From the NCBI GenBank assembly GCA_027038965.1, contig JALWFG010000017.1:1-40000 (forward strand): a DNA stretch of 40,000 bases. The letters are read 5' to 3'. A program made the translations under genes and the position numbers. The stretch is from Candidatus Desulfofervidaceae bacterium (GTDB lineage: Bacteria > Desulfobacterota > Desulfofervidia > Desulfofervidales > Desulfofervidaceae). Positions 1 to 40,000 of this stretch are shown one piece after another. A model generated the notes under the pieces. It was not told where the DNA came from, ran no database searches, and saw only the letters and a list, made by a program, of their open reading frames with translations. The number at the start of each line of letters is the position of its first letter. The first letter of the stretch is position 1.

Positions 1-87
1 AAAATAAAAATATAAAAAAAATTAAAAAAAAAAAATTAAAAAAAAAGAAAAAAAAAAAAAATTTTTTTTTTTTTTTTTTTTTTTTTT
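1..87. repeat. A/T-only low-complexity run
   Basis: Positions 1-61 are almost only A with a few T and one G, followed by an unbroken run of 26 T at 62-87. The A block and T block could pair into a long hairpin. It may be a natural intergenic A/T tract, the terminator of a gene left of the window, or an artefact at the end of an assembled contig. The damaged gene immediately to its right makes the last option worth considering. No coding potential is seen. Confidence 0.6.
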
Positions 88-171
88 GACTTAATTTTAA
101 CATCTTTAGGTTTTTATTCCCTTAAAGAAAAAATGAGTGCAAAACTGCAACTTGTCCATATTTTAAACTAA

Positions 172-569
172 AGAGGAGAGTCCCAAGAAAAGGTTGCTTC
201 AGGAAGGGAAACCATTCTCATTGCTGAAGATGAGGACACCCTTAGGGAGCTTATGAAGGACGTGCTTACCGATTTGGGGTATAAAGTATATCTCGCCGAA
301 GACGGTGAAAAGACATTTCAGATGTTTAAAAAATATCAAAAAGAAATAAGCCTTGTAATTTTGGACTTGGAGCTCTCCAAGATGGACGGATATAAAGTAT
401 GTGAAAAGATAAAAAAATCGCAAAAGACAAACAATGTCTTTTTATCAGTGGATACAGCCCCAAACAAGTTCATGAAAATTTTGTTTTAAAATCAAATATA
501 GAACTTTTCCAAAAGCCCTTTAGTCTTCACTTGTTAGCAAGCAAGGTTAGAGAAATTTTAGATGCTTAA
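172..569 (+). pseudogene. Response-regulator receiver (REC) domain, frameshifted and lacking a start
   Basis: The open frame begins after a TAA at 169-171 and encodes a typical receiver N-terminus (ETILIAEDEDTLRELM), with the acidic pair and the phospho-acceptor Asp in VILDLELSKMDG. The frame ends at a TAA at 487-489. The C-terminal half continues in the other frame from about 440: LFISGYSPKQ, then FQKPF with the conserved Lys, then KVREILDA and a TAA at 567-569. Restoring one base near 435-440 (around gtcttttt) rebuilds a complete receiver of about 120 residues with all signature residues. No ATG, GTG or TTG lies in frame upstream of the ATG at 253, which would delete the first strand and acidic pair. 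It may be the tail of a hybrid histidine kinase or a decayed response regulator. A sequencing error is possible. Confidence 0.7.
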
Positions 570-672
570 TTGGCAAACTGGACCTCTAATTAAAGCCAGG
601 AAAAGTCCATCCTCACCTTGCTAAAAGTCTTTTAATATGTTATTTAGCCCACTGTTTTTAAGGGGCAAAGAT

Positions 673-1953
673 ATGGTAGAAATTAGAGAATTTAGAGGAG
701 TTATTTATAATCCAAAGAAGGTTAGAATTGAAGAGGTTGTTAGTCCTCCTTATGATGTTATTTCTGAAGAGGGACGGAATGCCTTGGCCCAAAGAAACCC
801 TTACAATATTGTGCGCCTTATTTTGGGCAAAGAAGATGGTTGGACACAGGAGGCAGCCTCCATTTATCAAAATTGGCTTCAGGAAGGGGTTTTGATTCGA
901 GATGATAGGGAGGCTATTTACCCTTATTACATGGCCTACACTACCTTTGGGGTAAAAAAAGAGCAGAGAGGTTTCATTGCTAGGGTAAAGGTAGAACCAT
1001 TTGACAAAGGGGTTATTTTGCCTCATGAAAAAACCTTCTCAAAAACTGTCTCTGAGAGGCTTTCCTTATTAAAGGCCTCCCAAGCAAATTTTAGCCAAGT
1101 TTATGGGGCCTATGATGACCCTCAAAATGAGGTGTTTTCCCTTTTGGAACCAGTTATAAGTCAACTAAAGCCCTTGATATGCGTGGAATACAAAGGGGTA
1201 GTTCATAAGCTTTGGCGTCTGACTGACAAGGATATAATTTCAAACCTAAGACGATTGATGGTATCTAAAAAAGTAATCATCGCCGATGGGCACCACCGCT
1301 ACCGTACTGCCCTCGCTTATAAAGAAGAGATGAGAAAGAGGTATCCTAATGCCCCTTCCACGGCACCATTTAACTATGTTTCCATGTATTTAACCAATTT
1401 GGATGATGACCAACTTACGATTTTGCCAATTCATCGTTTATTGCCAGATAATTCTTGGCCTCAGTTTTCATTCCCTGAATTTCTTGAAATGATAAAATTA
1501 CACTTTGATATTAAAAAATATGCCAATGAGTCCGAATTTTGGCAGGAATTGAGGTCCTTTACCAATAAAAGGGTGGCCATCGGTTGCTATAGTAGTGATA
1601 ATAAAGAGAATTTTTATCTTCTCCTGTTGAAGGATATGAATTGGGACTCTCATCTCCCTGAAGTTTTAAAAAAATTGGATGTTAAGGTTTTGACAAAAAT
1701 TATCTTTAAACAAATTTTGGGACTCAAAGAAGAGAAGTTGAACGAAGAGGGCTTTATTCATTATGTATATGACGATGCACAAGCCACATCTTTGATACGC
1801 CAAGGCCAGTTTAGCCTGGCTTTTTTGTTAAATCCTACCACTCCCCAACAGCTAAAACAAGTGGTGCTTTCTTCATATCTTATGCCTCGTAAGTCTACCT
1901 GTTTTTATCCAAAACTACTGACAGGTTTAGTGATTAATGATCTTCGCGAATAA
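673..1953 (+). CDS. DUF1015 family protein
   Basis: A protein of 426 residues with the layout of the DUF1015 family: an N-terminal FRGVIYNP/SPPYDVI segment (about residues 8-35), a central EKTFS segment and the signature ADGHHRYRTAL near residue 203-213. The biochemical role of this family is not established. An ATG lies 36 bases upstream at 637, but the ATG at 673 is preceded by AAGGGGC and begins at the family's usual MVEIREFRG, so I chose it. The trmN6-like gene follows after 2 bases, indicating one transcript. The gene is intact. Confidence 0.85.
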   Translation: MVEIREFRGVIYNPKKVRIEEVVSPPYDVISEEGRNALAQRNPYNIVRLILGKEDGWTQEAASIYQNWLQEGVLIRDDREAIYPYYMAYTTFGVKKEQRGFIARVKVEPFDKGVILPHEKTFSKTVSERLSLLKASQANFSQVYGAYDDPQNEVFSLLEPVISQLKPLICVEYKGVVHKLWRLTDKDIISNLRRLMVSKKVIIADGHHRYRTALAYKEEMRKRYPNAPSTAPFNYVSMYLTNLDDDQLTILPIHRLLPDNSWPQFSFPEFLEMIKLHFDIKKYANESEFWQELRSFTNKRVAIGCYSSDNKENFYLLLLKDMNWDSHLPEVLKKLDVKVLTKIIFKQILGLKEEKLNEEGFIHYVYDDAQATSLIRQGQFSLAFLLNPTTPQQLKQVVLSSYLMPRKSTCFYPKLLTGLVINDLRE

Positions 1954-1955
1954 TC

Positions 1956-2684
1956 ATGGAGGAAAAGGAATATACCCTGGACATTTTGGCGGGGGGTAAA
2001 ATAAGACTTTTTCAAAGCTTAAAGGGGTATCGATGTGCCATAGATGCCTTTCTCCTAGCTCATTTTGTAAGGTTAAAAAAAAAGGAATGGGTGCTGGAAT
2101 TGGGGACAGGCAACGGAATTGTTGCCTTATTGCTAGCCCTAAAACATGCTTATATAGCCAAGGTAATTGGGATAGAAATTCAAACTTCTTTGGCTCAATT
2201 GGCCCAAAAAAACGTTAGAGCAAACCATCTTGAAGATTTAATAAACGTTATTCAGGCGGATATGAAGGATGTTCCCTGGCTATTTCCCCAAAAGAAATTT
2301 GATGTGGTGGTGAGTAATCCGCCGTATTATTCTTTGGGTGCCGGAAGGATAAATCCAATTTGGGAAAGGGCTGTTGCCAGGCATGAAATAAAGGCCTCGG
2401 TGATTGAGGTGACAGAGGTTTCCCAAAAGGTATTAAAAAAGAGAGGGAGGCTATATCTCATTTATCCTGCTTCCCGGGTAGGGAAGTTAGTAACAATTCT
2501 TGAATCCTTTAAAATGGTGCCCAAAAGGCTACGCTTTGTTTATCCCTTCCAAAATAGTCAGGCAAATTTTGTTTTAGTAGAGGCCATAAAAGAAGGAGGA
2601 GCAGAGACGCTTGTTTTACCTCCGCTTATCATTTATAAAGAGAAGGGAAAGTATACCTCAGAAGTGGCCGAATACTACAAATAG
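1956..2684 (+). CDS. trmN6: tRNA1(Val) (adenine(37)-N6)-methyltransferase-like protein
   Basis: A SAM-dependent methyltransferase of 242 residues. The N-terminal substrate segment (TLDILAGGKIRLFQ, then GYRCAIDAFLLAHF) is characteristic of the TrmN6/YfiC group. SAM motif I is LELGTGNGIVALLLA near residue 48, and the catalytic motif SNPPYYS lies near residue 120, as expected for N6-adenine chemistry. In the characterised family the target is A37 of tRNA-Val; the substrate here is inferred. The start codon lies 2 bases after the DUF1015 stop and has no clear Shine-Dalgarno, so translation is probably coupled. PAC2 follows 8 bases later. Confidence 0.8.
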   Translation: MEEKEYTLDILAGGKIRLFQSLKGYRCAIDAFLLAHFVRLKKKEWVLELGTGNGIVALLLALKHAYIAKVIGIEIQTSLAQLAQKNVRANHLEDLINVIQADMKDVPWLFPQKKFDVVVSNPPYYSLGAGRINPIWERAVARHEIKASVIEVTEVSQKVLKKRGRLYLIYPASRVGKLVTILESFKMVPKRLRFVYPFQNSQANFVLVEAIKEGGAETLVLPPLIIYKEKGKYTSEVAEYYK

Positions 2685-2692
2685 GAGGTATT

Positions 2693-3460
2693 ATGCATTT
2701 AAGCGTTGAGGTATTTGAAGAAGGTTTTGACACCCCGATCTTGTTTGCTTGTTGGCCTGGAATGGGATATGTTGCCTTAAGTGTAGGGAAGTATCTTAAA
2801 GAACATCTAGGGGGGCGAAAAGTGGCCCAAATTCCCTCAGATGAGTTGTTTCAGTTACCTGGAATTTCGGTAAATGCAGGTTTAATTGAACCCATATTTG
2901 TTCCCAAAAATGAATTTTATTACTGTCAGGTAGAGGACAAATCTATGCTTGTTTTTATTGGTGAAGCCCAGCCTGTGCCAGGCAAAGAATACGTATTGGC
3001 AGAGGCTATTTTGGATTTTGCCCGTAAACACGGGGTAAAAAAGGTCTTTACTGCCGCAGCCATGCCCATGGAAATAAGCCACAAAGATAAACCTTCGGTT
3101 TGGACCGTGGCCTCCAGCAGCGAATTGATTGATTTACTAAACCAATATGACTTTCATCCCATGAAAAGGGGATCCATTAGTGGAATGAATGGCTCTCTAC
3201 TGGGAGTAGGTAAAGAGATGGGATTTGAGTGTATTTGTCTTTTGGGAGAAATTCCCTTTTATACCGTTCAAATAGAGAACCCTAAGGCCACAAAGGCAAT
3301 TATAGAGGCATTCTCTATCTTGAGTGACATAAGGGTTTCTACCGAAGAATTGGATGAGTTAAGTCAATACATGGAGAACGAAGTTGATGAATATCTTAAA
3401 GCCGTCCAGGAAAAGGGCCAACAATTGGCCAAACCCAAAGGTTCTGAGACCTTACATTAA
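2693..3460 (+). CDS. PAC2 family protein
   Basis: A protein of 255 residues with the PAC2 fold signature: an early PILFACWPGMGYVAL motif (about residues 15-29), then SVGKYLKEHL, QLPGISVNAG, and the conserved GSISGMNGSLLG near residues 160-171. PAC2 proteins are related to proteasome-assembly chaperones; bacterial members have no established function. The C-terminal 50 residues are acidic and probably helical. A strong AGGAGGT precedes the ATG. It is the last gene of the DUF1015-trmN6-PAC2 cluster. Confidence 0.8.
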   Translation: MHLSVEVFEEGFDTPILFACWPGMGYVALSVGKYLKEHLGGRKVAQIPSDELFQLPGISVNAGLIEPIFVPKNEFYYCQVEDKSMLVFIGEAQPVPGKEYVLAEAILDFARKHGVKKVFTAAAMPMEISHKDKPSVWTVASSSELIDLLNQYDFHPMKRGSISGMNGSLLGVGKEMGFECICLLGEIPFYTVQIENPKATKAIIEAFSILSDIRVSTEELDELSQYMENEVDEYLKAVQEKGQQLAKPKGSETLH

Positions 3461-3581
3461 CTTTATAAGTTCTGTCTTTATTCCCATTTGGGCTATCCAC
3501 CCAGTTAAACCAGTTCCAGCTTGAAGCAGAACAGAATAGAAAGGCCTTGTCTTTAAGTTAGATTATTGTTATCTTTGTCAT

Positions 3582-4886
3582 ATGCAAATAGAAGTTGAAA
3601 AGATTGTCTTTGGGGGATGGGGGTTAGGCCGATTGAATGGCAAGGCCGTCTTTGTGCCCTATGTACTCCCCGGCGAAGTGGTAGAGATAGAATTGTCTTT
3701 GACCAAAAGGGATTATGCCTTTGCCAAGCTTAAAAGGATAGTTTCTCCTTCTCCGGATAGACAAGAACCCAAATGTCCCCATTTTGGAACTTGTGGGGGA
3801 TGCGATTATCAACATATTCCTTATACCCTCCAGCTTGAATTTAAACAGCAACAAATAAGGGAAGAGTTGCGGCGTCTTCCTGAAATAAACATAGATTCAC
3901 TCATTTGTCCTATTATTCCTTCTTCCCAACCATTTGCTTATCGAAATCGCTTAAAACTCCGTGTTAAAAGGGAGGGGTATACCGTCAAACTTGGAACATA
4001 TAAAAAAAATACCAGAAGCTTTACCCCTATAAAAACCTGTCCAGTAGCGGAGCCTCTCATTCAAGAGATGTTAATCCCCTTAGAGGAGGTTTTGACTCAG
4101 CATGCAGCTATAGCCCAACAACTTACTGCAATAGAGCTTTTTTCGAGTAAAGATGAAAACAGAGGGTTCATTGTTTTTAAAACCTTAGTAGAAGTAAACA
4201 AAAAACATCTGGTAAAAATGGCCGAGACAATTATGACCGTTTTGCCATCCTTAAAAGATGTTCTTTATGAAAATCCAGCCTTTGTTTATCCCCGGTCCCT
4301 TTTTGATAAGGGGTATACTCAGAGCGGACTAATTTTCAAAATAGATGGGAACCTCCTTTTGCGTTATCCAGGGACCTTTTTTCAAGTAAATACAGACCAA
4401 AATAGGGAGTTGATAAAGATAGTTACAGCACTGGCTGATATTACTTCTCAAGATTCAGTCTTGGAACTTTATGCAGGCATTGGCAATCTTTCTTTATCCT
4501 TGGCCAAGAAGGCAAAGAGGCTTGTAGGACTTGAAATGAACGCCTTGGCGGTGAAAAATGCCAATTATAATGCTCAAAGAAATAAAGCTAGGGCAGTTTT
4601 TAAACGATTGGATGTGGAAACTGAATTAGAAGAATTCTTAAAAGAAGATAACCTTTTTGAACTTCTTGTGGTTGATCCCCCTCGCACAGGTTGCATTCGG
4701 GCCCTTAAGACCTGTTTAGGTTTGCTTCAACCCAGAAAGATTGTTTACATCTCATGTCATCCAGCTACTCTGACTCGAGACCTAAGATTTATTTTAAATC
4801 AAGGGTATAAAATTGAGTCTATTCAGCCTTTAGATATGTTTCCTCAGACTCACCACCTAGAGACTGTAGCCGTTTTAACCCAATAG
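3582..4886 (+). CDS. rlmD: RlmD/TrmA-family RNA uracil-C5 methyltransferase
   Basis: A protein of 434 residues that methylates a uracil at C5 using SAM; 23S rRNA U1939 is the target for RlmD, inferred here. The order is an N-terminal TRAM RNA-binding domain (about residues 1-55, IVFGGWGLGRLNGKAVFVP), a four-Cys iron-sulfur site (CPHFGTCGGC near residues 66-75 and a later KTCPV), then the Rossmann methyltransferase with LELYAGIGNLSLSLA. The VVDPPRTGC motif and the catalytic-nucleophile motif YISCHPATLTRDL are intact. The 2Fe/4Fe cluster places it with RumA-type rather than TrmA proteins. Transcription is probably separate from PAC2, since a 121-base gap intervenes. No good Shine-Dalgarno is visible. 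Confidence 0.88.
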   Translation: MQIEVEKIVFGGWGLGRLNGKAVFVPYVLPGEVVEIELSLTKRDYAFAKLKRIVSPSPDRQEPKCPHFGTCGGCDYQHIPYTLQLEFKQQQIREELRRLPEINIDSLICPIIPSSQPFAYRNRLKLRVKREGYTVKLGTYKKNTRSFTPIKTCPVAEPLIQEMLIPLEEVLTQHAAIAQQLTAIELFSSKDENRGFIVFKTLVEVNKKHLVKMAETIMTVLPSLKDVLYENPAFVYPRSLFDKGYTQSGLIFKIDGNLLLRYPGTFFQVNTDQNRELIKIVTALADITSQDSVLELYAGIGNLSLSLAKKAKRLVGLEMNALAVKNANYNAQRNKARAVFKRLDVETELEEFLKEDNLFELLVVDPPRTGCIRALKTCLGLLQPRKIVYISCHPATLTRDLRFILNQGYKIESIQPLDMFPQTHHLETVAVLTQ

Positions 4887-4925
4887 ACAAATGTTGTTTC
4901 CCCTAAATGAGACTGTTTCCCAAAG

Positions 4926-4960
4926 TCCACCTTCACTATCCACCATCAACTAAATTACCA
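4926..4960. repeat. Degenerate 7-bp-period intergenic repeat (copy 1)
   Basis: The stretch splits into heptads TCCACCT, TCACTAT, CCACCAT, CAACTAA, ATTACCA. It belongs to the same degenerate heptad family seen at 5151, 6967 and 8584. It lies between rlmD and the tRNA-Leu promoter. Confidence 0.5.
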
Positions 4961-4965
4961 GGGGT

Positions 4966-4994
4966 TTGACAGTTAAAAAAATATCATTTATAAT
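4966..4994 (+). promoter_or_regulatory. Consensus sigma-70 promoter for tRNA-Leu
   Basis: TTGACA at 4966-4971, a spacer of exactly 17 bases and TATAAT at 4989-4994 match both consensus boxes perfectly. The predicted start, near 5001, leaves a short leader before the tRNA at 5014. A fully consensus promoter fits the high expression of a stable RNA gene. Confidence 0.85.
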
Positions 4995-5013
4995 TACTTT
5001 ACTTCATTTAAGT

Positions 5014-5100
5014 GCCGGAGTGGTGGAATGGCAGACACGGGGGACTCAAAATCCCCTGGGCATCAGGCCCGTGTGGGTTCAAATCCCACCTCCGGCACCA
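5014..5100 (+). tRNA. tRNA-Leu (anticodon CAA)
   Basis: An 87-base class II tRNA. The acceptor stem pairs GCCGGAG with CTCCGGC, the anticodon loop is CTCAAAA with anticodon CAA (reads UUG), a long variable arm follows, the T arm is GTGGGTTCAAATCCCAC, and the 3' end is A then an encoded CCA. Eight T residues follow directly at 5101-5108 and may serve as a terminator tract. Confidence 0.96.
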
Positions 5101-5598
5101 TTTTTTTTACCCTTATAAATTCTGCAAGTTCCATTTTTTCTTGTTTTTTACTACCTGCTACCTGCTAAAGGATTTTTCTTAAAAATCAAAATGATATCTA
5201 TGGGTTTTGAGGTTCATTTTGGGGGCTTGTTCCATCTCTTTGCTTTAAAGTTTGCCAACTTTTAGGGAATTTTTATTTAAAAAATTGGGTTCTTCCCAAA
5301 ATAAGTTAAGAAGAAAAGGGAAGTTTTCATCAGGTAAGCTGTTTTGGTTTGAAATGAAAAGAAAAAAAGAGGAAAAAAAAGTTCTTTAAAGAATAGGATA
5401 CGAAAGAAATATTATTTGATTACAAGTTTCGTTAAACCTAATCTTTTGAACTGTTTAGAAATGTGGTTTTTAAGGCCTCTTAGAGCCAATAGCCGTTCAT
5501 TTGAAGCAAATAGGAAAAGATTAGATACCCTGATAAGCTAAGTGAAGACAGATAACGTCTTTTGACAATTTCTATGGTTCAAGCTAAAAGAGGTGACC
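5101..5598. other. AT-rich intergenic region upstream of dnaA
   Basis: About 500 bases with no convincing gene. It holds the T tract after the tRNA, a heptad repeat at 5151-5171 and A/G-rich stretches around 5350-5380. Two promoter-like pairs are present: TTGATT (5416-5421) with TAATCT (5439-5444), and TTGACA (5562-5567) with TAAAAG (5585-5590), each with 17-base spacing. The second would start transcription almost at the dnaA start codon. I searched by eye for TTATCCACA-type DnaA boxes and found none, so it is not called an origin. Confidence 0.5.
5151..5171. repeat. Heptad repeat (copy 2)
   Basis: CTACCTG occurs twice in tandem (5151-5157 and 5158-5164), followed by the related CTAAAGG. 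It has the same 7-base period as the other intergenic repeats nearby. Confidence 0.5.
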
Positions 5599-6969
5599 AT
5601 GAGAGGAGGGAGTGGTTTGGAACAAGAATGGGAAAAGGTGTGCAATTATTTATCAGACGTGGTACCTTCCAATTTTTACCAATTTTGGATAAAGCCGCTT
5701 AAAGTAATAGAAATAAAAGAAAATCAGGTGGTCATGGGATGTCCTAATACCTTTATCCGAGACTGGATTAAGGAACATTTTATCCACTATTTAAAAGAAG
5801 CTTGGCATAAATTTAGGCCTCAATGTGCCCAAATAGTATTAAAGGTCATTTCAGATAATAACCAGTCAGGGAAAGTGAAGAGGGCTTCCGAAAAACTCAA
5901 AAGGGGTGTTTGGATTCAACCTCCTCTTCCCTTATCTTTCCCTCGCCCTCGCTTTTGTAAACGATTTACTTTTGAAGAGTTTGTGGTAGGGAAAACTAAT
6001 GCCTATGCTTATTCTGCTAGTAAGCATTTAGCCTCTGGTGAAATCTATCAACCTCTTTACCTCTATTCTGATACCGGGTTGGGCAAAAGCCACCTTTCCC
6101 AAGCAGTAGGGAACTTTTTATTGACAAATAACAGGAATTTGAGGATTTGCTACCTTACTACTGAGGAATTTACAAACGAAATGGTTAGGGCCTTAAAAAC
6201 AAATTATATAGAAGAATTTAAGAAAAAATATCGGGATGAATGTGATGTGCTTATTCTAGAAAATATCCATTTCTTAAGTGGAAAGGAAAAGATTCAAACT
6301 GAGCTGGCCTATACCCTAGATATTTTATTAGAGGCTCAAAGGAAGGTAGTATTTACTAGCCTTACTCCCCCTCAGAAAATTCCTGCCCTTAAAAGGGAAC
6401 TGAGGTCTAGAATTGAAAGCGGCCTTTTTGCCTTTATAAATCCGCCTGATGAAGAGACCCGCTTTAATATTCTCCGAAAGAAGGCCCAGAAAAGTGCGGT
6501 AAAAATTCCCCAAAAGGTCATTCAACATTTAGCAGCCAAGATAGAAGGCGATGTAAGAAGACTTGAAAGTGCCTTAAAAAACGTCATTGCCAGATCTATA
6601 GTCCAAAAGAGGCCCATAGACTTAGATTTGGCTGATGAAGTTCTTTCTTTTTTTATAGAAACACATCCGCCCCTCAGCCTAAGCATGATAAAAAATACTA
6701 TTTGTGCTTATTACAATCTAACCCCTGATGACTTGATTTCAAAATCTAGGAAAAGACAAATTGCCCAGCCCAGAAAGGTGGCTATTTATTTGGCCAAAAA
6801 TCTCTTAAATATGCCTTTAGCAGAAATTGGCAAACACTTTAATCGGCATCATGCCACGATTATTAGTATTCTTAACTCAGCAGAGAAGGAAATTAGGAGA
6901 AATGCCCCCTTAGCTAAAGAAATTGCCTTTATTTCAGAAAAGATAAAATCGCAGATTTCTCTTCCCTAA
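5599..6969 (+). CDS. dnaA: DnaA-family replication initiator, divergent
   Basis: A protein of 456 residues with DnaA architecture: domain I (about residues 6-70, FYQFWIKPLKVIEI), a short linker, the AAA+ domain III from RFTFEEFVVGKTNAYAY, and domain IV with SKSRKRQIAQPRKVAIYLAK. Walker A is SDTGLGKSHL. The arginine-finger region (LKRELRSRIESGL) and sensor II arginines (EGDVRRLESAL) are present. Walker B reads CDVLILENIHFLSG where most DnaA proteins have two Asp, sensor I is FTSLTPP rather than TSDRPP, and the usual GGRDHTTV DNA-recognition motif is FNRHHATI. It could be the main initiator of an unusual lineage or a second paralogue; no dnaN adjoins it. A GTG lies in frame at 5593, but AGAGG sits 5 bases before the ATG at 5599. 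Confidence 0.85.
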   Translation: MRGGSGLEQEWEKVCNYLSDVVPSNFYQFWIKPLKVIEIKENQVVMGCPNTFIRDWIKEHFIHYLKEAWHKFRPQCAQIVLKVISDNNQSGKVKRASEKLKRGVWIQPPLPLSFPRPRFCKRFTFEEFVVGKTNAYAYSASKHLASGEIYQPLYLYSDTGLGKSHLSQAVGNFLLTNNRNLRICYLTTEEFTNEMVRALKTNYIEEFKKKYRDECDVLILENIHFLSGKEKIQTELAYTLDILLEAQRKVVFTSLTPPQKIPALKRELRSRIESGLFAFINPPDEETRFNILRKKAQKSAVKIPQKVIQHLAAKIEGDVRRLESALKNVIARSIVQKRPIDLDLADEVLSFFIETHPPLSLSMIKNTICAYYNLTPDDLISKSRKRQIAQPRKVAIYLAKNLLNMPLAEIGKHFNRHHATIISILNSAEKEIRRNAPLAKEIAFISEKIKSQISLP

Positions 6970-7015
6970 CCTTTGACCACTAACTTTTAACCATTTGCCA
7001 TTTTGACTCTTGACG
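6967..7015. repeat. Heptad repeat (copy 3, seven units)
   Basis: The gap after dnaA splits into seven heptads: TAACCTT, TGACCAC, TAACTTT, TAACCAT, TTGCCAT, TTTGACT, CTTGACG. This is the longest and clearest member of the family. It overlaps the stop codon of dnaA and a likely promoter for the next gene. Confidence 0.6.
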
Positions 7016-7030
7016 GAAGTAGAGTTTATA
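7003..7030 (+). promoter_or_regulatory. Putative promoter of the selenoprotein mvhD gene
   Basis: TTGACT (7003-7008), a 16-base spacer and TTTATA (7025-7030). An alternative pairing is TTGACG (7010-7015) with TCATAA after 17 bases. Either gives a short leader carrying the strong Shine-Dalgarno AAAGGAGGTGG before the ATG at 7088. Confidence 0.4.
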
Positions 7031-7087
7031 TGTCATAAATGGTAGCGTCTTAAATTGGGATGTGAATTTTGAAAGGAGGTGGAATAA

Positions 7088-7504
7088 ATGGCTGAAGAAT
7101 TTGAACCTATTATTATTGGTTTTCTTTGCAATTGGTGTGCTTATGCCGGTGCTGATTTGGCAGGCACCTCTCGGATTCAGTATCCACCAAATATTCGAAT
7201 TATTAGGGTGATGTGTTCAGGAATGGTTCATCCCAATCTGGTTATTGAGGCCCTTACTAAAGGGGCAGATGGAGTTTTGGTAGCTGGCTGACACCTTGGC
7301 GAATGTCATTACCTGGAAGGTAATAAAAGGGCACAAGATAGAGCCGAGGCCATTCAGTTAATGTTAGAAGACTTTGGCCTCGAACCAGAAAGATTCCGTT
7401 TAGAATGGATTTCCGCAGCCGAAGGAGAGAAGTTTGCTAAAGTAGTTGAAGAAATGACCCAGACGTTGAAGGAATTGGGGCCTAGTCCTTATAGGGCGGG
7501 CTAG
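7088..7504 (+). CDS. mvhD: MvhD-type hydrogenase/heterodisulfide reductase iron-sulfur subunit, selenoprotein (Sec68)
   Basis: The gene is read through an in-frame UGA at 7289-7291 to the TAG at 7502-7504, giving 138 residues with selenocysteine at 68. Family features run across the [19 protein letters not shown] (CxxC, residues 14 and 17), VMCSGMVHP (Cys43), then GVLVAG-Sec-HLGECHY (Cys73) and GNKRAQDRA. MvhD homologues carry a Cys at the Sec position, and the methanococcal VhuD is a known selenoprotein. MvhD passes electrons from hydrogenase to HdrA through a [2Fe-2S] cluster. A strong AAAGGAGGTGG precedes the ATG. Standard gene calling would stop at residue 67. No hdr or hydrogenase gene lies beside it, so its partners are encoded elsewhere. 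Confidence 0.93.
7304..7333 (+). promoter_or_regulatory. Putative bacterial SECIS hairpin
   Basis: A perfect 6-bp stem, ATTACC (7308-7313) with GGTAAT (7319-7324), carries the 5-base loop TGGAA and begins 16 bases after the UGA. A lower stem, TGTC (7304-7307) with GGCA (7330-7333), extends it across an internal bulge. Bacterial SECIS elements lie within the coding region just downstream of UGA, as here. SelB binding is inferred. Confidence 0.65.
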
Positions 7505-7540
7505 ATGAGGAGCCTAGCGAGCAAACTTTATGTTTTTAAA

Positions 7541-7571
7541 GGCCAGTTCTGTGTGTGGAACTGGCCTTTTT
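7541..7571 (+). terminator. Rho-independent terminator after mvhD
   Basis: A perfect 9-bp stem, GGCCAGTTC (7541-7549) with GAACTGGCC (7558-7566), has an 8-base loop TGTGTGTG and is followed by five T. It separates mvhD from the next operon. Confidence 0.9.
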
Positions 7572-7579
7572 AGGTGGTT

Positions 7580-7759
7580 ATGCGGCCGTTGAATAAATTT
7601 TTAATTAGACTTGTAGCTAGTATAATCGGAGCCGGTATTTTATTGCATTTTTTCCCTTTTTTGGGGAAACGCTATGCTATGTGGGCTATCTTGGCCATAT
7701 TTATTCTTTTTATGGCCTATGGACTTGAAACCTTGCACAACATTCGTTTCCGGAAATGA
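7580..7759 (+). CDS. Small two-helix membrane protein
   Basis: A protein of 59 residues not recognised as a named family. It has two hydrophobic segments (about residues 9-26 and 32-49, the second WAILAIFILFMAYGL) flanked by basic residues, and ends in RFRK. A GTG in frame at 7574 is an alternative start, and the AGGTGG overlapping it serves neither start well. Its stop overlaps the start of the downstream SAM hydroxide adenosyltransferase (ATGA), so the two are probably co-translated. Confidence 0.6.
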   Translation: MRPLNKFLIRLVASIIGAGILLHFFPFLGKRYAMWAILAIFILFMAYGLETLHNIRFRK

Positions 7760-8583
7760 TTTGCATTACCCTTACTACTGATTTTGGGCTAGAAGATGCC
7801 TATGTAGGGGTCATGAAGGGGGTAATCTTTTCAATTTGTCCCCAGGTGGAAATTATTGACCTTACCCATGAAATTCCACCTCAGGATGTTAAAAAGGCCG
7901 CTTTTGTCATAAAAGGGGCCTATCATTTTTTCCCTAAGGGGACTATTCATGTAGTGGTGGTGGACCCAGGGGTAGGTAGTGAAAGAAGGCCTCTTGTAGT
8001 CCAAACCCCAGATTACTTCTTTGTAGCACCTGACAATGGGGTGTTGGAGCTCGTTTATCAACAAGAACAAAAGATTAAAGTCTATCATTTAAACAATCCT
8101 TGTTTTTTTAGGGCGACTATAAGCCATACCTTCCATGGGAGGGATATTTTTGCCCCGGTAGCAGCTCATTTGGCTAAGGGCATCAGTCCTCAAGAGATGG
8201 GGGTAAAAATTAGCGATTATCTGCGGCTTCCTTGGCCACATCCTAAAATGAAAAATGGAAAGTTGGAAGGAGAGGTGGTCTATATTGACCATTTTGGTAA
8301 TTTGATTACCAATATTTCTAAAGAAGATTATGCTATTTTTTTGAGTAAAAAATCTCTCCAAGAAGAAATTAGGGTGTGGATTAAAGGAATATGTCTGAAC
8401 CGTATTTCTTCTCATTATCTTGCAGTTTCTCCTGGAAACCTTTTGGCCCTTTGGGACAGCAGTGATTATCTAGAAATTGCTTGTTGTATGGGAAATGCCA
8501 AACAAAAGCTAATGGTCCAAGTGGGAGAGCCTGTAGTGATTGAAGTATTAGGTGATACCCAACATCAAACCCAAAACCTATAA
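7756..8583 (+). CDS. SAM hydroxide adenosyltransferase (DUF62/chlorinase-fluorinase family)
   Basis: A protein of 275 residues. The family hydrolyses S-adenosylmethionine to adenosine and methionine using an activated water or hydroxide, and is related to fluorinase and chlorinase. Seen here are TLTTDFGLEDAYVGVMKG at the N-terminus, VVDPGVGSERRPLVV near residues 72-86, FVAPDNGVLELV and TFHGRDIFAPVAAHLA near residue 122-137, which supply the conserved Asp, Arg and His of the hydroxide-type enzymes. The C-terminal beta domain begins near VYIDHFGNLITNI. The fluorinase and chlorinase members are rare, so hydroxide chemistry is the likelier inference. Translation is coupled to the small membrane protein upstream. 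Confidence 0.88.
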   Translation: MICITLTTDFGLEDAYVGVMKGVIFSICPQVEIIDLTHEIPPQDVKKAAFVIKGAYHFFPKGTIHVVVVDPGVGSERRPLVVQTPDYFFVAPDNGVLELVYQQEQKIKVYHLNNPCFFRATISHTFHGRDIFAPVAAHLAKGISPQEMGVKISDYLRLPWPHPKMKNGKLEGEVVYIDHFGNLITNISKEDYAIFLSKKSLQEEIRVWIKGICLNRISSHYLAVSPGNLLALWDSSDYLEIACCMGNAKQKLMVQVGEPVVIEVLGDTQHQTQNL

Positions 8584-8611
8584 TCCAATCCCCAATCAAC
8601 TATCAACTAAT
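8584..8611. repeat. Heptad repeat (copy 4)
   Basis: Heptads TCCAATC, CCCAATC, AACTATC, AACTAAT directly after the stop codon of the SAM hydrolase gene. It has the same 7-base period as the copies at 4926, 5151 and 6967. Confidence 0.5.
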
Positions 8612-8665
8612 GTGGTTGGTATCTGCTGAAGCAAGACAAGGTCTTACTCAGCTAGGGTTTAGCGC

Positions 8666-8694
8666 TTGACGCCGTGCTAAAAATAAAGTAGTTA
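8666..8694 (+). promoter_or_regulatory. Putative promoter of the lysS-lol-bamA operon
   Basis: TTGACG (8666-8671), a 17-base spacer and TAGTTA (8689-8694). The predicted start near 8702 lies downstream of the TTG at 8697 and supports the GTG at 8721 as the lysS start. Confidence 0.5.
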
Positions 8695-8720
8695 TTTTGC
8701 CAATTATGAAGGAGGGAAAG

Positions 8721-10217
8721 GTGGAAGAAGTATTAATCAAACAGCGTCGGGAAAAGATGAAAAAACTGCTTGAAAAGGGAGTAAAGTTATATCCTAATGA
8801 TTTTAAGCCCACCCACACAGTTGGGGATGTGAAATCTCAATTTGGAGACAAGGGCGAAGAGGAGCTTGCATCTTTAAATAAGAATTTTTGTTTGGCTGGT
8901 CGGATAGTTGCCTTACGGCGGTTTGGTCGAGCGGCCTTTATTCACTTTCAAGATGCCACAGGTAAACTTCAAGCGTATTTTAAACAAGATGTTTTAGGAA
9001 AGGAAAGGTATGAAATATTTAAGTTGTTAGACATTGGAGATATTATTGGATTGTGTGGGGAGCTTTTTTGCACTAAAACAGGAGAACTTACTCTCTTAGT
9101 GAAAGACTTTAAACTCCTTACGAAGTCTCTGCGGCCTTTACCAGAAAAGTATCACGGGTTAAAGGATATAGAGTTAAGGTATCGGCAGCGTTACCTTGAT
9201 TTGATTGTTAATCCCGAGTCCAGAGAACGCTTTTTGAAACGCACCAAGATTATTCAGTTCGTGAGACAATTTCTGATCGATAGAGATTTTTTGGAAGTGG
9301 AAACTCCCATGATGCAGGTAATTCCAGGAGGGGCCCTGGCCAGACCCTTTGATACATATCATCATGCCTTAGGAATTAAACTGTTCTTGCGCATTGCCCC
9401 AGAGCTTTATTTAAAAAGACTACTAGTAGGGGGATTTGACCGTGTATTTGAAATTAACCGTAATTTTAGGAACGAGGGAATAGACCTTGACCATAATCCC
9501 GAATTTACCATGCTTGAATTTTATCAGGCCTATGCGACTTATGAAGATTTAATGGATTTGACCGAAAAGTTGTTTTCTGAACTAGCCAGAACTGTTTTAG
9601 GGACTACTAAAGTTACATATCAAGGACAAGAAATTGATTTTTCTCCCCCGTTTAAGAAATTAGATTTTAGAAAAAGTTTGATAGAGGTTGGAGGGCTCTC
9701 TGAACAGATGTTGGTTAATGCCCAAGCTACAGTAGATTATGCCAAGAAATTAGGGGCCAAATTGCGGCCTGGAGAGGGAGTGGGTAAGGCCCTGGCCAAA
9801 TTGTTTGAAAAGTTGGTTGAGCCTAGATTAATTCAACCTACCTTCGTAGTGGGGTATCCAGTAGAGGTTTCGCCTTTGGCAAGACGCAATGATAGAAATC
9901 CGGATATTACCGATAGATTTGAGCTATTTATTGCGGGTAAAGAAGTAGCTAATGGTTTTTCTGAACTTAATGATCCTGACGACCAACGAAGGCGCTTTTT
10001 GCAGCAGATGGAAATGCGCAAAGGGGGGGACGAAGAGGCCCATCTCATCGATGAAGATTATATTACGGCCTTGGAATATGGTATGCCCCCAGCCGCAGGG
10101 GAGGGGATTGGAATTGACCGCCTAGTAATGATTTTTACAGATGCCCCCTCTATTCGGGATGTAATTTTATTCCCTCACTTAAGACCAGAAAAGGATTCAG
10201 AAGCGAAGCAAGAATGA
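8721..10217 (+). CDS. lysS: Lysine--tRNA ligase, class II
   Basis: A protein of 498 residues that charges tRNA-Lys. The N-terminal OB-fold anticodon-binding domain spans about residues 50-150 (LAGRIVALRRFGRAAFIHFQD). The class II catalytic core follows, with motif 1 around FLEVETPMMQ, motif 2 FEINRNFRNEGIDLDHNPEFTM and motif 3 GEGIGIDRLVMIFTD. TTG 8697 and ATG 8706 are in frame upstream but lack a ribosome site; AAGGAGG at 8709-8715 is placed 5 bases before GTG 8721, so I chose the GTG. The stop overlaps the start of the lolC/E gene (ATGA), which ties it to the envelope genes downstream. Confidence 0.95.
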   Translation: MEEVLIKQRREKMKKLLEKGVKLYPNDFKPTHTVGDVKSQFGDKGEEELASLNKNFCLAGRIVALRRFGRAAFIHFQDATGKLQAYFKQDVLGKERYEIFKLLDIGDIIGLCGELFCTKTGELTLLVKDFKLLTKSLRPLPEKYHGLKDIELRYRQRYLDLIVNPESRERFLKRTKIIQFVRQFLIDRDFLEVETPMMQVIPGGALARPFDTYHHALGIKLFLRIAPELYLKRLLVGGFDRVFEINRNFRNEGIDLDHNPEFTMLEFYQAYATYEDLMDLTEKLFSELARTVLGTTKVTYQGQEIDFSPPFKKLDFRKSLIEVGGLSEQMLVNAQATVDYAKKLGAKLRPGEGVGKALAKLFEKLVEPRLIQPTFVVGYPVEVSPLARRNDRNPDITDRFELFIAGKEVANGFSELNDPDDQRRRFLQQMEMRKGGDEEAHLIDEDYITALEYGMPPAAGEGIGIDRLVMIFTDAPSIRDVILFPHLRPEKDSEAKQE

Positions 10218-11446
10218 ATATCCCTTATGAATTTTTCATTGGTTCCAGGTATCTTAGAGGCAGATACGAACACAAATTTGTGTCTCTAGTTAGCCTGATT
10301 TCCCTTTTTGGCGTTATTATAGGGGTAATGACCCTTATTGTAGTCTTGGGGGTGATGTCAGGATTTCAAAAGGAAATTAGAAATAAAATTTTAGGGATTA
10401 ACGCCCATATTTTTGTCATGAATTTTAAAGGGCCCTTTGATTCATATCAAGATGTTTGCCACAAAGTGAAGGGAGTTAAAGGAGTTTTAGGGGTAGCTCC
10501 CTTTGTCTATTCTCAAGTGATGATTAGTTCTGGCCAAAGGGTTTCTGGTGCGGTTTTGAAAGGGATTGACCCCTTGGCTTCGGCCAAGGTATCCAATATA
10601 GATCAAATCGTTAAACTTGGGAAATTAAAGAATCTTGAGGGCATGAGTAAAGATTTACCAGGCATCATTTTGGGTAAAGAACTGGCTAAATCTTTGGGAG
10701 TCTGGTTGGGGGATGTGGTTTCAGTAATTTTCCCGTTTGGTAGAATTACTCCTATGGGACAAATGCCCATAGTGAAAAAATTTGCTGTGGTGGGTATTTT
10801 TAGCTCAGGTATGTATGAATATGATTCTTCCTTGGCCTATGTAGGGCTGAAACAGGCCCAAAAGTTTTTGGATTTAGGCAGTGCTATAACTGGTTTAGAA
10901 ATTAGGGTAAATGATATCTTTAAGGCCAAACAAATTGCTCAAAAGATTCAGCAAAGGCTCGGTTTTCCGTTTTGGACAAGAGATTGGATGGACATGAATA
11001 AAAATCTCTTTTCGGCCTTAAAATTAGAAAAGATTACCATGTTTGTTATTCTCGCTTTGATTGTGGTAGTAGCTGCCTTTAATATTGCTAGTAGCCTTAT
11101 TATGATTGTTATGGAAAAGAAAAAAGATATTGCTATTCTCAAGGCTATGGGGGCTACAGATAGAAATATTATGAAAATTTTTATGTATCAGGGGCTGATG
11201 ATTGGTTTTTGGGGCACTCTACTAGGAGTTGCTGGTGGATTGGGCCTATGTATTCTTCTTAAACATTATCATTTTATCCATTTGCCCCAAGACGTATATT
11301 GTATTTCTACTTTGCCGGTTCAGGTAAATTTTTTAGATGTTTTATTTGTTTCTTTAGGGGCTATCCTATTGAGTTTTTTGGCTACCATCTATCCTGCTAA
11401 ACAGGCAGCCAAGCTTGATCCCGTTGAGGCCATTAGATATGAATAA
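10214..11446 (+). CDS. lolC: Lipoprotein-releasing ABC transporter permease LolC/LolE
   Basis: A protein of 410 residues in the inner membrane that, with LolD, extracts outer-membrane lipoproteins and passes them to LolA. The N-terminal ExxIGSRYLRGR-like segment precedes a first transmembrane helix (about residues 24-46) and the GVMSGFQKEIRNKILG motif. A periplasmic MacB-like domain (residues 55-265) follows, then three transmembrane helices in the FtsX region from about 275 to 400, ending AKLDPVEAIRYE. A single permease gene is present, so it may act as a homodimer and cannot be assigned to LolC or LolE specifically. It overlaps lysS upstream and lolD downstream. Confidence 0.9.
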   Translation: MNIPYEFFIGSRYLRGRYEHKFVSLVSLISLFGVIIGVMTLIVVLGVMSGFQKEIRNKILGINAHIFVMNFKGPFDSYQDVCHKVKGVKGVLGVAPFVYSQVMISSGQRVSGAVLKGIDPLASAKVSNIDQIVKLGKLKNLEGMSKDLPGIILGKELAKSLGVWLGDVVSVIFPFGRITPMGQMPIVKKFAVVGIFSSGMYEYDSSLAYVGLKQAQKFLDLGSAITGLEIRVNDIFKAKQIAQKIQQRLGFPFWTRDWMDMNKNLFSALKLEKITMFVILALIVVVAAFNIASSLIMIVMEKKKDIAILKAMGATDRNIMKIFMYQGLMIGFWGTLLGVAGGLGLCILLKHYHFIHLPQDVYCISTLPVQVNFLDVLFVSLGAILLSFLATIYPAKQAAKLDPVEAIRYE

Positions 11447-12143
11447 GTTGCCACTTATAAAGGTTAGGGGTCTTAAAAAATCTTTTCAAAAGAAAAACGA
11501 AGTTATTGACATCTTAATGGGAATAGACCTAGACATTTATTCAGGTGATAAGATTGTTATTACTGGGGCTTCAGGGGTAGGCAAATCTACATTCCTGCAT
11601 ATTTTAGGAACATTGGAAAGACCTTCGTCGGGGGAAATATTATACAAAAATACAAATGTTTTTCATTTTTCTTCAGAAAGTCTAGCCCACTTTCGCAATC
11701 GGAAAATTGGGTTTGTATTTCAATTTCATTATCTTTTAGCGGAATTTAATGCCCTAGAGAATGTAATGTTACCTGCCTTAATTGCCGGATGGCCCAAGAA
11801 AAAGGCAAGGCTTCGAGCAGAGGAGCTTTTATTGGAAGTAGGTCTCAAAGATAGATTTTACCATCAAATTGGTGAACTCTCAGGAGGCGAAAGACAACGA
11901 GTAAGCATTGCTAGGGCACTGATATTGGAGCCTGAAATTGTCTTGGCAGATGAGCCTACTGGCAGTCTAGATGAAAATACAGCCGCTACCATAAGGGAGT
12001 TGATTTTTTCCCTTCAGAAGAAAAAACAAATGACATTAATAGTTGCTACCCACAACTTGAATCTAGCTTCTTTTTTCCCTTTGTGGTATGAACTAAGCCA
12101 TGGCAAACTTCATAAGGTTGAAAGAGCAGAGGAAGGAAAATAA
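11439..12143 (+). CDS. lolD: Lipoprotein-releasing ABC transporter ATPase LolD
   Basis: A protein of 234 residues. It has Walker A GASGVGKST, the Q-loop in GFVFQFHYLL, the ABC signature LSGGERQRVSIARAL, Walker B IVLADEPTGSLD and the H-loop in VATHN. This is the MacB/LolD branch of ATPases. The ATG at 11439 overlaps the end of lolC by 8 bases and is preceded by TTGAGG at 9-base spacing; an upstream in-frame TTG/ATT start at 11415 would lie inside lolC and is less likely. bamA starts one base after the stop. Confidence 0.92.
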   Translation: MNKLPLIKVRGLKKSFQKKNEVIDILMGIDLDIYSGDKIVITGASGVGKSTFLHILGTLERPSSGEILYKNTNVFHFSSESLAHFRNRKIGFVFQFHYLLAEFNALENVMLPALIAGWPKKKARLRAEELLLEVGLKDRFYHQIGELSGGERQRVSIARALILEPEIVLADEPTGSLDENTAATIRELIFSLQKKKQMTLIVATHNLNLASFFPLWYELSHGKLHKVERAEEGK

Positions 12144-12144
12144 A

Positions 12145-14781
12145 ATGCGTAAATGTTTCGCTTATATTTTGATCGGTTTTTTTTGTTATTTTATTGGACT
12201 GGGTATGGCCTTTGGGATAGAGGAACAAGGGCCAATTAGGGTGACGGTAGCCCCCTTCTCTATATATGCCTCTAAGCCCCTTTCTTATCTAAGCAATGAA
12301 ATCCCTCAGAAACTACTTTCTAATTTCCCGCCTGATAAGATAAAGGCCATTTCTTGGAAGGGCAAAACTCCTAAAGATATTAGTGAAGCCCGAAAAATGG
12401 CCTTAGCTTTACATGCAGAATATGTAATTATGGGTACCATTACCCAGCTTGGAAATAAAATGAGCCTTGATGCTGTGGTTATAGAAACAGGGGGAATTAG
12501 ACCTGCCTTTTCAGTATATAAAGAATTTGCCTCTTTAAAGCAGCTCAATCAAGCGATTTCTGATTTTGCCAAAGAAATATTGTTAAAGCTGTTAAAAAAG
12601 GAAAAGGTAGCCAGGGTAGAAATTATGGGGAATAAAGGTATAGATAAAGATGCCATTCTGGCGGTAGTGAAGACAAAAAAAGGTGATTTGTTTAATCCTC
12701 GGACGATCAGAGAGGATATTAAGTCTATCTTTAAATTAGGTTATTTCAGGGATATCAAGGTTGAGGTAGAAGATTTGCCTCAAGGGAAATTAGTGAGATT
12801 TATAGTGAAGGAAAAACCGATTGTTAAACAAATTCTTATTAAGGGCAATAAGGTTATTTCAGATGAAAAGATAAAAGAGGCCATTAGCCTTAAGGTAAAC
12901 TCTATTTTTAAACAGGATCTTCTTACTAAATCGGTCAACCAAATAAAAACTTTGTATGAGAAGGAGGGTTATTATGATGCCAAGGTAAAGTATGAGGTAG
13001 TTTCCATTGATAAACAAACGGTAAAAGTGGTTTTTCGAATTGAAGAAGGCAAAAAGGCTTATATTAAAAAGATCATATTTGAGGGCAACAAGGCATTTTC
13101 TGATAAGACCTTAAAAAAGCTTTTAAAGAACAAAGAACACTGGTTTTTATCTTTCCTGACAGGTTCTGGAAAACTTAAGACCGATGAGTTGGAAAATGAT
13201 GTCAATCGCATCGCCAATTTCTATTATAATCACGGTTACATTCATGCTAAAGTAGGAGAGCCAAAGATTGAAAGAAAGGGAAGAGAAATATTTATTATCT
13301 TTCCCATTGAAGAAGGAGAGCAGTATAGGGTTAGCAAGGTAGATATAAAAGGAGATTTAATAAAACCAGCTCTTGAATTAAAAAAGAACTTGCAATTAAA
13401 GCCAGGAGATGTTTATAGCCGTGAAAAGTTACAAAGAGACATTTTTACCCTCTCCGATATATATGCCAATGAGGGGTTTGCCTATGTAGAGGTAAATCCA
13501 GAAGTAATACCCCATCCTGACAAAAAGACAATGGACATTATTTATCAAATCAGTAAAGGTCCCAAGGTCTACATCAATCGGATAGAAATCGTAGGAAATA
13601 CTAAGACTAGAGATAAGGTAATCAGGAGAGAGCTTTGGATTAAAGAAGGTGAAGTCTTTAGCAAGAAGAAATTAGAGGAGAGTGTGAATGCCTTGCGTCG
13701 TCTGGGATATTTTGAAAATGTTCAGGTAGAGACCTTAAAGGGGAAGGAGCCCAATGAAGTAAACCTGAAAATTAAAGTCAAAGAGCAGCCCACAGGCTCT
13801 CTTTCCTTTGGGGCTGGATATAGTTCTGTGGAAAAATTCATTGTGATGGCAGATGTAACTCAACGAAATTTTTTAGGGAGGGGACAAGTAGTAACCTTAA
13901 AGGGCTATTTGGGAAGCATTACTAAAAGATACACCTTTGATTTTACTGAACCCTATTTTATGGATACCAGGCTTTCTACTGGGTTTAGCCTTTTTAAATG
14001 GGATACTCAATACATTGATTATACAAAACAGAGTTCAGGAGGGGAGTTGAGGTTTAGTTATCCCTTGGGACATTTTTCTAGAGTTTATGGTACATATCGT
14101 TATGAAAATGCCAAAACAGCAGATTTTAATCCCGATTATGCTTCTCAATATATTAAAGAGCTAGCCCAAGGGGTTACCACAAGTAGTTTTAGCTTTACTT
14201 GGAAAAGGGATACCCGCAACCGTTTTTTTAATCCGAGTAAGGGGACAGTGCTTTCGACTACAGTAGAATTTGCCGGCGGTCTTTTTGGTGGGGATAGCAC
14301 CTTTAACCGTTACGAGGGTTCGGCTTCAGTGTTTATTCCTCTCTTTTGGGATACAGTGGGATTTATTCGAACTCGGGTGGGTTATATTGATAAAAGGCCA
14401 GGTGGTATTTTGCCCTTGTTCGAAAAATACTATTTGGGTGGTCCCTATACCATAAGGGGTTATGATTTTGCCACTATTAGCCCTCGTGATCCTAAAACAG
14501 GGGATAGGATTGGGGGAAATAAAATGGTCCTTTGCAATTTGGAATATCGCTTTCCTTTGGTAAAAAAGGTGCGGTTGATAGGGGTGCTCTTTTTTGACGT
14601 TGGAAATGTATACGATGTAGGTCAAGCCTTGGATTTTGGCAATTTGAAAAAGAGTGTTGGCATTGGTGTTAGATGGTTTTCTCCCATGGGGCCTATCAGA
14701 CTGGAATGGGCCAAGGCGTTGGATGCAGGCCCTGGCGAGTCGACCAGCAATTGGGAATTTGCCATGGGAACCTTTTTTTAA
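12145..14781 (+). CDS. bamA: Outer membrane protein assembly factor BamA with extra N-terminal domain
   Basis: A protein of 878 residues that inserts beta-barrel proteins into the outer membrane. A signal peptide (about residues 1-27) is followed by an extra alpha/beta domain (about 30-150; RVTVAPF, HAEYVIMGTITQ) resembling the layout of TolB-N/FlgO-type domains. Five POTRA repeats then run from about 153 to 555, each beginning with a motif such as VARVEIMGNKGI or VKQILIKGNKVI. The Omp85 barrel begins at LSFGAGYSS, contains the loop motif TIRGYDF and ends in a C-terminal Phe. Most BamA proteins start directly at POTRA1. The ATG at 12145 follows GGAAGGA and lies one base after lolD. Confidence 0.94.
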   Translation: MRKCFAYILIGFFCYFIGLGMAFGIEEQGPIRVTVAPFSIYASKPLSYLSNEIPQKLLSNFPPDKIKAISWKGKTPKDISEARKMALALHAEYVIMGTITQLGNKMSLDAVVIETGGIRPAFSVYKEFASLKQLNQAISDFAKEILLKLLKKEKVARVEIMGNKGIDKDAILAVVKTKKGDLFNPRTIREDIKSIFKLGYFRDIKVEVEDLPQGKLVRFIVKEKPIVKQILIKGNKVISDEKIKEAISLKVNSIFKQDLLTKSVNQIKTLYEKEGYYDAKVKYEVVSIDKQTVKVVFRIEEGKKAYIKKIIFEGNKAFSDKTLKKLLKNKEHWFLSFLTGSGKLKTDELENDVNRIANFYYNHGYIHAKVGEPKIERKGREIFIIFPIEEGEQYRVSKVDIKGDLIKPALELKKNLQLKPGDVYSREKLQRDIFTLSDIYANEGFAYVEVNPEVIPHPDKKTMDIIYQISKGPKVYINRIEIVGNTKTRDKVIRRELWIKEGEVFSKKKLEESVNALRRLGYFENVQVETLKGKEPNEVNLKIKVKEQPTGSLSFGAGYSSVEKFIVMADVTQRNFLGRGQVVTLKGYLGSITKRYTFDFTEPYFMDTRLSTGFSLFKWDTQYIDYTKQSSGGELRFSYPLGHFSRVYGTYRYENAKTADFNPDYASQYIKELAQGVTTSSFSFTWKRDTRNRFFNPSKGTVLSTTVEFAGGLFGGDSTFNRYEGSASVFIPLFWDTVGFIRTRVGYIDKRPGGILPLFEKYYLGGPYTIRGYDFATISPRDPKTGDRIGGNKMVLCNLEYRFPLVKKVRLIGVLFFDVGNVYDVGQALDFGNLKKSVGIGVRWFSPMGPIRLEWAKALDAGPGESTSNWEFAMGTFF

Positions 14782-14839
14782 TTTTCCAAGACAGCGGGTT
14801 GAATGGTTAAATGTGTTAATTTATTACAGGAGGGGTCTA

Positions 14840-15646
14840 ATGGACAAAAAAATAGGATTTGTTGGTGGTGGAAATATGGGAGAGGCCATTATAAAGGGCC
14901 TAATTCAGGCCAAGATGGTTTCTCCACAACAAATCTTTGTTTGTGACATAAGAAGGGAACGAACTGCTTACTTGCATGAGCATTACCATGTTAACATCAG
15001 TGAAAACTTATTGGATCTAACTGCTGATTCGGAAGTTATTATTCTGGCCGTTAAGCCTCAAGATATTGCTTCAGTACTTGAAGAAATGAAAGACAAACTT
15101 GGCCCTAACCACCTTTTAATTTCTATTGCTGCTGGGATTAGCACTACTTATATTGAGAGTTTTTTGCCTGAGGGGGTTGCCCTAATAAGGGTGATGCCAA
15201 ATACCCCAGCCTTGGTTTTAGAAGGGATGAGTGCCTTAACGCCTGGAAGGTATGCTACTCAGCGTCACCTTGAATTAGCAGAATCTTTGTTTAAGGCCAT
15301 AGGTAAAACGGTAATTGTTCCTGAAAAGTTGATGGATGCCGTGACTGGACTGAGTGGAAGCGGGCCGGCATATGTGGCTGTTATGATTGAGGCCTTGGCA
15401 GATGGAGGGGTAAAGATGGGCCTTCCTCGTCCTATTGCTTCCAAATTAGCAATGCAGACGGTGTTGGGGACTGCAAAATTGCTATTAGAAACAGGGATGC
15501 ATCCTGCCCAACTGAAGGATATGGTGTCTTCTCCTGGGGGCACTACCATTGCTGGTTTGCATATAATAGAAATAGGTGGTGTAAGGGGAATTCTTATGGA
15601 GGCCATAGAAAGGGCTACCCAGCGGTCTCAAGAATTAGGAGGATAG
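14840..15646 (+). CDS. proC: Pyrroline-5-carboxylate reductase
   Basis: A protein of 268 residues that catalyses the last step of proline synthesis with NAD(P)H. The Rossmann motif is IGFVGGGNMGEAI at the N-terminus, followed by VKPQDI, RVMPNTPALV, the catalytic-region GLSGSGPAYV near residue 172 and SSPGGTTIAGL near 230. A strong CAGGAGGGG lies before the ATG; the frame is open for 62 codons upstream but that part overlaps the bamA barrel. It is convergent with amiC, with 4 bases between the stop codons and no terminator hairpin visible. Confidence 0.94.
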   Translation: MDKKIGFVGGGNMGEAIIKGLIQAKMVSPQQIFVCDIRRERTAYLHEHYHVNISENLLDLTADSEVIILAVKPQDIASVLEEMKDKLGPNHLLISIAAGISTTYIESFLPEGVALIRVMPNTPALVLEGMSALTPGRYATQRHLELAESLFKAIGKTVIVPEKLMDAVTGLSGSGPAYVAVMIEALADGGVKMGLPRPIASKLAMQTVLGTAKLLLETGMHPAQLKDMVSSPGGTTIAGLHIIEIGGVRGILMEAIERATQRSQELGG

Positions 15647-15650
15647 CTCA

Positions 15651-17282
15651 TCATCCGCCCTTGCCAATCTCTATAGGGGCATAGCGGTAGGCCTCTTCAG
15701 TTTTTTTGATATACTTGACTATCCCCTTGCAGATGCCGTCGACTAGAAGGTTTAGATATTTAGGGTCTCGGAGTCTGCGTCCCTCTTTGGGATTATCAAT
15801 AAAGCTTGTTTCTATCAAAATGGCAGGCATTTTGGTGCCTACAAGCACATAAAAAGGTGCTTGTTTGACTCCAAGGTTTGAAACAGGATTGTATTGCCTT
15901 CTTAATGTGCTGACAACACTTTCTTGAACTTCAGAGGCCAAGTAGGCCGATTCCTTAATTTTGGCATGGACAAGCAATTGTTGAAGAATTTTATCCAGTT
16001 CACTTATTCTTCGGTTGACAGTGGCGTTTTCCCTCATAGCTACTTCAAGGGCTCGTTTATCATTGGTGAATCCTAAAAAAAATGTTTCTACACCATGAAG
16101 ATGATGGCTGGGGCAGGCGTTGCAATGAATGGAAACAAACAAATCTGCCTTCATTTTATTTGCCAAGGAAGCTCTTTTTTCTAAGGATATAAATCTGTCC
16201 GTAGTTCGAGTTAAAATAACCGTGGCATGAAGCCTTCTTTCAAGCTTTTCTTTCAATAATTTAGCAATTTTTAGGGTAACTTCCTTTTCTTTAAGCCCCC
16301 GATAGCCAATGGCGCCAGGGTCTTTACCACCATGTCCAGGATCAATAACAATCTTTCTTATCTTAAGGTTAAAGACCTTTGGTAAAGAAACTGGGGCGAT
16401 ATTTGTTTTTTTACTAATAGAAGTGAGCTTGGAAGGGGACCGTTTTAAACCAGAGTGATTCCCAGAAGCAACCCTTAAAAGCAAAGTTTTTTCTAAATAT
16501 TGAATATTGTAAGGAACTTTCTTTGGCACTAGGGTTAGCACCAGTCGAACTGTTTGTTTGTTAAATTGGGCTATTTTGACCTTTTTTACTATTTGATGCT
16601 GGATTTTGGAGGGAGACCAAAAATTTTTGGGTAGGTAGGCAGGCCAAATATCTATCACCAAACGTGAAGAAATCCTTCTGGAATTTAACGCAGGGAGAAT
16701 AAAATCTTTGTAATAGGGTTTGGAATCAGTAAAAATCTTAATTTGAAGTCCATCTTCATCCTGACTCAGCTTTAGGGCCTTAATACATACTTTTTTTGAA
16801 ATTTCCCTATTCCTTTTAGATGAAACAATTTGTTCGGGCATACTGAGGGTGGGCAATGTAACTATTAAGTTTGTCTTTGTTTTTTGAGTTTGATAGATTA
16901 CCTTTTTTCGAAGGTGGATGACCACCCGTACCGTGCGAGGATTATATTGAGCCACTTTTACCTTTAAATCCCTATAATTGAAGGTAGGTGTCTTAAAGTC
17001 TTTAGGAAGATAGACAGGCCAAAGGTCTACGACCAAATATTGCTTATGTGAGTTGCTATGTTTAAGATAAAATGCCTTATACCTGAACCAGCCTGTGGTT
17101 TTAAAATTAAGAGTTAAACCAGGTTTCCCTTGCGAAATGTTTATGCCTTTAAAGGCCGTTTGGGGGAGGTACCCCCAGGCCGCTGAAGCCGCCCTAGAAG
17201 AGGGGAAAAACAAGATTGCCATAATGCTTGCGGTAGTTAGAAACAATGCAAATATTAAAAGCGGGGTGGACAAACGATGCAT
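15651..17282 (-). CDS. amiC: N-acetylmuramoyl-L-alanine amidase with AMIN domains
   Basis: A protein of 543 residues that splits septal peptidoglycan in the periplasm. An N-terminal hydrophobic segment (about residues 5-30) precedes two AMIN-type domains (about 40-140 and 165-270; both contain the similar strands VVDLWPVYLPK and VIDIWPAYLPK). A zinc-dependent Amidase_3 domain runs from about 350 to 530. Zinc and catalytic residues are visible in VIDPGHGGKDPGA, KEKEVTLK, VSIHCNA and ILIETSFI. A TTG start at 17318 is possible, but its codon overlaps the -35 box of the likely promoter, so ATG 17282 is chosen. Without a Shine-Dalgarno it may be translated from a leaderless mRNA. Confidence 0.9.
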   Translation of the reverse strand: MHRLSTPLLIFALFLTTASIMAILFFPSSRAASAAWGYLPQTAFKGINISQGKPGLTLNFKTTGWFRYKAFYLKHSNSHKQYLVVDLWPVYLPKDFKTPTFNYRDLKVKVAQYNPRTVRVVIHLRKKVIYQTQKTKTNLIVTLPTLSMPEQIVSSKRNREISKKVCIKALKLSQDEDGLQIKIFTDSKPYYKDFILPALNSRRISSRLVIDIWPAYLPKNFWSPSKIQHQIVKKVKIAQFNKQTVRLVLTLVPKKVPYNIQYLEKTLLLRVASGNHSGLKRSPSKLTSISKKTNIAPVSLPKVFNLKIRKIVIDPGHGGKDPGAIGYRGLKEKEVTLKIAKLLKEKLERRLHATVILTRTTDRFISLEKRASLANKMKADLFVSIHCNACPSHHLHGVETFFLGFTNDKRALEVAMRENATVNRRISELDKILQQLLVHAKIKESAYLASEVQESVVSTLRRQYNPVSNLGVKQAPFYVLVGTKMPAILIETSFIDNPKEGRRLRDPKYLNLLVDGICKGIVKYIKKTEEAYRYAPIEIGKGG

Positions 17283-17289
17283 ATTAAAA

Positions 17290-17318
17290 ACAATACATTG
17301 GGTTTTTGAGAACGTCAA
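17290..17318 (-). promoter_or_regulatory. Promoter of amiC, probably leaderless
   Basis: On the minus strand, TTGACG (17318-17313), a 17-base spacer and TATTGT (17295-17290). Seven bases separate the -10 box from the ATG at 17282, so transcription would start at or beside the start codon. Confidence 0.6.
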
Positions 17319-17336
17319 GTAAATCCTTGATGACCG

Positions 17337-17365
17337 TTCACAAGTTTCCTTGGCTATGGTAAATT
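17337..17365 (+). promoter_or_regulatory. Putative promoter of mutS
   Basis: TTCACA (17337-17342), a 17-base spacer and TAAATT (17360-17365). Transcription would begin near 17372, inside or after the upstream ATG at 17368, which favours the mutS start at 17398. Confidence 0.4.
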
Positions 17366-17397
17366 AAATGCAATATTTAGGAGGGATTGTTATCTTT

Positions 17398-19974
17398 ATG
17401 GAAAGGCGGGATGCGCTTACACCTGCTATGCGTCAGTATTTGGAAATTAAGCGCCAATACCCAGATGCAATTTTATTTTTCCGTATGGGTGATTTCTATG
17501 AGATGTTTTTTGAAGATGCGGAAATTGGATCTAAAGTTCTAGAGATTGCCCTTACTTCTCGCCAAAAGGATACCCCTAATCCTATTCCTATGTGTGGGAT
17601 TCCTTATCATGCCCTTTCATCCTATTTGCCCAAGCTAGTGGAGCACGGTTATAAAGTTGCCATTTGTGAACAGGTAGAGGACCCCAAACAGGCTAAGGGT
17701 ATTGTCAAAAGGGAAGTAGTTCAGATTGTAACGCCTGGAATGATCTTGGACCCCGAATATCTTGAAGCCACGAAGGGGAATTACGTCGCAGCATTTACAA
17801 ACTGGGCTGGTAGGTATGGATTGGCCTATCTTGAGATATCTACAGGTGAGTTTAAGGCCACAGAAACCCTTTTGGTTGAGGAGTTACGGGATGAGGTTTC
17901 AAAAATAGAGCCTAAAGAGTTATTGATGGATAAGGGTTTAATCCTTCAGTTTGATTTCAAGAATCTTAGTATTAAGACCGACTATCCCCTGCCTGATTTG
18001 GCTAAGGCGGAAGAGATACTGAAAAGGCAATTTGAAGTCAAGGACCTAAATCTATTAGGGCTTTCGGATTGGCCAGCAGCTACTATAGCAGCGGCTTGGC
18101 TTCTTGATTATGCAGCCAGTGCTCAGAAAAGTGTATTAAGACATGTTGATCAAATTCACACTTACTCAATTGGTCAATACATGCTTTTAGATCCCATAAC
18201 GATTACCCATTTAGAGATCTTCAAACGTTGGCATGGCCAAAAGGAAGGGACTCTTTGGAGTGTGTTGAATAAAACCCTGACCCCCATGGGGGGACGCTTG
18301 TTACGGGAAATGCTTTTGCGTCCCTTAAAGGATGCCAAGGTTATAAAAGATCGTCTTAATTTTGTGGATGTTTTGGTGAAAAAGGGGCTTTTAAGAACAG
18401 AGATTCGAAGATTACTTAAAGAGATTGGAGATATAGAAAGAATCAATAGTCGGATTGCCTTAGGAAGGGCCAATGCCAGAGATTTGATTAATTTAAAACA
18501 ATCACTGAGACCTGTGCCTGAAATTAAAAATCTCCTTCTATCAAGTAAAATCTCTATTCTTGAACAGAGGGCTAAGGACATGGACCCTCTTACTGATGTT
18601 TATGACCTTATAGACCAGGCCATTATAGAAGAACCACCTTTGAGTCTTAAAGAAGGAGGAATTATTAAACCTGAATATAACCCCATCCTTAATGACCTTA
18701 TCAAAAAATCCTCTGAGGCCAAAAGATGGATCGCTGAACTTCAAAGCAAAGAAAGAGAACGCACAGGCATTTCCAATTTGAAAGTTGGGTATAATAAGGT
18801 TTTTGGATATTATATTGAGGTCTCAAAGGCCCAACTTTCTAAAGTTCCCTCTGAGTACATTCGCAAACAGACCCTTGTTAATGCAGAGCGATTTATTACC
18901 CCGGCCCTTAAGGAATACGAAAGCTTAATTCTAGGGGCCGAGGAGAAAAGAAATGCCCTTGAATATGAGATCTTTTTAGAAATTAGAAATAAAATTGCCC
19001 TTTCAAGCAATCGCCTTCTTACTTTGGCAAAGGAACTTGCTTGGATTGATGTCATGAGTTCCTTGGCCCAAGTGGCCGTAGAAAACCGCTATGTGCGGCC
19101 TGAAATTACGGAAAATGATGAGATTTTTATTAAAGATGGTCGGCATCCAGTAATAGAAAAGACCATAAAGGATGTTCCCTTTGTGCCTAACGATATTCGT
19201 CTTGATGAAAGACAAAAAATACTTATCATTACCGGTCCCAACATGGCTGGGAAATCTACTATTATCAGACAAGTGGCTTTGATTGTCCTTATGGCCCAGA
19301 TAGGCAGTTTTGTACCTGCAAAACAAGCCAGAATTGGAATTACCGATCGCATTTTTACTAGAGTAGGGGCCTCTGATGCCTTACCTGAAGGTAGAAGTAC
19401 ATTTATGGTAGAGATGGAAGAAACGGCCCGCATTTTAAGGCAAGTAACCCCCAACAGCCTGGTAATTCTAGATGAGATCGGCAGGGGTACAAGTACGTTT
19501 GATGGAATGAGCATTGCTTGGGCCGTAGTTGAATATCTGCATGATATATATGAAAATGGGGTTAAAACCTTATTTGCTACACACTATCATGAGTTGACAG
19601 AGCTGAGTCAACTTAAACATAGAGTGCGCAACTATAATATTGCGATTCGTGAATGGGAGGGAAAAATTATCTTTCTTCACAAACTTGTGCCTGGAGGGGC
19701 CAATAAAAGCTATGGGATTGAAGTTGCTAAATTAGCCGGGTTGCCTCAAGCAGTTATTAAAAGGGCAAAACAAATATTGAACAGTTTGGAAAATAGTGAA
19801 GTAAGGCGGTTAGCTACCCAAAGAGAAAATGTAAGTTGTTATCAAATGTCACTTTTTGAACCCAAGGATTTGAGCCATCAGCAGATAATTAAAAAAATTA
19901 AGGCCATTGATGTAAATCGAATTACACCCTTAGAAGCCTTAAACCTTTTGCATAAATTAAAAAAAATGCTTTGA
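17398..19974 (+). CDS. mutS: DNA mismatch repair protein MutS
   Basis: A protein of 858 residues that recognises mismatches and recruits MutL. The mismatch-reading Phe-x-Glu is F33-Y-E35 in GDFYEMF. Connector, lever and clamp domains follow, and the ATPase carries Walker A TGPNMAGKST, the FTRVGASDAL segment, Walker B VILDEIGRGTSTFDG and the histidine in FATHYHELTEL. The C-terminal beta-clamp/dimer region ends in LHKLKKML. The start at ATG 17398 lies 12 bases after AGGAGGG; ATG 17368 is in frame but has no ribosome site. It diverges from amiC. Confidence 0.95.
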   Translation: MERRDALTPAMRQYLEIKRQYPDAILFFRMGDFYEMFFEDAEIGSKVLEIALTSRQKDTPNPIPMCGIPYHALSSYLPKLVEHGYKVAICEQVEDPKQAKGIVKREVVQIVTPGMILDPEYLEATKGNYVAAFTNWAGRYGLAYLEISTGEFKATETLLVEELRDEVSKIEPKELLMDKGLILQFDFKNLSIKTDYPLPDLAKAEEILKRQFEVKDLNLLGLSDWPAATIAAAWLLDYAASAQKSVLRHVDQIHTYSIGQYMLLDPITITHLEIFKRWHGQKEGTLWSVLNKTLTPMGGRLLREMLLRPLKDAKVIKDRLNFVDVLVKKGLLRTEIRRLLKEIGDIERINSRIALGRANARDLINLKQSLRPVPEIKNLLLSSKISILEQRAKDMDPLTDVYDLIDQAIIEEPPLSLKEGGIIKPEYNPILNDLIKKSSEAKRWIAELQSKERERTGISNLKVGYNKVFGYYIEVSKAQLSKVPSEYIRKQTLVNAERFITPALKEYESLILGAEEKRNALEYEIFLEIRNKIALSSNRLLTLAKELAWIDVMSSLAQVAVENRYVRPEITENDEIFIKDGRHPVIEKTIKDVPFVPNDIRLDERQKILIITGPNMAGKSTIIRQVALIVLMAQIGSFVPAKQARIGITDRIFTRVGASDALPEGRSTFMVEMEETARILRQVTPNSLVILDEIGRGTSTFDGMSIAWAVVEYLHDIYENGVKTLFATHYHELTELSQLKHRVRNYNIAIREWEGKIIFLHKLVPGGANKSYGIEVAKLAGLPQAVIKRAKQILNSLENSEVRRLATQRENVSCYQMSLFEPKDLSHQQIIKKIKAIDVNRITPLEALNLLHKLKKML

Positions 19975-20096
19975 CCCCCCTTTCACATTTTCCACGTTTC
20001 GTCCGTGTTGGCCTGACCCTACAAACGCAATTGATGTGATTAGAGTACTTAGTCCCAAAAGCAGTGGTACTGAAATGAGATTGTGGTTAAGAAAAA

Positions 20097-21110
20097 TTAG
20101 CAAAACTGATAGCGGCGTTTAATTTCCTCAATGGCCTCTACCGCAATTTCTTTGATTTCTCCATCTTCTCTAGAAGCAAGGGATTCAATTTCTCCCAGCA
20201 CCTCTGGAGTGCCTATAATGCCTAATAGAAAAAGGATATCCCCTTTATCTCTAGTGTCCTGAGTCTGAAGCATTTTGAGCAGTTTAGGTAAGATTTTTTC
20301 TATTTTTTGAGGGGCCTTGTCCCGCAGTTCTTCAAGCACTCTCATGGCACCAATGCGGGGGAAAAGCTCCTTGTCGGTTAAAAGATTCAAAAGTGTCTCA
20401 AGATGTCTTTCATCCTCAAGGCAAAGGGTTACAACCCTCTCTGCTTGAGCCTGTTTTAAAAGGGATTTGATGACAGTGGTGTCGTATTGTGATTGAGCGG
20501 CCTTTTTGAGCCAATAGGGTAGGTTTTCTCTGGCTTCATTTCCTACCAGGATGAAGTCTTCATTGATCACAACAGTAGGTGAGGCAGTAATCTTATACTG
20601 CTTAGCCAACTTTGGGTAAAGGGTGGCGTCAATAATATAAGTTTTGATAAGTGAATTACAGAGACTGATTTGGTTAGCTAAGTCAACCACTAAAGGACAA
20701 AATACGCAATGAGGGGCAATAAAGACCTTAACTTCTAAGGGGTGGTTGATTTGTCTTATTTCCTCTTCAAGGGTTTTGCTAAGATGACCTTCTGGCCACA
20801 CATTAGCAGCAGAGTGAATAATGCCCGTTAAGGCATTAAAAAAAGGAGGCCACTCTTTACCCTCAGGTATAGCTAGGTAATAAAGATTAAAATCAGAACT
20901 TACGCTAGTTAATTTCATGGCGGGATAAGCAGGTAGTTCTTCTTGAATATAAGCTATGTTCAAATCAGGAAGCACCTTCTTTATCTCATTACAAAACAAT
21001 TCAAATTTTAAAAATAGTTCTTGATTGTGACTGTTAATAATTTCAATTTTTAATTTATTGCCCTCTTTATCAAGTTTCTGTAACATCCTTTTTTCACTTT
21101 CTCTAAGCAT
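20097..21110 (-). CDS. Thioredoxin-fold protein with C-terminal HEAT-like repeats
   Basis: A protein of 337 residues. An N-terminal thioredoxin-like region without a CxxC (about 20-120) is followed by a second thioredoxin domain with C135-V-F-C138 and the cis-Pro in ITASPTVVIN, a tandem layout like protein disulfide oxidoreductases. Residues from about 225 to 335 form helical HEAT-like repeats (LLTDKELFPRIGAMRVLEEL, DTRDKGDILFLLGIIG, REDGEIKEIAVEAIEEI). It may bind a partner protein and act on its disulfides; the substrate is unknown. It overlaps the end of the upstream DHH-CBS gene by 8 bases and is in the same operon. Confidence 0.75.
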   Translation of the reverse strand: MLRESEKRMLQKLDKEGNKLKIEIINSHNQELFLKFELFCNEIKKVLPDLNIAYIQEELPAYPAMKLTSVSSDFNLYYLAIPEGKEWPPFFNALTGIIHSAANVWPEGHLSKTLEEEIRQINHPLEVKVFIAPHCVFCPLVVDLANQISLCNSLIKTYIIDATLYPKLAKQYKITASPTVVINEDFILVGNEARENLPYWLKKAAQSQYDTTVIKSLLKQAQAERVVTLCLEDERHLETLLNLLTDKELFPRIGAMRVLEELRDKAPQKIEKILPKLLKMLQTQDTRDKGDILFLLGIIGTPEVLGEIESLASREDGEIKEIAVEAIEEIKRRYQFC

Positions 21111-23787
21111 AATTAAATCCCCCTGAGCTTTTTATGAGCTTGGTTACGAATTGTTTTTCTTCTTCTTTTGTCTTTATTTTTCCGTCCAGTTTGGCGGTAA
21201 GTAGGGTGTCTAAGATTTTCCTAAATATAGGTCCGGGTTTTAACCCCATTTTTTTCAGGTCATATCCTGTGAGAGAAGGCTTTATATATCGCCATTTGGT
21301 GAAATATTGAGAAATAAATCGTTTTTGAAAAGAAGGTAATTTGGCCATAAGGTAAAGTAGAAAGCAGACAGGAATTTCTTGAAGAGAAAAATAAATCTCG
21401 CTGGGTTTCATCTTTCTTCTTCGCCGCCAAAGGTAATAGATTTCCATTACCCTTTGCCGATAGTTTAGAAGGTCCTTTATTTTGCTTTCAGGCCATTCAA
21501 ATTTTTTTAAACAATTTTCTATATCCAAAACAGCTAATTTATCGAAAAGGGCCAGTAAAAATACCCATTCTTTTTGATAGACATCTTCTAGGAAAAGGAG
21601 TTCGAACCATGAAATTACGGCCTCTACCTCGCTGAACAGCCTTTCCAACCCCTTATCCCAGCTTAAATTGGGATGGATAAGGCGGAAGGCTCCCAGTTTT
21701 GACAATCGAGCCAAGATATCGGCTGGTTCTTTTTCCAAGAAAATAGATTTGAGTTCATGCCAAATACGAGCGCCGTTAACGTGTTCTAGGAGGTTTAAAT
21801 TGAGACATTGTTTCATAAGATCCAGAGTTTGCTTCCCAATTCTGAAACCAAATCTTTTTTCAAATCGAACGGCCCTTAAGATTCTTGTAGGGTCTTCTAC
21901 AAAACTTAAATTATGTAATACCCTTATGATTCCTTCTTTTAAATCCCTTTGACCACCGAAAAAGTCTATAAGGAGACCAAAATCATCTGGATTTAATTTA
22001 ATCGCCAGGGTGTTAATAGTGAAATCACGGCGGTAGAGATCAAGCTTTAAGGAACTCGTTTCTACCTTTGGCAAGGCCCCAGGGAATTCATAATATTCAG
22101 TTCTGGCAGTGGCTACATCCAGTCGGAACCCATCTGACAAAATAATTATCGCTGTACCAAATTTTTGATAGGTGTGGACTCTGGCCTTTAGATATTTTCC
22201 TAATTCTTGGGCCAATTCAATTCCGTTTCCTTCCACAACAATGTCCACATCGTAATTTTCTTGGCGTAGCAGTAAATCTCTTACAAATCCCCCAACAACA
22301 TACACGTTATAGCCTAGTTTGTCTCCTATTTCTCCCACCTTTTTCAACAATTTTAAGATGTTTTCAGGAAGTCTTTCTTTTAAAAGCAAACTTACATATT
22401 TCTGTTGGGGATGTCTTTCCATATTGATTCCGCCCAAGAAGGCCGAAGGATTTGTGAGAATATAATGCAGCAGGTCCTTTCTGGTAATTACTCCCACAAG
22501 CCTTTCGTCTTCTAAGACAGGCACCAGCCGCTGTTTGTGTTGAAGCAAGGCCTCCTTGATTTCGCTTAAGGGAGACTGGGGGGTAAGGGTAGGAAACTCG
22601 GTAGTCATGAACCTTCGTATGGGTTCATTGTCTAGGCCATGAAACAGGGCTCTGTCAATAACAGGTCTAGTGATGATGCCAATTAGTTTGCCATTTTCTA
22701 GTACAGGCAAGGCATTTACATCGTATCTAACTAGGCAAGATTCTGCCTCTCTTACTGTGGTGTCTGGGGGAATCCATTTTACGGGATAAGACATCAAGTC
22801 TTTGGCCCTGATAGGGGCAGCTTTGCCTTGTTTTGTTTCCAACTCATGAAGGGTTTGAAGTAATTGATTCTCTACTTGAATAAGGGTTAAGCCTCTTATA
22901 CTGGCCGAAGCAGCAGCCTTATGTCCTCCACCTCCAAAAGTAGAAAGAATCTCAGCTACATTTATTTCTGGGAGTTTGCTTCTAGCAATGATAAAAATTT
23001 TGTTTCCCATTTGAACTAAAACAAACAAAACAGGGATGCCCTCAATTTCCATAAGACGGTGGACTAGAACAGCAAAATCTTCTATATAATGATCTGTGGA
23101 GACCTTGGTAATAACTACAGGAATATCATAAATGCGATGTATTTTGGCTTCGTTAATCATTTCATTTAAAATGGCGATATCGCTAGGAGTAAATTGTTGA
23201 TTGATTATCTCGGCTACAACATTGAGATTGGCTCCACACTCAAGCAGATAAGCTGCAGCTTTGAAGTCCTCTTTAGTAGTGGAACGAAAGGTAAAAGAAC
23301 CTGTATCTTCATACAATCCCAAGGCCATAAGGGTTGCCTCTTCAGGCTTGAGCTTGATCCTCCGCTGTTTCAAAAGAGGCACTAGGATACTTACAGTTGC
23401 CCCTACAGGTTTAATAATTCCAAAATCTATTGGAGTTTCTGGATCAGGTGGAAGATGATGATCATACACATGAACTTTTACATTAGGTCTTTTTACTACC
23501 TCTGCCAGCTTGCCAATGCGGCTTAATTGACTTGTATCTACAAGGACGACCTGAGCGATTTTTGATAAATCAATTTCTTTAAGTTTAACAAGACGAAAAT
23601 ACTCAGTTGCTGTCGTTAAAATGAATTCTCTTACCCCCTTTTCTTGACTGGAAGGTGCAATAGGAATGGCATTAGGATAAAGCTTTTGGGCCCCAAGCAT
23701 AGAGGCAATTCCATCAAAATCGGCGTTTTCATGGGTAGCGATAACGATTAGCCCGCTTTTATTTTGCTCTGGGATGGAATTTTTCAT
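21103..23787 (-). CDS. DHH phosphoesterase - CBS pair - tRNA nucleotidyltransferase fusion
   Basis: A protein of 894 residues with three modules. A DHH/DHHA1 phosphoesterase (about 1-310) shows HENADFDGIASM, VYDHHLPP and GGGGHKAAASAS. Two CBS domains (about 325-445) follow, with LPVLENGKLIGIITR and VPVLEDERLVGVITR. A class II nucleotidyltransferase/poly(A)-polymerase domain (about 475-890) carries VVGGFVRDLLL, the DVDIVV carboxylates, RRDFTINTLA and DPTRILRAVRFEKRFGF. It is expected to add A or CCA to tRNA 3' ends. ATG 23787 begins MKNSIPEQ; an upstream ATG at 23856 lies deep inside xerD. The fusion is known in other bacteria, and the CBS pair suggests control by adenylates (inference). Confidence 0.88.
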   Translation of the reverse strand: MKNSIPEQNKSGLIVIATHENADFDGIASMLGAQKLYPNAIPIAPSSQEKGVREFILTTATEYFRLVKLKEIDLSKIAQVVLVDTSQLSRIGKLAEVVKRPNVKVHVYDHHLPPDPETPIDFGIIKPVGATVSILVPLLKQRRIKLKPEEATLMALGLYEDTGSFTFRSTTKEDFKAAAYLLECGANLNVVAEIINQQFTPSDIAILNEMINEAKIHRIYDIPVVITKVSTDHYIEDFAVLVHRLMEIEGIPVLFVLVQMGNKIFIIARSKLPEINVAEILSTFGGGGHKAAASASIRGLTLIQVENQLLQTLHELETKQGKAAPIRAKDLMSYPVKWIPPDTTVREAESCLVRYDVNALPVLENGKLIGIITRPVIDRALFHGLDNEPIRRFMTTEFPTLTPQSPLSEIKEALLQHKQRLVPVLEDERLVGVITRKDLLHYILTNPSAFLGGINMERHPQQKYVSLLLKERLPENILKLLKKVGEIGDKLGYNVYVVGGFVRDLLLRQENYDVDIVVEGNGIELAQELGKYLKARVHTYQKFGTAIIILSDGFRLDVATARTEYYEFPGALPKVETSSLKLDLYRRDFTINTLAIKLNPDDFGLLIDFFGGQRDLKEGIIRVLHNLSFVEDPTRILRAVRFEKRFGFRIGKQTLDLMKQCLNLNLLEHVNGARIWHELKSIFLEKEPADILARLSKLGAFRLIHPNLSWDKGLERLFSEVEAVISWFELLFLEDVYQKEWVFLLALFDKLAVLDIENCLKKFEWPESKIKDLLNYRQRVMEIYYLWRRRRKMKPSEIYFSLQEIPVCFLLYLMAKLPSFQKRFISQYFTKWRYIKPSLTGYDLKKMGLKPGPIFRKILDTLLTAKLDGKIKTKEEEKQFVTKLIKSSGGFNYA

Positions 23788-24652
23788 AATTTCTTTTAAG
23801 AAATTCCCTTGTGATATGAGTGTAAATTTGGGTAGTAATGACAGAAGCATGCCCAAGCATTGTTTGGACTGACCTCAAGTCGGCTCCTCTTTCCAGAAGA
23901 TGAGTAGCAAAAGAGTGGCGAAGGGTATGGGGGCTGATTGATTTGTTAATTCCTGCTTTAAGGGCATATCGTTTAATAATTTCCCAAAAGCCTTGACGTG
24001 TTAATGGTTTGCCCTTATAACCCAAAAACACATAAGGAGAATGCTTTTGACCTAGGAGATAAGGCCTTCCTTTTTTGAGATAGTCTTCAATAGCTTCTTG
24101 GGCATGTCTACTTATGGGAATCAGTCGTTCTTTGCTTCCTTTACCCATAATTAAAACATAACCAGCTTCTAAATTAATTTGGTTGAGTTTTATCTTCACA
24201 AGTTCTGAGACCCTGAGACCAGTGGCATAAAGCAATTCTAGCATCGCCTTATCTCGTAAACCTTTAGGATTACTAGTGTCTGGAGTCTTGAGGAGGCGTT
24301 CTACTTCGGTAAGGTTTAATACCTGAGGTAGCTTTTTAGGAAAACGGGGCGCCTCTATTAAACTAGCTGGATTTTTATCCAACTTGCCACTATAAATAAG
24401 AAAGCGAAAAAAGGTCTTGATAGAGGTTAAGACCCTAGCCCTGCTCCTTGGGGAAAGACCGTTAATGGCCAATTCATAAAGAAAGTCTTCAATGTGTTTA
24501 GGGGTAATTTCCTTTATGTCCTGGATCTTGGTTTTTCTTAAAAAATTGTAGAACTTGACTAAGTCTATACTATAAGCCTCCACGGTATTTTGAGAAAGCC
24601 CTCTTTCCAAAAGCAAAAACTGATAAAAATTATCTAGAAGTTGGCTTATCAT
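23759..24652 (-). CDS. xerD: XerC/XerD-type tyrosine recombinase
   Basis: A protein of 297 residues, the usual length of XerC/D. The N-terminal SAM-like DNA-binding domain spans about 1-88 and the catalytic domain follows. Catalytic residues are Arg in YATGLRVSELV, Lys in GKGSKERLIPI, His-x-x-Arg in PHTLRHSFATHLL, His in LGHASVITTQ and the nucleophile Tyr in QIYTHI. It probably resolves chromosome dimers at dif. The 3' end overlaps the DHH-CBS gene by 29 bases. Although a tRNA gene lies 211 bases upstream, nothing else suggests an integrative element. Confidence 0.88.
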   Translation of the reverse strand: MISQLLDNFYQFLLLERGLSQNTVEAYSIDLVKFYNFLRKTKIQDIKEITPKHIEDFLYELAINGLSPRSRARVLTSIKTFFRFLIYSGKLDKNPASLIEAPRFPKKLPQVLNLTEVERLLKTPDTSNPKGLRDKAMLELLYATGLRVSELVKIKLNQINLEAGYVLIMGKGSKERLIPISRHAQEAIEDYLKKGRPYLLGQKHSPYVFLGYKGKPLTRQGFWEIIKRYALKAGINKSISPHTLRHSFATHLLERGADLRSVQTMLGHASVITTQIYTHITREFLKRNYEKFHPRAK

Positions 24653-24863
24653 TCTAAAGATATTTCTACCTCAAATTTTCTAATCAAGCAACCTAAAATA
24701 GGGTAGAGTAACGTCATTGTTTGTTATTGGATGGTTGGGTTTAGTGAGGCAAACTGATTGAGTGTAATTGCTGGAAACTCCAAGGAATAAAAACGCTATT
24801 GCTCACAAACGCAACAAGTTTCATCAACGCAGAATCGGTTTCACACCTAGATAATAACCCTTT

Positions 24864-24940
<77 letters not shown>

Positions 24941-24949
24941 TTTAATTTT

Positions 24950-24978
24950 AAAATAGACGATTTGGAGCTTACTGTCAA
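24950..24978 (-). promoter_or_regulatory. Promoter of tRNA-Arg
   Basis: On the minus strand, TTGACA (24978-24973), a 17-base spacer and TATTTT (24955-24950), ending 9 bases before the tRNA. The -35 box matches consensus exactly. Confidence 0.8.
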
Positions 24979-25045
24979 GCATTCTGCCAAATAGGATTGC
25001 CTAACATACTTGCCAAAATCAGGTTTTAAGACTATTTTTAAAACT

Positions 25046-26020
25046 ATGTTGTTATATCTAGCACGCCGCATTTTGTTTATGATCCCTATCTTTTTAGGTA
25101 TTACCTTGATTTCCTTTTTTGTAATTCATCTAGCACCAGGAAGTCCTACCGATATTTATACTCAGTTTAATCCAAAGGTATCTCCGGAATTTCAACAACG
25201 GTTGCGGCAACTTTATAATTTGGATAAACCCCTTTATGTTCAATACTGGCTTTGGTTAAAACGTCTTGCTCGCTTGGATTTTGGCCACAGTTTTGCCCCA
25301 GATGCTCGCCCTGTTTGGGAAAAAATAAGAGAAAGATTACCGATTACCATAGAGATAAACTTGCTTTCTATGTTTCTTATTTTTATAGTAGCCCTTCCTT
25401 TGGGAATTGCCGCCGCGGTGAGGCATAATAGTCTTTTTGACAAATTTACTACTGTTATTGTTTTCATTGGCTACGCCACACCAGGTTTTTGGTTGGCCCT
25501 TTTGTTAATGCTCTTTTTTGGCGTTAAACTCGGTTGGTTACCTATTTCTGGACTTAAATCCCTTAACTATCAAACACTTTCATTTTGGGGCAAGATTTGG
25601 GATCAGGCCAAACACCTCATCCTACCGGTATTTGTTTCAGCCTTTGGGGGGATAGCCGGCCTTTCCCGTTTTGTCAGGGCAAGTATGCTTGAAGTAATCA
25701 GGCAGGATTACATCCTGACAGCCAGGGCCAAAGGCTTACCTGAGCGAGTGGTTATTTATAAACATGCCTTAAAAAATGCCCTTTTACCTGTGATAACCAT
25801 TTTGGGACTTTCTGTGCCAGGTCTTATTGGTGGCAGCGTGATCTTTGAATCTATATTTGCTATCCCCGGGATGGGGCAGTTATTTTATGCCAGTGTTATG
25901 GCCAGGGATTATCCCACTATTATGGGCTGTTTGGTGATAGGAGCAGTCTTAACATTATTAGGCAACCTGATTGCCGATATAAGTTATGCCTTGGTAGACC
26001 CTAGAATTAGAGTGGACTGA
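25046..26020 (+). CDS. Dipeptide/oligopeptide-type ABC transporter permease (DppB-like)
   Basis: An integral membrane protein of 324 residues with six predicted helices. The N-terminal [21 protein letters not shown] and HLAPGSP are typical of DppB/OppB proteins. The cytoplasmic EAA loop that contacts the ATPase is [24 protein letters not shown] near residues 215-238. A TTG at 25010 would extend the frame by 12 residues; the ATG at 25046 fits the family start better, though no clear ribosome site is visible. The next permease overlaps by 1 base. Substrate is not evident, as binding-protein and ATPase genes are absent nearby. Confidence 0.88.
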
Positions 26021-26853
26021 TGTGGAAACAGTTTTTTAAAAGGCTTAAAAGAAATAAACTTGGTTTTAGCGCCGCTTGTTTTTTAATTGTCCTTTTTATT
26101 ATTTCTATATTTGCACCTTACTTTGCTCCCTATAATCCCAATGCTATTGATGTGCATGCGGTGCTTATGCCTCCTTCTTTTAAACACCCTCTGGGAACAG
26201 ATATGCTTGGCAGGGATGTGTTGTCGCGCTTGATATATGGCTCACGCATCTCATTAAAGGTAGGTTTTGTAGCCGTAGGTATTGCTACTATCATCGGGAC
26301 AATTTTAGGAGCGCTGGCTGGATACTATGGCGGATGGATAGATGCCTTGATTATGCGCTTTGTGGATATTATGCTTTGTTTCCCTAGTTTTTTTCTAATC
26401 TTGGCGGTGGTGGCCTTTTTAGAACCTAGCATTTGGAATATTATGATTGTTATTGGCTTAACTAATTGGATGGGTGTAGCCAGGCTGGTTAGAGCAGAGT
26501 TTCTAAGTCTAAAAAAAAGAGAGTTTGTGTTGGCTGCCAAGGCCATAGGGGCGAGCGATTTTCGTATTATCTTTAGACACCTTTTACCGAATGCCTTAGC
26601 ACCTGTTCTAGTTTCGGCTACCCTAGGTATTCCAGGGGCAATTTTAACTGAAGCGGCCCTTAGTTTTTTAGGAATAGGAGTTCAACCCCCTACTGCCAGT
26701 TGGGGTAATATGCTTACAGCAGGAAAGGATAACCTTGAAATTGCTTGGTGGCTATCGCTTTTCCCAGGGCTTGCCATTTTGTTAACTGTGTTGGCGTATA
26801 ATCTCCTGGGAGAGTCCATAAGGGATGTTTTAGACCCTAGAATGAAGAATTAA
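26020..26853 (+). CDS. Dipeptide/oligopeptide-type ABC transporter permease (DppC-like)
   Basis: A protein of 277 residues. The N-terminal helix follows FKRLKRNKLGF, then APYNPNAI and the family motif HPLGTDMLGRDVLSRLIYGSRISL. The EAA loop is LAAKAIGASDFRIIFRHLLPNALAPVL, and the end VLDPRMKN is typical of DppC/OppC. It forms the membrane channel with the DppB-like partner, whose stop codon it overlaps (TGATG). The operon then passes to a CoA-binding protein 12 bases on, with no ATPase genes. Confidence 0.9.
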   Translation: MWKQFFKRLKRNKLGFSAACFLIVLFIISIFAPYFAPYNPNAIDVHAVLMPPSFKHPLGTDMLGRDVLSRLIYGSRISLKVGFVAVGIATIIGTILGALAGYYGGWIDALIMRFVDIMLCFPSFFLILAVVAFLEPSIWNIMIVIGLTNWMGVARLVRAEFLSLKKREFVLAAKAIGASDFRIIFRHLLPNALAPVLVSATLGIPGAILTEAALSFLGIGVQPPTASWGNMLTAGKDNLEIAWWLSLFPGLAILLTVLAYNLLGESIRDVLDPRMKN

Positions 26854-26865
26854 GAGGAGGCGGAG

Positions 26866-27318
26866 ATGTGGCGTGAAAATGTCATTGAAGGTCAGGATAA
26901 AATTGAAGACATTTTAAGAAAGATTAAAACAATTGCCATTATTGGTCTGAAGAATGATCCTGAGTCTCCCAGTTACAGGGTTGCTTCCTATTTACAGAAG
27001 GCGGGATATAAGATTATTCCAGTCAATCCTAAGTATGATGAAGTTTTAGGGGAAAAGAGTTATCGCAAACTTACAGAAATTCCAGAACCAATTGATGCAG
27101 TCGATATTTTTAGGGCCTCTAAAAGGGTTGCTGTGCATTTGGAAGAAGTCTTGGCAGTTAAGCCCAAGGTGGCTTGGATGCAGGCGGGTATTGAAAATTG
27201 GGAGGTTGCTGAAGCTTGGGCCAGGGCAGGTATTAAGGTAGTGATGAATAGGTGTATGATGTCAGAACATGCGGTGCTCTTTGGTGCCAAAGAGATACCA
27301 ACATGTCCCATAAATTAA
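26866..27318 (+). CDS. CoA-binding domain protein (YccU-like)
   Basis: A small Rossmann-fold protein of 150 residues. KTIAIIGLKNDPESPSYRVASYLQKAGYKI (about residues 20-50) and VNPKYDEVLGEKSY define the CoA_binding_2 fold also found in succinyl-CoA synthetase alpha and YccU. The C-terminal WMQAGIENWEVAEAWARAGI and NRCMMSEHAVL are conserved in the family. Cellular role is unknown. A strong AGAGGAGGCGG precedes the ATG. Confidence 0.85.
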   Translation: MWRENVIEGQDKIEDILRKIKTIAIIGLKNDPESPSYRVASYLQKAGYKIIPVNPKYDEVLGEKSYRKLTEIPEPIDAVDIFRASKRVAVHLEEVLAVKPKVAWMQAGIENWEVAEAWARAGIKVVMNRCMMSEHAVLFGAKEIPTCPIN

Positions 27319-27334
27319 AAATAAGGGAATAACC

Positions 27335-28333
27335 ATGGAAATTGCGGTTATTGGGGCAGGAAGTTGGGGCACGGCCCTATCTTTATTACTAGCTGAAAAA
27401 GGAATTAAAGTTGACCTTTGGGTACATGGTGAAGAGACCTATAAAAATCTTATTAAGAGTAGAGAGAATACATTTTACCTTCCAGGGGTAAAGTTGCCCT
27501 TCAATGTTTGTCCGAGTCTTTCCCTTGAGAAAGTAGCAAGAGGAAAGGATGTAATTCTTATGGTTATTCCTTCTCATGTATTTAGACGAGTGCTTGTGCA
27601 ATTGCGGCCTTTTTTAAAAAAAGATAGCTTAATCATCAGTGCTACTAAGGGTATTGAGAATTATAGTTTGCTTACTATGTCTGGAGTAGTAAAAGAGGTT
27701 TTGACTGGTTTATCTTTCAAATATGCGGTGCTTTCTGGTCCTAGTTTTGCGAAGGAAGTAGCAGCAAGGCTACCTACGGCTGTAACTATAGCTTCCTATG
27801 ATGAAGAAGCGGCTACTTTGGCCCAAGAAATATTTTCATCTCCTTATTTTAGGGTGTACACTCACGCCGATGTTTTAGGGGTGGAGCTCGGAGGGGCCTT
27901 GAAAAATGTGATAGCCATTGCCTCTGGTATTAGTGATGGCTTAGGGCTAGGCTGTAATGCTAGGGCGGCTTTAATCACTAGAGGTTTGGCAGAAATGGCT
28001 AGACTGGGACAGAAAATGGGCGCCCAACTTCAAACCTTTGCTGGCCTTTCAGGTTTGGGGGATTTGGTTTTGACCTGCACAAGCACTTTAAGTCGTAACT
28101 ATATGGTAGGCAAACGTTTGGGGCAAGGAGAAGGACTTGAGGGAATTTTAAATTCTATGAAAATGGTTGCTGAAGGGGTAAAAACAGCTCAATCTGCTTA
28201 TAAACTGGCAACAATCCAAAATGTAGAGATGCCTATTGTGAAAGAAGTATATAAAATTCTTTATAAAAACGAACCTCCTTCTGAAGGTCTGAAAAGGCTT
28301 CTTTCCCGAACTCCTAAACCCGAATTTTGGTGA
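27335..28333 (+). CDS. gpsA: Glycerol-3-phosphate dehydrogenase [NAD(P)+]
   Basis: A protein of 332 residues that reduces dihydroxyacetone phosphate to sn-glycerol 3-phosphate for phospholipid synthesis. The N-terminal Rossmann motif is IAVIGAGSWGTALSLLL. SATKGIEN, LSGPSFAKEVA, the active-site Lys in GALKNVIAIASGISDG and the substrate-binding LGDLVLTCTSTLSRN follow. It converges with the exonuclease gene, the stop codons being directly adjacent at 28333/28334. Confidence 0.95.
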   Translation: MEIAVIGAGSWGTALSLLLAEKGIKVDLWVHGEETYKNLIKSRENTFYLPGVKLPFNVCPSLSLEKVARGKDVILMVIPSHVFRRVLVQLRPFLKKDSLIISATKGIENYSLLTMSGVVKEVLTGLSFKYAVLSGPSFAKEVAARLPTAVTIASYDEEAATLAQEIFSSPYFRVYTHADVLGVELGGALKNVIAIASGISDGLGLGCNARAALITRGLAEMARLGQKMGAQLQTFAGLSGLGDLVLTCTSTLSRNYMVGKRLGQGEGLEGILNSMKMVAEGVKTAQSAYKLATIQNVEMPIVKEVYKILYKNEPPSEGLKRLLSRTPKPEFW

Positions 28334-29128
28334 TTATAAGTCAAAATATCCAATTACTGGAGCATGGTCAGATGGTTTAGGGCTCCGTCGTCTTCTGGGC
28401 CAAAGGTCAACTTCAATTTGTTTGATTTTATCCTCTAAAGACCTTGTAACCAAGATATAGTCAATGCGCATTCCTTCATCTTTCCATATTTTCCCTCCAA
28501 TATAGTCCCACCATGTAAACTGTCTTTTAGTAGGATAAAGCTTTCTGAAGACATCAACGAATCCCCACTCAAGCAATTTAGAAAAGGCCTGTCTTTCTTC
28601 TGACATGGTTCCAATAGTATCTTTCAATAGTTTTGGGTCATAGACATCAATATCTTCTCGGGCAACATTTAAATCGCCTACTAACACAATGTTATCTTGA
28701 GGAGAATAATATGTACTTAAATACTCTATTAACTTGTCATAAAACCTAAGCTTATAAAAAAACTTTTCTTCTCCCCTTAATCCACCATGAGGGGCATAGA
28801 CATTGATGATATTTATTCCTTTTATTCTGGCCGCAATAACCCTTTTTTGTTCATCCCAAAAGGAATCTTCTAATCCCTTTTTTACTTTTTCAAACTCATG
28901 TTTAGTACAGATGGCTACACCATTATAGGCCTTTTGGCCAAAAACAACACATTTATATCCTATTTCTTCAAAACTATGATGAGGAAACTTTTCATCTGTA
29001 GTCTTTAATTCCTGTAGGCATAAGACATCAATATCGCCTTGTCTTTTTTCTACAAGCCATCTTATCAAAAGTTCGCTTCTCGTTTTTATTGAATTGACAT
29101 TAAAGGTGCCAATATTGAATTGGGACAT
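28334..29128 (-). CDS. xthA: Exodeoxyribonuclease III-family AP endonuclease
   Basis: A protein of 264 residues of the endonuclease/exonuclease/phosphatase fold that nicks abasic sites in base excision repair. The motifs are NVNSIKTR, the metal-binding Glu in LCLQELKT, YNGVAI, NVYAPHGG, VGDLNVAREDIDV, RIDYILVT and the terminal SDHAPVIGYF His-Asp. A GGAGGGAGG ribosome site precedes the ATG. It follows the edge of the TnpB element by about 70 bases. Confidence 0.93.
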   Translation of the reverse strand: MSQFNIGTFNVNSIKTRSELLIRWLVEKRQGDIDVLCLQELKTTDEKFPHHSFEEIGYKCVVFGQKAYNGVAICTKHEFEKVKKGLEDSFWDEQKRVIAARIKGINIINVYAPHGGLRGEEKFFYKLRFYDKLIEYLSTYYSPQDNIVLVGDLNVAREDIDVYDPKLLKDTIGTMSEERQAFSKLLEWGFVDVFRKLYPTKRQFTWWDYIGGKIWKDEGMRIDYILVTRSLEDKIKQIEVDLWPRRRRSPKPSDHAPVIGYFDL

Positions 29129-29193
29129 TGCCTCCCTCCAATGATAACTATTGCCTGCTTAAGCTCCAATATCTGGATTGATTTCAAGTTATC

Positions 29194-29330
29194 GTGAACT
29201 ATTCCGCCCTTACGGACGGAGCTTCTGAGGGAGTTTGACCCCGCCAGGGCGGGACCCTTATCCCCCAAAGCGGGTTCACACCGCCACCTACTCCTATTCC
29301 TGTATACAGCAGGAATTCGGAGATACCTTC
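29194..29330 (-). ncRNA. Candidate TnpB guide RNA (omega/reRNA) at the element's 3' end
   Basis: The end of tnpB and the right-end DNA form a GC-rich, hairpin-rich segment on the minus strand, including CCCGCC-CTG-GCGGG-type and CCGTCC-GTAA-GGGCGG stems, and finish at TAGTTCAC. In characterised TnpB systems the guide RNA overlaps the 3' part of tnpB and ends at the element boundary, with the guide read from flanking DNA. Placement here is by analogy only. Confidence 0.35.
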
Positions 29331-30614
29331 CCTGAATTTGTAGATTCTTACTTTGACTACTTTCTTGAGTCCTGTTACAAGGTCAAACCACCCTTTCTTA
29401 AACTTCCTCAGTATGTTCCTGGCTCCATTCACATCCGCATTGATGAGCCCTTTAACAGATGACCAAAACAGCCCTCTTTTCATTCTTCTTCCCAGACCTT
29501 TGTTCTGCTTTGAAACAGTTGTGGTTCTATCACAACTGTCAGTTCGGGAAGTATAGCTCTCATCTATCAGCTTAACTCCTATTCCCTTCTCTTTTAGCTT
29601 ATAGGTTAAATACTCCGTCACCTTCCCGTGCGGTAATAGCTTAAACATCTGGTTTACAAGGTCTGGAAGGCTGTTTGCTTTGTTCTTTGACTCTTGAACT
29701 TTTCCTATCACTACCGTTCTCACTCCGTTTCTTACTGCAAGCTCCTTTATCAAATTGCTGACCTTGTGGGCGTAGTCCCTTAATAGATTCTTGATGCCCT
29801 TCCAGAGCCTATGAAGTTTCCTCTCTATCTGAACTGTCGGCAATCCCTTGTTTTTGAGGTTGTCAAGCCTGCTCTGAAGTCCAGCTATCCTTTTGAACTT
29901 TTTCCTGAGCAGTGTCTTTAACCCCCTCCCATCTATGATATAAGAAACAGGATTGCCTTCTATTACACAGGCCGTAAAGTTCGTTATCCCATAGTCTATT
30001 GCTAAGACCTTGTTACCTTTAGGCTTAATTTTTGCGACTTCTTTTTCATACACTACCACCAGCTTAAAGCTTACCTGTCCACCTGCCTTACAGGGAACTA
30101 TCTGAACATTAAGAACCGGAAGATTTTCTAATCCTTTATATCCTGTTTCTATCCACAGGTAAGCAGGAGAAAATCCGAATTTTTCAAGCAAGTGTTCTTT
30201 TAAGCCTTTTGAAAGAGACAACCTGATCTTTTTACCCTCTATCTTAAAGCCTGTTTTATCCCAGGTTACTACCCTGTGGGGCATTTCAGGATTTACATAG
30301 CCCGGCGGCCTAACAATGTTTATTCCCTTTTTCTTAAACTTTTCAGGCTGTTTTAAAAAACCGAAAAAGTTTCTCCAGCCTCTTGATAGTTCATCAAGAA
30401 CTATTTGAGCACTCCTTGAGTGTAGGGAACGCAGGTGGAGTGAAGTGTCCTTGAGCTTGTTATACAGGTCTCTATAATCTGGTTTAGCTAATTTGTTCCT
30501 AATGAGATAGTTAGCCTGATTCCACAGTTTTCCTGCATGATAGGTCAAATACCCAACAATTGTCTTCTGTTCTTCTGTCAGGTGGTTTAATTCAAATACT
30601 AACGCTCTTTTCAT
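29199..30614 (-). CDS. tnpB: TnpB RNA-guided nuclease, zinc ribbon lost
   Basis: A protein of 471 residues. The N-terminal helical domain spans about 1-180 (SAQIVLDELSRGWRNFFGFLKQPEKFK). RuvC residues are Asp in KVLAIDYGITNFTACVI, Glu in VVIGKVQESKNKA and Asp in GLINADVNGARNIL. Where most TnpB proteins have a four-Cys zinc ribbon between RuvC II and III, this one reads YTSRTDSCDRTTTV with a single Cys and then RRMKRGLFWSS, so no CxxC remains; this matches a TnpB branch common in thermophiles. The frame is intact. The proline-rich C-terminal tail overlaps the likely guide RNA. Confidence 0.88.
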   Translation of the reverse strand: MKRALVFELNHLTEEQKTIVGYLTYHAGKLWNQANYLIRNKLAKPDYRDLYNKLKDTSLHLRSLHSRSAQIVLDELSRGWRNFFGFLKQPEKFKKKGINIVRPPGYVNPEMPHRVVTWDKTGFKIEGKKIRLSLSKGLKEHLLEKFGFSPAYLWIETGYKGLENLPVLNVQIVPCKAGGQVSFKLVVVYEKEVAKIKPKGNKVLAIDYGITNFTACVIEGNPVSYIIDGRGLKTLLRKKFKRIAGLQSRLDNLKNKGLPTVQIERKLHRLWKGIKNLLRDYAHKVSNLIKELAVRNGVRTVVIGKVQESKNKANSLPDLVNQMFKLLPHGKVTEYLTYKLKEKGIGVKLIDESYTSRTDSCDRTTTVSKQNKGLGRRMKRGLFWSSVKGLINADVNGARNILRKFKKGWFDLVTGLKKVVKVRIYKFREGISEFLLYTGIGVGGGVNPLWGIRVPPWRGQTPSEAPSVRAE

Positions 30615-30673
30615 TTCAGTTTAAATTTACTTCTGTTTTTCTTTATTTTCAAGTTGCTTACGCTTACGCACCT

Positions 30674-30718
30674 GCGGGCTTTCATCCCCTCCCTTACGGG
30701 AGGGGTCTTCCCGCCCGC
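30674..30718. repeat. Nested inverted repeats at the TnpB left end
   Basis: An outer stem GCGGGC (30674-30679) with GCCCGC (30713-30718) encloses a perfect 8-bp hairpin CCCCTCCC (30686-30693) and GGGAGGGG (30698-30705) with loop TTAC. It lies about 60-100 bases before the tnpB start. It may be the transposon left-end recognition structure or a leader-RNA structure. Confidence 0.7.
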
Positions 30719-30768
30719 TGGTGATAAACTTGATTCTAAAAGCAAGTTTATTTTCCTGCATGAATAAA

Positions 30769-31031
30769 TGTAATGCCCCCCTTTAGGGCAGACAATATTT
30801 TAGCCCGTTTTAAGGTAGAGGTCATTAAGCCACCTCCTGATAATAATTTTGAGAAAAATGCCTTTCAAATTGGGGCGGGCTTAAATACCCCAAGACCGAA
30901 TTAAGGTCCAGTTCCCTATCACCTTCCTCGCCCTCCGTTAAATTATTATTTAACGGGGCTTGTAAATTCATGCCACCAAAGGACTTCCTTCTTACCGTAT
31001 AACTTTTCACTTGGCTTTTTTCTTTCTTCAT
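30769..31031 (-). pseudogene. IS3-type transposase 3' remnant
   Basis: A 68-codon frame (30825-31031) contains LDLNSVLGYLSPPQFERHF, which resembles the conserved C-terminus of IS3-family OrfB transposases (SxLGYLSPxxFE). Downstream on the same strand, at 30769, the sequence TGTAATGCCCCCC resembles an IS3-type terminal inverted repeat beginning TG. The first 35 residues of the frame do not look like transposase, so only the tail of the element survives. Similarity is by motif recognition only. Confidence 0.45.
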
Positions 31032-31177
31032 GTTAATTTTTTTGATTAAACAAGATACAATGAAGGATCCGATAAACGGTTAGAAAAACTCAAGGACTGT
31101 CTTTCTAATTCAGACTTCACAAAGAGGAGTTTTCAAAATCTAAAAACAATTTTTAAATCTGGGGGGAGATACGAAAC

Positions 31178-33277
31178 ATGCCTTTTATAACCAATCAACC
31201 GAATAAAGAACTCAAAAAACGCCTCACCGAACTCATCAAAGTAAGCCGGGAATTAAAATTTCTGGTTGGATTCTTTTACTTCTCTGGGATGAAAGAGCTT
31301 TACCAGGCCTTAAAATACAGATTTAAGCCTGAAAAGGATTTCCAAGGTTTTAATTTTAAAATCTTGGTAGGCCTGGAAGTAGATAAGTTCCAATACCAGC
31401 TTGTTGAACTTGCAGAAAACGAAAATTTGAGCGGAGAAGAGAAAATAGAAAAATACTTCCGTTCTATTGTAAAAGCTGTAAATTTTAAAGACTTTGATAA
31501 CAAGGATTTTTACGAACAGGCAAGTTTTTTTATAAACCTTATAGAAAACAACAAAATAACAATCAGGAAAACCTTAGAACCAAATCATGCTAAACTTTAC
31601 ATTTTTAAACTTGATGAAACACAGATAGGAAGAAAAGCTATTTTTATCACAGGAAGTAGCAACTTCACCAGAGCCGGACTGAACGAGCAAAGAGAGTTTA
31701 ATGTAGAAATTTCAGACTACGGCATAGAAGAAGCCGAAAAATATTTTGATGAAGAATGGGAAAAAGCTATAAGAATAACCGAAGAGCCGGACTTAAAATC
31801 ACGCCTTCTTTTAACCCTTAAAGAAGATACTCTTATAAAAGAAATCACCCCGTTTTCTGCCTATGTATGGGTTCTAAAAAACTACATAGATTATTTTCAG
31901 GAAAGGCTAGAAACTATTTCTCCCAGAGTGCTCTTAGAAAACTCAGGCTACAAGCCATTTAAATACCAGGTTGATGCTATCAATCAGGCCCTTGCCATCC
32001 TTCAAAAACACAATGGGGTAATTATAGCAGATGTAGTAGGGCTTGGTAAAAGTGTGATTGCTTCTGCAGTGGCACGTATTCTCGGAAAAAGAGGGGTGGT
32101 GATATGTCCACCTGCTATCATGGGAGACAGAAGAATAAAAGATTCAGGTTGGTGGGGATATCTTGAGGACTTTGGATTAACTAAAATTGGCTGGGAAGTA
32201 TATTCAATTGGCGAGCTTGAAAGGTTTAACGAAAGTATTTCCAAGCGAGAAAACAGCGACATAGAAGTTATTGTCGTAGATGAAGCTCATCGTTTTAGAA
32301 ACGAAGACACTAAAAGCTACGAACTATTAAAAAACGCAACCCGTGGCAAAAAGGTCATTCTCCTTACAGCCACTCCTTTTAACAACCGACCTTCGGATAT
32401 TCTCTCTCTTCTTAAACTCTTCATTATTCCTAAAAAGTCCACCATAAGTCTTGAAGACGACCTTATAAGCAGATTTTCTGTTTTTAAATCCTTTTTTGAC
32501 AAACTGAACTACATATCCAAATATCGTAATTCTTACGATGAAACCAAAAGAAAAAGAGCCCAAAGCTACTATTTAGCCCTTTTTGGAGAAAAGGAAATTG
32601 ACCTTGTCGAGGTTAACAGAAGAGCTAAGTATCTGGCTAAAGAGATCCGAGGGGTTATTGAACCCGTAACCATAAGAAGAAATCGCCTTGATCTTCTTAA
32701 AAACCCTCACTACAGAAAAGAAATAAAGGCCCTTTCCAGAATTGCTGACCCCTTAGAGTGCTTTTTTGAATTAAAACCGGAACAAATGGAGTTTTACGAT
32801 CAAATAATAAGTTATTTCTTTGCCCCTGAAGAAGGAGGACAATTTAAGGGGGCAATGTATCGTCCTTTTGAATATGAAAAGCCCTTAAAGGACGAGGAAA
32901 AACTTTCAGCCCAAGAAAGCTTTGAATACTTAAGCCAGAAAAACCTTTACGACATAATGAGAAGACTTCTTGTCAAAAGATTTGAAAGCTCTTTTTCAGC
33001 TTTTAAGCAGAGTATAGAAAATTTTAGAAATATAACGGAGACAGTGATCCAATTTGTTAGAAAAACAGGTAGATACATCCTTGACAGAAGACTAATTGAG
33101 GAAATTTATCAGCTTGAACCTGAACAAATAGAAGAAAAACTTAAGGAGTATGAAACGCGCCTTAAAGAAAAGCGTTATCCCAAACACCATAAAGTCTATA
33201 ACCTTAAAAAGTTTAAATATGCAGAAGAATTTTTACAGGATTTAAAGCTGATAAACAGATGTTTGAAGGAATTTTAA
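31178..33277 (+). CDS. PLD-SNF2 helicase, N-terminal part (frame broken)
   Basis: A frame of 699 residues forming the first two-thirds of a defence-type superfamily 2 helicase. A phospholipase-D-like domain (about 1-195) has the NHAKLYIF and ITGSSNFTRAG signature. The SNF2-like motor follows from FKYQVDAINQAL (Q motif), with motif I IIADVVGLGKSVIAS, motif II VVDEAHRF and motif III LLTATPFNN. The helicase C domain is missing from this frame and continues in the -1 frame from 33259. Joining at T TTA AAG (33241-33247) gives a seamless QDLKADKQMF and a protein of about 1,125 residues. GGGGGGAG precedes the ATG. Such helicases pair with large methyltransferases in restriction-like systems. Confidence 0.85.
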   Translation: MPFITNQPNKELKKRLTELIKVSRELKFLVGFFYFSGMKELYQALKYRFKPEKDFQGFNFKILVGLEVDKFQYQLVELAENENLSGEEKIEKYFRSIVKAVNFKDFDNKDFYEQASFFINLIENNKITIRKTLEPNHAKLYIFKLDETQIGRKAIFITGSSNFTRAGLNEQREFNVEISDYGIEEAEKYFDEEWEKAIRITEEPDLKSRLLLTLKEDTLIKEITPFSAYVWVLKNYIDYFQERLETISPRVLLENSGYKPFKYQVDAINQALAILQKHNGVIIADVVGLGKSVIASAVARILGKRGVVICPPAIMGDRRIKDSGWWGYLEDFGLTKIGWEVYSIGELERFNESISKRENSDIEVIVVDEAHRFRNEDTKSYELLKNATRGKKVILLTATPFNNRPSDILSLLKLFIIPKKSTISLEDDLISRFSVFKSFFDKLNYISKYRNSYDETKRKRAQSYYLALFGEKEIDLVEVNRRAKYLAKEIRGVIEPVTIRRNRLDLLKNPHYRKEIKALSRIADPLECFFELKPEQMEFYDQIISYFFAPEEGGQFKGAMYRPFEYEKPLKDEEKLSAQESFEYLSQKNLYDIMRRLLVKRFESSFSAFKQSIENFRNITETVIQFVRKTGRYILDRRLIEEIYQLEPEQIEEKLKEYETRLKEKRYPKHHKVYNLKKFKYAEEFLQDLKLINRCLKEF
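33241..33247 (+). other. X_XXY_YYZ slippery heptamer at the helicase frame junction
   Basis: The zero-frame codons are gaT TTA AAG, an exact -1 slippery heptamer. A one-base backward slip continues in the second frame as GCT GAT AAA CAG ATG. A perfect 8-bp hairpin, TTTCTACC (33284-33291) with GGTAGAAA (33300-33307), lies 36 bases downstream, farther than usual for a stimulator. The alternative is a lost A in the same run. Confidence 0.5.
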
Positions 33278-34554
33278 CCGAGCTTTCTACCTTAAAATTG
33301 GTAGAAAATGACCCTAAATTTTCAGCCCTTTTAAAAGCACTGCAACACTGGAGAGAAAAAGATTCCCAGAGAAAAATAGTCATTTTTTCTGAATACGCAG
33401 ACACAGTAAAGTATTTAGGAGAAAAATTAAAAAAACGCTTTGGAGAAAGGGTGCTGGTGGTTTATGGCAACTTAAGTGCTAAAAATCTTAAGGAAATTAG
33501 AGAAAACTTTGATGCCTCTTTGAAAAAAGAGAAGCAGAAAAACGACTACGACATTCTTGTTTCCACGGATAAACTTTCTGAAGGAGTAAACTTAAACCGG
33601 GCAGGTGTAGTAATAAACTATGATATCCCCTGGAATCCTGTAAGAGTAATCCAGAGAGTGGGAAGAATAAATCGGATTAGCAAAAAGGTTTTTGACGAGC
33701 TTTACATAATAAACTTTTTCCCCACTGAAAAAGGCGCCAATATTGTAAAGTCAAGAGAAGTTGCCAGCCAGAAGATGTTTATGATTCACAAAGTGCTTGG
33801 AGAAGACGCTAAAATTTTTGATATAGATGAGCAGCCAGAACCTTCAGAACTTTACAAAAGACTTACTCAAAATCCTGATGAAATGGAAGAAGAAGGCCTT
33901 TACACTAAACTTATAAACGAGTTTGAAAGCATAAAGGCAAAATATCCAGAGTTAATAAAAGAGGTAGAAAAGTTTCCGCCCCGACTAAAAGTTGCCAAAA
34001 GATCTCCTGAAAAAGGAAAAGAAACTCTGGTTGTGTTTTTTAAAAAATACAATCGCATTTATGCCTTAAAAAAGGAAATTTCTAAAACTGAGGTGGAGCC
34101 TTTAGAAGTAGATTCTGCTATTTCCTTAGTAAAATGTGCTCCTACTGAGCCGGCCCTTCCCTGGAACACCGATTCTTTCTGGGAAAACTACGAAAAAGTG
34201 CTTGACTACAGGAAAAAAAGCAGACCTCTTTCAGAAAAAAGCCTTGAGAGACAGGCTTTAAATGTGTTAAACACAGTTATTCAAAACTTCAGAGCCTCTC
34301 ACCTTATAAAACCGCACTGGAAATTTTTACTCACCCTCAAAGAAGACCTGATAGAATACTTTACCCTTCCAGACTACACTTTAAGGAGCATTATAGAATT
34401 TGAGGAATATTTCAAAAAAGAAGAAAAGCTTGCCCAAAAGATAGAAGAGCTGAAAAACAGACTTGGAGAAGATTATTTAGAAAAAGAAAAGCACAAACTT
34501 ATAAAAACAGAAAAAGAGGTAATTTTAGCAGTATATAACCAAAAAAAGGAGTAA
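33259..34554 (+). CDS. PLD-SNF2 helicase, C-terminal part (-1 frame)
   Basis: A frame of 431 residues with the second motor domain of the same helicase: motif IV IVIFSEYADTV, motif V ILVSTDKLSEGVNL and motif VI VIQRVGRINR, followed by a helical C-terminal region of about 200 residues ending EKEVILAVYNQKKE. The ATG at 33259 is only the first Met in this frame and has no independent ribosome site, so this is the continuation of the preceding frame and not a separate gene. Alone it would lack motifs I-III. The methyltransferase gene starts 3 bases after its stop. Confidence 0.85.
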   Translation: MFEGILTELSTLKLVENDPKFSALLKALQHWREKDSQRKIVIFSEYADTVKYLGEKLKKRFGERVLVVYGNLSAKNLKEIRENFDASLKKEKQKNDYDILVSTDKLSEGVNLNRAGVVINYDIPWNPVRVIQRVGRINRISKKVFDELYIINFFPTEKGANIVKSREVASQKMFMIHKVLGEDAKIFDIDEQPEPSELYKRLTQNPDEMEEEGLYTKLINEFESIKAKYPELIKEVEKFPPRLKVAKRSPEKGKETLVVFFKKYNRIYALKKEISKTEVEPLEVDSAISLVKCAPTEPALPWNTDSFWENYEKVLDYRKKSRPLSEKSLERQALNVLNTVIQNFRASHLIKPHWKFLLTLKEDLIEYFTLPDYTLRSIIEFEEYFKKEEKLAQKIEELKNRLGEDYLEKEKHKLIKTEKEVILAVYNQKKE

Positions 34555-34557
34555 TTC

Positions 34558-36753
34558 ATGGCCTCTTCTCCTCTTGAAAACAAACTATTTGCCTTTTTTA
34601 AGGATAGAGATTTAAAGCACTTTGCCGAATTTTTTTCAATTAAAACTCTTAAGTTTAAACCCCTTTCAGAACCTCTTTACGAGTTAAATGGTTTTCAGGA
34701 CTATTTTTCTGAGGGAGAAAAGCTTGGCGAGATTTTTTATGAAGGTGAAGGTAAAAAACTTTTAATAGCAGGCTTTAGAAGCCCAAAAGAGCTATCTGAG
34801 CGGTCAAGCAAAAAGAGGCAGTTTGACCTTGCTAAAAAGGTATTAAGGGCTGAATTTTACGACGCAGGCATTTTTATTTTTTATGACTCTTCTGGCAATT
34901 TCAGAATGAGCCTTGTTTACAAAATACCCGCAGGAAGAAGAAGCTTTTTAAGCGATTACAAAAGAAACACCTATTTTGTAGAACAAAATGAGCCTTATTA
35001 CACATTTTTAAAGCAGGTTGGAGAGTGCGACTTTTCTCCACTTGAAAAAATTATTGAAGCTTTCAGTGTTGAACCTCTAACTAAACAATTTTATCAGGAA
35101 ATAGCCAACTGGTATTTCTGGGCTTTAAAAAATGTAAAATTTCCCCCTGCAGCAGATGATAAGCAGAACGGAAGAAACATTGCCCTCATCCGCCTCATTA
35201 CCCGCTTAATGTTTATCTGGTTTTTGAAAAAGCGAAACCTCATTCCAGATGTTCTTTTTGATAAAGAAAAACTAAATCGCATATTAAAAAACTTCAATCC
35301 GCTTGGAGACGACAGCACTTATTACAAAGCCATTCTTCAAAACCTCTTTTTTGCCACCCTTAGCTGTAAGCAAGAAGAGAGACGCTTGGCCGAAGAGGGA
35401 AAATTCTTTGGCAAAGGAAAAAGGAGGAAGCAAGGATTTGACAATCAATATACCTATAGATTTAAAGAGCTTTTTGCCATAAGCAAGGCAGAAATTTTAG
35501 CTCTTTTTAAAGACATTCCTTTTCTTAACGGAGGACTTTTTGAAAAACTAAATAACGGGAAAAATGACTTTTATATAGATGATGTTACAAGAAGAAAGAA
35601 ATTTCAACCTCACATCCCAAACTTTCTCTTTTTTGCTGAGTCGCAAAATGTGGATTTAAGCAAAGACTACGGGCAAACTAAATACAGAAGTGCAGAAGTA
35701 AGGGGAATACTCAATATCTTTAAATCTTACAATTTTACCATTGATGAAAGCTCACCGGTTGATGTTGAGGTAGCCCTTGATCCTGAGATGCTTGGAAGGG
35801 TTTTTGAAAATCTTTTAGCCTCTTACAATCCTGAAACTGCAACTACGGCAAGAAAGGCCACAGGCTCTTACTACACCCCAAGAGAAATAGTTGACTACAT
35901 GGTAGAAGAATCCCTACAAGAATACTTTAAAACACAAATTCCGGGAATTGACGAACAAAAACTTGACCAACTTTTTTCTTACAGCGATGAACATAAAAAC
36001 AATCCCTTTGACGAAGAGACCACGGATAAACTTATCTCTGCCATTGACAACCTTAAAGTTTTAGACCCTGCAGTGGGCTCTGGTGCTTTTCCAATGGGAG
36101 TTTTACACAAACTTGTCTTTATTCTCCAGAAGCTTGACCCTGAAAATGAAAAGTGGTTTCAAAAACAAGTAGCAAAGGCAAATGAAATTCCGGACCCTAC
36201 AGTAAGGGAAGAAACTCTTAGAGCTATAGAAGAAAAATTTAGAGAAAAGGAGCTTGATTATGGAAGAAAGCTATACATTATCCAGAACTGTCTTTATGGA
36301 GTGGACATTCAATCCATAGCCATTCAGATATGTAAACTCAGATTTTTTATCTCCCTTCTGGTTGACGAGAAAGTAGATAAGAGAAAACCCAACCATGGCA
36401 TAGAACCGCTTCCCAACCTTGAAACCAACTTTGTTTGTGCTAATACCCTTATTGGACTTTATTATGGAGAAAGTCCATTATTCAAAAATCCACCAGAAGC
36501 TAGGAAACTTGTAGAAGAAATTAAAGCCCTATGGCAACAATATTTTACTGCCTATACCCCACAAGAAAAGGAGGAAATAAGAAAAGAAGATGCAAAGTTA
36601 AGAAAGGATCTTGTAGAAGTTTTGAAAAAGAAAAATTTTCCTGAAAATTCGGCCAAAAAATTGCCGACTGGGCCCCTTACAACAGCAACAGGTGTGCCGA
36701 CTGGTTTGACCCTAAGTGGATGTTTGGAGTGGAAGATGGATTTGATATTGTGA
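34558..36753 (+). CDS. Large adenine-specific DNA methyltransferase (Eco57I/PglX-like), N-terminal part
   Basis: A frame of 731 residues. The N-terminal 200 residues (KLLIAGFRSPKELSERSSKK, AGIFIFYDSSGNFRM) may be a nuclease-like or substrate domain that I cannot name. A helical region follows, then GRVFENLLASYN, GSYYTPREIVDYMVEESL and SAM motif I LDPAVGSGAFPMGVLHKL near residue 500. NCLYGVDIQSIAIQICKLR and NFVCANTLIGL are typical of Type IIG/BREX-like enzymes. The last 30 residues are out of frame: restoring one A in the A6 run at about 36658-36663 continues with KKIADWAPYN into GNPPHG of the next frame. AAGGAG precedes the ATG, and the gene is coupled to the helicase. Confidence 0.85.
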   Translation: MASSPLENKLFAFFKDRDLKHFAEFFSIKTLKFKPLSEPLYELNGFQDYFSEGEKLGEIFYEGEGKKLLIAGFRSPKELSERSSKKRQFDLAKKVLRAEFYDAGIFIFYDSSGNFRMSLVYKIPAGRRSFLSDYKRNTYFVEQNEPYYTFLKQVGECDFSPLEKIIEAFSVEPLTKQFYQEIANWYFWALKNVKFPPAADDKQNGRNIALIRLITRLMFIWFLKKRNLIPDVLFDKEKLNRILKNFNPLGDDSTYYKAILQNLFFATLSCKQEERRLAEEGKFFGKGKRRKQGFDNQYTYRFKELFAISKAEILALFKDIPFLNGGLFEKLNNGKNDFYIDDVTRRKKFQPHIPNFLFFAESQNVDLSKDYGQTKYRSAEVRGILNIFKSYNFTIDESSPVDVEVALDPEMLGRVFENLLASYNPETATTARKATGSYYTPREIVDYMVEESLQEYFKTQIPGIDEQKLDQLFSYSDEHKNNPFDEETTDKLISAIDNLKVLDPAVGSGAFPMGVLHKLVFILQKLDPENEKWFQKQVAKANEIPDPTVREETLRAIEEKFREKELDYGRKLYIIQNCLYGVDIQSIAIQICKLRFFISLLVDEKVDKRKPNHGIEPLPNLETNFVCANTLIGLYYGESPLFKNPPEARKLVEEIKALWQQYFTAYTPQEKEEIRKEDAKLRKDLVEVLKKKNFPENSAKKLPTGPLTTATGVPTGLTLSGCLEWKMDLIL

Positions 36754-37874
36754 TAGGAAATCCGCCTCATGGTGCTGATCTTTCAAAGTATATAAATACC
36801 ATTCTACCATTCTTTGACTTTTATGACTCGAGAAAAAATTCGGCATCGTTTTTTATATGTGTTTCATCTAAACTTTTAAAACAGAAGGGAATATCTGCTT
36901 ATATTATCCCTAAATCTTTAAGTTTTGTAGAAGGTTGGAAAAAAACAAGAGAATTTATTTGTGACAAAAATCAATTAATTGTAGCTTTAGATATTAGTAA
37001 ATCCTTTGAAAATGTTTTGTTAGAACAAGTGGTGATTATTTATAAAAAACTTAAAAATAATAAAAACTACCAAATAAAAATAGGATGTGGCTGGAATAAG
37101 TCTATAAACATTCTAGGAAGAGTAGAAAAAAATTTAATAAAAAAGTTAGACATTATTCCTTGTTATTTAGATGATTTAAAACTTGCTATTTTAAATAAAC
37201 TACAAGCTGGCAGTATTCCGTTATCAAAAATTTCAAAAACTTTTCGAGGCTTGCCATGGCAAAGAAAAGTCGGAAATACAGGAGAGCCTATTTTAAGAGG
37301 GAAAAATATTGGAAAATATTTCATAAAAGGAGAAATTGATAAAATTTCTCTTACAGAAAAAGATAAAAGTATTAAAAAAGTGTGTTTGTTAAAACAACCT
37401 AAAATTGTGTCTCAAAACATTGTAGCTCATGTTATGAGCCCTTATGATCACATAATAATTATGGCTACCTTAGATAAAAATGGTATTTTAACTTTAGATA
37501 CTTGTATGAATACTATTTTAACTGACCATAAATTTAGTTACGAGTATATTCTTGCCATTCTAAATTCACAACTTGCCTCTTGGTTTTATTATTGGTTTGT
37601 CTATAATAGAGCAATTCGTACTATGGATTTTGACAAATATTACATAGGAAAATTACCTATAAAAATTTTATCTGAGACTGATGTTTGTTATACGAAAATT
37701 ATATCTCTTGTTAACGAAATTTTAGATATTACAAAAGATAGAGAAAATTATGTCAATAATACTGATTTACAATTACAAGTTAAAATCCTTGAAAAAGAAA
37801 TTAACAATGCAATTTACGAAATTTATAATTTAACAGAAAAAGAAATTAAAATAATAGAAAGAGGAATTATATGA
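36720..37874 (+). CDS. DNA methyltransferase C-terminal part with catalytic and target-recognition region
   Basis: A frame of 384 residues continuing the methyltransferase. The catalytic motif IV is DIVIGNPPHG at the N-terminus (usual NPPY/F; His in the fourth position is tolerated in some N6-adenine enzymes). SASFFICVSSKLLKQKGISAYIIP follows, then a TaqI-type target-recognition and C-terminal domain (about 150-380; FRGLPWQRK, LRGKNIGKYF, AILNSQLASWFYYWF, YYIGKLPI). The ATG at 36720 is internal to the true gene. From about 36.75 kb base composition turns more AT-rich. A whole-gene reading gives about 1,106 residues. Confidence 0.85.
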   Translation: MFGVEDGFDIVIGNPPHGADLSKYINTILPFFDFYDSRKNSASFFICVSSKLLKQKGISAYIIPKSLSFVEGWKKTREFICDKNQLIVALDISKSFENVLLEQVVIIYKKLKNNKNYQIKIGCGWNKSINILGRVEKNLIKKLDIIPCYLDDLKLAILNKLQAGSIPLSKISKTFRGLPWQRKVGNTGEPILRGKNIGKYFIKGEIDKISLTEKDKSIKKVCLLKQPKIVSQNIVAHVMSPYDHIIIMATLDKNGILTLDTCMNTILTDHKFSYEYILAILNSQLASWFYYWFVYNRAIRTMDFDKYYIGKLPIKILSETDVCYTKIISLVNEILDITKDRENYVNNTDLQLQVKILEKEINNAIYEIYNLTEKEIKIIERGII

Positions 37875-38115
37875 CAAACCAAGAAATTGAATTTTTAAAG
37901 TGGCAATTTGATTACAATTTAAAACAAATTTCTTTAGCTGATAATAAAGAAGAGCAATTAAAAAATTTGAAGCGATATTTAACCACGCTTACAATATCCA
38001 AAAGCGCAAATTTGCAGGAGAAATTACCAAAGAAGAAGCTGAAAAACAACTTGAAGAAGTTCAAAAAGGATTAGACGAAAAAGTCGAAAAAATGTATTTG
38101 GAGCAAATACAATAA
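37871..38115 (+). pseudogene. Small charged helical protein, frameshifted
   Basis: The ATG overlaps the methyltransferase stop (ATGA). The first frame runs MTNQEIEFLKWQFDYNL and then, near 37960-37972 in aaaaaatttg, should shift: restoring one base continues as LEAIFNHAYNIQKRKFAGE, ITKEEAEKQLEEVQKGL and VEKMYLEQIQ to a TAA at 38113-38115. The rebuilt protein has about 81 residues, is rich in Lys and Glu and is probably coiled-coil. I do not recognise the family. Its coupling to the methyltransferase suggests an accessory subunit (inference). Without the repair the frame ends at 38074. Confidence 0.65.
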
Positions 38116-38127
38116 GGAGGGATTGAT

Positions 38128-39090
38128 ATGAGTACTTTGAAAGAACTTTTAGATCATCTTTTTCAATTAGCTATTATTGAACGATGGAATGACCATCCTA
38201 AGCCATTTGATATAACTGAACTTGACAAGCAGGCTCATAAGGCAATTATTGCTTATTTATTAGCCAAAATAGAAGAAAAAGAAGAGGGGAGAAAGATAGA
38301 CTGGATTGGATTGATTGATGGGATTATTTTTGAAGCATTTCAAAGGGCAATTCTTACAGACATAAAACCCAAACTTTTTCATAAACTTCTTAAAACTCGA
38401 AAAGAACAAATTAATGAGTTAGTAATTACTCAATTAAGACCTATTATTGAATCAATAAATTTAAATTGGTATAAACGTTTTGAACATTTTTTTACTAATG
38501 AGTCATTTTTATCTTTAGAAAAGGAAATTATAAATGCTGCTCACTTTTTAGCTACATATTGGGAATTTCAGTTTATTTACAATATAGGTAAAGAAACAAT
38601 TTATAATATTGAAAAAGAAAAGCACGAGATAGAAAATACTTTAGAAGATTTTCATAATTTATTAGGAGTCCAACGTTTTTTACTTAGAAAAAAAATGTAT
38701 GGATTTATAAATCTTTGCGGACAACTTAGATTTCAAAAAAGATGGATTCAAACTGTAAGAATTCCAAGAACTTCTGTAATGGGACATATGCTTATGGTAG
38801 CTATTTTATGTTATATAGTGTTAAAAAAAGAAAAAATAGAGGAAAAAAATTGTTTATATGGAACATTTTTTACAGCTTTATTTCACGATCTACCTGAAAT
38901 AATTACTAGAGATATTGTTTCTCCTGTTAAGAAGAAGTTAGGAGAAGATATTATTAAAAAAGCTGAACAAGAAGGGGTGAGAGAAGAAATTTATCCTCTT
39001 TTGCCAGAATATATAAGAAAAGAAATGGCTTGTTTTTTAGCTATTCCTGAACAAGAAGAACAGAGAAAGCAAGAAAATTTTGATGAATAA
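38128..39090 (+). CDS. HD-domain phosphohydrolase (YfbR-like), main part
   Basis: A frame of 320 residues. The N-terminal half is helical; the HD core contains His220 in TSVMGHMLMVAIL and the His253-Asp254 pair in ALFHDLPEIITRDIVSPVKKKLG, as in HD_3/YfbR-type 5'-nucleotidases and dNTP hydrolases. The fourth metal ligand, an Asp in a downstream helix, is not in this frame but appears in the overlapping frame that follows (LIKQADRAAAYAEA). The substrate is not evident. A strong AAGGAGGG ribosome site precedes the ATG. Its place behind a helicase/methyltransferase pair suggests a defence role (inference). Confidence 0.78.
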   Translation: MSTLKELLDHLFQLAIIERWNDHPKPFDITELDKQAHKAIIAYLLAKIEEKEEGRKIDWIGLIDGIIFEAFQRAILTDIKPKLFHKLLKTRKEQINELVITQLRPIIESINLNWYKRFEHFFTNESFLSLEKEIINAAHFLATYWEFQFIYNIGKETIYNIEKEKHEIENTLEDFHNLLGVQRFLLRKKMYGFINLCGQLRFQKRWIQTVRIPRTSVMGHMLMVAILCYIVLKKEKIEEKNCLYGTFFTALFHDLPEIITRDIVSPVKKKLGEDIIKKAEQEGVREEIYPLLPEYIRKEMACFLAIPEQEEQRKQENFDE

Positions 39091-39367
39091 CCGTATTTGT
39101 AATTTCACAAAAATTGGTTGCAAAATAGAGTTATTAAAAGAAAAAGATTTTCGTAAAATCTGTAAAGAATCAGCAGGAGAAAACACTTTATTAATTCCTG
39201 GAGAGTTAATTAAGCAAGCAGATAGAGCTGCAGCTTATGCAGAAGCAGTTTATTCCATAAATCTTGGATTAAAAAGTAATAAATTAATGCAATCTGCTGA
39301 TGAACTAATGGAGGAATTATTGTCCACAGAATTTGCAGAACTAGCAGAAACTCTTAAATATGACTAA
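39083..39367 (+). CDS. HD-domain protein, C-terminal part in a second frame
   Basis: A frame of about 94 residues beginning at an ATG that overlaps the previous stop (ATGAATAA). It contains GELIKQADRAAAYAEAVYSINLGL, which matches the C-terminal helix of HD_3/YfbR proteins bearing the last metal-binding Asp. It is therefore probably the end of the preceding HD protein after a frameshift (gain of one base or loss of two near 39083-39090), and not a separate gene, although the overlap by itself would also suit translational coupling. Confidence 0.65.
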   Translation: MNNRICNFTKIGCKIELLKEKDFRKICKESAGENTLLIPGELIKQADRAAAYAEAVYSINLGLKSNKLMQSADELMEELLSTEFAELAETLKYD

Positions 39368-39656
39368 AAGTGTTATTATTGTTAGAAATACATCTCCTAG
39401 TGGTGCAAAAATATTTGGGGCGAAAAAGAAGGACTTTTAAAATTTAAAATAAAGATGTGTATTGTACAGTTCTGAATTGTGCAAGACAATTGCCTCACTA
39501 AGACATTTAAAAAGAAATGTCCCGATTTAAAAATCACAACAGTAAAAGAATATATGGGAGTTATATTTTATCAGAAACAAAGCTGCTGAGGAATTTGAGG
39601 AAATAAAGATGGTGGGAAAAGGTATCTGGGAAAGAGAAAAATGTTTCTCAGTTTAA
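39360..39656 (+). pseudogene. Degenerate coding remnant of unknown family
   Basis: An ATG at 39360 opens MTKSVIIVRNTSPSGAKIFG and stops at 39440. Protein-like segments continue in changing frames: EKEGLLKFKIK, DVYCTVLNCARQLP, FKKKCPDLKITTVKEYMG and NKAAEEFEEIKMVGKGIWE. Joining them needs about four one-base repairs. I do not recognise the family. It appears to be a decayed gene overlapping the end of the HD protein frame. Confidence 0.35.
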
Positions 39657-39703
39657 ATTTTTTTGGTATGTTTAAAAGTATGAATTTACAGGGGAAAGTA
39701 AAA

Positions 39704-39960
39704 ATGGAAAAGTATTATGTAGAAATTCCAGAAGATACGATCAAAGCCTTAGGGATACCTAAACAAGAAGTAAGCTCTACGATAAAAAAAGAGCTTGCAG
39801 TTTATCTATTTGAAAAAGCATGTTATCTTTTGGTCAGGCCAGAAGATTGTCTGGATTATCTGTATGGGATTTTTTAGAGCTATTAAGAAAAAGAGAAGTG
39901 CAACTACATTATGATATAGCTGAATTAGAAGAAGACTTGAAAACTTTAAGAGAAATTTAA
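39704..39960 (+). pseudogene. UPF0175-family antitoxin, frameshifted
   Basis: The ATG at 39704 follows AGGGGAAAG and opens MEKYYVEIPEDTIKALGIP and IKKELAVYLFEK, typical of the UPF0175 family. The frame then goes wrong at gaaaaagcatg (about 39814-39820) and stops at 39875-39877. Restoring one G gives G-MLSFGQARRLSGLSVWDFLE, ELLRKREVQLHYDIAELEEDL and a TAA at 39958-39960, a complete member of about 86 residues. The family is the usual antitoxin partner of DUF3368 PIN-like toxins, one of which starts 2 bases later. Confidence 0.8.
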
Positions 39961-39962
39961 AA

Positions 39963-40000
39963 ATGAAAGTAGTGTCTAATGCTTCACCTTTAATAGCTTT
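39963..40000 (+). CDS. DUF3368/PIN-like toxin, 5' end only
   Basis: An ATG 2 bases after the UPF0175 stop opens MKVVSNASPLIA, the characteristic N-terminus of DUF3368 PIN-like nucleases (SNASPLI with the metal-binding region). The gene leaves the window after 12 codons, so its completeness cannot be judged. Confidence 0.7.
   Translation, partial: MKVVSNASPLIA

Follow-up and report, generated by a model that had tools for sequence, protein, structure and literature searches.

A probable broken copy of a two-gene helicase-methyltransferase defence system, with a candidate swap relic, in a Candidatus Desulfofervidaceae genome

Type-2 BR systems, which are centred on a DUF499 AAA+ ATPase and overlap with 'Hma', place an HKD-Swi2/Snf2 effector beside an N6-methyltransferase, are predicted to restrict unmodified DNA, and carry DUF3780 in 98% of taxa (PMC12839542). 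The locus described here resembles them in that its helicase has a Swi2/Snf2 motor preceded by an HKD/PLD nuclease and an N6-adenine methyltransferase as its partner, but it differs in that DUF499 does not lie near the pair, either here or at homologous loci. SauUSI, a type IV enzyme, joins a PLD nuclease, at the N terminus, to an SF2 motor in one chain, translocates, and cuts as a dimer (PMC7913695). The helicase shares this single-chain arrangement; SauUSI, however, has its own methylated-DNA recognition domain and no methyltransferase, whereas here the methyltransferase partner would supply recognition. CglI and NgoAVII combine a PLD nuclease and an SF2 ATPase in NTP-dependent restriction, together with a methyltransferase (PMC4267653, PMC5737866). 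All three elements are present at this locus, but CglI and NgoAVII keep the nuclease and the ATPase on separate subunits, the nuclease subunit recognising DNA through a B3 domain. Type ISP (LlaGI/LlaBIII) and type III enzymes consist of an ATP-driven motor, a nuclease, and a methyltransferase with a recognition domain (PMC7049714, PMC3874165). The pair is similar in that a motor-nuclease would work with a methyltransferase and its recognition domain. Type ISP enzymes are one chain with an Mrr-type nuclease, and in type III systems the nuclease of Res is of the PD-(D/E)XK type and the methyltransferase belongs to another class, whereas the pair has a PLD nuclease and a separate methyltransferase. 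Finally, type I and type IIG systems exchange their TRDs ('domain movement') by recombination at conserved sequences flanking the recognition domains (PMC3077401), and the specificity changes proposed below would likewise run through recombination flanking these domains.

In this study, the window was the whole stretch of 40,000 nucleotides that was analysed. ORF and Pfam analyses confirmed the order, strand, and coordinates of four genes reported by the first-pass annotation: a PLD-SNF2 helicase (31178-34554, + strand; PLDc_2, SNF2-rel_dom, Helicase_C), an N6-adenine methyltransferase (34558-37874, +; N6_Mtase, Eco57I, TaqI_C), a small ORF described as a small helical protein (37871-38116, +), and a YfbR-like HD phosphohydrolase (38128-39367, +; YfbR-like / HD_3). 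The 3-base junction between helicase and methyltransferase and the ATGA overlap at 37871-37874 were reproduced, but only by reading through frame breaks that the annotation had missed in all four genes; read in the same way, the gap between the small ORF stop (38116) and the HD ATG (38128) is 11 bases instead of 12. In the helicase, PLDc_2 covers residues 116-194 and SNF2 residues 353-509 of the first frame, while Helicase_C lies in the second. The PLD HxK...GSSN, Walker A, DEAH, and QRxGRxNR motifs are intact, the catalytic motifs are invariant across homologues, each chain holds a single HxK...GSSN half-site, and the source genome has one copy of the gene. Our main reading, with a probability of about 0.72, is that a two-gene defence system of the restriction-modification-like kind is present here as a broken copy, accompanied by a swap relic and an HD neighbour.

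Each of the four frames is interrupted by one single-base shift. The helicase shifts near 33244 at TTTAAAG (open frames 31178-33277 and 33259-34554), the methyltransferase near 36655 in a six-A run (34558-36753 and 36645-37874, the latter also given from 36720), the small ORF near 37955 in a run of six A, and the HD gene near 39080 at AAAATTTTG (38128-39090 and 39080-39367). A UPF0175 antitoxin gene downstream, part of a toxin-antitoxin pair (39641-39960, +; PF03683), is also shifted, near 39815 (39641-39877 and 39820-39957), and the profile match is split between two frames (positions 1-31 and 34-75). The shifts sit in or beside short homopolymers, run -1 in the helicase and methyltransferase and the opposite way in the HD gene, and are accompanied by no nonsense mutations in the genes. 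Helicase homologues are single open frames of ~1,060-1,160 aa in nearly all relatives, including an intact, unshifted 1130-aa ORF with 86% identity in a same-genus genome (L004:7919-11311). The methyltransferase homologues in L043, L044, and L045 are likewise intact in a single frame, and HD homologues elsewhere are single ORFs of ~400 aa, indicating that the breaks are confined to this genome, or to its assembly, and are not programmed. Helicase dN was 0.075 and dS 0.79 (dN/dS about 0.1, strong purifying selection), none of 124 invariant columns was changed, and the relative rates against G074 were 21 vs 13 and 8 vs 7. These values do not support an old pseudogene in the case of the helicase and, with the intact homologues, point to recent losses or local sequence errors; the helicase data could fit a badly sequenced intact gene as well as a very recent loss.

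It is a serious possibility, though somewhat short of an even chance, that the living organism has an intact, working system and that errors of sequencing or assembly, limited to this stretch, produced the shifts. All of them are single-base and lie at short homopolymers or A/T-rich sites, the frames contain no internal stops, the helicase is under the purifying selection described above, and an assembly of 21 contigs could plausibly contain an accessory region that is composite or of low coverage. Against this, a frame-shift detector run on ~227 kb of the source genome, giving a rate for sampled stretches and not for the whole genome, returned two matches in the 8.7-kb island (helicase and methyltransferase) and only two convincing matches outside it (one in a thioesterase, one in a second copy of TnpB), so that general assembly noise is unsupported. 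Its matches were checked by eye because it flags many ordinary gene junctions, and it found just two of the island's shifts. The split UPF0175 neighbour and the methyltransferase itself also speak against errors. A motif scan located motif I as DPAVGSG and motif IV as NPPH; homologous methyltransferases carry motif I with NPPY, and NPPH occurred in 0 of 24 matched homologues, all with NPPY, and in none of the C-terminal-part relatives where the motif was found. NPPH was thus rejected as a normal variant, although the histidine may leave methyltransferase activity unabolished. Given the frame shifts in helicase and methyltransferase together with NPPH, the system is probably non-functional in this genome as deposited; in practical terms, either it is probably switched off or the assembly should be checked.

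To place the locus among its relatives, we compared 30 homologous helicase loci. The methyltransferase was adjacent to the helicase or within two genes of it in 27 of them, and the remaining three were cut by contig ends. The pair is present in bacteria and archaea and also in Thermus, Allomeiothermus, Parabacteroides, and Methanothermococcus plasmids. With the helicase motifs intact, these data uphold the earlier view that the two genes belong together in a restriction-modification-like way, and by gene neighbourhood the pair is a real, widespread two-gene unit. No conserved third gene was found, as no third family occurred in more than 3 of the 30 loci. PF04465 (DUF499) was detected in 2 of 10 pair-carrying genomes, on another contig in G000 and about 10 kb or more away in G065, and PF12635 (DUF3780) had no match in the 10 genomes in a search that had no positive control. 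The lack of a recurrent third gene and the mostly undetected DUF499 suggest that the two-gene form is the normal state of the family and not a product of decay.

The alternative that the locus is a degraded Type-2 BR/Hma (DUF499) or class 1 DISARM system that lost its other genes is unlikely. The Type-2 BR helicases do combine an N-terminal HKD nuclease with Swi2/Snf2 beside an N6-methyltransferase (PMC12839542), and the DrmD and HmaA profiles match the motor. However, DUF499 is not near the pair and went undetected in 8 of the 10 searched genomes, no third gene recurs, and the L004 helicase scored far below the DrmD cut-offs (149.5 vs 610 bits for NF038317 and 91.5 vs 950 for NF038318). Membership in DISARM was rejected on these scores and on the absence of drmA, drmB, and drmC from the window ORFs, in Hma/BR on the lack of DUF499 beside the pair, and in BREX because PglX models scored <65 bits against cut-offs of 400-900 and no third gene is conserved. 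The annotation had rightly stated that drmA/B/C, pglZ, and brxC are missing from the island. In PADLOC, the L051 helicase matches C3a139 'HKD+Snf2' over nearly its whole length (E 1.5e-47), whereas the two halves of the window helicase give partial matches. Among the REase_MTase_IIG profiles compared (PDLC03596/03601/03612), PDLC03596 matches the L051 methyltransferase from residue 1 (E 2.8e-127). A defence database thus already contains members of both families, under different names.

We then considered how the two proteins of this two-gene unit might interact. DNA homology to L004 begins 4 bases upstream of the helicase start and stops at about codon 169 of the methyltransferase, delimiting an N-module of the first ~170 codons (34558-35067, +); homology to relatives ends just past motif IV. 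The N-module co-varied with the helicase (partial Spearman 0.71) far more than with its own core (0.23; 198 pairs, 0/999 permutations). Similarly, L004 and L051 are 69/77% identical in core/recognition domain, but only 37% in their helicases and 27% in their N-modules. The co-variation suggests that the N-terminal ~170 residues form a helicase-docking module and that the catalytic/recognition cassette is exchangeable; it points to a contact surface between motor and recognition subunits, although it could partly reflect linkage of neighbouring DNA instead of contact. Residues 1-170 of the L004 methyltransferase had no Pfam match, and the N-module alignments gave no invariant acidic residues or EXK motif, with a model too weak to exclude a degenerate fold. 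As the invariant acidic/lysine set that marks a PD-(D/E)XK nuclease was not seen, the 'type IIG' (self-cutting) label may be misleading for this methyltransferase. Structure models built from alignments of 6-7 non-plasmid sequences (pLDDT 64 and 48) gave Swi2/Snf2 motors as the best structural matches of the helicase and BrxX/PglX structures as the closest fold of the methyltransferase core, and these weak models say nothing on the interface or docking.

To trace the origin of the small ORF, we searched for its homologues. Positions 37957-38097 match the tail of a 1242-aa methyltransferase in G226 (E 5.6e-14), and the segment has 89% DNA identity over 106 bases to the relic that occupies the corresponding position in L045. 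Across 395 genomes, only the window, that G226 tail, and a degenerate relic in G344 were found, and plasmids gave no match; a conserved small protein was therefore rejected. About a third of loci have relic tails downstream of the methyltransferase and on its strand, with none in 233 kb of control. Close relatives capture the exchange: L051 and L058 have flanks 94-97% identical, yet the methyltransferase is replaced after about codon 180 and ~33 last codons of the old one remain, while L043 and L044 are 92.8% identical to just past NPPY and replaced beyond, with the old tail left at 7328-7465. In these comparisons a new recognition part took the place of the former one while the old tail was left in position, and by homology the small ORF is best read as the leftover C-terminus of a former methyltransferase allele, a relic of a type-A coiled-coil tail. 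The present methyltransferase ends in a target-recognition region with a type-B tail (36767-37874, +; tail-B profile match 37689-37859). A fuller version of the swap reading, to which we give slightly less than an even chance, is a DUF499-free two-gene system in which helicase and docking module stay fixed and 3'-end cassettes are swapped, each swap leaving a relic and the incoming cassette sometimes bringing an extra (defence) gene. Relic tails would record replaced restriction-enzyme recognition parts, and a defence-island 'gene' can be a scar, not a component, which is a trap for guilt-by-association annotation.

Based on these comparisons, we propose the following mechanism for intact relatives. 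The methyltransferase would use its C-terminal recognition domain to read the DNA sequence and would methylate host adenine, and the PLD-SNF2 protein would dock on its N-terminal ~170 residues. As an ATP-driven motor, it would move along unmodified DNA from the recognition site, and its PLD domain would cut, probably requiring two helicase molecules since each chain has a single half-site. Specificity would change by recombination that keeps helicase and docking module, with a breakpoint near codon 170 (catalytic/recognition part) or just after NPPY (recognition part only), and the end of the old gene would remain as a short relic such as 37871-38116. If so, the natural junction would allow laboratory recombination of specificity and motor, and the genome sequence downstream of the methyltransferase would give a count of past specificity switches.

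The first-pass annotation had instead raised a new four-gene system, with the small helical protein as a subunit and nucleotide depletion as the task of the HD protein. HD phosphohydrolases occur in other defence contexts, and the four genes share a strand and close spacing. However, the 29 other helicase loci have no HD homologue in their surroundings, and the five HD relatives found in 59 genomes have neighbours such as rnhB, gyrA, and transport genes but neither a helicase nor a methyltransferase; the small ORF, for its part, is homologous to methyltransferase tails and occurs elsewhere as degenerate fragments. Neither is retained as a component, and the HD gene looks like an unrelated neighbour outside the system. 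The annotation held that its proposal would fall if neighbourhoods separated both genes from the pair; they do so for the HD gene, while the small ORF is related to the pair as a scar. We consider the four-gene system, rejected by these neighbourhoods, very improbable. Programmed frameshifting to full-length helicase and methyltransferase is more improbable still: the helicase junction T TTA AAG resembles a slippery heptamer and both genes shift -1, but close relatives use one frame (L004, 86% identity, no shift), the HD gene shifts the other way, and unrelated neighbours are shifted too. Upstream of the pair, an IS605-type TnpB gene (29199-30614, -; OrfB_IS605, Cas12f1-like_TNB) has an intact reading frame, and its second copy, on C7, is frame-broken.

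We compared 30 PLD-SNF2 helicase loci: the one in the window, others in genomes of the phylum and on two additional MAG contigs, and those on plasmids of Allomeiothermus, Thermus, Parabacteroides, Prevotella, and Methanothermococcus. A member of the methyltransferase family is found no more than two genes from the helicase at 27 loci, the other three being at contig ends, and no third gene family occurs at more than three of the 30. The helicase comes first at most loci, and the methyltransferase precedes it in Thermus, Allomeiothermus, Methanothermococcus, and the genome G086. The PLD residues (H137, K139, G159, S160/S161, and N162 in the same-genus contig L004) and the Walker A, DEAH, and QRxGRxNR motifs are invariant or nearly so. 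The four-gene defence system proposed by the first-pass annotation is half right: it contains a real two-gene defence-like unit, broken as deposited, and its other two members are a scar and a bystander; its interest lies in the scar and in modular exchange rather than in the four-gene combination.

Contig C17 (75,285 bases), whose first 40 kb make up the window, belongs to a 2.19-Mb genome of 21 contigs. The closest relative found for this genome is the same-genus MAG G074, in which the contig of the Candidatus Desulfofervidaceae record L004 also occurs. Pfam assigned PLDc_2 and SNF2/Helicase_C to the helicase (31178-34554, +), N6_Mtase/Eco57I/TaqI_C to the methyltransferase (34558-37874, +), and YfbR-like/HD_3 to the HD protein (38128-39367, +). 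An intact TnpB (29199-30614) lies upstream of the pair, and a stretch of N and then 23S and 5S rRNA genes (together L002:1975-7508, C17 about 39975-45508) follow directly downstream, placing the island between the gpsA/exonuclease III genes and the rRNA operon. No HD homologue was present at the helicase loci compared, and the five relatives found in 59 genomes, all single ORFs, lie near genes such as rnhB and gyrA, indicating that the HD gene is a neighbour.

The small ORF (37871-38116, +), previously taken for a helical component of the system, was searched as its 81-aa read-through product and had matches in only three of 395 genomes: itself, the C-terminal end of a 1242-aa methyltransferase in G226, and a degenerate fragment directly following the methyltransferase of G344. 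We then searched the homologous loci, translated in six frames, with profiles of the few tail types in which the methyltransferases end (A, B, or C). Extra tail fragments were found in the window, L041, L042, L043, L045, L049, L050, L051, and L054. Each lies downstream of the methyltransferase, on the same strand as the helicase. Those of L050 are less clear because its methyltransferase is itself truncated, and the count does not include L052 and L056, where hits were weak. The same profiles found none in 233 kb of control sequence. Several relics differ in type from the native tail: A after B in the window and L045, B after A in L043, C after B in L042, and B after C in L051. Between the HD gene and the antitoxin, the window also has degenerate sequence (39367-39660), of which 26 bases (39633-39658) match the L045 methyltransferase at its 3' end (96%), right beside the L045 type-A relic; this may be a further tail relic, the match being too short for certainty.

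Closely related loci illustrate how such relics arise. L051 (in G065) and L058 (in G226) are 94-97% identical over the flanks and helicase region, whereas their methyltransferases differ throughout the part beyond about codon 180; in L051, the final ~33 codons of an L058-type gene persist after the new methyltransferase and a 251-codon gene. L043 matches L044 at 92.8% identity across the helicase and into the methyltransferase until just past NPPY, where the recognition part begins to differ, and the L044-type tail is left in L043 as a relic (89.9% identity). DNA homology of the window stops near methyltransferase codon 169 against L004, and just past motif IV against L043, L044, and L045. In these cases the recognition part has been replaced and the old 3' end has stayed in place. 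Other genes lie between methyltransferase and relic at L054:2739-7212 (AbiJ-like), L051:2959-7634 (DUF2851), L049:12254-19200 (radical SAM), and L041:11572-15660 (a small protein of 93 aa); the arrangement looks as though cargo had come in with a new recognition cassette.

Pairwise identities (helicase / methyltransferase residues 1-170 / core to NPP / post-NPP) were 86/76/36/21-24% for window-L004, 90/90/41/27% for L051-L058, 37/27/69/77% for L004-L051, and 94/80/94/24% for L043-L044. Across 198 pairs from 21 systems, identity of residues 1-170 (the N-module) correlated with that of the helicase when the core was held constant (partial Spearman 0.71, reached by 0 of 999 permutations), and far less with that of the core when the helicase was held constant (0.23). 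On the simplest interpretation, the N-module would dock onto the helicase, and the core and recognition domain would form a cassette open to exchange. Part of the correlation may stem from physical linkage, as the N-module is encoded next to the helicase at loci with the helicase first. In L004:11292-14971, L007:5837-9167, and L008:6578-9995, the methyltransferase and its type-C recognition/tail part are encoded by two ORFs, which could be natural M and S subunits or result from a frame break; their homologues in L040, L046, and L051 are single ORFs.

The closest description found for the pair is the Type-2 BR system, which comprises an HKD-Swi2/Snf2 effector, an N6-methyltransferase, a DUF499 ATPase, and DUF3780 (PMC12839542). 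The pair shares the first two, but DUF499 was found in two of the 10 pair-bearing genomes, at a distance from the pair in both, and DUF3780 had no match in these genomes in a search run without a positive control. In G065, about 10 kb separates the DUF499 gene from the pair, and the two are not adjacent (G065:C1:755821-757674 and 743228-745831); the gene is absent from G226, which also has this site. The locus belongs to neither DISARM nor BREX, in keeping with the lack of a recurrent third family; the first-pass annotation had already noted that drmA/B/C, pglZ, and brxC-like genes are missing. PADLOC profiles for HKD+Snf2 and for type IIG match members of the two families separately. We therefore take the pair as a variant of an already known kind of system. 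No description of the pair on its own or of tail relics was found in the literature searched, which included few subscription papers. The pair, motifs, breaks, relics, and co-variation are observed directly; beyond these, we propose that the methyltransferase would methylate adenine, the Swi2/Snf2 motor would move along DNA driven by ATP, and paired PLD domains would cleave, as they do in SauUSI (PMC7913695), with defence as the likely outcome. One recognition domain would serve modification and restriction alike, a dual use shared with type III and type ISP systems (PMC3874165, PMC7049714).

All four genes are present in the window, each with an interrupted reading frame. The frame is split at 33277/33259 in the helicase, 36753/36720 in the methyltransferase, and 39090/39080 in the HD gene, and changes near 37955 in the small ORF; the UPF0175 antitoxin, the next gene after the HD gene, is also split. 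Programmed frameshifting was ruled out, because the 86% identical L004 helicase is a single 1130-aa frame and helicase homologues in the 395 genomes of the phylum are nearly all intact. An error confined to the accessory region of the island is a less likely but real alternative, in line with every break being a single base at a short A/T-rich run. The pair has probably been inactivated recently in this genome. Against L004, the helicase has dN 0.075 and dS 0.79, with no residue differences at columns invariant across all other homologues used, indicating selection until very recently, and catalytic motif IV of the methyltransferase reads NPPH in the window and NPPY in the 24 homologues matched. 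When about 227 kb of the genome was scanned with a simple frame-aware method and ordinary gene junctions were removed by eye, the helicase and methyltransferase breaks were recovered along with only two convincing ones outside the island, so the breaks are locally concentrated. One of the two splits a thioesterase-like gene (…IHGGLIATLLDEI / MAYAAFKEGP…) on C3 at about 29265 (L078 near 9265, -); the other breaks a second TnpB copy on C7 at about 29632-31027 (L082 near 10779, -), 94% identical to the window copy.
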